Positions 1-42,668 of a stretch of 42,668 nt of DNA are shown here, in pieces. The position numbers and the translations under genes are program-made. The stretch is from the IMG/VR virus record IMGVR_UViG_3300022752_000136, positions 1 to 42,668 of that record; one strand, 5' to 3'. The notes under the pieces are model-generated. The model saw nothing but the letters and a program-made list of their open reading frames with translations, did not search any database and was not told the DNA's origin. This DNA is from a virus. Every line of letters starts with the position of its first letter. Position 1 is the stretch's first letter.

Positions 1-141
1 CTGATTTCCTTGTACACGTTGAGCTCCCTGAATGGGCAAACCACTGGTGAGAATTGTGTACACCAATCCCTCCGCAAACTTTCCATCTACCATTCCATTG
101 TCACACCACGTAAGCATGATTCTTTCGTTAGCCTTGTGCAT
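1..141 (-). CDS. Glycosyltransferase, N-terminal fragment cut by window edge
   Basis: The first 47 codons of the glycosyltransferase that is complete at 41062-41823. The start ATG lies at 141-139 and overlaps the end of the upstream FmdB-like gene by 14 bases, as in the right-hand copy. The reading frame runs off the left edge, so the gene is incomplete here only because of the window. Apart from one silent-looking base change the fragment is identical to the right copy, which supports closing the two ends together. It contributes no catalytic motif; the DxD motif lies further downstream in the full copy. Confidence 0.85.
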   Translation of the reverse strand, partial: MHKANERIMLTWCDNGMVDGKFAEGLVYTILTSGLPIQGAQRVQGNQ

Positions 142-304
142 GATTGCCTCCCCATCCGCCACCTTTGAAATGAATAGAAGGCGGTGTGAATACCTTCGTT
201 AAAGTTCTATTGCATTCGTTGCACTTCGGGAACTCATCCCCCTCCATGATACGCATCTCTACTACGCTATCGCATAGCCTACATTTGAAATCAAATGTTG
301 CCAT
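128..304 (-). CDS. FmdB-like zinc-ribbon small protein (left allele)
   Basis: A 58-residue protein with two CxxC knuckles (C8/C11 and C28/C31) followed by VFTPPSIHFKGGGWGG. That is the architecture of the FmdB/CxxC_CxxC_SSSS zinc-ribbon family, in which paired knuckles precede a phi-PPxxxFKGxGW tail. Its ATG overlaps the sigma-like gene stop as TAATG, so it is translationally coupled. Family members are small putative regulators without a settled biochemical role. The inner part is unlike the matching gene at 41810-41989, while the last residues (GWGGNHAQG) are the same in both. This looks like an exchanged cassette. Family call fairly sure, function unknown. Confidence 0.8.
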   Translation of the reverse strand: MATFDFKCRLCDSVVEMRIMEGDEFPKCNECNRTLTKVFTPPSIHFKGGGWGGNHAQG

Positions 305-942
305 TAGTACGGTGTTGCTCCTCCCAGTTTGTCTGCGATCTCTTTAATTCCTTTAGCAATCAGCTGCTCAACACGTTGAGGTGAGATGTCCCATGCCTCT
401 GCGATTTCTGCAAGTGGCTGGTCGTTCACAAACCTAGAGGTAAGGATTCCTTGCATACGTGGGTCAAGCTTCTTCATTGCTGCATCTACATCAGCAATCA
501 TTGCTGCTAAGTTATTGCCTTCATTAGCCAGTTTCTTAACACGCACACCATGTACATCTGGATCGAATACTTGGTTAGCCAAGTATGATTCATCAGTGCC
601 AGCAACCTTGATTAAGTTCTCGATTAACTCAAGGCGATAGAAGTATTCATCACCAAGTTCATAGCCCAAAGCTTTGGCTTTTTCTTTGCGAGCATAACGC
701 TCGCCAGCCCTACGTATGAATGTATGAAACGCTTTATATCCCTGCTTCTTCTCAACGGCATCCTCACGAATAAGATACTCGCTGACTTTATCCTTGCGCT
801 TCCATGCATACTCATTCATTGCTTGCCTAATATCTTCAAGCTCAACAAATCTATGGTATCTCTTGGACAAATGCCAGGCGATACCTGAAGTTATCTCGTT
901 GATCTCTTGCCACACTGGGTGGTCTTTAGTTAGGTCAGACAT
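304..942 (-). CDS. Sigma-70-like RNA polymerase sigma factor (left copy)
   Basis: 212 residues. Residues about 31-57 (VELEDIRQAMNEYAWKR) resemble the sigma region 2 core-binding helices. Residues about 158-205 carry a region 4 helix-turn-helix: LDPRMQGILTSRFVND, then LAEIAEAWDISPQRVEQL, with the recognition helix around S187-I195. The middle is not obviously sigma-like. It probably binds host core RNA polymerase and directs it to phage promoters. It overlaps the upstream HNH gene by 8 bases and the downstream FmdB gene by 1, placing it late in the leftward operon. It differs from the right copy at five residues (L35F, V133I, A154R, A155V, I195V). An anti-sigma or DNA-binding adaptor role is possible. 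Confidence 0.75.
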   Translation of the reverse strand: MSDLTKDHPVWQEINEITSGIAWHLSKRYHRFVELEDIRQAMNEYAWKRKDKVSEYLIREDAVEKKQGYKAFHTFIRRAGERYARKEKAKALGYELGDEYFYRLELIENLIKVAGTDESYLANQVFDPDVHGVRVKKLANEGNNLAAMIADVDAAMKKLDPRMQGILTSRFVNDQPLAEIAEAWDISPQRVEQLIAKGIKEIADKLGGATPY

Positions 943-1222
943 ACTGCCTTACCAAATAAGTGTGCGCTGCAAGTAGCAGGTCGGGATCATCACCTAATAA
1001 ACCAAGTGCTCGGTTATGATTAGAACACAACAAGCCACGCACCTTACCAGTGCGGTGATCATGGTCGATATCTAATGCACGAATTGATGGACTAACACCA
1101 CAGATATAGCAGCCACCACCTTGAGACTCAAGCATGGATTCGTATTCTTCTACGCTAATACCGTAACTACGGATGCGAGATACTCGCTGCTCTTCGTATG
1201 TTTTATTTCTGTTGCGTGGCAT
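935..1222 (-). CDS. HNH endonuclease, recombination endonuclease VII type
   Basis: 95 residues matching the phage endonuclease VII fold: C38-x2-C41 knuckle, the DIDHDHRTGKVRGLLC core (D51-C66), then SNHN, so the zinc ligands are likely C38, C41, C66 and H69, with the HNH catalytic residues in D53-H56 and N70. Family members cleave branched DNA, packaging intermediates or nicked sites. The basic N-terminus (MPRNRNKTYEEQR) suits DNA contact. It overlaps the DUF1599-like gene upstream by 20 bases and the sigma-like gene downstream by 8. A free-standing homing endonuclease is the main alternative, but the operon position favours a resident phage function. Confidence 0.85.
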   Translation of the reverse strand: MPRNRNKTYEEQRVSRIRSYGISVEEYESMLESQGGGCYICGVSPSIRALDIDHDHRTGKVRGLLCSNHNRALGLLGDDPDLLLAAHTYLVRQYV

Positions 1223-1520
1223 ACTTCTCCCAGATACCTCGCTCCACCATCAACGCAATGATTGCGTAGTTGGCGATGTCAATGAAGCTATCTTCGAGAG
1301 CTTCATTGTTAGGTTCAATGGAGTTGTATATAAGATTCTTAAGTCGCTCTAACTTATCCGACATACGAACCATCAACCCATTAGTTGCACCGCCAGGTGC
1401 ATTCCAAATGTTTAGTGGACCGTAATCGATTTGCTTCATAACCAAGATAGACAGAAGCTGATCGTAAATTTCCTGAGCATCTTCCTGGAAATTATCGATG
1501 GTTAATTTATTCGTCGCCAA
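1203..1520 (-). CDS. DUF1599 / nucleotide-modification-associated domain protein
   Basis: 105 residues with the signature DYGPLNIW (about 33-40), a G..NGLMVRMSDKLERLKNL block, then a helical FIDIANYAIIALMV stretch. This is the pattern of the phage DUF1599 (nucleotide modification associated domain 1) family, an all-helical fold distantly like MazG/dUTPase pyrophosphohydrolases. Acidic residues D49-E53 style metal binding is expected in the family. A role in nucleotide pool or modified-base metabolism is inferred from the family name only. It lies between the TOPRIM primase gene and the HNH gene in the leftward operon. No other base-modification enzyme is visible here. Confidence 0.75.
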   Translation of the reverse strand: MATNKLTIDNFQEDAQEIYDQLLSILVMKQIDYGPLNIWNAPGGATNGLMVRMSDKLERLKNLIYNSIEPNNEALEDSFIDIANYAIIALMVERGIWEKYATQQK

Positions 1521-1531
1521 CGGAGCACCTT

Positions 1532-2179
1532 TCAGTTGTTAATTGCATTAACTAAGTCAGCTAATGCTTGCGCTCCTTGGTTGACAATTATACTATTGAC
1601 GTCGCTGTCAGGCGGTAACGACACGCGGACGGCTTGAGGTATTGCATCCTGTAATCGACGAGCAAGTTCCTGCCCTGGGTTGGAGCCATCTTCCTTAGCA
1701 TCGTTATCAGTACAGATTACTACTGTCCCAATCCCATCAAAGCAGCGACTAAAGTAAGGCTTCCAGGCGTTAACTCCTGCAACAGCGACAGCAGGATAGC
1801 CAGCAAGTGTTGCTGATATAGCATCAATCTCTCCTTCTACTACGAGTACTTGGTTGACTGCATGAAGTATTGCACCCACATTATATAGATGATGCTTCTG
1901 TCCTGTAGGTATCATGTACTTAGGATCACCGCCATCAATGCGACGGAACTTAAACCCAACTACACCAGCCTCTGTTATATAGGGGATGGATAGGTGATGT
2001 CTAAGTCTATCTTCATGACCAGGTGCTACCTCTGCCACATAACCTAGTAAAAATTTTTCGGCTCCATCAAGGATGCCACGCTGTGTTAGGTAAGCCTCTG
2101 CTGGTGAACCAGCAAGGCTGTTGTGATACTGGTGTGCTGCTTTAGTCCAGAGATCTATGAGCTTGGGGTTAGTCTTCAT
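1532..2179 (-). CDS. Primase TOPRIM subunit (split DnaG-like primase)
   Basis: 215 residues. The N-terminal third (AEAYLTQRGI, then LGYV and a strand-rich SIPYITEAGVVGFKFRR segment) matches the DnaG region before TOPRIM. The TOPRIM core has VVEGEIDAISA (E115, about 113-123) and CTDNDA (D158, D160), the metal-binding acidic residues of primases. It lacks the CHC2 zinc finger, which is a separate gene at 2703-3029. The proteasome-like gene 2176-2706 lies between them and overlaps this gene by 4 bases (ATGA). It should make RNA primers together with the ATPase at 4554-5387. The C-terminus is shorter than full DnaG and has no helicase-binding domain. Confidence 0.88.
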   Translation of the reverse strand: MKTNPKLIDLWTKAAHQYHNSLAGSPAEAYLTQRGILDGAEKFLLGYVAEVAPGHEDRLRHHLSIPYITEAGVVGFKFRRIDGGDPKYMIPTGQKHHLYNVGAILHAVNQVLVVEGEIDAISATLAGYPAVAVAGVNAWKPYFSRCFDGIGTVVICTDNDAKEDGSNPGQELARRLQDAIPQAVRVSLPPDSDVNSIIVNQGAQALADLVNAINN

Positions 2180-2706
2180 GGTTTCTCCTGCCTGTGTGTA
2201 ATGAATGGGGGTGCAGTATATACATCATTGCGAGCAGCAATCTGCATTGCCTGCTTCCATGTTGCACCACCTGCCAGTGCGCCTAATGCAAAGCTTGACC
2301 CTGACCCTGCGCCATACAGCCCATCATCACGTAAGTAAACAGAGTAAGAGTCATCCACTTGGTAGATCGTGCCATTGATTGCAAGTATAAATTCAAACCC
2401 TGCATCGGCATCATCTTTATCTGGCACATAGCCAGACTCCTTAATACATTCTCTAATGCTTGGGGCTACAGTTGTAATCATAAAGTGATACATGTCTTTG
2501 ATGTTGGCTGGGATTGCTGGCGGTTTCCACACATGCTGTATCACATCACATGGTTGTACATCACCAGCACCTGCGACCAACCACTTACCTCGCTTACTAA
2601 TCTTAGTAACGATTGGATGTGAGTATGGTCTGCCACCTGCAGTAGTACGTGAATCGGCTGCAAGAATGCAGCCAGTATCTTGTTGAATACCAATGATGGT
2701 TGTCAT
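2176..2706 (-). CDS. Proteasome beta / HslV-like Ntn-hydrolase
   Basis: 176 residues. The protein starts M-T-T-I-I-G-I; removal of Met would expose Thr2 as the N-terminal nucleophile without any propeptide, as in HslV. Downstream are ILAADSRTT (D18, i.e. mature Asp17), a lysine at 35 near the expected Lys33 position, the turn YGAGSGSSFALGAL (131-144), and a C-terminal AARNDVYTAPPF block where proteasome subunits carry the conserved Asp/Ser. These are the active-site elements of the T1 family. No partner ATPase (HslU, Mpa/ARC) is seen in the window. It overlaps both primase genes by 4 bases. Peptidase activity and oligomeric state are inferred; the fold call is strong. Confidence 0.82.
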   Translation of the reverse strand: MTTIIGIQQDTGCILAADSRTTAGGRPYSHPIVTKISKRGKWLVAGAGDVQPCDVIQHVWKPPAIPANIKDMYHFMITTVAPSIRECIKESGYVPDKDDADAGFEFILAINGTIYQVDDSYSVYLRDDGLYGAGSGSSFALGALAGGATWKQAMQIAARNDVYTAPPFITHRQEKP

Positions 2707-3029
2707 CTAGCCCTCAACCTAGGCGGTGTCCACCGCCCACTCTTCTTACTGCGACGATTGTGAACAATCGGAGTAGAAGATTCCTTGCCTATATTTTTCT
2801 CTGCCCACTTGCGAGCTTCTGGGTATGCTAAGTTTTCACGACTCATGATGATCTGAATACCAGAACCACCAGCGTTACATGCATAGCATACCCATACGCC
2901 CTTCTCTGAATTTACTGAAGCAGACTTACGAGAATCATTATGCACTGGACAGAGAATAGACTTCTCCCCCTGTGGCAAGGTTAATCCATAATGATTAAAG
3001 ACTGCTTCAAGAAATTCAGGCTGATTCAT
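2703..3029 (-). CDS. Primase CHC2 zinc-finger subunit (split DnaG-like primase)
   Basis: 108 residues. It carries the DnaG-type zinc finger C27-P-V-H30 ... C48-Y-A-C51 with the flanking SILCPVHND, SASVN and WVCYACNAGGSGIQII motifs. This domain reads the template for initiation and normally sits at the N-terminus of a single primase polypeptide. Here the chain ends in a basic tail (RRSKKSGRWTPPRLRAR) and the catalytic TOPRIM part is a separate gene at 1532-2179. The start ATG lies directly after the transglycosylase stop, and an AAAGGA ribosome site overlaps that gene's last codons. Split primases are known in other actinophages; the gene lying between the halves here is the odd part. Confidence 0.87.
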   Translation of the reverse strand: MNQPEFLEAVFNHYGLTLPQGEKSILCPVHNDSRKSASVNSEKGVWVCYACNAGGSGIQIIMSRENLAYPEARKWAEKNIGKESSTPIVHNRRSKKSGRWTPPRLRAR

Positions 3030-3407
3030 TTAATACCAATTCCTTTCTTGATGGAACTTGAACGCCTTGCACCAAGTTCCGTAACGATGAAGCACATACT
3101 CGTGTGCTTCTGATGTTTGTTTGAGTATGGACCACTCTGGTTTTCCCCATAGTAATTGCCATACTCCACGTGCTCCACTCGATTTGTTGTATGAGCCCAC
3201 GTTGTATCGGCTTTCCTTGTACGCAATCTTCTTCGCACAAGCAGCCTCTTGTTTGTCCGTTGTTACTGTGCTTATCGCAAGCTCTATCGCTGGTTCCTTG
3301 TCCATCACCATAAGGCGTTTCTCCAAGGTCATTATCGGTGAGTTTGCTTCGGCTGGTGACATTATAAGTAATGTCACTGTTGCTACGGTTATTGCAATCA
3401 ACCGCAT
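3030..3407 (-). CDS. Secreted lytic transglycosylase-like wall hydrolase
   Basis: 125 residues with a signal peptide: basic start MR, hydrophobic core LIAITVATVTLLIM, and a likely AEA cleavage site near residue 21. The mature part looks like a compact SLT/lysozyme-like domain: IAYKESRYN with candidate catalytic E65, then SSGARGVWQLLWG (76-88), and a C-terminal AHEYVLHRYGTWCKA plus WY end. It would cut peptidoglycan glycan strands outside the membrane. Its place inside the replication operon, away from the holin and endolysin genes, is unusual. It could help release, act on neighbouring cells, or counter a second infection. The frame was chosen over an overlapping longer frame because of these motifs. 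Confidence 0.75.
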   Translation of the reverse strand: MRLIAITVATVTLLIMSPAEANSPIMTLEKRLMVMDKEPAIELAISTVTTDKQEAACAKKIAYKESRYNVGSYNKSSGARGVWQLLWGKPEWSILKQTSEAHEYVLHRYGTWCKAFKFHQERNWY

Positions 3408-3445
3408 AGTTACCTCTTTTCAGTTGGTAACGCACTGTCACTGTG

Positions 3446-3799
3446 TTACCTATGTCCATTGTAACCTGCCTGTTTTAGCAGATCAGCCCAGAGCCATGCG
3501 GGCATTACCGCGTATGACTCTGAGACATTTGTAGTGCCACGCTTTTTTATTAGCACCACGCCAGTCTCAGCATCAGCATGAGTCATCTCATCCGAGAGCT
3601 CTTGAAGATAGCCACTGAGAGTGATCTTCTTTTCGTTCTTACATTCTATCACTACGCCATCGATACCATCAATGTCACCAACATCGTTGTGACGACCTGC
3701 ACCATACGCACGTTCGGCGCATGGAAAACCATACGAGACTAGCCACTTGGCTACGTCTCGTTCGTATTGTGAACCTTTACGTTTACTTGGTGTTGACAT
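3446..3799 (-). CDS. Holliday-junction resolvase-like PD-(D/E)XK nuclease
   Basis: About 117 residues from the ATG at 3799; a GTG two codons earlier is an alternative start. The order GSQYERDVAKWL (E13), AYGAGRHNDVGDIDG (D42), VVIECKN (E52, K54) and VVLIKKRG is the archaeal Hjc/phage resolvase arrangement E...GD...ExK. It should resolve four-way junctions made during replication or recombination before packaging. It overlaps the end of the WhiB gene by 17 bases. The endonuclease-VII-type gene at 935-1222 could overlap in function, giving the phage two possible junction-cleaving enzymes. Confidence 0.82.
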   Translation of the reverse strand: MSTPSKRKGSQYERDVAKWLVSYGFPCAERAYGAGRHNDVGDIDGIDGVVIECKNEKKITLSGYLQELSDEMTHADAETGVVLIKKRGTTNVSESYAVMPAWLWADLLKQAGYNGHR

Positions 3800-4061
3800 A
3801 ATCACTTACCAATATCTGCTCGAGTATGATTCCTTTATTCCTTCGTATGATCATACGTTCCCTTGGTGTCATGCCACCCCATAATCCGTGAGCCTCATGT
3901 CTTACCGCCCACTCAAGACATTGTTGTCTTACTAAACATCCAGAACAAATTGTTTTACCAAGCGCATATACAGAAGTATCTCTTTCATTATCTTCTTCCG
4001 TAAAGAAGAACTCAGTTCCCACTTCCCTGCAACGAGCTTGATTGAAGTCTGGATAATTCAT
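3783..4061 (-). CDS. WhiB-like iron-sulphur transcription regulator
   Basis: 92 residues with the full Wbl signature: C11, then C39-x2-C42-x5-C48 to bind a 4Fe-4S cluster, followed by the GLWGGMTPRER turn (59-69) and a basic RRNKG tail for DNA contact. Wbl proteins are confined to actinobacteria and their phages, and bind sigma-A region 4 to alter promoter choice. This is the best single clue to the host group. A clear AGAGGAG ribosome site lies 8 bases before the ATG, although the gene starts inside the end of the upstream nuclease gene (50-base overlap). A phage sigma-like factor in the same operon suggests joint control of host transcription. Confidence 0.93.
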   Translation of the reverse strand: MNYPDFNQARCREVGTEFFFTEEDNERDTSVYALGKTICSGCLVRQQCLEWAVRHEAHGLWGGMTPRERMIIRRNKGIILEQILVSDYVNTK

Positions 4062-4563
4062 TAATGAGCTCCTCTATTGGTTGTAGTTGATTAGCATCCA
4101 TCACTAACCGAGTGCCGTAACCATAGTCATGTTTGTAATGCTCCGCAAGAAATCTCTCGCGTGTTATATAACCAACTATAGTAAACTTACTATCGACATG
4201 AGGTAGTTGTTTATCACCAAAGAATTGCACCAACACTGCGATGTCAGATATAAATAACTCTGGTGCATTAAAGATTAATTGCGGGAGCGTGGAAGTTTTG
4301 ACTTGTATATTTTTTCCCAGTGGTGTAGATAGGTCGTGTCCGTTGTCACCGCTCGGCGAAATTGTTCTGTCCACTTGTAACCCAAGTCCTTTGCCACACG
4401 CCATCTCACCCAACTGACCCATAAGATTAACCGAATACGACGAGTTGTTGCGATCAAATTTTTTATCGGTGACTTCATATTGCTTTTTGTTTTCTCTCAC
4501 TAGGTGGATGAAGCGAATGCCATCCAAGATTTCATCTAGGGTTAATTCAATATCTACTGCCAT
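4012..4563 (-). CDS. Putative PD-(D/E)XK-like nuclease
   Basis: 183 residues, not assigned to a named family by me. Residues 49-56 (GQLGEMAC, E53), 76-79 (HDLS, D77) and 85-90 (NIQVKT, Q87-V-K89) are spaced like the E...D...(E/Q)xK core of restriction-fold nucleases. After the core come beta-strand-like segments and a helical C-terminus. A DNA-cleaving role is inferred from this motif only; a host-genome or restriction-like nuclease, or a repair enzyme, would fit. It overlaps the ATPase gene by 10 bases and the WhiB gene by 50, so it belongs to the same transcript. Confidence 0.6.
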   Translation of the reverse strand: MAVDIELTLDEILDGIRFIHLVRENKKQYEVTDKKFDRNNSSYSVNLMGQLGEMACGKGLGLQVDRTISPSGDNGHDLSTPLGKNIQVKTSTLPQLIFNAPELFISDIAVLVQFFGDKQLPHVDSKFTIVGYITRERFLAEHYKHDYGYGTRLVMDANQLQPIEELINELSRLQSSSLQGSGN

Positions 4564-5387
4564 TGTCTCATTGTCCTTGCTCTTGCTAACTCGGCAGGTG
4601 AGTTATACAAAGTCATATGGCTTGCTTCTGCTGACAGGGAGATATAACTCTCTGCTGTTGGGTCAGCCTTACCATGTCGGTTCTTCACTATGGCAACGCG
4701 ATAAACGTTTGCCTGTCCGTCTAGTGCAACACTAAGAACCAACTCTGGTAACGCTGCAACTTTACCCATCAACGCTTTGCGTGGAGCAGGATAGTTAGGT
4801 TTTGACATCTTCTCGTTCTCGGATACGTGATGTAAAACGATGAAGGCTGACTCGTATTCACGAGCCATATAGTGGAAGGCTGACATTGCATCACGTAATG
4901 CAGTCCATTCATTGTCGCTTGTTGAAGCGACATTCATTAAGTTGTCTACAAAGATTGCTTGTGGTGCAGAGCCGTGCAGTTCTATCCAAGCTTCTATTTC
5001 TTCTTCGATGTCTTGCAACGAAGGTGACGGATCAAAGTTGAATCGAACATGCCCTGCACCATCAGCGAGTGCATCTTCCAAAAGGACTGATGCATCAGAG
5101 TCCATCATCTTCTCGACATGTGCGACTTCTTTCTCCATAAGGATTGCCCCTGCACGAGTGGCTATTGTTCGGGAGTCAGAGTCAGCCGAGAAGTAGAGTG
5201 ACGGAATCTTAGATTGAATTGCGTACCACAGTGCAAGTAGTGTCTTACCACCACCAGGTTGTGCTGCTATCAAGTGCAACTGCGCTTGACGAAACACAAC
5301 TTGTGACTGAGTAAGTTGAGGCAGAATCTCTGGGAGCATATGTCCAGCAGGAGATTCAACCCCCACTACTTGCAACAGTGAACGCAT
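4554..5387 (-). CDS. RecA/DnaB-like replicative ATPase (putative helicase)
   Basis: 277 residues. Walker A is AAQPGGGKT (41-49), Walker B is QAIFVDNL (143-150), and the SADSDSRTIATRAG block (67-80) and LHHVSENE (Walker-B-following histidine motif) are typical of RecA-fold DnaB/RepA-type phage ATPases. The N-terminal primase-interaction domain of DnaB is absent, since only about 35 residues precede the core. It probably unwinds DNA or loads the host helicase, working with the split primase. It lies 2 bases after the unknown gene 5390-5866. A KaiC-like recombination mediator is an alternative, but the replication context favours helicase. Confidence 0.82.
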   Translation of the reverse strand: MRSLLQVVGVESPAGHMLPEILPQLTQSQVVFRQAQLHLIAAQPGGGKTLLALWYAIQSKIPSLYFSADSDSRTIATRAGAILMEKEVAHVEKMMDSDASVLLEDALADGAGHVRFNFDPSPSLQDIEEEIEAWIELHGSAPQAIFVDNLMNVASTSDNEWTALRDAMSAFHYMAREYESAFIVLHHVSENEKMSKPNYPAPRKALMGKVAALPELVLSVALDGQANVYRVAIVKNRHGKADPTAESYISLSAEASHMTLYNSPAELARARTMRQWQ

Positions 5388-5389
5388 TG

Positions 5390-5866
5390 TTACTTAGCCC
5401 AGATAGTTTCTGCTTCGGTTGCACCTGGGGCAAAAGGCTTCGGTCCCTTAGCTGGATCGAACCAACCAACGTAAGCCTTGCCAGCCTTGGAAGTACCCTT
5501 CTTCTTTGCGTACTTACCACGACCGTCTGGTAATGCTGGTGCATCTGGATGTCCATATGTCCATTCATTACCATAGCGATCCATGATTACTTCAATTGCT
5601 TGAGGTGTTGTACCTGTTGCAACTGGAGTTGGATTGAGTCCAGCATCCTTCAACATCTGCACTGCTGCATCTGCGTTAGGTGTGTATGCATTACCTGATG
5701 CACCGCCTGAGCGGTTGTTCAGTGTTTGCTGTAGTGCAGCAGCATCAGCAATTGCTTCAACTGCTGCTGTTAGGTTGGCACGAAATTCACTCACGCTATT
5801 GCCACGCACAGTGAATAGGTCAGTTGAGTTCAACTTACCTGTATACGAGAACATAGATTCAGTCAT
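5390..5866 (-). CDS. Conserved-looking replication-module protein of unknown function
   Basis: 158 residues, not recognised with certainty. The N-terminus (FSYTGKLNSTDLFTVRG) has the strand pattern of small beta-barrel proteins. The middle is Ala/Asn/Gly-rich and linker-like. Residues about 93-158 are rich in Trp, Tyr and Lys (YGNEWTYGHPDAP, then GKYAKKKGTSKAGKAYVGWF). Aromatic and basic residues together, and a place between the helicase-like ATPase and the nuclease, would suit a single-strand DNA-binding or annealing partner, but no OB-fold signature is clear. It overlaps the nuclease gene by 8 bases. The function remains open. Confidence 0.75.
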   Translation of the reverse strand: MTESMFSYTGKLNSTDLFTVRGNSVSEFRANLTAAVEAIADAAALQQTLNNRSGGASGNAYTPNADAAVQMLKDAGLNPTPVATGTTPQAIEVIMDRYGNEWTYGHPDAPALPDGRGKYAKKKGTSKAGKAYVGWFDPAKGPKPFAPGATEAETIWAK

Positions 5867-6536
5867 CTAGTTCATCTCCTTTTCCTTTTCCCTGGATTTG
5901 TAATGGGAAATCTTTTCCTCCCATTGCAGGACATTGTGCCGTAAAACTGCACATCCTGCAGGAGTCACCAACTGATGGAGGGAACCAGCCCTCCCAAACG
6001 GCAGCATTCATTGCGCCAAATACATAATCAAAATAATCCATTGTCAAATGTGACAAGTCAATGAGTTCATCGAGCTCGCCTTTGCGAGTCATGAAGAAGG
6101 CTCCCCACTTAGGGCGAATGCCATAGATACGTTCTATACCAGAGGCGTATAAACCAGCCTGTATCGCACCGAAGGGCGTCCTAGAACCTGTCTTGTAGTC
6201 AACGATAACAAGGTCTTCCCCTACCTTATAGATCGCATCAACAACCATGCGTACTGGTGTACCCCCGAAGAATACATCAGCAGCCCATTCGATTCCAGGA
6301 CGCCCATCAGGCATCGTAGCAATCTGCCAACCAGATTGTTTGTACCAGTTATAGTACGCCTCAACCTGCTTGAGACCATCGCTCTGCCAGAATGGTAGAT
6401 CTTCCCCATCGGGACGCAAGGTGGTCTTACGTCCCGCTGTCTTCCATTCCGTGGATGGAATGCCTGTCTTTTGTTCTGTCTCCAGAACGGCGTCATTAAA
6501 TACTTCCGCCCATTTAGTTGTCAAATCGATAGTCAT
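5859..6536 (-). CDS. RecB/Cas4-like exonuclease, C-terminal (catalytic) part of a split gene
   Basis: 225 residues. It has the RecB-family nuclease core: GIE (E83), VVDAIY (D100), VDYKTG (D113, K115), then QAGLY (Q126-x3-Y130), and ends with C193-x2-C196-x5-C202, the spacing of the last three iron-sulphur ligands in Cas4 and AddB. The first ligand and the family's N-terminal motif are missing here and are found in the separate gene 6710-6904. It begins where that fragment's homology stops, and overlaps the intervening zinc-ribbon gene by 23 bases. It probably degrades or resects linear DNA. Activity may require pairing with the other fragment. Confidence 0.85.
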   Translation of the reverse strand: MTIDLTTKWAEVFNDAVLETEQKTGIPSTEWKTAGRKTTLRPDGEDLPFWQSDGLKQVEAYYNWYKQSGWQIATMPDGRPGIEWAADVFFGGTPVRMVVDAIYKVGEDLVIVDYKTGSRTPFGAIQAGLYASGIERIYGIRPKWGAFFMTRKGELDELIDLSHLTMDYFDYVFGAMNAAVWEGWFPPSVGDSCRMCSFTAQCPAMGGKDFPLQIQGKGKGDELDD

Positions 6537-6744
6537 CGGGGTTCCAATCTGGGTGATCTACTGGGGTTGGTGCTGTCATTGGTGAGCCACAGTTGGCACA
6601 AAAAGAATCCAAGAACCACATAACCAGCTCGTAGTCCGAGAATACTGCTCTAATAACTTGGACGTTACTTCCGCAATTAATACACTCATTGCTTGGTACG
6701 CCACGTTGGTCAATCCCCTGTGGGTTGCTGTCGGTAGAGCTCAT
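6514..6744 (-). CDS. Small zinc-ribbon protein inserted between the two nuclease fragments
   Basis: 76 residues with two knuckles, ECINCGSN (C21/C24) and FCANCGSP (about C49/C52), separated by a hydrophobic helix-like AVFSDYELVMWFLDS, and an acidic Pro-rich tail. Together they form a plausible four-cysteine zinc ribbon. The gene overlaps the N-terminal nuclease fragment (35 bases) and the C-terminal fragment (23 bases) in other frames, so it interrupts what is one continuous nuclease gene in related families. Similar small ribbons occur free-standing in actinophages. It may be a passenger, or may bind the nuclease halves; function unknown. Confidence 0.75.
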   Translation of the reverse strand: MSSTDSNPQGIDQRGVPSNECINCGSNVQVIRAVFSDYELVMWFLDSFCANCGSPMTAPTPVDHPDWNPDDYRFDN

Positions 6745-6904
6745 GGTTTAACCACTCCAACATTGAATGGACGGCGGAACCAGCAGCAAGATAGACTGCA
6801 GGCTTTTCTGGAACCATGGCTACCTTGCTCAGATAATATTTCTGAGGACAGGACTGCCACGTAGACAGCTGACTAAAGGATCTATGAGGAGGAAGTTCAT
6901 TCAT
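6710..6904 (-). CDS. RecB/Cas4-like exonuclease, N-terminal fragment of a split gene
   Basis: 64 residues from ATG 6904. The sequence SQLSTWQSCPQKYYLSKV (11-28) followed by YLAAGSAVHSMLEWLN (38-53) is the N-terminal signature of the RecB/Cas4 nuclease family, with C19 as the usual first 4Fe-4S ligand and H46 as the active-site histidine. The chain stops soon after, at residue 64, just where the rest of the enzyme should follow; the rest is at 5859-6536. A longer frame runs further upstream into the terminator region and is not credible. No ribosome site precedes the ATG, so a leaderless message is possible. First gene of the leftward replication operon. Confidence 0.8.
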   Translation of the reverse strand: MNELPPHRSFSQLSTWQSCPQKYYLSKVAMVPEKPAVYLAAGSAVHSMLEWLNHELYRQQPTGD

Positions 6905-6925
6905 ACTATAAGAATACCAGTCGTG
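6905..6925 (-). promoter_or_regulatory. Possible leaderless promoter of the replication operon
   Basis: On the minus strand a TATTCT hexamer (6911-6916) lies exactly 6 bases before the ATG at 6904, which would put the transcript start on the A of the start codon. An overlapping TATAGT is also present but sits too close to the ATG. There is no Shine-Dalgarno sequence, and leaderless messages are common in actinobacteria. No good -35 box is visible, so this is a weak inference. Confidence 0.3.
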
Positions 6926-7001
6926 ACCGACATTACTTGGTAACGACACGCCTTTCTTTTTTACCAGTAACTGATAGGGTTGAGGGGTGGTGGGAGGGAA
7001 A

Positions 7002-7021
7002 GGCTTGCCTGATGGCAAGCC
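7002..7021 (-). terminator. Secondary hairpin after the main terminator
   Basis: A perfect 8-bp stem (GGCTTGCC with GGCAAGCC) around a TGAT loop. On the minus strand it is followed by a pyrimidine-rich stretch beginning TTTCCC, not a clean U-run. It may back up the strong terminator just upstream in the transcript, insulating the replication operon from late transcription. Confidence 0.45.
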
Positions 7022-7039
7022 GTGGTGAAAAAGGGAAAT

Positions 7040-7070
7040 AAAAAAAGAGGGGGACAATTAAGTCCCCCTC
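7040..7070 (-). terminator. Strong rho-independent terminator of the virion operon
   Basis: On the minus strand a 9-bp GC-rich stem (GAGGGGGAC with GTCCCCCTC, loop TTAATT) is followed directly by seven T residues and a further T-rich stretch. It lies 12 bases after the stop of the last late gene (7082-7297). It should end the long leftward structural transcript before the replication operon begins at 6904. Confidence 0.9.
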
Positions 7071-7081
7071 TCCTTTTAGCC

Positions 7082-7297
7082 CTACCATTCTGGTGGAGCA
7101 ACTGCGAGCGCATCCAGCGTGGCTATATTGATGCACCCGACTGCTGGAATGTCATAGCGACGCTGCAACCCTTTTAACATTTCCTGTAGGGGAGCATCAA
7201 GCAGATCATCTCCAGCAACATTAAGAGCTACACGAACTTGTGTAACCAATGGCGATCTTTCTTCTGGTTGTACTAGTGGTAAATATTTTTCAATCAA
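7082..7297 (-). CDS. Small peptidoglycan-binding-domain-like protein
   Basis: 71 residues, starting at TTG 7297, which overlaps the preceding gene's stop as TTGA. The stretch VTQVRVALNVAG, then LKGLQRRYDIPAVGCINIATLDAL, follows the PGBD pattern (L...G ... hQxxxgh...G.h...Th..L) of wall-binding domains, in shortened form. Being the last gene of the structural operon, behind a large tail protein, it could be a tail or wall-binding accessory. The match is by pattern only and the domain is short, so this is a moderate call. No catalytic part is present. Confidence 0.6.
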   Translation of the reverse strand: MIEKYLPLVQPEERSPLVTQVRVALNVAGDDLLDAPLQEMLKGLQRRYDIPAVGCINIATLDALAVAPPEW

Positions 7298-9201
7298 GAC
7301 ACTACTGTTTCTGTGTCGATTGTTTGCAACTGCAATGTGACGATGCCACCGAACCCGCTTGCAAAAGTGGGAGGTGCAGTTTGCTCGAACTGAATAGCAC
7401 GGATAACACAGATTCTTTCTTCTCCCGAAGTGAAATCTTGGTAGAGTACTGCACCGCCATTCTGCTCAATAGACTCAAGGTATTGGATTCGTTCCCATGG
7501 ACTTGATACTCGTGTGTTTCCATTAGGATCCCTTTCCTCTTCGTAACATAGCAATGGAATTGTAATAGTGCGTGAACGCAGTGGTGCAGGTAGCGCACGA
7601 ATCTGCCACTCTTTTAGCAGTGGTCCCTTAGTTGCATCGGTTGTATCACGTGCAAAGTTAAAGGTAACTTGGAATACGTCAGCAGGGTATACATAACTTG
7701 CAAGTGTTGATTCAACGTTAGGTCCAAATGGAATTGTTCCAGTTGTAAGAAGCTGGTCGGCATTGTCATCAACGTTAAACCCAAGCGTTCCACTAGAATC
7801 TGGGTCTGACTTAATACTCAGCGATACTGGTTGCTTCTTCTCTCCAGTACCCCAACGGATAAGACCAGACTTGAGATAGCCAGATGCAGCAAGATTAGTT
7901 GCATGCTCTACCCATGTACCAGATGATGAAGTTATAAACTTTAGTCCAGTCGAGCCAACAAATGCTAATCCATTAGGAACATTGCTATCTGTTACAAGGT
8001 CAGCAGCATATGCATAACCATTGTCAATAGTCTGACCAAGGTTAAGACGCCATAATCCAGCAGAACCTGATACTAAGTTGGATCGTGTGCAGTACACATA
8101 GGTTTCATCTAAGGCGATGTCTTGGACATTGCCTTCAACATTGAGCGGTCCATAGGTAAATGATTGACCGTCTGTTCCAATAGTTCCAACACGTAGACCC
8201 TTTGTTGTTGCAAGGATTACATACTCGTTAAGGTATGAACGCATCTGGTTTAATGTTTCACCACGTGGAAGTTCTGCGATAATGGTTGGTCCAACTATTG
8301 CAGCAGTAGGTGATGTTGGATTAATGGTATACATCTGCACTCTAGATACAGCACCTTGTGTATAGCCAACAACAATTGCACCAGGAAGTTCTGATATTGA
8401 ATTAAATGCTATAGATGTATTAGCAAAGGTAAATCTTACATCACCGCTAGTCAAAGTTACAGGTGGGCTAGTTGGGTTTCTTGCCAACTCATAGAGATGC
8501 ATATCTGTTGAATCGTGCATAACGCCAGCAACAATTCTATCTTTAACATATGCAATAGATTGAACTGTTTGTGTAGTAACACCCGCTTTTTTAGAGTATA
8601 ACTTAGTCACAGCTAACGCTGTGCTTACCTGATAAATGCCATCATTAGCTCCAACTATTGCAAACGTTCCATCTGTTGTTAATGTTTGCGCTGTTGTTGA
8701 TGTTCCTAGTGATGTAGATGTTGTTGATGTTCCATTATAGAATTTAATAGCACTACCAGAAATATAAAAAGTTCCACCAGATACAGTGGCAGGGCTACTT
8801 GCTGCAGATGTTGTTAGGTTTGTTGTTGCAGGTAAAAGCTTAAGCTCACCAAGAGTCCATGGGTCAATGTTGTTTGACTCATAGAATCTGTACAGATCGC
8901 TACTATCAGCGTCATAGTATTGCTCGCCCGCGCCATGATGCCATGATGTGGCAGAACGCAACCACCAGTTAGTCAATGACTGTTCACCAGTCAATGTTCC
9001 CTGGTCGATACGTTCCTTCTGATATGTTGTGGTAATACGACTGATGCGGTTGTTATCAGATGCAGCCGATAGCCATGGTGTATTACCAATGGCATAGCTT
9101 GCAGCAAAGTCTTCTCTGCTATAACGAACTAACGCTGTAGGTACGTTGGTGCTAATAGCAATAGGCAGATCGCCTTTAAGATACTTGTTGGTCGTTGCCA
9201 C
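7294..9201 (-). CDS. Large tail protein with beta-propeller-like body
   Basis: 635 residues. The N-terminal part has GEQSLTNWWLRSATSWHHGA (about 72-91) and a short Tyr/Asp-rich region. The body is a series of Gly/Thr/Ser-rich strands with repeated blade-like units (GTFAIVGANDGIYQV, GAIVVGYTQGAV, EYVILATTKGLRVG, TYVYCTRSNLV), as in beta-propeller virion proteins. The C-terminal part is strand-rich with KEWQIRALPAPLRSRTI. No enzyme motif is visible. In the late operon next to the endolysin it is most likely a minor tail or receptor-contact protein. I do not recognise the exact family; structural role is inferred from context and composition. Confidence 0.72.
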   Translation of the reverse strand: MATTNKYLKGDLPIAISTNVPTALVRYSREDFAASYAIGNTPWLSAASDNNRISRITTTYQKERIDQGTLTGEQSLTNWWLRSATSWHHGAGEQYYDADSSDLYRFYESNNIDPWTLGELKLLPATTNLTTSAASSPATVSGGTFYISGSAIKFYNGTSTTSTSLGTSTTAQTLTTDGTFAIVGANDGIYQVSTALAVTKLYSKKAGVTTQTVQSIAYVKDRIVAGVMHDSTDMHLYELARNPTSPPVTLTSGDVRFTFANTSIAFNSISELPGAIVVGYTQGAVSRVQMYTINPTSPTAAIVGPTIIAELPRGETLNQMRSYLNEYVILATTKGLRVGTIGTDGQSFTYGPLNVEGNVQDIALDETYVYCTRSNLVSGSAGLWRLNLGQTIDNGYAYAADLVTDSNVPNGLAFVGSTGLKFITSSSGTWVEHATNLAASGYLKSGLIRWGTGEKKQPVSLSIKSDPDSSGTLGFNVDDNADQLLTTGTIPFGPNVESTLASYVYPADVFQVTFNFARDTTDATKGPLLKEWQIRALPAPLRSRTITIPLLCYEEERDPNGNTRVSSPWERIQYLESIEQNGGAVLYQDFTSGEERICVIRAIQFEQTAPPTFASGFGGIVTLQLQTIDTETVVS

Positions 9202-9210
9202 GATTTACCC

Positions 9211-9720
9211 CTACTTCTTAAGTGAACAGTGGACACAGCATTTAGATGTGTCGACTACTGGCTTTGCTACTTTCTTTACTGGCAGCGGTTTGACCGCTGC
9301 TTTAATCTGACCAATGATTGTTGGCTGCTTCATCCATGGGAACCAAGGACGTGTGTCTTCACCAAATCCATCGTTAATAGATATATGAATGTGATGTGGG
9401 TGCTTGTTGCTACCTGTATATTTACGGTCGCCTTCTTTAGCACGTTCCTTAGACCAAATCTTTCCGTTAAAGATTAAGTACTTAACACGCACATCAGACT
9501 TAAGACGCTGAAAAATGTCAGCGCAGTCAATGCCATGAAGAGGGTCATGAGTAAGGTCGACACCATAACCAGTGTTGTGATCCGAATCAGGACTGGCTTT
9601 GATATGTGCAGCAGACGGAAGAAGCCCATCGCTTATTCTCTTCCTTGCTGGTTGCAATGCCGTCGCTTGACGAAGCACAGCAAGAGCAGCAGGTGTGGCT
9701 TTCTTGGCTACAGGTTTCAT
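9211..9720 (-). CDS. Endolysin, M15/VanY-like D-Ala peptidase
   Basis: 169 residues. The zinc-peptidase motif SDHNTGYGVDLTHDP (46-60; ligands H48 and D55) and the later HPHHIHIS (107-114) give the H...D...HxH set of the M15 family, which cuts peptide cross-links of peptidoglycan. No signal peptide is visible, so export should depend on the two holin-like proteins encoded next (9717-10108). The C-terminal 45 residues are Lys/Pro-rich and end in a Cys cluster (SKCCVHCSLKK), perhaps a wall- or metal-binding tail. It overlaps the upstream gene by 4 bases (ATGA). Main lysis enzyme of the phage. Confidence 0.85.
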   Translation of the reverse strand: MKPVAKKATPAALAVLRQATALQPARKRISDGLLPSAAHIKASPDSDHNTGYGVDLTHDPLHGIDCADIFQRLKSDVRVKYLIFNGKIWSKERAKEGDRKYTGSNKHPHHIHISINDGFGEDTRPWFPWMKQPTIIGQIKAAVKPLPVKKVAKPVVDTSKCCVHCSLKK

Positions 9721-9920
9721 TCATGATTCTTTCCCGCAAGTAATTCATATAATCCATCAACGCGTCGTTCAAGACGCTCGATTGCATCACGCATACTGCT
9801 GCCTGAATTTGGTTTCAATTCTGTGAGGTAGTGCTTTACTAACCAACGAACTGAGCCAGCAAAGCTGGCAACTATTGTGGCAGTGGCAACAGCCAAGCCA
9901 GCCCATTCGTTGGTAGACAT
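9717..9920 (-). CDS. Holin-like or accessory lysis membrane protein
   Basis: 67 residues: one hydrophobic segment (about 7-28, WAGLAVATATIVASFAGSVRWL) and a charged amphipathic C-terminal helix (MRDAIERLERRVDGLYELL) likely to form a coiled coil. Single-span proteins of this shape next to an endolysin are common second holins or membrane anchors. It overlaps the endolysin by 4 bases and the next holin-like gene by 1. It could also be a spanin-like partner or antiholin; the sequence does not decide. Confidence 0.65.
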   Translation of the reverse strand: MSTNEWAGLAVATATIVASFAGSVRWLVKHYLTELKPNSGSSMRDAIERLERRVDGLYELLAGKNHE

Positions 9921-10108
9921 TATTCTGCTCCGCGTCCGAAGTCTGTTGAAGATCCGTCAAGCCACTTAAGAACTGGTCCGAGGAATCCTGTTAATGCTGC
10001 TGTTGCCAAGACCTTAAGGTCTGTCTGACCAGCAAGGTATAGTGCGATAGCAGATGCTGCTGCTGCACGGAACCAAGACAATGCTGCTGCTTGTACTTTT
10101 GCGTTCAT
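9920..10108 (-). CDS. Holin-like protein
   Basis: 62 residues: hydrophobic, Ala-rich segments (about 8-26 and 32-48) and a short polar tail LDGSSTDFGRGAE. The WFRAAAASAIALYLAG and ALTGFLGPVLKWLD blocks and the FGRG ending resemble the small r1t-like holins of actinophages. Position one gene before the endolysin pair supports a pore-forming role in timing lysis. A ribosome site (AAGGAGAT) precedes the ATG. Confidence 0.72.
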   Translation of the reverse strand: MNAKVQAAALSWFRAAAASAIALYLAGQTDLKVLATAALTGFLGPVLKWLDGSSTDFGRGAE

Positions 10109-10117
10109 GTTATCTCC

Positions 10118-10345
10118 TTAGAGTGCTGCGATTTCGTCAGCACTTAGACCAAGTGCTGCTAACTTCTCATGTGCTGCTGCCTTAGCTGCAGCCTTAGCTG
10201 CATCTGCTGCTGCTTGTTCTGCTTGCTGTGCTTCGAACGCTGCTTGGCGTTCGTTAGCTGCCTGGATTTCATCACCAGTCAATGGCACCTCTGCCACTAC
10301 ACCAGTTGAGCAGTCTACGATTATTTTAGTTAGTGTCTCTGACAT
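10118..10345 (-). CDS. Small Ala/Glu-rich protein, possible fibre-assembly factor
   Basis: 75 residues from ATG 10345, which overlaps the upstream stop as TAATG and follows an AAGGAG site. A short strand part (TKIIVDCSTGVVAEVPLTGDE) is followed by a long Ala/Glu/Gln helix (about 25-65) and LGLSADEIAAL. The pattern of a small strand unit ending in LTxxE followed by a helix recalls tail-fibre assembly or internal scaffold-like small proteins found behind fibre genes. Function not established; helix prediction is by composition. Confidence 0.65.
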   Translation of the reverse strand: MSETLTKIIVDCSTGVVAEVPLTGDEIQAANERQAAFEAQQAEQAAADAAKAAAKAAAHEKLAALGLSADEIAAL

Positions 10346-10632
10346 TAGTTTATCTCCTTGATAGTGTGTTCTTCGTTGTTGCAAATCCATAATGCTGTTG
10401 CTTCATCTAGTACCGCTTCATCGTGGCACTTAGGTGGAACAAAAGCATCTAGTGTTGGGTCGTATGAATAGCCAATACCTGCATAGTTCTTGCGGATATT
10501 GCCGTTGTAACTTGTCTTGACCCAAGTACCGCCAAGTGCGTTGAAGAAGACTTCACCTTCATCTCCGTAGTTAGGTCCTACTAGGACGCGTAGCACAATG
10601 TTGTTGCTATCTATTTCTGCCCAATGACTCAT
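10345..10632 (-). CDS. Conserved aquatic-phage small protein in the tail region
   Basis: 95 residues. The segment WVKTSYNGNIRKNYAGIGYS (37-56) followed by YDPTLDAFVPPKC is a signature I associate with a small protein widespread in cyanophage and other aquatic phage genomes, usually near tail genes. No catalytic motif is evident; strand-rich N-terminus HWAEIDSNNIVLRVLVG. It starts with an ATGA overlap on the fibre gene 10629-11882. Probably a virion or fibre-associated protein. The similarity is remembered, not searched. Confidence 0.72.
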   Translation of the reverse strand: MSHWAEIDSNNIVLRVLVGPNYGDEGEVFFNALGGTWVKTSYNGNIRKNYAGIGYSYDPTLDAFVPPKCHDEAVLDEATALWICNNEEHTIKEIN

Positions 10633-11882
10633 ACTGCATACCTCACAATTACGACTCCTGATGAACCTGCTTGATCCCAGTTACCACCATTACCTGAATT
10701 GGCTTGTACTCCACCACCTGTTGCAGTAGATCCATTACCGTTAGAACCACCTGTTGCAAAATAATAAGTGCTTGAAACTGCTTTACCAGTTCCAGTGATA
10801 CTTCCCCAAGATGAAAATGCAGTAGTTCCTACTCCACCTAATCCTGCTGTTACACCACCACCAACTCCACCTGCACCACCACCTGCACCACCTTGTGCAA
10901 AACCTGCAGCACCAGCAGAACCAGCAAAACCATAACCAGTACCACCTGTTGATGTTTGTGTAGATGTACCAGCAGCACCAGTGTTGGCACCACCGCCACC
11001 ACCGTTACCACCATTATTACCAGCAGTATTTGTTGCTCCACCTTTACCACCACCAACGGCTGCAGTTAATGAAGCAAACGTTGAGTTAGAACCATTTGTT
11101 GCAGAGGCACCACCTCCGCCAATGGTTGCTGTATACCCAGTACCGCTTGCATAGGATTGAGCAGTTGCATAGAAAATACCACCAGCCCCAGCGCCTGCAT
11201 AACCTCCAGCACCAGAGCCACCGCCACCACCTGCTACTACAAGCACATCACAAGACAAACCCTTTTGTGGAGTAAATGTTCCTGATGAAAGGAAAGCGTG
11301 GTACCAGTAAGTACCGTCAGTCATAATGGTATCGCCACCTGTTGCGTATGGAACTATGGCAGGGGTAGTGCCAAGCTTTGCTACGCCGTATAGGTAGAAG
11401 GTTGAGTACTGTTGAATAGTATTTGATGTATTTGATGTTAATGTAATTGAATTGATTGCAGTAGTGCTAGATGATAGCCCAGCAGACAAAGCAGCATAAG
11501 CAGTTGTTGCATTGCTTTCTGTAACACTATCTGCTGAAATAGATTTAGCGTTGGAACTTGTATAATTTGGGATGTAAAACTCAGCATTACTAAAAGTATT
11601 TGCTGTGTTAGCAGCATCAGTTGTCCAAACAATTTCGGCAGTTGAACCACTAAAACTTACTGCATTTGTACCATTTCCATAGACGGTTCGGTTGGAGTAA
11701 GTGGTTCCACCATTAACAGTTAAGTTCAAGGTGTCTGCGGTTGCGTTTCTGCCACTTCGTACAGAGCACTTCACAACCAAGTCAGTATACCCAGTCTGTG
11801 GAATAGAGTTGAAGGTAACGCTTGATGCACCAGATGCTCCGACTACGATCTTTTCTAAAAGGACATAATTTGCTGTTGCCAT
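10629..11882 (-). CDS. Tail fibre/adhesin with glycine-rich domain
   Basis: 417 residues in two parts. Residues 1-175 form a strand-rich domain starting YVLLEKIVVG, with SVTFNSIPQTGYTDLVV near the start and STFYLYGVAKLG at the end; it is shared with the next two genes. Residues about 215-415 are a Gly/Ala/Ser-rich adhesin (GGGGGSGAGGYAGAGAGG and similar runs), like the polyglycine-helix receptor tips of phage adhesins. The C-terminus GSSGVVIVRYAV is the common end of such glycine-rich proteins. Likely receptor-binding protein. Largest of three tandem related genes. Confidence 0.78.
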   Translation of the reverse strand: MATANYVLLEKIVVGASGASSVTFNSIPQTGYTDLVVKCSVRSGRNATADTLNLTVNGGTTYSNRTVYGNGTNAVSFSGSTAEIVWTTDAANTANTFSNAEFYIPNYTSSNAKSISADSVTESNATTAYAALSAGLSSSTTAINSITLTSNTSNTIQQYSTFYLYGVAKLGTTPAIVPYATGGDTIMTDGTYWYHAFLSSGTFTPQKGLSCDVLVVAGGGGGSGAGGYAGAGAGGIFYATAQSYASGTGYTATIGGGGASATNGSNSTFASLTAAVGGGKGGATNTAGNNGGNGGGGGANTGAAGTSTQTSTGGTGYGFAGSAGAAGFAQGGAGGGAGGVGGGVTAGLGGVGTTAFSSWGSITGTGKAVSSTYYFATGGSNGNGSTATGGGVQANSGNGGNWDQAGSSGVVIVRYAV

Positions 11883-11896
11883 ATTGTTTGCCCTTT

Positions 11897-12403
11897 CTAG
11901 GCTGATTTAATTCCATATAGTGAAAATACTGAACCTGCTGCAAAAGTAGTACCACCGATTGCAAAACTAACACTTGTAATAGCAGATGTATCTCGGCATA
12001 AACCAACCATTGCTTCTACACCTTGAGAGTCAATTCTATTGCCGCGAGATAACCAAGTTTTGTAAGTAGTAGTATTTGCATAATTCATAATCTGAGTTAC
12101 AAATGTAGTATTTCCAGCAGTGCTTGTAGCGTAAGCATTTTCTGCAATAACACCAAGTCCTGAGTTTGTTCTACGCCCAGAAGATGCTGCACTTCCACTT
12201 CCATAAACATAAGTTGAGCTGTAGCTTGTGCCACCGATTGAGTTAAATTGAATGTACACAATGCCTTCCGTTGCTGTTGATTTAGGTTGTGAGATGAAAA
12301 CTAAATCAGTATAAGTTGAAGGAATAGAAGAAAAAGTAACTGTGCTTTGTGCGCTGCCAAGAGTTTGGGTAGCAATGCTTTCGTATGTATTTCCTGCTGC
12401 CAT
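11897..12403 (-). CDS. Tail/receptor-type protein, paralogue B
   Basis: 168 residues made of a single beta-rich domain. It opens YESIATQTLG, has TVTFSSIPSTYTDLVFIS (22-39), and closes with SVFSLYGIKSA. These three anchors recur in the same order in the neighbours 12406-12978 and 10629-11882. The middle is variable. It is probably a small virion-surface or receptor-binding module arising by gene duplication. No transmembrane or enzymatic motif is visible. The gene starts just after the stop of the previous paralogue, in the late operon. Confidence 0.72.
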   Translation of the reverse strand: MAAGNTYESIATQTLGSAQSTVTFSSIPSTYTDLVFISQPKSTATEGIVYIQFNSIGGTSYSSTYVYGSGSAASSGRRTNSGLGVIAENAYATSTAGNTTFVTQIMNYANTTTYKTWLSRGNRIDSQGVEAMVGLCRDTSAITSVSFAIGGTTFAAGSVFSLYGIKSA

Positions 12404-12405
12404 TG

Positions 12406-12978
12406 TTAGTTACCTCGGATTCCGTATAGGGCAAAAGATGAGTATTGAGCAAAATTAGTTCCACAAGAAATAGTAAAACTACTGACTGCGTTAGTTGAAT
12501 TATACAAATTACTTACTAAACCTGTATATCCAGTAGGACCATTCATATCAAACCCAAAAAGACTACGAACTGTCTTGGTTTTATTAGTGTTAGCGTAATC
12601 AAGAATATCTGTAATAATGACTCCAGGTTGTGTTGTGCTACCACTAGAGTATCCAATAATCCTGCTATATGAATTGCTAAAAGAACCTGCTGTGACAGTA
12701 GCACCATCACCATAAAGAATATGTGAATAAACTGGATTTGTTCCACCAAAGTCTATGAACACCCAAGTATTAGAACTTACATTTATTAAATTCATTCTGA
12801 TTTGTAAATGCGTATAAGTAGCAGGGATGCTGCTAAAAGTAACGCTAGATGCTGAACTACTCAATGTAGTAGTAGCAATAGAGTCATAGGCACCAAATGG
12901 ACCAAGATATGCAAGATAAGAGGGCGCAGCGAACCCAGCACCATAAGCCGCAGAAGCGCGACCAGCAATAATTGGCAT
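12406..12978 (-). CDS. Tail/receptor-type protein, paralogue A
   Basis: 190 residues from ATG 12978, chosen because AAAGGAGTCGTA directly precedes it; a TTG further upstream lies inside the preceding gene. After a short N-terminal arm (MPIIAGRASAAYGAG) comes the domain shared with the two following genes: YDSIATTTLS, SVTFSSIPATYTHLQIRM, and the end SSFALYGIRGN. The arm could attach the module to the tail. Sequence between the anchors differs strongly from the paralogues, as expected for receptor-facing loops. Structural role inferred. Confidence 0.72.
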   Translation of the reverse strand: MPIIAGRASAAYGAGFAAPSYLAYLGPFGAYDSIATTTLSSSASSVTFSSIPATYTHLQIRMNLINVSSNTWVFIDFGGTNPVYSHILYGDGATVTAGSFSNSYSRIIGYSSGSTTQPGVIITDILDYANTNKTKTVRSLFGFDMNGPTGYTGLVSNLYNSTNAVSSFTISCGTNFAQYSSFALYGIRGN

Positions 12979-12988
12979 TACGACTCCT

Positions 12989-13555
12989 TTACGCAAACTT
13001 AGTTTGTGATGCTAATACAGTAAATGTAGCAGATGCTGTCTTAATAATTGTGAATACATAGACATCAATAGAAGATGCGTTACCAGCAGTAATTGCTGTT
13101 CCACCCTGCCACTTTGGAGTTATAGATGTTCCATCGATGTTGATAGTGCTTGGATAATAAGCAGTAGTTCCATTGGTATTTAGCCATACAAGAGTAATTG
13201 TATCGCCAGTTGCTAATGCTGTGTTAAGAGACACGGCGCTGCTATATCTAAAGTTGAGTGTGTGGTTGGCTGTTGCGTTTGATGTGTAGTACCAGATAGA
13301 TGCGGTTGAGACTTCAAAGTTAATTGTTCCAGTTGCAGCAGAAGCCACAATGTTGACATCTTCTTCTAGTCCTCGAACTACTGCATCTGTTAGAGTTCCA
13401 CCCTTTTCACGAGCAAGTGGATATCCACCTGCTAATGATCCATTGTGAACTACTACTGTGTTCTTATCAGTATCTACTGTCAATTCGCCCAGTAGTCCTG
13501 TAAAGGATGCGTGTTGTGCCGTAGTTCCTCTACGGCGTTGGAATGCGAATGGCAT
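12989..13555 (-). CDS. Tail fibre protein with MTD-like N-terminal segment
   Basis: 188 residues from ATG 13555, which overlaps the upstream stop as TAATG. The N-terminus (MPFAFQRRRGTTAQHASFTG, followed by LLGELTVDTDKNTVVVHNG) is the short trimerising motif at the start of many fibre and tropism-determinant proteins. The rest is Ser/Thr-rich beta structure (TINFEVSTASIWYY, TITLVWLNTNG) ending ATFTVLASQTKFA. It should sit on the long coiled fibre encoded just upstream. No variable-repeat or reverse-transcriptase system is seen nearby, so tropism switching by mutagenic retrohoming is not suggested. Confidence 0.75.
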   Translation of the reverse strand: MPFAFQRRRGTTAQHASFTGLLGELTVDTDKNTVVVHNGSLAGGYPLAREKGGTLTDAVVRGLEEDVNIVASAATGTINFEVSTASIWYYTSNATANHTLNFRYSSAVSLNTALATGDTITLVWLNTNGTTAYYPSTINIDGTSITPKWQGGTAITAGNASSIDVYVFTIIKTASATFTVLASQTKFA

Positions 13556-15174
13556 TAGATCGTTCCCCAATCTGATAAGGAAGCCCAAGAAGCTGAGGTT
13601 CCATTGTTTGTTAAGAAGTAACCACTAACCCCAGCAAAGATTGCTGGGATATAGCTTGCTGCTGCGGTTGCACTATTAGCCGCTGATGTGGCTGAAGTAG
13701 CAGCAGAACTTGCAGAAGTTGCTGCTGCTGTAGCAGAGGCTGCTGCGCTTGCTGCGCTAGTTGCTGCTTGGTTTGCACTGGTAAGAGAGTTGCTTGCATG
13801 TACACCAGCTGAACCAGCAGATGTTGCAGCAGAAGATGCTGAGGTTGCAGCAGCGGATTGTGATGCAGCAGAACTAGTTGCACTAGTTGCTGCGTTGGTA
13901 GCCGATATTCCAGCAGACCCTGCGCTAGTTGCTGCATTTGATTCACTTGTTGCAGCTGATGCTTGTGATGCAGCAGCACTTGATGCAGACGTTGCAGCCT
14001 GCGCTGCTGAAGTTACTGCAGTTGCTGCTGATGTAGTTGCAGTTGCTGCTGAAGCAGATGCGGTTGACGCAGATGTTGCTGCAGATGAAGCAGAAGTTGC
14101 TGCGCTAGATGCGCTGGTGGCTGCTGAGTTAGCAGATGCCTGAGTATTGGTTTGCAGTGAAGATAGCGAGATCCATGTGCCAGTGCTTGTATCGGTATCT
14201 GTAATAGATCCCATGTCACGGACAAGACCAGATGCAACCTGACCAGCAACAGATGATGCAGAACCTGCAGCAGATGATGCTGATGTACCAGCAGATGTAG
14301 CACTAGTAGCAGCAGCGTTTGCTGATGCAAGAGCAGCCGATGCCGATGCTGCTGCACTAGTTGCACTAGTAGCAGCGGATGTAGCAGATGTAGCAGCCGA
14401 GGTAGCAAATGTTGCTGCACTTGACTGCGATGTATTGGCTGCTGTTGCAGATGCTGCAGATGATGTAGCACTGGTCGCTGCTGCCGTAGCACTGGCTGCT
14501 GCCGAAGATGCTGAAGTTGCAGCACTAGAAGAACTTGTTCCAGCATTAGTTGCAGCAGTAGATGCGCTAGATGCAGAGGTTGCTGCAGAGGTTGCTGAAG
14601 TAGCAGCACTTGCTGCGCTTGTTGCTGCAGCAGTTGCACTGCTTGCAGCAGCAGTAGCAGAACCTGCAATACCAGTTACATATGCTAAGTTCGCTGCATC
14701 ACCAGATGTTGTTGGTGTTGCTACGTTTGTAATCTTGTAGTTATTAGCATTGATTACACCAGCAGCGGTAATGATTGCTGCAGATAAAGTCTTTGTTCCA
14801 GTCAGTGTCTGTGAGCCACCAGTACCAACGACATCACCGCTAATGCCGTGAACATCTGTGGTTGCAACTTCGTGTTGGCGAGACTCTGTAAAGTCTCGAG
14901 CCGATACACCGTGTTCAACGTTAGCACCAAAGGCATGTGCCTTAGCACCCGATGAGTCAATGTTACGAGTAATCTGGTAGGCAGAACCTACCAGACTGGT
15001 AACTTCAACTACTTCTTCATTTGCTGTATCCTTCTCAAGAATGAGTGTGTAGGGATACTGTGCAGGTAGATTGCTTGCAGCAGCAAGCGTAAGGCTTGTT
15101 GCTGATGAACTGATCGAAGCAGCAAGAGTAGTCTTGGCTGCATTCGAACTATAGTAACGTGCTTGTGTTGGCAT
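13555..15174 (-). CDS. Long tail fibre with Ala/Ser/Thr heptad-like repeats
   Basis: 539 residues. Residues 1-165 are a tail-attachment region with typical baseplate-type strands (YPYTLILEKDTANEEVVEV, then HGVSARDF and GTGGSQTLTGTKTLS). Residues about 170-310 and 344-500 are two blocks of (A/S)xxAATSAxS-type repeats, giving a long parallel helix bundle; a non-repetitive hinge (GLVRDMGSITDTDTSTGTW) separates them. The C-terminal 35 residues (IPAIFAGVSGYFLTNNGTSASW) form a tip domain. The DNA is accordingly repetitive, and the opposite strand also reads open by chance. It should act as a rod-like fibre shaft. Confidence 0.85.
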   Translation of the reverse strand: MPTQARYYSSNAAKTTLAASISSSATSLTLAAASNLPAQYPYTLILEKDTANEEVVEVTSLVGSAYQITRNIDSSGAKAHAFGANVEHGVSARDFTESRQHEVATTDVHGISGDVVGTGGSQTLTGTKTLSAAIITAAGVINANNYKITNVATPTTSGDAANLAYVTGIAGSATAAASSATAAATSAASAATSATSAATSASSASTAATNAGTSSSSAATSASSAAASATAAATSATSSAASATAANTSQSSAATFATSAATSATSAATSATSAAASASAALASANAAATSATSAGTSASSAAGSASSVAGQVASGLVRDMGSITDTDTSTGTWISLSSLQTNTQASANSAATSASSAATSASSAATSASTASASAATATTSAATAVTSAAQAATSASSAAASQASAATSESNAATSAGSAGISATNAATSATSSAASQSAAATSASSAATSAGSAGVHASNSLTSANQAATSAASAAASATAAATSASSAATSATSAANSATAAASYIPAIFAGVSGYFLTNNGTSASWASLSDWGTI

Positions 15175-15177
15175 TCA

Positions 15178-16077
15178 TCACCTCTGGTACTGGATTGTGT
15201 TGAGGAAGTTGGCTTGCTGCTTTGCAACCTCTTCCGCAAGGCGGACGGTATAAAGCTGAAAAATATATTTAGCAGTAGTAGTAGATGCGCCAGCAGATAC
15301 TGGTTGATCTAGAACGTCTGCTGAAACTGATGTGGCAATTACCTTGCCTGGGTCTACTGTTGAAAGTAAGCGATACATAGCACCAAGACGTACAACATCT
15401 TCACATGATGCTGGTAATCCACTAGCAGTTAATTGTTGATTAGCTGTTATGGTAGTTGGGTATGCTGTGTACTGTACGTTGATTCGAGCACCAGCCATTG
15501 GTGCTTCATTAAGTACAATTGCCTGACCGTATGTATTTGTATTTTCGTTATAGTAGTTAGTGTCAATACGCCATCTCTTGATAAGAGCCCATACACCAGT
15601 TGAATCTGGAAGTTCCCATGAGACTCCAGTAATATCTACTACTTCGTCTGGGATTGAGTATGCATACTGAGAACCAGTAAAATCAAAATTTGTTTCTTTA
15701 ATAACTGGGAAGTTCATTCCCTTGATTGTTTCGAGCAAAGCTCGTTTAACTTGTGTTTTTGGAAATAAAGGATTGTTTCTTACAACTGAACCAGATACGT
15801 GACTAGTTACCGTAGTCCCACGCCACCCGCGACCTACTTGATTTTGTGTAGTTCCTAGAATCTGTAAAGTACCACTTGCTGCAATAGACTTTTTTACATA
15901 AAGAAGTTCTTCATCAATCTCAATAATGCCTTTGCTAATAGCAGATGCATCATCAACTGCGATAGATAAGTCATCAGCATCAACAATGTTCAGCGCAATT
16001 GTGACTGATTCTTGGTTGCGAACATAGCCATTGATCTCACCAAGCGTTTGTTCTGTTAATTCGTTTAACGTAGCCAT
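15178..16077 (-). CDS. Putative neck/tail connector structural protein
   Basis: 299 residues, not assigned to a named family. The N-terminal part has strands VTIALNIVDADDLSIAV and IIEIDEELLYVKKSI, followed by NQVGRGWRGTTVTSHVSGS, a beta pattern also seen in the fibre protein next door. The C-terminal part is helical with LLSTVDPGKVIATSVSADVL and a final long helix (AEEVAKQQANFLNTIQYQR). Position between the capsid cluster and the fibre genes suits a tail-tube, neck or adaptor protein. No motif settles which. Reads as one intact domain pair. Confidence 0.7.
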   Translation of the reverse strand: MATLNELTEQTLGEINGYVRNQESVTIALNIVDADDLSIAVDDASAISKGIIEIDEELLYVKKSIAASGTLQILGTTQNQVGRGWRGTTVTSHVSGSVVRNNPLFPKTQVKRALLETIKGMNFPVIKETNFDFTGSQYAYSIPDEVVDITGVSWELPDSTGVWALIKRWRIDTNYYNENTNTYGQAIVLNEAPMAGARINVQYTAYPTTITANQQLTASGLPASCEDVVRLGAMYRLLSTVDPGKVIATSVSADVLDQPVSAGASTTTAKYIFQLYTVRLAEEVAKQQANFLNTIQYQR

Positions 16078-16319
16078 TATGCTTGTAACGCCTTTCCTGC
16101 TTTATCAGACATACGGACAGCCTTTTGGATGTCTCTCATCTTGGTTGATGCTGGTTGAATGCCAAGCTTGCGGGCTTCCCTGTATGCACCAAGTTCAGCA
16201 TTGGTCTTCTTTGACTCTGCTAAAGCGACAGGGTCGCTGATGCTTAGGTTTGCTGCTCTGGCGCATTCGCCCCAGTTAGCATGGTCTTGTGTTTTACATC
16301 CTGATCTGCAACTAGACAT
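16077..16319 (-). CDS. Small Cys-containing phage protein of unknown function
   Basis: 80 residues. The N-terminus has a Cys/His cluster (SSCRSGCKTQDHANWGECARA) that could bind zinc, followed by a helical, Lys/Ala-rich stretch with the YREARKLGIQPASTKM motif. I have the impression of similar CKTQDHANWGECARA proteins in uncultured aquatic phages, but no function is known to me. It overlaps the next gene by 8 bases. Location among capsid-proximal genes hints at a minor virion or assembly role. Confidence 0.72.
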   Translation of the reverse strand: MSSCRSGCKTQDHANWGECARAANLSISDPVALAESKKTNAELGAYREARKLGIQPASTKMRDIQKAVRMSDKAGKALQA

Positions 16320-16566
16320 TGAAAACGTAATCTCCGTATCCTGCTGCTGTCAGTTCTGCTGCTTCTGCATCTGTTATGACATTGTCATAACCTCCACGCA
16401 AAACTCGATCATAAGTTTTTAAGTTTGGGTCATATGGAACAACCATTGTTTTCCAAACGCCATTGACTTTAGCCACTGTCTTACCAATAGGGTAAGACAC
16501 AAACCAAAGGTCGTACTCACGACCAGGTCTGTATTTATATGTTGGTCCACGAAATATCTTTGGCAT
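16312..16566 (-). CDS. Small structural-region protein of unknown function
   Basis: 84 residues from ATG 16566, chosen because it forms a TAATG overlap with the upstream stop. Rich in Tyr, Trp and basic residues (FRGPTYKYRPGREYDLWFVS, then YDRVLRGGYDNVITDAEAAEL). The end resembles a short helix followed by a strand (YGDYVFNV). No enzyme motif. Its start shares the sequence TAATGCCAAAGA with two other small genes in this cluster. Possibly a head or tail completion factor; function not recognised. Confidence 0.7.
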   Translation of the reverse strand: MPKIFRGPTYKYRPGREYDLWFVSYPIGKTVAKVNGVWKTMVVPYDPNLKTYDRVLRGGYDNVITDAEAAELTAAGYGDYVFNV

Positions 16567-16841
16567 TACCACTTCACCTTGTCTGCCCAGTAGGCTGCTG
16601 ACATAACACCTTTGCTAATATTCTTTGCATGACGTGCCTTAAATGATTGGCGACGTTGGCGGTACTTCTTGGTCTCGCCAGCTTTTTCAGGTGAACCTGA
16701 TACACCCTGCTGACCAAAACGAATAGTCTTAACTTGTGAGCCAGACTTGGCTACAACAACGTGAGACTTTGTTGGATGGCTAGGCGTTGCCTTTGGTTTA
16801 TTAAAACCAGATACGCCTGCTCGTTTTAGTCTTGGATCCAT
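16566..16841 (-). CDS. Small basic phage protein (DUF5872-like pattern)
   Basis: 91 residues, strongly basic. The stretch VKTIRFGQQGVSGSPEKAG (about 38-56) followed by KKYRQRRQSFKARHAKNI and MSAAYWADKVKW is a pattern I recall from small basic phage proteins near head genes, sometimes labelled DUF5872. Basic charge suggests contact with DNA or RNA, perhaps packaged with the genome. It sits in a series of tightly coupled genes whose stop and start codons touch or overlap. Family name is from memory and should be treated as tentative. Confidence 0.7.
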   Translation of the reverse strand: MDPRLKRAGVSGFNKPKATPSHPTKSHVVVAKSGSQVKTIRFGQQGVSGSPEKAGETKKYRQRRQSFKARHAKNISKGVMSAAYWADKVKW

Positions 16842-17000
16842 TTACTTCTTCTTTGCTGCTCTCATGTTGTCAACCAAATTTGGATATGGTCGTCCAGCTG
16901 CTTTTGCTGCAGCCTTTGCTGACGCCTTTTGTGTAGATGTCAAAGGTTTAGAAACTTTCTTTGGGTTTGGTTTGTCCCATACCTGCTTCTTCTTTGGCAT
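16842..17000 (-). CDS. Tiny Lys/Ala-rich basic protein (52 aa)
   Basis: 52 residues: MPKKKQVWDKPNPKKVSKPL, then an Ala/Lys helix and AGRPYPNLVDNMRAAKKK. Over a quarter of residues are lysine. The ATG overlaps the upstream stop as TAATG, and its own stop lies immediately before the next ATG (position 16841). It has the same TAATGCCAAAGA start sequence as 17000-17170. Probably a nucleic-acid-binding virion or assembly protein; no family recognised. Confidence 0.7.
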   Translation of the reverse strand: MPKKKQVWDKPNPKKVSKPLTSTQKASAKAAAKAAGRPYPNLVDNMRAAKKK

Positions 17001-17170
17001 TACTTCTTCTTTACTTTAGGTTTTTTAATTCCTGGCTTAGCCTTACCAGTCATTGACAGTGCAATAGCAACTGCCTGCTTTGGGTTCTTAACTACTTTGC
17101 CATCTTTGCCAGAATGTAATCCGCCTGCTTTAAATTCATGCATTACTGCTTTGATTGATTTCTTTGGCAT
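17000..17170 (-). CDS. Small DUF6496-like protein (56 aa)
   Basis: 56 residues with the core VMHEFKAGGLHSGKDGKVVK (9-28) followed by NPKQAVAIALSM, matching the pattern of the DUF6496 family (HEFK.G.LHSG...V....QAIAIALS), small proteins frequent in phages and some bacteria. The tail is Lys-rich. Function unknown. Its start and stop overlap both neighbours as TAATG, so it should be translated by re-initiation. Confidence 0.75.
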   Translation of the reverse strand: MPKKSIKAVMHEFKAGGLHSGKDGKVVKNPKQAVAIALSMTGKAKPGIKKPKVKKK

Positions 17171-17226
17171 TAGCACTTACACTTCGACTTAGCTTTACCG
17201 CACTTCTTGCACATCTTTGCTGGCAT
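17170..17226 (-). CDS. 18-residue Cys/Lys-rich microprotein
   Basis: An 18-codon frame encoding MPAKMCKKCGKAKSKCKC, with stop and start overlapping the next gene as TAATG. Four cysteines in a C-x2-C ... C-x-C layout could hold a zinc ion or an iron-sulphur centre. Its coupling to genes on both sides and the conserved MPxK-type start speak for real translation, although the size is minimal. No homologue can be claimed from sequence alone. Confidence 0.55.
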   Translation of the reverse strand: MPAKMCKKCGKAKSKCKC

Positions 17227-17227
17227 G

Positions 17228-17371
17228 TTACTTACCCTTCTTCTTAACAGTTGGTTTCTTAACGCCCATTTTCTTCTTGCCGTACTCCATCATCATTTCC
17301 TTCTTGCCTTCAGACTTCTCGTGCTTCTTCATGGCTTTCATTGAAGGATACTTTTCATTCTTCATTGACAT
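17228..17371 (-). CDS. Tiny Lys/Met-rich basic protein (47 aa)
   Basis: 47 residues from ATG 17371 with a GAGGA site about 8 bases upstream; an in-frame ATG at 17365 is an alternative. Contains YPSMKAMKKHEKSEGKKEMM and ends KKPTVKKKGK. The MKKHEKSEG segment recurs, as far as I recall, in small proteins of other phages. It overlaps the preceding acidic-tailed gene by 17 bases. Likely nucleic-acid-binding; function unknown. Confidence 0.7.
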   Translation of the reverse strand: MSMKNEKYPSMKAMKKHEKSEGKKEMMMEYGKKKMGVKKPTVKKKGK

Positions 17372-17561
17372 CTTCTTCATCCTCGTCATCTACATTGATA
17401 CTTGACATTGGTGCGGGAAACTCCCACTCTGGTAGTTGACGCAGTAATAAATCCCACGCTTCACCATCAGTAAACCCAGCGTTAATAAACGCTTGGTACA
17501 TTTCATGTGCTTCAAAGGCGTAAGCCTGAAGCGGTGTCACAAGGTTTAATTCGTCGCTCAT
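17355..17561 (-). CDS. Small acidic-tailed protein downstream of major capsid
   Basis: 68 residues. A helical domain (LQAYAFEAHEMYQAFINAGF, then GEAWDLLLRQLPEWEF) is followed by a highly acidic tail (DDEDEEDVNEE). An AAGGAAACC site precedes the ATG. The acidic tail contrasts with the basic tiny proteins that follow in the operon and may pair with them. Possibly a head-completion or assembly factor; unrecognised. Confidence 0.72.
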   Translation of the reverse strand: MSDELNLVTPLQAYAFEAHEMYQAFINAGFTDGEAWDLLLRQLPEWEFPAPMSSINVDDEDEEDVNEE

Positions 17562-17577
17562 GGTTTCCTTAAAGTAG

Positions 17578-17602
17578 AGAGGGGCAGTTGCCTGCCCCTC
17601 TC
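17578..17602 (-). terminator. Hairpin after major capsid gene (partial terminator)
   Basis: A 10-bp stem (AGAGGGGCAG with CTGCCCCTCT, loop 4) between the capsid stop and the next start. On the minus strand it is followed by CTACTTTAAGG, a poor U-tract. It probably attenuates read-through, so that the capsid gene is expressed more than the genes after it, or protects the capsid message end. Confidence 0.55.
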
Positions 17603-17609
17603 CGCCAAA

Positions 17610-18584
17610 TTAAGACGCGATGCTTGACTTGGTCTTGATGACGTAACGTGCTTCTGTACGGAAGACGTTCCATCCAAGTAGACCCTTCCAACCCGCTGGG
17701 CGGAAGCGCATCAACTTATCTGTAACTGGACCGATAACAGTCTTTGGCTCATATGAGACAGCCTCGATAAGAGCTTGCTTACCAAGAAGAACTGTTGCGT
17801 ATACCTTTGATGTACCAGAACCTGAGATGGATTCTGCACGAGGAGTTTCGATGTAACGAACCTGATCGTAGATTCCGATCTCGCCTGACCATAGGTTACC
17901 TACACCAGCTTCGGTGTATGTGTGTGGGAGCTGCCATACAGCAGATCCTGAAGACTGTGCTTCTGAACGTAGGTCATAAGATACGTCTGGGTGAATAAGA
18001 GCGGTGTAGAATCCACCGTCGCGTGGCTGCACTGATGCACCACGAAGCTTAGCAACACCACGACGAGCAAGAGCTGCTGTCATGTTAGCTGCTGAAGTAG
18101 ATGCAGACACATCTTGTCCGTTGAGTGTTGACTCATCGGCTGATGATGTTCCTGTGTAACGACCTGTTGCTAGTGCTGTCAACTTGCCCCATACGAGTGA
18201 GTCAAGTGAGTCACGCATGTTGAATGACAACATGTCTGCAACTGCTGGGTCGATAGCTGAAAGAGACTCAAGAGCAAGACGCTCAGTTGTGATTACAGCG
18301 TTACCGTATTCGTTAACTGTAACGTTAACCTTGTTGGTGTTGCTGAGTTCTACTGCATCTGGATCTGCTGTTTGAGTTAGTGCTGATGTAGCACGAGATA
18401 GATCTGTGTAGACCTGGAATACGACAGTGTTACCTGGGTTTGTTACATCGACAGGACGCTTGTCCGCAAACTTGCGGAACATTGGTTCTGAACGAAGGTT
18501 AAACTCAATGTACTTGTCATACGCAGTCTGGATCAAGTTCGACATCGTTGATGTCGTTGTTGACGTGGCTGGTGTTGTTGGCAC
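17610..18584 (-). CDS. Major capsid protein (N4-gp56-like)
   Basis: 324 residues starting at GTG 18584, with AGAAGGA 8 bases upstream. After a Thr/Ser-rich arm, the segment AYDKYIEFNLRSEPMFRKFA (22-41), then PGNTVVFQVYTDLSRAT and VTVNEYGNAVITTERLALES, follows the N4-gp56-type HK97-fold capsid pattern (stacked strands, then YG...TE and a D-rich helix). The C-terminus is beta-rich with RPAGWKGLLGWN. It lies after the scaffold-like gene and before a capsid-proximal hairpin, the usual order. The protein forms the icosahedral shell. Confidence 0.87.
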   Translation of the reverse strand: MPTTPATSTTTSTMSNLIQTAYDKYIEFNLRSEPMFRKFADKRPVDVTNPGNTVVFQVYTDLSRATSALTQTADPDAVELSNTNKVNVTVNEYGNAVITTERLALESLSAIDPAVADMLSFNMRDSLDSLVWGKLTALATGRYTGTSSADESTLNGQDVSASTSAANMTAALARRGVAKLRGASVQPRDGGFYTALIHPDVSYDLRSEAQSSGSAVWQLPHTYTEAGVGNLWSGEIGIYDQVRYIETPRAESISGSGTSKVYATVLLGKQALIEAVSYEPKTVIGPVTDKLMRFRPAGWKGLLGWNVFRTEARYVIKTKSSIAS

Positions 18585-18619
18585 GTTTAATTCCTTCTGT
18601 TAGGGTTGATTTGGATTAA

Positions 18620-19075
18620 TCAGCGTTTTAAGAAGTTGGTGAGTTCTTCAGGTGATGATGCGTTAGCAATCAACGACTGAATGTCTCGACCAATATTTGG
18701 ATCGATTCCACCATCTTCAAACTCTGACATTTGCTCAAATGCTTGAGCATCAGGGTCTTCTTCAGAAGACTCTGATTCATCAACGGCAGATATGCCAAAG
18801 GCATCGCCGTATTCATTTAACCATTCAGCTACTGAATCCTCGTCGGCTTCAATATCCGATGGAATAAATGCTGCGATTCTTGGGTTGAGTCCGAAACTTT
18901 CTAAGACTTCACCGATTGCTGCTTCGTGACTATAGGTCTGATACTCCTCAAGTATTGAATCACGTTCCTTAAGTTGCTTGGAAAGTTGATCCACTTGCTT
19001 GCGTAGTTTCTTTACTAAGTCAGTACCGTAGTCCTCAGTATCGTCTTCGAACTCGTACTCTGTATATTCTGCCAT
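18620..19075 (-). CDS. Capsid scaffolding-like protein
   Basis: 151 residues from ATG 19075 (GGGAGA site upstream; a longer frame starting at 19123 is less likely). Strongly acidic, with a coiled coil LVKKLRKQVDQLSKQLKERD (about 19-38) and many Glu/Asp residues (SEEDPDAQAFEQMSEFEDGG). The C-terminus is SPEELTNFLKR, where a short basic helix could contact the capsid. Acidic coiled-coil proteins directly upstream of the major capsid gene are scaffolds in most tailed phages. No protease motif is present. Confidence 0.8.
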   Translation of the reverse strand: MAEYTEYEFEDDTEDYGTDLVKKLRKQVDQLSKQLKERDSILEEYQTYSHEAAIGEVLESFGLNPRIAAFIPSDIEADEDSVAEWLNEYGDAFGISAVDESESSEEDPDAQAFEQMSEFEDGGIDPNIGRDIQSLIANASSPEELTNFLKR

Positions 19076-19214
19076 TGTTTTCTCCCTATTAGTTGTTGGA
19101 CCCTCATCGGGTTTGCACCACACGTACTCCTCACCAGGGGAAGTGATTCATAGACGTGATGACTGCCAGACTGATACACGTTACCTGGGCTGGTCGGTCA
19201 GGAACGGAACCTAT

Positions 19215-20864
19215 TTATACGTCAGCTTTTTTAGCACGACGTCCAAGAGACGACGTATCAATTGCTGACTTCTGTGCAAACATCGCACGTTCTTTAGAGG
19301 CAAGTGCTTTCTTCTTTAATGTGACATCTGAGCCACCAGCAAGAGCCAGTTCTTCACGAGCAAGATCTTGTGTTCCAGCTTGTTCACCATATAGACCAAG
19401 AAGTCTTTGGTAATCAGCTTGTTGACTTGCTGCTGACTGGAATGCTGATTCTGCTTGAGCACCCTTGCCTGCTTTGTAAATTTCTTCAGCAAATGCTTGG
19501 TCAGATAATTGACCAGCACGAAGAGCAGCACCACCAATTTCAGCAGCACCGTACATCTGCTTGGCTTGTTCTGTTGTGTACTTAAACTTAGAGTTAACCA
19601 AGTCAAAAGCTTTTTCGCTGTCAAGTAAGTAGGCGGTTAATTCGCCCTCTGTCCAGCCATAGTAATCTTTAAGTGCCTGCTTGGTTTGTACATCTGCATT
19701 CTGTAATGCATTGCGGGCAATGTTGACACGATCTGTTAGTTCAGCAGAGCTAACGCTATTTTCAATAAGACGACGGAAGTCGTCTTGCGTGTCATAAAAT
19801 CCTGTTGGTAGACCTGCTTCACGAAGGATTGTTTCATATCCCTTTTCAGCTTGAATGTATTCATATGGTGTAAGAAGTCTGTCACCAGGACGACCTTTGC
19901 CATCCTTCATACGCTGTGCAATTGTTTCATTGGCAGCAAAACGAGTCTTATATGCCTCACTATCATAGATGCTATTAAGAATCTGAGCATCGGTTGGCAT
20001 AATGTTTTCTTCATATACCTTATCGATTGCCTTATTTAATGAATCAATAAATCCAACACCAAGACCTGTGTTCTCAAACATCTTTAATACGGAATCTTTA
20101 GCACCAAAATCTGTGTATGTATCAACCATGTTGCCCATGGTTCCATCTGACATAACCTGCCAGACTTCTACAACTCCACCAGTTTTACGAATAGTCTTTT
20201 CGTATGCAACAGTCTTTGCTACTGGCTTATTAAATGTAGCCTGCATTGCTGCAATTTGATTAAGCAAATCTGCAATCTGTGTATCAACTGCAGCAGTTGC
20301 TGCAGTTACTGGATTAATAAATGTTGTAGATCCACCATATGTAGCGGTAGAAGTAGATGTGCTTGTAGCTGTATTTGTAGCAGTACTAGTGGTAGTACTA
20401 GTAGCGGTAGAAGTTGCAGTGCTAGTAGCGGTACTAGTAGCGGTAGAGGTTGCAGTGCTAGTAGATGTTGCTGTTCCAGTATCGCTTGGTGTATAAGGAG
20501 CACTATCAATAGGTCCTTTAGCTGCTGCATTAATTCCAGTGGTTGGTTTTGCTGGCTCTGTGTAAATCTTTGTGCCAGACCAAATCATTGCACCATTGTT
20601 ATACTTTGGATTATTATCAATGGTTGGGTTAATAGCAAGAAGTTCTTTAACTGTCATGCCATTTGCTTTGGCAATAGCAGAGAATGTATCTCCTGGTTTA
20701 ACTGTTACAAAGTCACGTGTTGTATCAGCTGGTGCTGAAGCAGCAACCGTACCTGACTTAGATGCAGCGGAAGCATTCTTCTCACTAGCTGTCATTCCAT
20801 AATCAGCTACTGCTGATGCAAGCGGTGAATAATCTCCGCCATCTGACATATAATCTCTTGGCAT
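19215..20864 (-). CDS. Virion protein with N-terminal LysM domain
   Basis: 549 residues. Residues about 51-100 form a LysM wall-binding domain (VTVKPGDTFSAIAKANGMTV, then LLAINPTIDNNPKYNNG). Residues about 130-180 are a (S/T-T-A-T)n low-complexity linker. The remainder is helical, ending KKKALASKERAMFAQKS. Two neighbours in the same operon also carry LysM modules. Probably a tail or internal virion protein that attaches to peptidoglycan during entry; no hydrolase motif is visible. The gene lies 4 bases after 20869-22095. Confidence 0.82.
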   Translation of the reverse strand: MPRDYMSDGGDYSPLASAVADYGMTASEKNASAASKSGTVAASAPADTTRDFVTVKPGDTFSAIAKANGMTVKELLAINPTIDNNPKYNNGAMIWSGTKIYTEPAKPTTGINAAAKGPIDSAPYTPSDTGTATSTSTATSTATSTATSTATSTATSTTTSTATNTATSTSTSTATYGGSTTFINPVTAATAAVDTQIADLLNQIAAMQATFNKPVAKTVAYEKTIRKTGGVVEVWQVMSDGTMGNMVDTYTDFGAKDSVLKMFENTGLGVGFIDSLNKAIDKVYEENIMPTDAQILNSIYDSEAYKTRFAANETIAQRMKDGKGRPGDRLLTPYEYIQAEKGYETILREAGLPTGFYDTQDDFRRLIENSVSSAELTDRVNIARNALQNADVQTKQALKDYYGWTEGELTAYLLDSEKAFDLVNSKFKYTTEQAKQMYGAAEIGGAALRAGQLSDQAFAEEIYKAGKGAQAESAFQSAASQQADYQRLLGLYGEQAGTQDLAREELALAGGSDVTLKKKALASKERAMFAQKSAIDTSSLGRRAKKADV

Positions 20865-20868
20865 CTAT

Positions 20869-22095
20869 TTACCCCAGGAATCCGAAGTCGCGGAGAATCG
20901 TTGATGCAATCTTGGTCTTCTCCTCTTTTGCTGTGCTTGTATAATCCCAGTTGCCAGAACGACGAGCCATCTTCTTGGCATCGTAAAGGTTCATGGTTCC
21001 AACATTTCCCTTTTCATCTGTGTAGTTAAGGGCTCGTTGTACATAATCATTGTTGAGATCTAGTGAGTTAACATCCATTTCCCATGTGTCAGCGATTGCT
21101 GTTAACCATGGATCGGCTGCGTCGCGTAGCGTCTTGCCTTGAGATAATTGTGTTGTAAGACCAGGGAACATTGACATTGCTCGCTTTTGAAGTTCATTAT
21201 CTAGATCTTCTGCGTTAAGGGTTCCAGCAATAAGACCCTTCATGCTGTTTTCAAACCAGCCTTCGAATCGTGTATTAGACATGCTGTTAGGAAATCCATA
21301 TTCCCATGCTCGCTTATAAAGCTCGTTGGCTACAGTTTCTAATTTGCCAGTTAGGTTATAGATTGTCTTGTTACCAATGACACTCTTTTTGCTAAAGTCA
21401 ATTGACTTAGACATAATCTTATTAAGAAACTCTTGGTCGTATCGAACAACCTTGCCATCTTTAATAATGGCTGACTGCATCATTTGCTGTGCATAATCAA
21501 TAGCTTCTGCTGCTGTAATACTTATGCCATTACCCATAAATTGCTTAACAATATTGCTTGCATTAAGTTGTAAATCTGCAGCGTATTGACCTGGGTTAGT
21601 TTCTTTATAGTAAGCGTATTGACGTTGAGTATCTGTTTGATTCTTGTACCATGCAGTACCTTGAATCATCTGAGTCATGAGTGCCTCAGATGTAATTTGT
21701 TGATCTAGGATTTGATTAAGAACTGCTTCAAGACTTGGGTCTGCACCAATAACACCAGCAGCAATACCGAACCTTGCTTGCAACGTAGCTTTGTCAAGTT
21801 TATCAATATTAGTTGCAGCCTGTGTTGATGTTCCAGTTGATGTTCCAGTAGAAGTTCCAGTGCTAGTTCCTGTATTATTTCCACTGGTTGCATTATTAAC
21901 TGCTGTGTTTAAGCCAGTTGATGCACCAGCCTGTGCTGGCATCTGAAGGACAGTACCACTAAAGATTGTGCTTCCGCCGTTATACTTTGGATTAGTCTTT
22001 AAGAATGGATTGGCTGCAATAATTTTTGCGGTTGTTGTTCCGTTGGCAGCAGCAATCTTACTAAGCGTGTCGCCAGTTTTAACTGTATATGCCAT
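20869..22095 (-). CDS. Virion protein with N-terminal LysM domain (second)
   Basis: 408 residues. LysM at residues 1-53 (YTVKTGDTLSKIAAANGTTT, then AKIIAANPFLKTNPKYNGG). A (TGTS)n linker follows at about 72-92, then a mostly helical body with repeated Asn/Asp/Gln segments. The LysM and the S/T linker are arranged as in the next gene 19215-20864, so the two are probably duplicates with diverged bodies. TAATG overlap with the preceding gene. Role in wall recognition or penetration during ejection is inferred. Confidence 0.82.
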   Translation of the reverse strand: MAYTVKTGDTLSKIAAANGTTTAKIIAANPFLKTNPKYNGGSTIFSGTVLQMPAQAGASTGLNTAVNNATSGNNTGTSTGTSTGTSTGTSTQAATNIDKLDKATLQARFGIAAGVIGADPSLEAVLNQILDQQITSEALMTQMIQGTAWYKNQTDTQRQYAYYKETNPGQYAADLQLNASNIVKQFMGNGISITAAEAIDYAQQMMQSAIIKDGKVVRYDQEFLNKIMSKSIDFSKKSVIGNKTIYNLTGKLETVANELYKRAWEYGFPNSMSNTRFEGWFENSMKGLIAGTLNAEDLDNELQKRAMSMFPGLTTQLSQGKTLRDAADPWLTAIADTWEMDVNSLDLNNDYVQRALNYTDEKGNVGTMNLYDAKKMARRSGNWDYTSTAKEEKTKIASTILRDFGFLG

Positions 22096-22904
22096 TAGCT
22101 ACCAACCACATTTCCGATTGCATTTGGATCTTTAAGAAGTTTTTCAACAAGACCTAAGAATGTATTGGCTGCAAATGATTCAGCATAATCTGGACGAGAC
22201 ATTGCAAAGTTGCGAGCAAACATTGTTGGATCAAAACCAGTTCCTTGGGTTCCAGTTGAAGTAGTAGAACCCATAGTGTTCTTGCCTTTTGGTGCAGCAG
22301 TTGTTGTAGTTCCCTGATATGTAGAAGGTTCCTTCTTTGCTGCTGCATTTACGCCTGCTGTATAAGCATCAATTTCTGCTTGTGTCGCTCTGCGACCAAG
22401 TCTGCGCTCCATCTCATCATTGATTTGCTGAGCAGCAGAAGAACCGCTGTATTGTGTAATACGTGTATCTTTAACAGCTTGAGTTCCATATTTTGGTCCA
22501 GTGCCTTCGGCTCTGTACATAGATGGATCCATAACATTGAGATACTCAAATGGGTTGCCACTTGTGCTACCTAATGATTGTGTCCAACCAACCGCATCAT
22601 TCCATACAAGTTGTGCATATTTTTTAGCTATGCCCTTACGTGCAAGGTCTGCAATGAAATCATTGTACATAGCCTTGTTCTTGGTTGGCAGATACTTAAA
22701 CCACTCTTTTGCTTCATCAGGTGATGCATAACGTGCAGGTGGAAGACCAGGCAATTGAATGCCAGGAACGTTAGGAGTAAAGGATGGATAACCACCAGCA
22801 CTATTGACTGTACCTTTGCCAGTTACTTGATTTGGGTTTGGGTAATTAGGCAGGTTGTCATAGATATCTGGGATACCGTCTTTGTCTGTATCTTTAGCTA
22901 CCAT
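22095..22904 (-). CDS. Virion protein with calcium-loop-like N-terminus
   Basis: 269 residues from ATG 22904, a TAATG overlap with the giant gene upstream. Residues 5-17 (DTDKDGIPDIYDN) are a DxDxDGxxD loop as in thrombospondin type 3 or dockerin-like calcium-binding repeats, here single. A Pro-rich stretch (LPNYPNPNQV) follows, then a helical body (SPDEAKEWFKYLPTKNKAMY), a Thr/Ala/Gly linker and an end domain. No enzymatic motif. Placed between the giant virion protein and two LysM proteins, it is likely part of the same ejection assembly. Confidence 0.72.
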   Translation of the reverse strand: MVAKDTDKDGIPDIYDNLPNYPNPNQVTGKGTVNSAGGYPSFTPNVPGIQLPGLPPARYASPDEAKEWFKYLPTKNKAMYNDFIADLARKGIAKKYAQLVWNDAVGWTQSLGSTSGNPFEYLNVMDPSMYRAEGTGPKYGTQAVKDTRITQYSGSSAAQQINDEMERRLGRRATQAEIDAYTAGVNAAAKKEPSTYQGTTTTAAPKGKNTMGSTTSTGTQGTGFDPTMFARNFAMSRPDYAESFAANTFLGLVEKLLKDPNAIGNVVGS

Positions 22905-25900
22905 TATCCTGCCACCAATTCTGTACTTAGTTCGGGCATATTCTCTAACCACCTTGCTGCAAATGTTGAAAACTCATCGCTTGCAACCTGCATAAAGTTG
23001 TAATGAAATTGCGAGAACTGTGCTTTAAGATCTGCTTTGCGCCTATCACTGTTCATCGCTGCTGTGTATTGTTCTCTGAACGCATTGGCTTGAGTTAACC
23101 AGTAGGCAATCTCTGTCCACTTATCGCTCTTACCGTCAGCGTATTGTCTCCACTTTGGATCATTAGCAATCTCTTGGATTGCTGGGATTGTTACACCCCA
23201 GAAATCTTTCTGACTTGCTGAACGATTATCAGCCCAACCTGGGAAGTCGGATTGAATTGACTTAACCATTGAGTCAAACTGTTGTTTGATTCCAAGTGAT
23301 TGATACCTAACTTCGTATGTAGAACCAACACCATATTGAGCCATGATTGCATCACGCCACTCTGTAGCTTTTTGATACTCAGCCCAACCACGACGTGATT
23401 CAATATCTACTCGTAGTTCTTCTGCACTCTTCTTCTGTGTAAGAGGAGAGTTATATCCACCTGGGAAGTTAAGTCTCTTATAGATTGCAGCAATCTCTGT
23501 TGAATATTCATCGGTTAATTCACCGTATCCAGCAGATAACATTCCTGCATACTTAGTATCCCAACGACCAATCTTCTCAAGAAGTTCTGGATTATTACGA
23601 ATCATCTTGATGTCTGAGTAGTTTGCTGCCACTCCCGCAATATTCTTTTGGTTAGAACCAATCAAAGCAATGGAGTCAATACCCCATTCTTCTTCCATCT
23701 TCTTCTGTGCTAGATCGTAGTCACCGTTATATTGAGTTAGTAAGTCGCTGTAATACTGTGTAGCAGCACGAGTTACTGGATCAAATGTTGTTGAAATTGG
23801 TGCAAAGAACTGCACTACTGAGCGAATAAAAGACATGTTGCCTGCTGCTTTAGCAGCAACAGCCATGCTAGGAGGTTCCCCTACACGACCATTACGATCC
23901 CACTCTGAGTAAAGAACGCGGTAGTTAGTAAATACTTCATCAACAAATCTATCGCTACGCAGGATTCCAACCTTGTCAAGTGCTGAACGTAGATAACCTG
24001 GAGCAATTGTGTTAATCGCTGTGCTTACTAAATTGCCACCTTCTTGTGGGTATCCACCAAAAAGAATGCTGTTCTCGTAGAAGTCATCACCAAATGTAGA
24101 ACGTAAGTTCTTAGCAATATCTTCGCCATGGATTGTCCATAAACCAAGAGGTGCTGTAAATCCATCTTTAACAAGTTGTGAGATTCCAACGGTTCCAAAC
24201 CAAGATACGCTTGGGTCTGCAATCATGAACTCCATTTGCTTTGGATTCCATTTAAGCCCACCACCACGTGAATCTGTGTATGGTTTAAGTGCATCCTTTG
24301 CCCATTGAGGAAGTTTGTCTCCTAGTGGTAATGGATACTTTACCGTTACTTGAGTTCCTGCTGGAACATCAGCCATCTTCTTGTATGTGTTTCCATCTTG
24401 ATCTTCGTAAGCTTCGAAGTTATCAAAGGCATTGGCAATACTGTTATACCAGTATGCGTTCATTGGATTCTTTGCCATCAACTTCAAGGCAACTGCTTGG
24501 CTATTGAAGAATGCTAGAGGGAATGACATTGCAAATCGTGCAGCGTACATACCGTTAGTAAGGCGACGTGAAGAATAAAGAGTTTGTTCTACACGTGCAA
24601 GTGCATTACGGTAAGCAATCTGACGCATCTGGTTATTAACCACTGCATCTGATGGATCAATGCCAGCACGTTGTGCTGCATTGATAAGTGTACGCATTTC
24701 ATCTCTTGTATAGTTCAAGAACAATGGGTTGCGAACCATCTTGTTTTCAGTTGCAGATAGGATACGCCATGCTGCGTCGGTGACGCCAGCAACGTTAGCA
24801 AATCTTTTTTCAGCCCAGTTCAAATCATTAAGATTAATGTTTGGACCTTCGATTGATTCCAATAAATCTGGACGATTACGTAAAAGAATCTCTGTTTCTT
24901 TAATTGAAACATCACGTTCTAGAATAAGTTTGCGTAGTTCTTCGCTTGGATACATCTTACGAAGCTTGTCGCTAGTCTGGCTAATCCATGCAGCAAACTC
25001 ATCTTGTGTCATGACGTGACCTGCACGAGACGACATACGACGACGGTACTCTTTACCAGCATCTCCTGTGTATAACCACTTAAGAATCTGTGAGTCTGAA
25101 TCTCCACGCATCATCATGCCTAAAGGCATTTCAAGTTCGTTACGAATCTGGCGATTAGCAATATGTGCTAATGCATTCCAGTAAGGCTTGCCTTCGTTAC
25201 GCTTGATTGTTACAAATCGTGAGCCTTCAGCACGTAGACGACGGCTGTATTCAGCCTGCATAGATGTGCTATAAAAGTTTTGTGTTGAATCGATCTCAGA
25301 CATGTAGGCTTTAGCACCACGAATGTTTGGATCTGCAAGACCAGCAATTGTGTAGTCCTTACCGTTAACGGTAATAACTTCTGCTTCTTGACCTAGATTC
25401 TTGCGTTGGCGTAAAGCACCTTGTGCTTTAGCCTCGTCTGAAATAAGAGCACGTTTCTTTTCAATAAGAACTGAAAGACCATTAACAGCCTGTCCAGTGC
25501 GATCTAATTCATCGGTTGCCTTGTAGAAAGCATCTTGTGCTTTCCAAAGTTCGTAGTCTGCTGCATGTTTTGCAGCATCTGCTTGCGCTTGGTTTGCTTT
25601 AGTAGCCTTCTTGGCTGCAGCTTCTGCTTTTGCTTGCGTTGTACGTGCTGCTTGCCACGCTATTTCTGCTGCATCAAAGTTCTTTTGTGCTGCTTCCCAT
25701 GGTTCAACCACAAGTTTAAGATCGCCAGCAAGAATATCCATTTCTTTAAGGACAGCCTTTTCTTGACGTCGTGATGCTGCACTGTTAGTGCCAGGAATCC
25801 AACGCTTCGCCTGTTCTGCACGTAGGCTTGTGTTATAAATGATGTTCTTTGTTCCAGGCAAACCATTCTTAACAAGTTCCATTGACTCAAGTGCCATGCT

Positions 25901-27859
25901 GCCACGAGCAAACGGATCAACCATTGAGTTCTTTGGGATGTATGCAAAACGAAGTAGGTTTAAGTTGTTGAAAACCATGTTGGCTGTGTCAAGAATCTGA
26001 CCTAAAGCCATGCCACCTTTAGAAGCAAATGCTCCAAGTTCTTGTCCCTTGGTAATTGGTGCTCTTGCACCAAGCGAACGCTTGGTATTCAAGATAACTT
26101 CAATCTCCAACTTACGGAAATCAAGCATTGGTACTGTCTGTGCTTCATTTGATACAGCAAAGAAGTTGGTTACGTTAAGGTTGCCATCTTCATCTGGTAT
26201 AAATCCATGCTTAGTTGCGTATTGTGTCAGTGTTTGACGACGTTCACTAGCACCAGAATGCCACTTAGTAATTTGATCTATGGCATCTTTGTTAGTTTTG
26301 ATATCATCAATACCACGAACGCCATAATTCTTAGCAAGTCTAATCATTACTTGCTGCTCTACTTGTGCAAGTGCCATTGCTCGTTGAGTATCATCTTGCG
26401 CTGCAAGAAACTTCTCAACCATATCACGCTTAAACTTTGCACCTTCTGTACCGCGTAGCATTTGCAAGCGGTTAAGGTCTGATAGCAAATCATTTGCTGC
26501 TTCAAATCGGCGTGGATTAGAAATATTGATGTGACCTTGTGGTCGACCTGACCCTACCCATGCAATGGCACGGATAGCACGGTCATAAACATCAGTCTGG
26601 TATACGGTTGAACGCCAACCTTCGCCACCATCTCGACCAAATAACTTGATATCACCATACTTAGCTTGCAAAGCAAGCTTCTGCTTACCGAGGTTTAGCT
26701 TTTCTAATACGCCATACTTGCCTGGCTGGTAACTTTCAAGTACACCACTGGTTGCCTTGGACATAAAGTCATCAAGTGCATCAGAAAACTTAGGATCTGT
26801 TGCTCTTTTAGCATCAATGATAGCCTGATAGCGAGTAGTCAACTTAGGACTAATTGCATCTAAGCCAATCTTTGAAAAATCTGTAATTGGTTCAAAGCGG
26901 TTGAGACCATAATTGTCAATGTGGTCAGCAAGTACTGGCTTGCTTTGCATCAAACGCATGAATGCTGCAGTGTCACCGCGTTCTGCAAGCAAGTAATCTC
27001 CAACATCTCGATGATTATCGAGGCGAGATACAATTGTTGCTGTGCGATATGGGTTTGCAGTTTCTGAAATCAAAGGATTAGCAGCAAGGCGAGTTAAATT
27101 TGTCTCTTTAACTGCATCATCAATAAGGACACCAAGACCAGATGTAGGTGCTTCACCTGTTTTTGCAGCAGCCCATGCAACAGTTTCTTCAACTTTACTG
27201 CGGAATGTATTCATGTCCGAAGTTGTAAGAATCTTCTTTGATCCTACTGCAGTTTTAACGCCAGCACGAGTTAGCGCACCTGCGCCTTTAGTACCAAGCA
27301 TTGCAAGTGTTAGGTCTGTTGCACCTGATGTAACGATGCCTAGCCATTCATCTCTGAATGCTTTATCTCGTTGCTTATCATCAAAGACATTAAAGTTGCT
27401 GTCCATGAATGTAGGTGTAATTGCATCTGGCAATACAGAACCAACAGCACCGCCAACAGTGGTGGCAAGAGCTTGACCCATTGAAATCTTTTTAGATTGC
27501 TGTGAAGCATATCTAAAACTAGATACACCTTTACCTTGAGCAAGAGCCTGCGGAACGAGAAGGGCAGTAGAGACAGCCTGTGTTGCAGGCTGAATAACAT
27601 ACTTGCCTGCTAACTCCATTGCTTTCATTGCAGGATTTACAATGAATCCAAATGGACTGCTCTTTGCCTTTTCAATTCCAGAAGCAATCTTAGGAACTAC
27701 AGCTTTTTCAATTCCTCCGACTTTAGTATTATCAAACTGTTGTTTCTTAAAAGAATCTACAGGCGAATATACTGGTCCAGGAGGAGTCTGTGGTGTTTCA
27801 GCGTAGTACTTATCCCACCAGTTGGGAGTTGGTGTTGGCTGCGGTTGCATCTGCGACAT
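22904..27859 (-). CDS. Giant (1651-aa) internal/ejection virion protein
   Basis: Largest gene in the window. An N-terminal Pro-rich arm (QPTPTPNWWDKYYAETP) is followed by helical, hydrophobic segments (TTVGGAVGSVLPDAITPTF), a central charged coiled coil (about 750-800, AKAEAAAKKATKANQAQADA), and a long mixed C-terminal half with amphipathic stretches. No polymerase, protease or glycosidase motif is clear. Size, composition and place after the portal suit an internal ejection protein of short-tailed phages; a tape-measure protein is the alternative. A GGGGG-type ribosome site precedes ATG 27859, which lies inside the end of the gene before it. Confidence 0.7.
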   Translation of the reverse strand: MSQMQPQPTPTPNWWDKYYAETPQTPPGPVYSPVDSFKKQQFDNTKVGGIEKAVVPKIASGIEKAKSSPFGFIVNPAMKAMELAGKYVIQPATQAVSTALLVPQALAQGKGVSSFRYASQQSKKISMGQALATTVGGAVGSVLPDAITPTFMDSNFNVFDDKQRDKAFRDEWLGIVTSGATDLTLAMLGTKGAGALTRAGVKTAVGSKKILTTSDMNTFRSKVEETVAWAAAKTGEAPTSGLGVLIDDAVKETNLTRLAANPLISETANPYRTATIVSRLDNHRDVGDYLLAERGDTAAFMRLMQSKPVLADHIDNYGLNRFEPITDFSKIGLDAISPKLTTRYQAIIDAKRATDPKFSDALDDFMSKATSGVLESYQPGKYGVLEKLNLGKQKLALQAKYGDIKLFGRDGGEGWRSTVYQTDVYDRAIRAIAWVGSGRPQGHINISNPRRFEAANDLLSDLNRLQMLRGTEGAKFKRDMVEKFLAAQDDTQRAMALAQVEQQVMIRLAKNYGVRGIDDIKTNKDAIDQITKWHSGASERRQTLTQYATKHGFIPDEDGNLNVTNFFAVSNEAQTVPMLDFRKLEIEVILNTKRSLGARAPITKGQELGAFASKGGMALGQILDTANMVFNNLNLLRFAYIPKNSMVDPFARGSMALESMELVKNGLPGTKNIIYNTSLRAEQAKRWIPGTNSAASRRQEKAVLKEMDILAGDLKLVVEPWEAAQKNFDAAEIAWQAARTTQAKAEAAAKKATKANQAQADAAKHAADYELWKAQDAFYKATDELDRTGQAVNGLSVLIEKKRALISDEAKAQGALRQRKNLGQEAEVITVNGKDYTIAGLADPNIRGAKAYMSEIDSTQNFYSTSMQAEYSRRLRAEGSRFVTIKRNEGKPYWNALAHIANRQIRNELEMPLGMMMRGDSDSQILKWLYTGDAGKEYRRRMSSRAGHVMTQDEFAAWISQTSDKLRKMYPSEELRKLILERDVSIKETEILLRNRPDLLESIEGPNINLNDLNWAEKRFANVAGVTDAAWRILSATENKMVRNPLFLNYTRDEMRTLINAAQRAGIDPSDAVVNNQMRQIAYRNALARVEQTLYSSRRLTNGMYAARFAMSFPLAFFNSQAVALKLMAKNPMNAYWYNSIANAFDNFEAYEDQDGNTYKKMADVPAGTQVTVKYPLPLGDKLPQWAKDALKPYTDSRGGGLKWNPKQMEFMIADPSVSWFGTVGISQLVKDGFTAPLGLWTIHGEDIAKNLRSTFGDDFYENSILFGGYPQEGGNLVSTAINTIAPGYLRSALDKVGILRSDRFVDEVFTNYRVLYSEWDRNGRVGEPPSMAVAAKAAGNMSFIRSVVQFFAPISTTFDPVTRAATQYYSDLLTQYNGDYDLAQKKMEEEWGIDSIALIGSNQKNIAGVAANYSDIKMIRNNPELLEKIGRWDTKYAGMLSAGYGELTDEYSTEIAAIYKRLNFPGGYNSPLTQKKSAEELRVDIESRRGWAEYQKATEWRDAIMAQYGVGSTYEVRYQSLGIKQQFDSMVKSIQSDFPGWADNRSASQKDFWGVTIPAIQEIANDPKWRQYADGKSDKWTEIAYWLTQANAFREQYTAAMNSDRRKADLKAQFSQFHYNFMQVASDEFSTFAARWLENMPELSTELVAG

Positions 27860-28016
27860 TAGTCATTCCCCCTTCTGGAGCTGTAGTTAATTGATTAAGC
27901 AAATCAATGCGATCACTATCAGACTCAAAAGGAAAACGAGCTAAATCCCATGCTATTGGAGCCAACTCAAACCCAAGATACTCGAGATTCTCCTCGAACT
28001 TCTTGAATACTTTCAT
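27810..28016 (-). CDS. Small acidic protein of unknown function
   Basis: 68 residues: MKVFKKFEENLEYLGFELAP at the start, then an acidic FESDSDRIDLLNQL and a Thr/Asn/Ala-rich end. It overlaps the giant gene by 50 bases and the upstream gene by 4 (ATGA). The overlap carries the ribosome site of the giant gene, so translation of this gene may set that gene's output. Not recognised. Confidence 0.6.
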   Translation of the reverse strand: MKVFKKFEENLEYLGFELAPIAWDLARFPFESDSDRIDLLNQLTTAPEGGMTNVADATAANTNSQLVG

Positions 28017-28429
28017 TCAGTTTGACTCCGTAGATATTTAACAAATGCTTTCATTGTTCCAGTTGAGTTAGGCGAATCTGCAAATTGCATCATTAAAGGT
28101 AAATACTTTTGCAATACAGTTAAATCTTCAACCTGTACATCACTGGGTGCTTTAAGTCCTAGTACTTCACTGCCTGGACCTGGACCTGCATCAATACCTG
28201 CAGTAACAGGTTCGCTTGGTCGGTTGGTTGGCGCAGACAATGGAATAACGCCAGCCATTGGGTTAGCAGCTTTTGCCATTGGTGCTCCCGCTTGCTGTGC
28301 AAGGAAATCTTTTTGCTCGCCGTAGGCTGCATTAGGTAACCTTTTAGCACCCTGTGCTGGTACATCTGGTCGCTTGGAAAACTTTCCAGGACCAGATACC
28401 GCGCCAGGATTAGGTTGCATCATGGACAT
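28013..28429 (-). CDS. Pro/Ala-rich virion-region protein
   Basis: 138 residues. The N-terminal half is flexible and Pro/Ala/Gly-rich (PGAVSGPGKFSKRPDVPAQG, then AAYGEQKDFLAQQAGAPMAK). The C-terminal 50 residues are more ordered (VEDLTVLQKYLPLMMQFADS, then TMKAFVKYLRSQTE). I have seen similar YGEQ-DFLxxQxGAPM segments in uncultured phage proteins near portal genes. Could be a head-completion or internal protein; function not established. Confidence 0.68.
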   Translation of the reverse strand: MSMMQPNPGAVSGPGKFSKRPDVPAQGAKRLPNAAYGEQKDFLAQQAGAPMAKAANPMAGVIPLSAPTNRPSEPVTAGIDAGPGPGSEVLGLKAPSDVQVEDLTVLQKYLPLMMQFADSPNSTGTMKAFVKYLRSQTE

Positions 28430-28432
28430 GGA

Positions 28433-29974
28433 TTACTTCTTTCTTGAAGCTTCGTATGCTTTCGCTGCTTTAGATCCTGGTACGTATGGAACTGGACCTG
28501 TGTACATTGGTGTAGGTGTCTTACCCTTTGCAGGAATCTTTACCGTTGTGTTGCGATAAATCTTACGAGGGTCTTTAATCTTTTTATTTTCTGCCATTAA
28601 CTCTGCAAGAGTTACGCCAGCCTTTTTAGCAATACCTGAAAGTGTGTCGCCAGTTTCTACTTTATAGGTAGTAGTTGATCCACCTGAATTAATAGTAGGG
28701 GCTTTGCCATTCTTGTATTTACCTTGACCAGTAATACGTGGTTGGTTACTGCGCTGCTTCATTGCTGCTGCACCTGCTGTAACTCCAGCTGCTGCTGCAG
28801 CTGCTTTACCTTTTCCTTTTAGTCCACCTGGAACAGCACGACCATAGTCTGCTGTAGTTTTTGGTGCTGGACGAAGAGTTCCAGCATTCATTAGATCCCA
28901 AGTTGTACGACCCTTGGTTCCTTCACTTAATTTTCTTTGGATAGGACCTGCTGCAAGACCTGCTGCTGTAATTGCAAGACCGACTTTTCCGCCAACTGCC
29001 TTATATGCGCCTCTACCAATTGCACGTGCAACTGTGCCTGCAGTAATTTTCTTTGCTGCTGACTTAGCACCAGTTGTAGCAACTGTGCCTGCGCCCTTCT
29101 TTGCAACTACTGCAGGAAGGTTAGATGTTCCACCTTTAGCAATACGAACTGCTTCGCCCTTTGACTTGCCTGACGCAACTGCTGCCTTATACTTATCAAC
29201 TTCTGCTGCTGTCTTAAGTTCACCTTTTGCTGCAACACCTGTTTTGGCTGCAACATTTTTGCTAATTTCACCAAAAGTTTTTGTTGACTTACCGCTTTTA
29301 ATTGTCTTTGGGTAAGCAGCTGATGCTGCAGGTTTTGACGCTGCCCAGTTCTTACGTTCTGCTGGTGTCATCTTTGCCCATGCTGCCTTATTGGCAGCAG
29401 ACTTTTCTGCACGAGTCATTGACTTTGTTACAGATGGCTTCTTTGTAGCAGGCTTGGTTGGAGATTTTGACATATCCATTGTCTTGCGTTGTGATTTTTC
29501 CGCAGAGCCAATAGCCTTTTTTAGCTTATCTTTTTTTGAACCTACTTTAGCAACAGATTTGCTAGGCGTTTGAACTTTTCTTAGTTCAGCCATTTTCTTT
29601 TCTGCTGGACCACCAGTGTTGTATTTCTTTCCTTGTACTTCTACAACACCTTTAGCCTTAGCTGTCTTAGCATCTTCTGTTTCATACATGCGATCAACTG
29701 CTGCTTTAGCCTCACGGCGGTCACGAGCAAAACGCTCTTGCGCTGTTTCAGTTGGCTTACTAAATATTTTATTACCTTTATCGTCGGTAATGTAACCTGC
29801 TTTGGCTTCCTTCTTTACTTCTGAAAGAACTGCTTTATCTTCTGCAGATACTTTTGCCATAGGGTCACGGCGTACCGCCTTGGTCTTTCCACTGAAAGCT
29901 CCCTTGGCATCGGCTACGGCAGCTTTACGCGCCTGCTTAAACTTCTTCGGAGCTTTTGGTTTCTTCGCTGCCAT
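28433..29974 (-). CDS. Lys/Ala-rich virion protein with C-terminal LysM
   Basis: 513 residues. Residues 1-380 are rich in Lys and Ala with many short basic helices (AAKKPKAPKKFKQARKAA at the start), suggesting contact with packaged DNA or wall polymers. A hydrophobic helix-like stretch occurs at about 320-345 (GKVGLAITAAGLAAGPI). Residues about 428-475 form a LysM domain (TYKVETGDTLSGIAKKAGVT, then LAELMAENKKIKD). AAAGGA precedes the ATG. This is the third LysM gene of the operon, with the domain at the opposite end from the other two. Confidence 0.8.
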   Translation of the reverse strand: MAAKKPKAPKKFKQARKAAVADAKGAFSGKTKAVRRDPMAKVSAEDKAVLSEVKKEAKAGYITDDKGNKIFSKPTETAQERFARDRREAKAAVDRMYETEDAKTAKAKGVVEVQGKKYNTGGPAEKKMAELRKVQTPSKSVAKVGSKKDKLKKAIGSAEKSQRKTMDMSKSPTKPATKKPSVTKSMTRAEKSAANKAAWAKMTPAERKNWAASKPAASAAYPKTIKSGKSTKTFGEISKNVAAKTGVAAKGELKTAAEVDKYKAAVASGKSKGEAVRIAKGGTSNLPAVVAKKGAGTVATTGAKSAAKKITAGTVARAIGRGAYKAVGGKVGLAITAAGLAAGPIQRKLSEGTKGRTTWDLMNAGTLRPAPKTTADYGRAVPGGLKGKGKAAAAAAGVTAGAAAMKQRSNQPRITGQGKYKNGKAPTINSGGSTTTYKVETGDTLSGIAKKAGVTLAELMAENKKIKDPRKIYRNTTVKIPAKGKTPTPMYTGPVPYVPGSKAAKAYEASRKK

Positions 29975-30004
29975 AGTTATCCTTTACTTAATATTTGTTA
30001 AGCT

Positions 30005-30154
30005 TTACTTAAGCTTGTTCTTGTTGCCCTTTGTGCCTTTGGTAATGATGCCTTGCTTGACGTTTCCGCCACCTTTTACTGCTCCACCATTCTTCTTGCC
30101 CATGATTGGTGAGCCGACATTTGCCTTGGCTGGCTTTCCTTGCTTTCCGAACAT
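30005..30154 (-). CDS. Tiny Gly/Lys-rich protein (49 aa)
   Basis: 49 residues: MFGKQGKPAKANVGSPIMGK, then KNGGAVKGGGNVKQGIITKG and a Lys/Asn tail. A clear AAGGAG site 8 bases before the ATG supports translation; the gene fits the space between portal and the Lys-rich LysM gene. Small basic Gly-rich proteins like this occur near portal genes of other phages. Function unknown; nucleic-acid contact possible. Confidence 0.7.
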   Translation of the reverse strand: MFGKQGKPAKANVGSPIMGKKNGGAVKGGGNVKQGIITKGTKGNKNKLK

Positions 30155-30168
30155 TTATTTCTCCTTAG

Positions 30169-31929
30169 TTATGCTGGGATTTGACGAGTTACTCTCGCTG
30201 CTAGATTTGGATTTCCTCCACCTGTGAGACCTGCAAGAAGTTCTTGCATAGGTGGTCTACCTTGAGGAAGTTGTGGTGCTTGTCCACCCATACCAGGTTC
30301 AGGTACTGCTGGTTGTTCTGGCATTGCCTGACCTTCTGGGGTTTGTGGTGCTGGTTCTGGCTTAAAAGCATTTGCTACTGCATCCTCAAGAGGAATACCC
30401 TTCTTGCGATCTGTAATAACGCTTGCCATCTTTTCTACAATCTTCATCGGATCTTGACCTTGCATTACCATTTGTGGAATTGCTGCAGCCATTTGTGATA
30501 CGGACGCTTTAAGAGAATCACGCATCTCTTCGATGTCAATTGCTCGCTCTTCTTCACCAGCATTAAGCGAGATAGGAAGGTTGCGACGCAACATTCCACG
30601 AGAGATTAACTTATCTCCACGAGCTTGTAGACCCCATACCAATGCACGGTTAGGGTCTAAACCTGCCATAAGACCGTACTCAACGGTCACGCCATAGTTG
30701 CCATTGATATCGGAACTTGGCTTGTACTTTAACTTGTAAGGAACTCCATTGGCTGTCGCAGATACTTCACGAGTAATTTCAGCAAAGTATGCTTCGTCGG
30801 TTGCAAAAGCAAATGAAATTGCTTGACCGATTGCTTCACCAAGGATTGATTGGTAAATCTTAACTTGTGAATCGTAGCCTGCCATCAAAGCCTTTACGCC
30901 TTGACCAGTAACTACTGATCCTTCTGCTTGTCCTGCACGTGCTTGAGGAAAACGTGTTCCAAGTTTCATTTCATCTGCAAGAACATTGTTCTCTGCAAAT
31001 GCAAATTGTGGTACGTCTAGATTGACGCGCCTAATCTTTTCAGGACTGTTCGAGCGAATGACTGAATCAGGACCAATGGATAGAGAAGTAACATCATTGG
31101 GAAGAGCAAGAGGAGCTTCAACAGACTTCTGGACAGCTTCCATAGTAAGAAGAGCAAGTCGCGCTTTCGCTGCGTAAACAGGTAGTACATCGTCGAATTG
31201 ACCCCGACTTTCTCCATCGAGAGAAGGGCGTTGAGCAATTGCAATTGGGACGACGCCTGTCTTGTTTGGTGTTGTCGCAAGTACTAGACCTCCCCGATCT
31301 GGCAAGAAAAGAACAGTTTTGTTTTTATCTGTCCAACGTACAACTTGTAACAAGCTGTTGCCATCGCCACGTGTATAAGTATTTGATTGGAGAATTGCAT
31401 CGGCATGCTCGGGGAAGTGAGCAGCCAAGTCTCCAGCTTTACGGTGATATAGACGAGCGTAGGTGTTAACAACACCGTAGCGATCCATATCGTAATAAGC
31501 ACCTACGGAATTTTCCACATGGATATGTGGTCGCTTGTCTTTGAAGTTTGGTTCAACTCTAAAAGGAACAAAGCCGTAAGTTGCTAACTGATCTGCGCCA
31601 CGCAGTAGTTCCGTACCAAGTCGAGATGCAGCAACATAATAGTTGGCAATCTTTGTACGCTTGTCAGCCTTGGTACGCTGGTTATCATCTAGTGATGAAT
31701 CACCAGCAGCAGTAATGGTAGGAAGAACACCGACTTGTTCAGAAACATCTCGTGCAACGACATCGATGAGGTTAGCGATAATTGGACGTGACCATACGCC
31801 CTCTGGAAATAAACCACGGAAGACTTGGTCAGCGTTACCCGCTCTTACCAATGCAACCTCGCGCATGCGCTTATCGCGCTCGGAGTTACGAGCTTTTAAT
31901 TGCTCGAATGCTTGTACAAGTTCTTTCAT
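30169..31929 (-). CDS. Portal protein
   Basis: 586 residues from ATG 31929, with a GTG at 31938 as an alternative start. Order and size fit a portal following terminase. The N-terminal region (AFEQLKARNSERDKRMREVA) is helical. The middle has strand-rich wing segments (PHIHVENSVGAYYDMDRYGV) and IANLIDVVARDVSEQVGV. After about residue 330 comes the stem-type region, then a C-terminal helix with MAAAIPQMVMQGQDPMKIVEKM and a Pro/Gln-rich end. It should form the dodecameric DNA channel at one vertex. Exact family not certain, but context is strong. Confidence 0.82.
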   Translation of the reverse strand: MKELVQAFEQLKARNSERDKRMREVALVRAGNADQVFRGLFPEGVWSRPIIANLIDVVARDVSEQVGVLPTITAAGDSSLDDNQRTKADKRTKIANYYVAASRLGTELLRGADQLATYGFVPFRVEPNFKDKRPHIHVENSVGAYYDMDRYGVVNTYARLYHRKAGDLAAHFPEHADAILQSNTYTRGDGNSLLQVVRWTDKNKTVLFLPDRGGLVLATTPNKTGVVPIAIAQRPSLDGESRGQFDDVLPVYAAKARLALLTMEAVQKSVEAPLALPNDVTSLSIGPDSVIRSNSPEKIRRVNLDVPQFAFAENNVLADEMKLGTRFPQARAGQAEGSVVTGQGVKALMAGYDSQVKIYQSILGEAIGQAISFAFATDEAYFAEITREVSATANGVPYKLKYKPSSDINGNYGVTVEYGLMAGLDPNRALVWGLQARGDKLISRGMLRRNLPISLNAGEEERAIDIEEMRDSLKASVSQMAAAIPQMVMQGQDPMKIVEKMASVITDRKKGIPLEDAVANAFKPEPAPQTPEGQAMPEQPAVPEPGMGGQAPQLPQGRPPMQELLAGLTGGGNPNLAARVTRQIPA

Positions 31930-31934
31930 TAATA

Positions 31935-33887
31935 TCACAATCTCACGGCTCGCTGCGCTGCAGCAAGGTCATCTAAGTTGATGATGTACCTGGATTCAAT
32001 CTCTCCACGAGGTGTGAATTGATTGTTTATAAAGTTTGGTACGTTAGTCGAAGTTAATAAAGTTTCTCTTGCTACGATCTCACAGAACCATAACGCCATC
32101 ACGGCGTCCATCTTGAGCTTTTTGCCTTGTACTCCTGGTTGCCAGGTAACAAGTTGTTCGATTAACTTTTTAACGTGTTCATTCTTCGAGCTGTCTGGTA
32201 ACTCAATTAAGTTGTCATCAGCATGCTTGAAGTTGTTCATGACACCATCTCGCTTAGTGATGGTTCCGAACAGAGGAGCCAGAGAGGCTACGCCAAACTC
32301 TGGATCCTGCTTATTGTTTCCTGTGTAGTGAGGTCTATAACTAATACCTCTAGTCGACAGGAAGTTACGAATCTCTTCGTCTTGTGTAAGGAAAAGCTGA
32401 AAAGCATTTGATTCCACAATGACCGTATGCGGTTTATACGCATCGGTCCATTCCCTAATAAGAGAACGGATTGCTGCAGGTGTTGGGGCTGTCATGATGT
32501 GAACATCCATGACGTAGCGTTTGTGTGTTCTGCGATCAACCGCATAGGCAACAGCAGCGGTATCACCAGACATTGCTGGGTCAATACCAATAATGCGATA
32601 AAAGTTCTCGCAATTATTAGGATGTCCTGCTGCGCCTGCAACCAGCGCACCCGATTTTCTCATTCCATTTACTGCGCCTCTGACGCATATCGGGTCGAAG
32701 ATTGCATTCTCCGCAATATCGAGGTTCTGGTAAACCAGTGACCACTTAGATGGTCCTGCCTCGTTACGGACCGCCGTTAGACGCGGTCCTGTCCATCGAT
32801 CAAACATTCCATTCTCGTCGGGTACGTCAGTATCCGTAAGAGGTTGTTCGGTCTTTTCCCAAAGACATTTCCAGTCTTCAGGCTTGTCTGCATATTCTAA
32901 GACTGCAGGCATGGACAAATATGACCATGGCAATACGCCATCGGTGTAATGCTGTTTGTTGCGAAGTTCTTTATATAAGTCAACCGCTGCAACTCGTGTG
33001 CCAACTACCAAGAGTTGACCACCGCCAGGTGGGAGACGAGAAGCGACTTCCTGTCTAATCCATTCCTGTTGCTTAGCCCACTCTCCCGCGTTAGAGAGAG
33101 TGACGACGTCATCGAGAACAATGAGGTCTGCACGGTTTCCGTAAACCTGCCCGCCCATACCAATAGCTTCAATGGTTGGGTCTTTGGCATCTGAATCTCT
33201 GGTGTCTCCACCAAGATAAACTTTATTAGCCGACCACTGGTCGGCGGTTGCTTTGTATCCATCTACTGGACCAAAGGCTGCCTGTAAGTCAGCGTACCGA
33301 GGATGTGTCAATCTTTGCTTGATAGCGTAGAGAAACTTCTTGGCTTGCTCTTGCGTCTTGGAAATAACCATGACGTTGATATTAGGATTCTTGACAATTC
33401 GGTAGGTCACGTAGTTAATCGTGATCGTCATTGTCTTGGCGTGGTTAGGGGGTACGTTTACCAAGAGGCGGGAGAGACCCGCCGACCCTTTTTCGTAGAC
33501 CATGCTGTCATGTAACCAAGAAGGATCTTTGCCTTCCAGCATGTCTACCACATTCATCATATGTGGTGGAACCTTGGTTGCCAAGTAATTCTCAGAAAAC
33601 TCCGCAAAGTCAGATAGACCAGACCGAGCATCTTCTGCGAGGTCTGCGGTTCTAAACCGAGCATTATCTACATAAGCTGAGAAGCCCTCGGCTTCTCGGC
33701 GTTGAGTGTCATACCAAGAACGAGATCTACCAATAACCTTTAGGGCATCAGCGATAGTGCGCCCTTGGCGCACCAAATCAATCAGTTCTTTACGAGCTTC
33801 TTCTGGTGAAAGATTTCTTTCCAATGTGGACTCCAGGGTCTGTAGTAGTACAGAGGGGTCTGGGCAGAAGTATCCCCACTCATGCAT
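31935..33887 (-). CDS. Terminase large subunit with N-terminal HTH-like extension
   Basis: 650 residues. ATPase: Walker-A-like VNVPPNHAKTMT (143-154, K151), Walker B ADLIVLDD (253-260). Nuclease: IIGIDPAMSGDTAAVAYAV (D436 start of the RNase-H-like core) and later acidic residues. Residues about 25-78 (EEARKELIDLVRQGRTIADA, then GRSRSWYDTQRREAEGF) look like the helix-turn-helix unit of small terminase subunits. No separate small terminase was found, so recognition may be fused here. The stop overlaps the portal start region. The leader carries an 8-bp hairpin just before the start codon (33901-33921). Confidence 0.92.
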   Translation of the reverse strand: MHEWGYFCPDPSVLLQTLESTLERNLSPEEARKELIDLVRQGRTIADALKVIGRSRSWYDTQRREAEGFSAYVDNARFRTADLAEDARSGLSDFAEFSENYLATKVPPHMMNVVDMLEGKDPSWLHDSMVYEKGSAGLSRLLVNVPPNHAKTMTITINYVTYRIVKNPNINVMVISKTQEQAKKFLYAIKQRLTHPRYADLQAAFGPVDGYKATADQWSANKVYLGGDTRDSDAKDPTIEAIGMGGQVYGNRADLIVLDDVVTLSNAGEWAKQQEWIRQEVASRLPPGGGQLLVVGTRVAAVDLYKELRNKQHYTDGVLPWSYLSMPAVLEYADKPEDWKCLWEKTEQPLTDTDVPDENGMFDRWTGPRLTAVRNEAGPSKWSLVYQNLDIAENAIFDPICVRGAVNGMRKSGALVAGAAGHPNNCENFYRIIGIDPAMSGDTAAVAYAVDRRTHKRYVMDVHIMTAPTPAAIRSLIREWTDAYKPHTVIVESNAFQLFLTQDEEIRNFLSTRGISYRPHYTGNNKQDPEFGVASLAPLFGTITKRDGVMNNFKHADDNLIELPDSSKNEHVKKLIEQLVTWQPGVQGKKLKMDAVMALWFCEIVARETLLTSTNVPNFINNQFTPRGEIESRYIINLDDLAAAQRAVRL

Positions 33888-33900
33888 AGGTAATCTTATT

Positions 33901-33921
33901 AGGCGGGCAATAAGCCCGCCT
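33901..33921 (-). promoter_or_regulatory. Leader hairpin before terminase start
   Basis: A perfect 8-bp stem (AGGCGGGC with GCCCGCCT, 5-base loop) ends 13 bases before the terminase ATG on the minus strand. No normal Shine-Dalgarno sequence is found between stem and ATG. It lacks a U-tract in either direction, so it is more likely a translational or transcript-stability element than a terminator. Confidence 0.5.
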
Positions 33922-34125
33922 TTGAGGGCTCAATAGGTATTTCGCCCTATACCTATATAGGGGGCTAGAGCGTCGGCGTGTTTCAAGAGCTGTTGGTAAA
34001 TATTTTTATTTATTTATATAAGTGCTGGTCAGAGCTGGTTTTCTGGTGAAAATAATTTAGGAGATAGTGGGGGGAGGGGGTGGGGGTGGTGCTAAACAAC
34101 GTGGGGGTCGTCAAGGGCGCGACAC

Positions 34126-34157
34126 AAAAAAAAGACCCACGCATCTATGCGTGAGCC
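34126..34157 (-). terminator. Terminator of the 88-aa gene
   Basis: In minus-strand RNA an 11-bp stem forms, with two G-U wobbles and a 2-base loop, followed by eight U residues. Read on the plus strand the wobbles become mismatches, so the element is directional. It ends the short transcript from 34539 or so and separates it from the terminase operon. Confidence 0.85.
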
Positions 34158-34230
34158 TAGGAAAAACGTGTGCGCGGACAGGCGAAAACCCCCCGCGCCT
34201 GTGCTGACGCGAGGGGCAAGCCTAACTATC

Positions 34231-34497
34231 TTATAGAGCGATTCGCTTCATAATTACGCGGAGCGTGTCGCCCACAATACTGAACTCAACTACACCGCGA
34301 TTCTCCACGCGGTCAAATACGATACCAACGCGACCCTTACCGAGATGAACAAGGTCGCCCAACTGTGCATGTGCGAGGGGAACCAACTCGAAATCAGGGA
34401 TGTGATTCAGGCTCGGTACGTTGTACGCATGCTTTACGTCCTGCACCTCTGCCTTGAGATTTACTAGTAAATCATCCTGTGTCCATGCTGTGTTCAT
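34231..34497 (-). CDS. Isolated 88-aa protein under a strong promoter
   Basis: 88 residues, not recognised. An N-terminal helical part (AWTQDDLLVNLKAEVQDVKH) is followed by a strand-rich C-terminal part (LGDLVHLGKGRVGIVFDRVE, then RGVVEFSIVGDTLRVIMKRI), which could be an SH3-like or small beta-barrel fold. AAAGG precedes the ATG. It is transcribed alone, with a consensus promoter at 34546-34574 and a terminator at 34126-34157, between the late leftward and early rightward operons. Such a position suits an immediate-early host-takeover or regulatory protein. Inference from context only. Confidence 0.78.
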   Translation of the reverse strand: MNTAWTQDDLLVNLKAEVQDVKHAYNVPSLNHIPDFELVPLAHAQLGDLVHLGKGRVGIVFDRVENRGVVEFSIVGDTLRVIMKRIAL

Positions 34498-34545
34498 TGC
34501 TGTGCCTTTCGTCTAATGCTGAGAGACCACCTCCCAACGACAAAC

Positions 34546-34574
34546 ATTATCTCACACCTCGAGCCGAATGTCAA
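34546..34574 (-). promoter_or_regulatory. Consensus sigma-70/sigma-A promoter for the 88-aa gene
   Basis: On the minus strand TTGACA (34574-34569), a 17-base spacer, then GATAAT (34551-34546): a perfect -35 box, ideal spacing and a five-of-six -10 box. The transcript would start near 34539, about 42 bases before ATG 34497. This is the best promoter I could find in the window and should be read by unmodified host RNA polymerase at once after entry. Confidence 0.88.
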
Positions 34575-34852
34575 ATCTCAAGCGTAAATCCTCGGTGTGT
34601 TGGCTCCGTCATGTGTCATGTCATGTGTGATGTGCCTGTGCTCCACGTCATGTGTACATGCCGTGTCGCCATACGTGTCATGCCTGTATGGCGAGAGATA
34701 CGTATTGGCTGATAGCAGGTCATACGTATGGGCAAGTCGTAGCTCGCGCACATGATCCATGCACACCTGTCTTTTCTTGATAACAAATCGAAGATTTGTT
34801 TGATAAAGGGGGTCGAATCAAAGCGGTTCGGCGATTGACGAAAGGAATAACC
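34575..34852. other. Gene-poor repeat region upstream of rightward operon
   Basis: 278 bases without a credible gene. It has three exact copies of GTCATGTGT (34608, 34620, 34647) plus partial copies, a hairpin GCCATAC/GTATGGC (34668-34692), and two palindromic ATACGTAT octamers 24 bases apart (34698-34705, 34722-34729). A further hairpin AACAAATC/GATTTGTT lies just before the rightward operon. No strong rightward promoter was found: TTGATA occurs but without a matching -10 at 17 bases. The short repeats look like iterons or operator sites for a phage regulator. Confidence 0.65.
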
Positions 34853-35098
34853 ATGAGAACAGTTGAAACTAAGACACTGACCGCCGTTGTGAAGAACGGA
34901 GTTGTTCATGTGTCGAAGCCGAATGACAAGCGCATCTTCGCCAAGGTGCGAATCACTACCAACACAGCCAAATCTTCGAAGAAGATTGAGGCAATCCTCG
35001 GAGCCTTCAAGGCATACCCGAACTTTACCACACTTTTGGATGAAATCCAAAAGGTTGAACCAAACGCATACCTAACGCTGAAGGGAGGTCGCGCATAA
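34853..35098 (+). CDS. First gene of rightward operon, unknown function
   Basis: 81 residues from ATG 34853, with AAAGGA 8 bases before it; a longer in-frame start at 34796 overlaps a hairpin and is unlikely. Strand-rich start TVETKTLTAVVKNGVVHVSK, then KRIFAKVRITT and a helical segment FKAYPNFTTLLDEIQKVEPN. Basic overall, which suits nucleic-acid contact. Not recognised. It heads a long series of small genes, and its stop overlaps the next ATG as TAATG. Confidence 0.72.
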   Translation: MRTVETKTLTAVVKNGVVHVSKPNDKRIFAKVRITTNTAKSSKKIEAILGAFKAYPNFTTLLDEIQKVEPNAYLTLKGGRA

Positions 35099-35211
35099 TG
35101 TACTACGGAGACTACATTGCTATAGCAATAGCACTATTCATGACTGGATTTGTTACTGGAATCTACGTCGCTCGTCGCGCCGTTCGTGAATGGCTCGCAC
35201 GTCAAAGATAG
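35098..35211 (+). CDS. Single-span membrane microprotein (37 aa)
   Basis: 37 residues with one hydrophobic segment (YIAIAIALFMTGFVTGIYVA) and a short basic end (RRAVREWLARQR) that would keep the C-terminus inside the cell. TAATG overlap with the gene before. Small membrane proteins at the front of early operons are often involved in superinfection exclusion or host physiology, but nothing in the sequence proves a role. Confidence 0.65.
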   Translation: MYYGDYIAIAIALFMTGFVTGIYVARRAVREWLARQR

Positions 35212-35264
35212 CACAACAAGTTGTGCTTATTTAGGGGGGACGGCAAATCGCTGTCCCCTCTTTT
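35211..35264 (+). terminator. Two hairpins after the first rightward genes
   Basis: First GCACAAC/GTTGTGC with an AA loop (35211-35226), then GGGGAC...GTCCCC with extra inner pairs (35234-35260), followed by TTTT. The second fits a rho-independent terminator reading rightward; the first overlaps the stop codon of the membrane microprotein. Together they probably split the operon's first two genes from the rest, which has its own ribosome site. Confidence 0.65.
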
Positions 35265-35286
35265 GTCGCTTAGAAAGGAGCAACAA

Positions 35287-35520
35287 ATGTCAACAAGCAC
35301 TTACCTCGCAGTAGATTGCCGTTTATGCGGAGAGATTACACACATCCCTTGCACAGACGAGCAGTTGATTGAACTCGAAATGCCTCGCTCACAGCGACGC
35401 TACATGCAAGACATCTTCCCTGAACTCTCTGTCGGAGACAGAGAATTGCTTATCTCGGGGACATGTGATACCTGCTGGCAAAAGATGTTCGGCAGCGATT
35501 GTGATGAGGAGGAAGCATGA
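35287..35520 (+). CDS. Small zinc-binding-like protein
   Basis: 77 residues from ATG 35287, directly after an AAAGGAG site. C11-x2-C14 (CRLCGEITHIPC) and C57-x2-C60 (SGTCDTCWQKMFG) could form one four-cysteine zinc site around a helical insert with acidic residues. The pattern resembles small zinc proteins I recall from actinophage accessory regions. ATGA overlap with the next gene. No activity can be assigned. Confidence 0.72.
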   Translation: MSTSTYLAVDCRLCGEITHIPCTDEQLIELEMPRSQRRYMQDIFPELSVGDRELLISGTCDTCWQKMFGSDCDEEEA

Positions 35521-35699
35521 ACTACAAAGTAGCAATCAACTGGCAAGAAGATGAGAACTCGCCCACAGGCACAATGTATTGGGTCGAGATTATGAAACTA
35601 GATGACTGGAATACAGTCATTGTTGAAACCAAGTACCACACATTGAGTGTCGCATGGGGCGACGCTCTCTCACAACTGCAAGCGATAGGAGAAATCTAA
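35517..35699 (+). CDS. Small protein of unknown function (60 aa)
   Basis: 60 residues, starting at an ATGA overlap and ending in TAATG with the next gene. Composition is mixed, with strands NYKVAINWQEDENS and MYWVEIMKLDDWNTVIVETK, then a helix HTLSVAWGDALSQLQ. A beta-beta-alpha-like layout is possible. I recognise no family. Coupled translation in the rightward operon supports that it is real. Confidence 0.68.
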   Translation: MNYKVAINWQEDENSPTGTMYWVEIMKLDDWNTVIVETKYHTLSVAWGDALSQLQAIGEI

Positions 35700-36046
35700 T
35701 GGGAGCACGTGTCAACTTCGTCTTCAAGCAAGACGAATCAGGTAAGAACCTTACGCTTTACTCACACTGGGGAGCAGACTCATGGGAGGTTGACCTTGCC
35801 TATGCACTAGACAATGCACGACCACGCTGGGATGACCCTAGTTATGGTAGTCGCATAGTTGTTTCACAACTAATCGGCGACCAATGGAACTCAGAAACAG
35901 GGTTCGGGTTGTACGTAACAGACGACACATCCGATTTCTGGGACGAGGTAGTAGAAGTTGACTTCGTCAACAAGACAGTGAACGGAGTGCCATTCGACAC
36001 TCACATCAAATACGGACAAGCAAAGGAGGAGTACACAAATGCCTAA
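35699..36046 (+). CDS. Strand-rich protein of unknown function
   Basis: 115 residues from ATG 35699, with AGGAG 8 bases upstream; an earlier in-frame start is not used because it lies inside the previous gene. Strands GARVNFVFKQDESGKNLTLY, then WEVDLAYALDN and RIVVSQLIGDQW. The C-terminal half is acidic (DDTSDFWDEVVEVDF). It overlaps the next gene by 8 bases. Nothing in the sequence shows a function. Confidence 0.7.
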   Translation: MGARVNFVFKQDESGKNLTLYSHWGADSWEVDLAYALDNARPRWDDPSYGSRIVVSQLIGDQWNSETGFGLYVTDDTSDFWDEVVEVDFVNKTVNGVPFDTHIKYGQAKEEYTNA

Positions 36047-36689
36047 TTGGGTATTCAATTCGCTATCTATTGAGGCAGAGCCTCAAGTTCTAGCACAGAT
36101 TAGGGCGCAGGTATCTGCGCCCTATGAATCACAGCATCTTGACTGGCGTACCAATGAGCGAGTCAAGGAAATGGTTGAACAACCATTCTCATTCTGGAAC
36201 ATCATCAAGCCAACCGACCTTGATGCATACCATGACAACCCAGAGACACACGACCAGAGCGGGCGCGATCACTGGTACAACTGGAACATTCGCAACTGGG
36301 GTGTGAAGTGGGAAGCAAGAGAAGCATACGAGAATGATGACTTCACCGAAGGTGAGGGCATAACTTTCTACAACTTCGACACAGCGTGGGGCATACCGAA
36401 TGAAGCAATGCTTGAACTATCACGCCAATACCCAACCGCCACGCTTGAGCTCGAGTTCGAGGAAGAGGGTGGATGGGGTGGAACCATTGTTTATACCAAT
36501 GGTTGCGAAGAAACCACCGAAGAATACAACGACAAGTGCAGACAGTGCGGAGCACTAGACCAAATGGAAATGTGCGAAACCTGTGAGAACTATCTCTGCA
36601 CGAAGTGCAACTACGGCTCGTTCGTAGATGAAGACACACTCAAAGAGTGTGAAGTACACAAAGACATAGCCAAGGAGGTAAGCGCATGA
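36039..36689 (+). CDS. YubB-like ferredoxin-fold protein with C-terminal zinc cross-brace
   Basis: 216 residues. Residues 1-155 match the pattern of YubB/DUF1281-like proteins: MPNWVFNSLSI at the start, FWNIIKP, NWNIRNWGVKWEA (81-93), FDTAWGIP and LSRQYPTATLELEFEEEGG. Residues 167-207 hold eight potential zinc ligands in pairs (C167/C170, C179/C182, C187/C190, C204/H207), as in B-box or RING-type cross-braces. YubB-type proteins come from plasmids and phages and have no settled function; the added zinc domain is uncommon to my knowledge. Fusion within one frame, with no stop between the parts. Confidence 0.78.
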   Translation: MPNWVFNSLSIEAEPQVLAQIRAQVSAPYESQHLDWRTNERVKEMVEQPFSFWNIIKPTDLDAYHDNPETHDQSGRDHWYNWNIRNWGVKWEAREAYENDDFTEGEGITFYNFDTAWGIPNEAMLELSRQYPTATLELEFEEEGGWGGTIVYTNGCEETTEEYNDKCRQCGALDQMEMCETCENYLCTKCNYGSFVDEDTLKECEVHKDIAKEVSA

Positions 36690-36880
36690 CCAAGTACATA
36701 GCAAACGAGAACGGCGATTGGTGGGAATACGTAGAGGACTCTGTCCTCTTCGTAATCGACGACACCGAAGGTCACATAAGCAAGGCAATGCAAGAGGAGG
36801 ACGTGTCACCCGACAGTGATAAGTTCGAGAAGTTCATCTGGCAATACGGCAGAGCCGTAACAATCAAGGAGGTAATCTAA
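36686..36880 (+). CDS. Small acidic protein of unknown function (64 aa)
   Basis: 64 residues, acidic, with an ATGA overlap at its start and a 1-base overlap (TAATG) at its end. Tyr/Trp-rich N-terminus (TKYIANENGDWWEYVEDSVL) with strands, then helix-type VSPDSDKFEKFIWQYGRAV. Could be a small adaptor or inhibitor-like protein by size and charge; no family match from memory. Confidence 0.68.
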   Translation: MTKYIANENGDWWEYVEDSVLFVIDDTEGHISKAMQEEDVSPDSDKFEKFIWQYGRAVTIKEVI

Positions 36881-37152
36881 TGGGAAGTAACACAGCGCAA
36901 GACCTAGCAGAGAATGTCATAGACATTCGACAGTCAATCGGATACCACCTCACAGGTAATCACTATCCGCCTGTGCCACTGACCATGGTGGAGCCATGCG
37001 TCGAAGCAATCTATGCAGTATCGGAGGGTGATACTCATAAGAGTATCCAACTACCAGACGGAGTGAAGTGGCGGGGCTATCCAACGGCTCCCGCCTACAC
37101 GATAGTCGAAGCACATCACCTTGAACCATGGTGTACATACGATCACGAGTGA
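36880..37152 (+). CDS. Actinophage-type protein of unknown function
   Basis: 90 residues. The stretch IRQSIGYHLTGNHYPPVPLT (16-35) followed by MVEPCVEAI and LPDGVKWRGYPTAP is a pattern I associate with an uncharacterised small actinophage protein of accessory regions. HLEPWCTYDHE at the end holds His and Cys that could bind metal. It is followed by a hairpin at 37167-37185 and a gap with a new ribosome site, so it may be the last gene of a sub-operon. Confidence 0.7.
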   Translation: MGSNTAQDLAENVIDIRQSIGYHLTGNHYPPVPLTMVEPCVEAIYAVSEGDTHKSIQLPDGVKWRGYPTAPAYTIVEAHHLEPWCTYDHE

Positions 37153-37166
37153 CGTGTGTTCTTTAT

Positions 37167-37185
37167 AGCATAGAGAATCTATGCT
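37167..37185 (+). terminator. Hairpin before the gp88-like gene
   Basis: A perfect 7-bp stem (AGCATAG with CTATGCT, 5-base loop) followed by CTTGAATAA, a weak U-tract. It may be a processing or partial termination site between two gene groups of the rightward operon. The gp88-like gene that follows has its own strong AAAGGAG site. Confidence 0.4.
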
Positions 37186-37223
37186 CTTGAATAATGGCTC
37201 AACCAAACCGAAAGGAGAAAGCA

Positions 37224-37949
37224 ATGCAAGCAACACTGAAACGAAGCAATGACCGCAAGGTAACCAACCTAGTCACACCAAATGGCAAGCAGTCTGCAAT
37301 CGCTAATGCGTTCGGCTTACCAGCAGGCAAGGCATACTCATGTCCTGATGCAACCAGTATCTGTGAGAAAGTGTGCTATGCAGGCAAGCTCGAGCGTGTA
37401 TACAAGGGAGTGCGTGAGGTTCTCATTCACAACTGGCAACTATTGAAGGACGCTGACGTCAACCAAATGGTTGACTTACTTGATGACATGATTACTGATT
37501 TCATCAGGGATTGTGAGAGACGGAATGCCCCGAAGTTATTCCGCATCCACTGGGACGGCGACTTCTTCAATCAAACTTACGAGTATGCATGGCAGAAAGT
37601 AATCATGATGCACGAGGACGTACAGTTCTGGTGCTATACACGTGTCAAGTCTGCTGCTTATTCCCTATCGGGACTTGACAATCTCTCGCTGTACTACAGC
37701 ACAGATGATGAGAACAAACACATAGCCGAACAAGTTCGGCATGAAACAGATACCAAACTAGCGTACCTGTCCGACACATTCGCAGATGCAGAGGATGAAA
37801 TGGTACGTATCACTGGCAAGGTAGGTGCGAAATGTCCTGCACTTACCAAGCAAATCCCACTCATCTCAACGAGTGGCTCAGCCTGCGTTAGCTGCGGGCT
37901 CTGCGTATACGGAAAGTCCGACATACGATTCAGCGCAACCAAGAAATGA
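37224..37949 (+). CDS. gp88-like actinophage protein with two cysteine clusters
   Basis: 241 residues from ATG 37224, 7 bases after AAAGGAG. Near the N-terminus is CPDATSICEKVCYAGK (C40-x6-C47-x3-C51). In the C-terminal part C204 and C221-x2-C224-x2-C227 form a ferredoxin-like group. The central part alternates strands and helices (RIHWDGDFFNQTYEYAWQKV, then VQFWCYTRV and NLSLYYSTDD), a barrel-type layout. This matches the Gene product 88 family of mycobacteriophages, of unknown function. Cysteine pattern suggests one or two iron-sulphur clusters, and a radical-SAM-like chemistry is conceivable, not shown. Confidence 0.75.
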   Translation: MQATLKRSNDRKVTNLVTPNGKQSAIANAFGLPAGKAYSCPDATSICEKVCYAGKLERVYKGVREVLIHNWQLLKDADVNQMVDLLDDMITDFIRDCERRNAPKLFRIHWDGDFFNQTYEYAWQKVIMMHEDVQFWCYTRVKSAAYSLSGLDNLSLYYSTDDENKHIAEQVRHETDTKLAYLSDTFADAEDEMVRITGKVGAKCPALTKQIPLISTSGSACVSCGLCVYGKSDIRFSATKK

Positions 37950-37956
37950 GGAACAA

Positions 37957-38277
37957 ATGGAAGCATCATTCCGCATCAGCCAAGTAGAGAATCTACTTAG
38001 CCATTACTCAGATGCCATGCACCGCAGTGGCATGCGAGACCTTGCTATCTGGCAGAGTCTCGAGTCTTACTACACACGACCAGATGACTGGGACTTAGTG
38101 CTCACATCTACACGTGAAGAAGCCTTCGACCGCATGGTCAAGGACCACTGGCACGTAGACATGGGCGATCACTTCTTCGGTATCGACTATGAAACTACGG
38201 ATGAACTAGTCCTTGAGTACCTCAAGGAAAACAAGTTAGTAACCGACACAACCGAGCAAGAGGAGGAAGAAGAATGA
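37957..38277 (+). CDS. Acidic protein of unknown function
   Basis: 106 residues from ATG 37957 (GAGGAA site before it; a longer frame from 37825 lies inside the gp88-like gene and is rejected). Helical, with aromatic residues (RISQVENLLSHYSDAMHRSG, then AIWQSLESYYTRPDDWDLVL) and a Glu-rich end (EQEEEEE). His/Asp residues in KDHWHVDMGDHFFGIDYE might bind metal, but no catalytic pattern is clear. ATGA overlap with the next gene. Confidence 0.7.
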   Translation: MEASFRISQVENLLSHYSDAMHRSGMRDLAIWQSLESYYTRPDDWDLVLTSTREEAFDRMVKDHWHVDMGDHFFGIDYETTDELVLEYLKENKLVTDTTEQEEEEE

Positions 38278-38744
38278 CAACAGAAACACCGTTCACAGCA
38301 ACAATCACAGATTATGTAGCACCAGATGTACTAGTGCAACAACTCAATACGAAACTGACTGACCTAGAAACCAAGGTTTCTAACTATGCAAACCTAACAC
38401 AAGAACACCGCAACAAAGTACGTGACCTATATACACAACTGAATGACATCATTCAAAATGATGGATGCGATGAGTCCAGCGAGATTTCATTCGGTGACCT
38501 GTCGAATATTCTTAAAGAGGTATTCGGCAATACTTTGGTATTCACCAAAGAGTACGAAGTACAGATGCGATACACCATCTATGCATCATTCAAGGTGACG
38601 GCAGAATCAGAAGATGATGCTCGTTCAATCGCAGAAGATATCGGCATCAGTGCTGACATCGACTGGGATATTGATGGCGATAACACTGAAACAGACACGT
38701 GGTCTATCGACGACACACGTATCGAATACATACAGGAGGCATAA
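38274..38744 (+). CDS. Protein with coiled coil and ferredoxin-like half, unknown
   Basis: 156 residues. The first half has a likely coiled coil (LVQQLNTKLTDLETKVSNYA, about 20-39). The second half (YEVQMRYTIYASFKVTAESE, then DDARSIAEDIGISADIDWDI) has the strand-helix order of small phage ferredoxin-like domains that follow EAxxxA helices. Very acidic. Not assigned to a family. Belongs to the tightly packed rightward operon. Confidence 0.7.
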   Translation: MTTETPFTATITDYVAPDVLVQQLNTKLTDLETKVSNYANLTQEHRNKVRDLYTQLNDIIQNDGCDESSEISFGDLSNILKEVFGNTLVFTKEYEVQMRYTIYASFKVTAESEDDARSIAEDIGISADIDWDIDGDNTETDTWSIDDTRIEYIQEA

Positions 38745-38746
38745 CA

Positions 38747-39016
38747 ATGACAACACTCACACTAACACCACGAATCGGTGACACCTGCAAGAATGGGGCT
38801 GTCATCGTTGACCTCAAGCGAGCATGGGATGAATCGGGCTACATAGCCCTCTGCCTATGGACGATTGACACACAGGATGCCAAGGCATTCATCCGCACAG
38901 CTGACCCATACGTAACGTGGTTCGTCCGTCCTGAAGAGGACGGCATCCGTTGCTGGCAGGGTCACTACTTTGACCAACTATCAGATGCGCTTGTTGATTT
39001 CAACAGCCGTATGTGA
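38747..39016 (+). CDS. Strand-rich protein of unknown function
   Basis: 89 residues from ATG 38747, right after AGGAGG; an earlier frame start lies inside the previous gene. Content: LTLTPRIGDTCKNGAVIVDL, then SGYIALCLWTIDTQDAKAFI and YVTWFVRPEEDGIRCWQGHY. The order of short strands with a helical end suggests a compact beta domain. It is followed by a 36-base gap and another AAAGGA site. No family recognised. Confidence 0.7.
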   Translation: MTTLTLTPRIGDTCKNGAVIVDLKRAWDESGYIALCLWTIDTQDAKAFIRTADPYVTWFVRPEEDGIRCWQGHYFDQLSDALVDFNSRM

Positions 39017-39052
39017 TACCCTTACATCCAACCAACCACGAAAGGAAGTACC

Positions 39053-40033
39053 ATGTCACAACTAACAATCCGTTCACGCCGTAATGCATACAGCATTATC
39101 GGTGAGCAAGTATCCGCTACATCTGCAAAGGATGCAGCAACACAGGCTGGTCTCGACTGGCACGTATCACTGGCTGATGTCTATGCATCAGCCGTATCAG
39201 ACACAGGTGTTAGCCAACTCGAAGTGCCTAACACTTTCGCAACTATCCGTACCAACAAAGACAACTCACAGTCTGTACTAGGTACAGTCGGTGGACGTTA
39301 CAAGGTATTCCAGAATGCGGAGATGTTCTCTGCATTGGATGCACTGATTGATTCAGGGGATGCACGTTATGCATTCGCTGGTGAAGTCAAAGGCGGAGCA
39401 CAGGTATACATGGTGCTCGAGCTACCTAAAGGTGTGAAGATTGGCAACGACGAACACACTGCCTATCTAGTAGCACGAACCTCACATGATGGTTCAACTG
39501 CACTGCAGATTGCACCAAGTGTGACTCGTCTACGCTGCACCAATCAGATCGCTGGCATCTTCTCCAAGTCAGCGACCTACACACTCAAGCACACAACCAA
39601 TGCCGAGTTCAAGATTGAGGACATCCGCAAGATTATCCCAGTCACATACACAGGCATTGAGTTCTACGAAACTGTAGGTAACAAACTCATCAACGAGAAA
39701 CTTACAGACACAGAGGTGGATAACATCTTCAAGAAGATGTGGTCACTGCCAACCATCATTGAGGAATCACCATACGGAATGCTTAGCACAGGACAGAAGC
39801 GACAGTTCAACTCAGCCATGACTGCACGTCAATCAGCCAAGGGTATCTACCTAGGTGAGACTGGTACTCAGGAAGAACTGTATGGCACAGCGTTCGGTGC
39901 GTTCCAAGCAATCGTGGAGTACGCTGACCACTACAGCCACAAGTCAGAAGCAACACGAGCCGAGCGTGTCATCAACGGTTCGGCTGACCGTATCAAGAGC
40001 AAGGCTCTTACCCTACTAACGAAGGGAATCTAA
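39053..40033 (+). CDS. DUF932-like phage/plasmid protein
   Basis: 326 residues, AAAGGA before the ATG. The pattern matches DUF932 proteins: VSLADVYASAV near the start, ATIRTNKDNSQSVLGTVGGR with the following YKVFQNAEMFSALDALIDSG (about 64-102), FAGEVKGGAQVYMVLELP, and TRLRCTNQIAGIF (about 160-172) before a helical C-terminal half. The family is frequent in phages and plasmids and is linked to mobile DNA, with no fixed biochemical role known to me. Largest gene of the rightward operon, in good reading order. Confidence 0.82.
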   Translation: MSQLTIRSRRNAYSIIGEQVSATSAKDAATQAGLDWHVSLADVYASAVSDTGVSQLEVPNTFATIRTNKDNSQSVLGTVGGRYKVFQNAEMFSALDALIDSGDARYAFAGEVKGGAQVYMVLELPKGVKIGNDEHTAYLVARTSHDGSTALQIAPSVTRLRCTNQIAGIFSKSATYTLKHTTNAEFKIEDIRKIIPVTYTGIEFYETVGNKLINEKLTDTEVDNIFKKMWSLPTIIEESPYGMLSTGQKRQFNSAMTARQSAKGIYLGETGTQEELYGTAFGAFQAIVEYADHYSHKSEATRAERVINGSADRIKSKALTLLTKGI

Positions 40034-40240
40034 ATGGATAAGAAAGACCTGTATGTCCAGCCTCACATCTCGGTGAGGCTGGCACAATACATACAGAAAG
40101 CACTTGATTACTTGCACATCTATGCACAAAAAATGGATGAGCCCGAAGTGATCGAGCCCGAGCTACATGCAGAAGCAGATGATGCCATGACTGACATCAT
40201 GCTAGATGCACCACTACCAGAGGAGGAATCTAATGGGTAA
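40034..40240 (+). CDS. Small acidic helical protein (68 aa)
   Basis: 68 residues directly following the DUF932 gene, with AAGGGA as ribosome site. An N-terminal helix (VRLAQYIQKALDYLHIYAQK) is followed by an acidic tail rich in Glu, Asp and Pro (MDEPEVIEPELHAEADDAMT). Overlaps the next gene by 8 bases. May act as partner of the DUF932 protein; function unknown. Confidence 0.66.
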   Translation: MDKKDLYVQPHISVRLAQYIQKALDYLHIYAQKMDEPEVIEPELHAEADDAMTDIMLDAPLPEEESNG

Positions 40241-40460
40241 GTTAATCAACAAAGATACAATCGGAGTCCGCGTTGGGGGTATGAAAATTACCCCCATCGC
40301 TGGCTGGTCATGGTACTGTGGACACCATGACTCATACGGAATCGGAGATGACCGCGACGAAGTCGTGTTCATGTTCGGTGCTCACATGAAGTACAACGAG
40401 ATAGACGGTGATGTGTGTGAGCCATACTATAAAGAATGGAACGTAAAGGAGGAAGCATGA
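40233..40460 (+). CDS. Small protein of unknown function (75 aa)
   Basis: 75 residues from ATG 40233 with GAGGAA just upstream; a longer frame from 40206 lies inside the previous gene. Contains IGVRVGGMKITPIAGWSWYC, then GHHDSYGIGDDRDEVVFMFG. His/Asp/Cys residues (CGHHDSYG) could form a metal site. ATGA overlap with the next gene. Confidence 0.66.
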   Translation: MGKLINKDTIGVRVGGMKITPIAGWSWYCGHHDSYGIGDDRDEVVFMFGAHMKYNEIDGDVCEPYYKEWNVKEEA

Positions 40461-40588
40461 TACATCTGACTAGCGTGATACTCATCTGCTCTTACTGTAA
40501 TGCAGAGATAGAACGCAGAACAGAACGTGAAGCAAAAGAAGCATTGTTGCATCACCAACAATACGTGCAGTGTATTAAGAACTACTGA
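40457..40588 (+). CDS. Tiny C2H-type zinc-finger-like protein (43 aa)
   Basis: 43 residues: C11-x2-C14 (ICSYCNAEIE), a basic helix of Arg/Glu/Lys, then HH and C39. The spacing C-x2-C ... H-x(n)-C resembles a single small zinc finger, with a helix between the ligand pairs. Overlaps its neighbours as ATGA and TGATG, which supports real translation. DNA or RNA binding would fit. Confidence 0.62.
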   Translation: MIHLTSVILICSYCNAEIERRTEREAKEALLHHQQYVQCIKNY

Positions 40589-40908
40589 TGGGCAAGCCAC
40601 GTCCAACAGAAATAAAACTAGTAGCAAAGCTACTAGATCCAGACGCAGAGAACTCCGAAGATGCTTCGGCACTAGCGATTGAAATCATTGAGGCACTGGA
40701 TGCATCCAGACTCAAGAGAGAATCGTTCGTTGTCGTAGCAAAGTTAGCGGACTGGGCTCCCTTGCAGGCATGGGGGGAGTTCAGTACCAAACTGCAGGCG
40801 GAGAAGTTCTTCCCGCATCTATCATCACCAGATAAATCTGGTGGCAAAGGTGCGATTGCAAAGCTCGCCAACCCTGACGAGTTCCTTAAGATGATTGGAG
40901 ATAAGTAA
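40588..40908 (+). CDS. Conserved-looking helical protein of unknown function
   Basis: 106 residues: KPRPTEIKLVAKLLDPDAEN at the start, a helix ALAIEIIEALDASRLKRESF, then VVVAKLADWAPLQAWGEFST and KLQAEKFFPHLSSPDKSGG. I recall related WAPLQAWG-FSTxxQAEKF proteins in actinophage accessory regions. Its small size and helical nature could suit a small terminase subunit, but nothing proves it. TAATG overlap with the next gene. Confidence 0.68.
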   Translation: MGKPRPTEIKLVAKLLDPDAENSEDASALAIEIIEALDASRLKRESFVVVAKLADWAPLQAWGEFSTKLQAEKFFPHLSSPDKSGGKGAIAKLANPDEFLKMIGDK

Positions 40909-41075
40909 TGTTTTACAACGGCTTCACTTTACTGATGCAGATACTTGCAGGCATCAGCATGTACTACGTTGGTCGACACTTTGGTTACCACCAAGGTGAG
41001 CAAGAGATGTATCAGCGTTGTCGTAGTGCTGATGCAGCACGACGTGAATTTTTTTCCGACATCAGTCGGAACTAG
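40908..41075 (+). CDS. Small membrane protein (55 aa), last rightward gene
   Basis: 55 residues: a hydrophobic segment (TLLMQILAGISMYYVG) followed by a basic/acidic cytoplasmic-type end. Its last codons overlap the 3' end of the convergent glycosyltransferase gene by 14 bases, and they form a perfect hairpin TTCCGAC/GTCGGAA (41054-41071). The rightward terminator follows at 41089. Function unknown. Confidence 0.65.
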   Translation: MFYNGFTLLMQILAGISMYYVGRHFGYHQGEQEMYQRCRSADAARREFFSDISRN

Positions 41076-41823
41076 GTTCAGAATCAAGGGCGGGGGCTTG
41101 TGCCTCCGCCTTTTTTTCTGTCTCGTCCGCGACTAGGTGCGTGACCCAAAACAATTTATAGTAATCGTAATCGTAAGAGAATCTCTTCATGTGTTTAACT
41201 GTCGCACCAGTATGTGCATGAAGTGGAACACCAGCCTGCTTCATTAGCATGAAGAACTGAATGTCTTCTGATACATACTGAGCATCAGTACCACCAGCAG
41301 AATGCTCAACAAAGAATGGCTTGTCATCACCATGAAATTCTTTCATCTTCTTAGCTGCTGATCGGTGCATCAAGAAGAATCCATAGCCAGCATAGTCACA
41401 CTTAACTATGGCGTTAGGTTCTAGTGGGTGCAGGTATGACATCTGATGGATGTCATCTGGATGGGCTAGAAACAGGCAGGGATATGGAGACATCAATGCC
41501 TGTTCATTCTCCTTTGAGATGAAGTAAGTTCCACTTACAGCAGGGAATCTTTCCTTATCAGCCACATCCCAGACCTTCTTCAATGCATCGTTGGTCATGT
41601 GAATGTCACTGTCTACCCACAAGATCCAATCGAAGTCTGAGCTATACCAAGTATCAAATGCTGTCTGGCGTTGACGCCCAATCTGATTTCCTTGTACACG
41701 TTGAGCTCCCTGAATGGGCAAACCACTGGTGAGAATTGTGTACACCAATCCCTCCGCAAACTTTCCATCTACCATTCCATTGTCACACCACGTAAGCATG
41801 ATTCTTTCATTAGCCTTGTGCAT
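41062..41823 (-). CDS. GT-A-type glycosyltransferase
   Basis: 253 residues, complete. After the start and a QGNQIGRQRQTAFDTWYSS segment, WILWVDSDIHM (67-76) gives the DxD metal/nucleotide-sugar motif (D71, D73). GYGFFLMHRSAA and VSEDIQFFMLMKQAG (E186-D187) correspond to the acceptor-side acidic motif, and a His-rich HAHTGATVKH follows. Likely adds sugar to phage DNA, virion proteins or host wall polymers; which one cannot be told. Last gene of the leftward operon after circular closure. The Ala/Glu-rich tail carries the rightward terminator in its DNA. Confidence 0.8.
   Translation of the reverse strand: MHKANERIMLTWCDNGMVDGKFAEGLVYTILTSGLPIQGAQRVQGNQIGRQRQTAFDTWYSSDFDWILWVDSDIHMTNDALKKVWDVADKERFPAVSGTYFISKENEQALMSPYPCLFLAHPDDIHQMSYLHPLEPNAIVKCDYAGYGFFLMHRSAAKKMKEFHGDDKPFFVEHSAGGTDAQYVSEDIQFFMLMKQAGVPLHAHTGATVKHMKRFSYDYDYYKLFWVTHLVADETEKKAEAQAPALDSEPSSD
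41089..41117 (+). terminator. Rightward terminator inside the glycosyltransferase tail
   Basis: A 9-bp GC-rich stem with one G-U pair (89-97 with 102-110 of the 41000 block) and a TTGT loop, followed by seven T residues. It reads rightward and ends the accessory operon. It lies within the last codons of the opposing gene, so those C-terminal residues are probably shaped by the terminator's needs. Confidence 0.88.
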
Positions 41824-41989
41824 GATTGCCTCCCCATCCTGTTCCAGTAAATCTAATTGGTGGTGCGTTGTACATTCTACGTAAGGTAGTACCGCATACA
41901 GGACAGTCGTACTCTTGTTCTTCCTCTGTCATGCCACGTTCAATGATGACAACCTCGCCGTCATCTGGACATTCGTATTCGTAGTTCAT
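41810..41989 (-). CDS. FmdB-like zinc-ribbon small protein (right allele)
   Basis: 59 residues. The second knuckle C29-x2-C32 (DCPVCG) and the tail RRMYNAPPIRFTGTGWGG match the FmdB family. The first knuckle is broken: C7 is followed by PDD, with no second cysteine. The left allele has all four. Apart from the shared ending GWGGNHAQG and the same overlaps with its neighbours, the two proteins have little sequence in common. Zinc binding by three cysteines is doubtful, so function may be altered. Confidence 0.78.
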   Translation of the reverse strand: MNYEYECPDDGEVVIIERGMTEEEQEYDCPVCGTTLRRMYNAPPIRFTGTGWGGNHAQG

Positions 41990-42627
41990 TAGTAAGGCGT
42001 TGCCCCTCCCAGTTTATCTGCTATCTCTTTAATCCCTTTAGCAACCAGTTGTTCTACACGTTGAGGCGAGATGTCCCATGCCTCGGCGATCTCTGCAAGT
42101 GGCTGGTCGTTCACAAACCTAGAGGTAAGGATTCCTTGCATACGTGGATCAAGCTTCTTCATTACTCTGTCTACATCAGCAATCATTGCTGCTAAGTTAT
42201 TGCCTTCATTAGCCAGCTTCTTAACACGTATACCATGTACATCTGGATCAAATACTTGGTTAGCCAAGTATGATTCATCAGTGCCAGCAACCTTGATCAA
42301 GTTCTCAATTAACTCAAGGCGATAGAAGTATTCATCACCAAGTTCATAACCCAAAGCTTTGGCTTTTTCTTTGCGAGCGTAACGCTCGCCAGCCCTACGT
42401 ATGAATGTATGAAACGCTTTGTATCCTTGCTTCTTCTCAACGGCATCCTCACGAATAAGATACTCGCTGACTTTATCCTTGCGCTTCCATGCATACTCAT
42501 TCATTGCTTGTCTAATATCTTCAAACTCAACAAATCTATGATATCTCTTGGACAAATGCCAGGCGATACCTGAAGTTATCTCGTTGATCTCTTGCCACAC
42601 TGGGTGGTCTTTAGTTAGGTCAGACAT
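41989..42627 (-). CDS. Sigma-70-like RNA polymerase sigma factor (right copy)
   Basis: 212 residues with the same region 2-like (about 31-57) and region 4 HTH (about 158-205) segments as the left copy. It differs by F35, I133, R154, V155 and V195, three of which are conservative. Most DNA differences are silent and lie in the 3' half of the gene, next to the diverged FmdB gene. If the window closes to a circle, this and the left copy are one gene in two variants rather than true paralogues. Confidence 0.75.
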   Translation of the reverse strand: MSDLTKDHPVWQEINEITSGIAWHLSKRYHRFVEFEDIRQAMNEYAWKRKDKVSEYLIREDAVEKKQGYKAFHTFIRRAGERYARKEKAKALGYELGDEYFYRLELIENLIKVAGTDESYLANQVFDPDVHGIRVKKLANEGNNLAAMIADVDRVMKKLDPRMQGILTSRFVNDQPLAEIAEAWDISPQRVEQLVAKGIKEIADKLGGATPY

Positions 42628-42668
42628 ACTGCCTTACCAAATAAGTGTGCGCTGCAAGTAGCAGGTCG
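42620..42668 (-). CDS. HNH endonuclease, C-terminal fragment cut by window edge
   Basis: The last 15 codons of the endonuclease-VII-type gene that is complete at 935-1222 (ending AHTYLVRQYV). It overlaps the start of the sigma-like gene by 8 bases, exactly as in the left copy. It is cut by the window end, not by mutation. Confidence 0.8.
   Translation of the reverse strand, partial: DLLLAAHTYLVRQYV

Follow-up and report, generated by a model that had tools for sequence, protein, structure and literature searches.

A predicted Cas4/RecB-type iron-sulfur nuclease encoded in two pieces by phages of freshwater actinobacteria

Results

A nuclease divided over two genes

The stretch of DNA analyzed here (the window) comprises positions 1 to 42,668, i.e., 42,668 nucleotides, of IMG/VR virus record IMGVR_UViG_3300022752_000136. 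An earlier note, made from the sequence alone, had described three overlapping open reading frames (ORFs), the outer two of which carry the N-terminal cysteine (C19) and histidine (H46) and the catalytic VDYKTG with three further cysteines (C193/C196/C202) of one nuclease family. All three ORFs and their motifs were found exactly so, on the minus strand, at the head of the following operon; we refer to the two nuclease genes as the N-part and the C-part.

6911 to 6916, minus strand: TATTCT, putative -10 promoter element; the N-part ATG follows after exactly 6 nt
6710 to 6904, minus strand: N-part of the split PDDEXK_1/Cas4-like nuclease, 64 aa; Fe-S ligand C19 (SCPQKYYL) and motif H46 (GSAVHSMLE); profile matches
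6514 to 6744, minus strand: gene for a 76-aa zinc-ribbon protein that sits between the halves and overlaps both; probable passenger, with a homologue elsewhere in sister-clade genomes
5859 to 6536, minus strand: C-part of the split nuclease, 225 aa; D100, D113-Y-K115 (VDYKTG), Q126-x3-Y130, C193, C196, C202; profile matches, conserved own ATG
5390 to 5866, minus strand: next operon gene, 158-aa protein of unknown family, without a Pfam match
4554 to 5387, minus strand: DnaB/KaiC-type helicase, same operon (PF13481, 1.7e-9; PF03796, 4.9e-8); order as in isolate actinophages
3446 to 3805, minus strand: putative Holliday-junction-resolvase-like PDDEXK_15 endonuclease, same operon, below the Pfam cut-off; order as in isolate actinophages
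2703 to 3029, minus strand: primase N half, CHC2 zinc finger (PF01807, 7.9e-12)
2176 to 2706, minus strand: proteasome-subunit-like gene between the primase halves (PF00227, 2.3e-4, just under the cut-off)
1532 to 2179, minus strand: primase C half, Toprim (PF13362, 1e-8)

The zinc-ribbon ORF shares 35 nt with the N-part and 23 nt with the C-part, and the frame changes by +1/-2 at each step from the N-part via the zinc ribbon to the C-part. In the C-part, VDYKTG occupies residues 112 to 117 and the cysteines are spaced C193-x2-C196-x5-C202. In the four-cysteine Fe-S nucleases of the Cas4/AddB/EXO5 class, the two ends of the domain are held together by one N-terminal cysteine and three C-terminal ones; to our knowledge, these enzymes are known as single chains.

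The RecB/Cas4-like identity suggested by the earlier note is borne out by profile comparisons, in which the two proteins behave as complementary portions of one domain. PF12705 (cut-off, 22 bits) is matched by the N-part alone in columns 3 to 51 (2.3e-7, 31.4 bits) and by the C-part alone in columns 110 to 247 (2.8e-7, 31.2 bits), and the joined sequence scores 64 bits (2.6e-17), above the gathering score. The joined sequence also matches the exonuclease family phrog_1870 (9e-66) and is the only form to pass PF01930 (25.1 versus 22.7). The NCBIfam cas4 model TIGR00372 is likewise matched in complementary columns (3 to 43 and 71 to 179), at 29 bits and thus short of its curated cas4 score of 65. 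The catalytic residues H46, D222, D235, K237, Q248, and Y252 (joined numbering), spread over the two genes, are invariant in an alignment of 42 rows, as are the columns of all four Fe-S-type cysteines (C19 plus C193/C196/C202). We predict that the enzyme is a PD-(D/E)XK exonuclease of the Cas4/RecB/AddB type, encoded in a replication-recombination operon, and that its source phage infects freshwater actinobacteria, probably “Ca. Nanopelagicales.”

The split is conserved among related phages

Relatives were collected from IMG/VR contigs, which are not independent samples, and from the cultured Planktophila phages LanE43AprE7 and LanE43AprF5, fetching the best 80 loci per search; for the C-part query, these were the best 80 of 152 relatives. 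Wherever the upstream region was present in the fetched C-part loci, the three ORFs followed each other in the same order and none were fused, and the zinc-ribbon query returned the same arrangement in further contigs. The N-part query alone yielded 68 further loci, in all of which (68/68) the C-part follows. The earlier note had proposed a search for the same split in related phage contigs. Of about 275 distinct relatives, only one lacks it; the others are divided at the same site. Among the distinct N-to-C sequences, 113 to 116 hold the zinc-ribbon gene (the window clade), 156 overlap directly (the direct or sister clade), 5 hold other genes, and 1 is fused. Relatives of the direct type number in the hundreds in IMG/VR (400 encoding matches in one search, at least 539 in another). 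They include LanE43AprF5 and LanE43AprE7, which lyse a “Ca. Planktophila” strain and in whose description the word “exonuclease” is absent from the main text (PMC10202952). These two phages share the split nuclease, with the C-part ATG overlapping the N-part stop, but the slot between the halves is empty and their zinc-ribbon homologue lies elsewhere. No bacterial genome, host or prophage, was found to encode a relative with the searched nuclease patterns.

The complete set of patterns (Cys, His, DxK, and CxxCx5C) is kept in 109/113 zinc-ribbon pairs, 156/156 direct pairs, and 5/5 pairs with other cargo, or 271/275 distinct pairs overall. The exceptions are two N-part deletions (L028 and L490), an Asp-to-Val change (L078), and a conservative V-to-I change beside the retained His (L512). 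In sampled pairs analyzed by the NG86 method, dN/dS was 0.011 for the N-part and 0.079 for the C-part in the window clade and 0.048 and 0.092, respectively, in the direct clade; the N-part is thus under extreme purifying selection (about 0.01) in the window clade.

The single fused relative, L275 (IMGVR_UViG_3300042111_000031, positions 2203 to 2961), in which a short deletion joins N-part and C-part, matches PF12705 end to end (3.3e-18, 67 bits). The deletion apparently lies between short GAGTT repeats, and it could be real or an assembly error. The existence of L275 might suggest that a sequencing or assembly error split one gene everywhere else, and the earlier note had named intact single-gene close relatives, together with reads showing a base error, as a sign in that direction. 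One such relative was indeed found, but it is nested within the split clade (96/96 support) and its nearest relatives are split, so that L275 is either a later re-fusion or itself an error. Moreover, two cultured phages that were sequenced as isolates show the same split, as do about 275 distinct assemblies drawn from many metagenomes. Since independent isolates and assemblies show the split, a sequencing slip, already thought unlikely in the earlier note, was rejected, and we assign it a practically negligible probability.

More distant homologues are undivided, as the earlier note had stated for the family: about 1,250 isolate actinophage records hold an intact one-chain homologue, with the same operon neighbors (helicase, resolvase, and primase) in the three that were inspected. 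These “Cas4 exonucleases” (D29 gp69, SWU2 ORF68, CosmicSans gp56, Cutibacterium phage gp36; phrog_1870) have the same domain, cysteines, and catalytic motifs as the split pair but consist of one gene and one chain, at about 24 to 36% identity. The split relatives form two clades; for the sampled sequences, the split has one origin in 81% of bootstrap trees and may have arisen once.

Fold of the joined nuclease

The natural fusion L275 was used for structure prediction. With the N rows aligned, AlphaFold2 returned a model with a mean pLDDT of 70 and a pTM of 0.59, in which the catalytic core lies above 90 (up to 97), whereas values of about 40 to 55 were obtained for the N half (about 50) and for the segment with the C-terminal cysteines (about 40); this model was used for fold identity only. 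When only C rows were in the alignment, the pLDDT of the N half was about 27. A Foldseek search with the L275 model retrieved the Cas4-family protein ACE1 (4e-5), AdnA, and MGME1, followed by EXO5, AddAB, and Cas4 complexes, while a PDB sequence search with the fusion found nothing. The model thus supports a Cas4-family fold of the nuclease.

Could the C-part be a working nuclease on its own, with the N-part as a remnant or in a new role (e.g., as a regulatory or DNA-binding peptide) and without a cross-chain cluster? The C-part does hold the whole Asp/Asp-Lys/Gln-Tyr core, and confident models of this core were obtained although the N half was poorly modeled. However, the N-part is the most constrained part of the system (dN/dS of 0.011), it keeps precisely the Cys and the His of the family, and it is always followed by the C-part, which in turn keeps three cysteines that need a fourth ligand. 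We therefore consider a self-sufficient C-part improbable and favor a nuclease formed from both parts.

The halves have their own starts, and their junction hosts unrelated genes

The C-part has its own ATG in 156/156 direct junctions and in 114 of the 115 zinc-ribbon junctions. In the direct type, this ATG overlaps the N-part stop by 8, 11, 14, or 20 nt (156 distinct sequences). The zinc-ribbon gene starts with ATG in 102 cases, GTG in 11, and TTG in 2. In L034 and L040, an ACG (Thr) apparently replaces its ATG (Met) start, with the frame still open.

Other genes occupy the same slot in a few relatives. L334 and L336 have a 71-aa ORF that is unrelated to the zinc ribbon, L372, L394, L395, L396, and L560 carry related ORFs of 105 to 114 aa, and L358, L359, and L364 hold two ORFs, of 107 and 218 aa, with 922 nt from the N-part stop to the C-part open frame. 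The 218-aa protein (L358:2367-3023) has a subthreshold DUF7574 match, and its 107-aa slot companion is lysine rich. Overall, the inserts part the halves by 177 to 922 nt, and the N-to-C phases are 0, 1, and 2. The zinc-ribbon, 71-aa, and 107- to 114-aa lineages are placed at separate positions in the tree, which suggests at least three independent landings. With the exception of the zinc ribbon (by profile), no cargo gene was found elsewhere in the fetched loci. Neither for the zinc ribbon nor for the remaining inserts did a domain search detect an endonuclease domain (HNH, GIY-YIG, or any other), and most direct-clade junctions have no insert; the pattern is not that of a gene split by a homing endonuclease gene.

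The overlapping frames could also mean that programmed frameshifting or bypassing joins them into an ordinary nuclease of one chain, in which the zinc ribbon might or might not be an inserted domain. Indeed, each successive ORF of the three in the window is +1 relative to the previous one, the overlaps are conserved, and in the direct clade, N-part and C-part invariably overlap in the +1 frame. However, a conserved overlap by itself locks the phase, and the C-part start codon is kept in essentially all junctions. Moreover, in three of the cargo loci (L372, L394, and L395) the C-part start reads AAGGAG-N5-GTG, i.e., it is preceded by a strong Shine-Dalgarno sequence. Phases also vary, both in the cargo loci and within the zinc-ribbon lineage. 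There, L542, L543, and L544 have a changed overlap phase (GTG-N2-TGA between N-part and zinc ribbon, 13 nt between zinc ribbon and C-part), which argues that the frame relation is not constrained. Given inserts of up to two complete genes and all three phases, a single frameshifted chain is no general explanation, and we regard programmed frameshifting as very unlikely. Instead, production of the N-part and the C-part as separate chains is well supported by the arrangement of starts and inserts.

Distinct sequences upstream of the N-part were compared for both clades. A TANNNT element lies 6 or 7 nt before the ATG in 68 of the 69 from the window clade but in only 4/94 of the direct clade, and Shine-Dalgarno-like runs show the reverse distribution (2 of the 69 window-clade sequences versus 41/94). 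Although a TTG farther upstream would extend the N-part ORF to 115 aa, its start is likely the ATG at 6904, since protein similarity begins there and the TANNNT element precedes it in these 68 relatives. In the window, the nuclease operon is thus likely to begin with a leaderless cistron, followed by coupled cistrons.

The zinc-ribbon gene is probably a passenger

A zinc-ribbon homologue (DLRGxP..CxCG...CxxCG..TAPTPxD) is encoded away from the nuclease in 19/20 direct-clade records (profile search, E values of 1e-5 to 8e-11). In LanE43AprF5, it lies about 5 kb from the nuclease on the opposite strand, and in the six direct-clade loci examined by eye, its neighbors are lysozyme-like and FmdB-like genes. 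A sequence search found no phage isolate with the zinc ribbon.

The earlier note had raised the possibility that the zinc ribbon is a third partner of the nuclease. A dedicated third subunit would fit the window clade, in which the gene is conserved and always stands between the halves, and the window itself, which holds the slot copy only. Nevertheless, the sister clade has the same split without a zinc ribbon at the junction. Furthermore, the L334 record, with its unrelated 71-aa gene in the slot, lacks a detectable zinc-ribbon homologue, and L372, L394, and L358 carry other slot genes. A three-component complex is thus left with little probability. Given the homologue elsewhere in sister-clade genomes and the other genes that fill the slot, the zinc ribbon is probably not a nuclease subunit; rather, it was probably already a gene of these phages before it moved into the slot.

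A second gene in pieces in the same operon

The predicted primase is a parallel gene in pieces in the same operon, wedged gene included. Its halves are separated by the proteasome-like gene in 40 window-clade loci, and they abut or overlap in 215 direct-clade loci. Homologues of the 158-aa protein (5390 to 5866) accompany the nuclease in relatives, and a role as a DNA-binding partner might apply. Outside the operon, positions 13555 to 15174 (minus strand) encode a highly repetitive protein rich in Ala, Ser, and Thr (SAATSATSAA repeats), which is probably a tail or fiber protein.

Discussion

Taken together, we consider it likely that two chains from one ancestrally split gene assemble in trans into one nuclease with a shared 1+3 Fe-S cluster and that the junction of the split is permissive for inserts. 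The cut in the ancestral nuclease gene would lie directly behind the helix bearing the histidine of motif I. A single message would serve for separate translation of the two halves: the N-part would start at an ATG that is leaderless in the window, and the genes after it would use their own overlapping starts by translational coupling. To the assembled enzyme, the N-part would contribute one Fe-S cysteine and the His, and the C-part would contribute three cysteines and the Asp/Asp-Lys/Gln-Tyr site. The junction would be a landing place for other genes, with the zinc-ribbon gene as its passenger in the window. If the pair folds like Cas4/AddB, it follows that the Fe-S cluster would be held between two polypeptides and, given the 1+3 division of its ligands, would tie the two chains together. 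It is tempting to go further and to propose an obligate two-chain nuclease in which the cluster staples the subunits, so that assembly depends on it. In this proposal, which we regard as evenly balanced, the split junction, like that of the primase, would be a recurrent landing slot where streamlined phages can gain or relocate genes while their essential functions stay intact.

Genes in pieces are known from T4-like phages, in which the split nrdA (ribonucleotide reductase) of Aeh1 yields a functional enzyme and the idea has been raised that a gene invaded the already split gene 43 of phage 25 (PMC2988022). The nuclease follows the same pattern, with one enzyme on two ORFs in the order of the one-chain homologue. 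Aeh1 nrdA-a/mobE/nrdA-b, the split gene 43, and gene 60/39 of T4-like phages also feature an enzyme of DNA metabolism made of two polypeptides, with another gene between. In contrast to these cases, the nuclease split is old and common to a large phage group that includes insert-free forms, its inserts, which belong to at least three unrelated kinds, include no homing endonuclease, and it divides an Fe-S ligand set.

The Fe-S module of the Cas4 class has four cysteines (PMC5704561), and in Cas4, AddB, AdnA, and ACE1, these are likewise arranged 1+3 around the PD-(D/E)XK core, in a matching fold. However, these enzymes are single chains, and the phage pair comes without CRISPR or a helicase fusion. 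In a limited literature search, no earlier description of a Cas4/RecB-type Fe-S nuclease in two pieces was found. Fe-S clusters that bridge subunits are known in other enzymes, such as the nitrogenase Fe protein; the surprise is therefore specific to the Cas4/RecB nuclease class and to the insertion slot.

In practical terms, the 64-residue half may be overlooked in gene prediction and annotation of these very abundant phages. For the nuclease family, a natural two-chain form poses directly the question of whether the cluster glues the fold together and can control assembly. The Planktophila phages LanE43AprE7 and LanE43AprF5 offer a cultured model, and the hundreds of variants can be used to follow how essential phage genes are cut, invaded, and re-fused with no homing endonucleases in sight.
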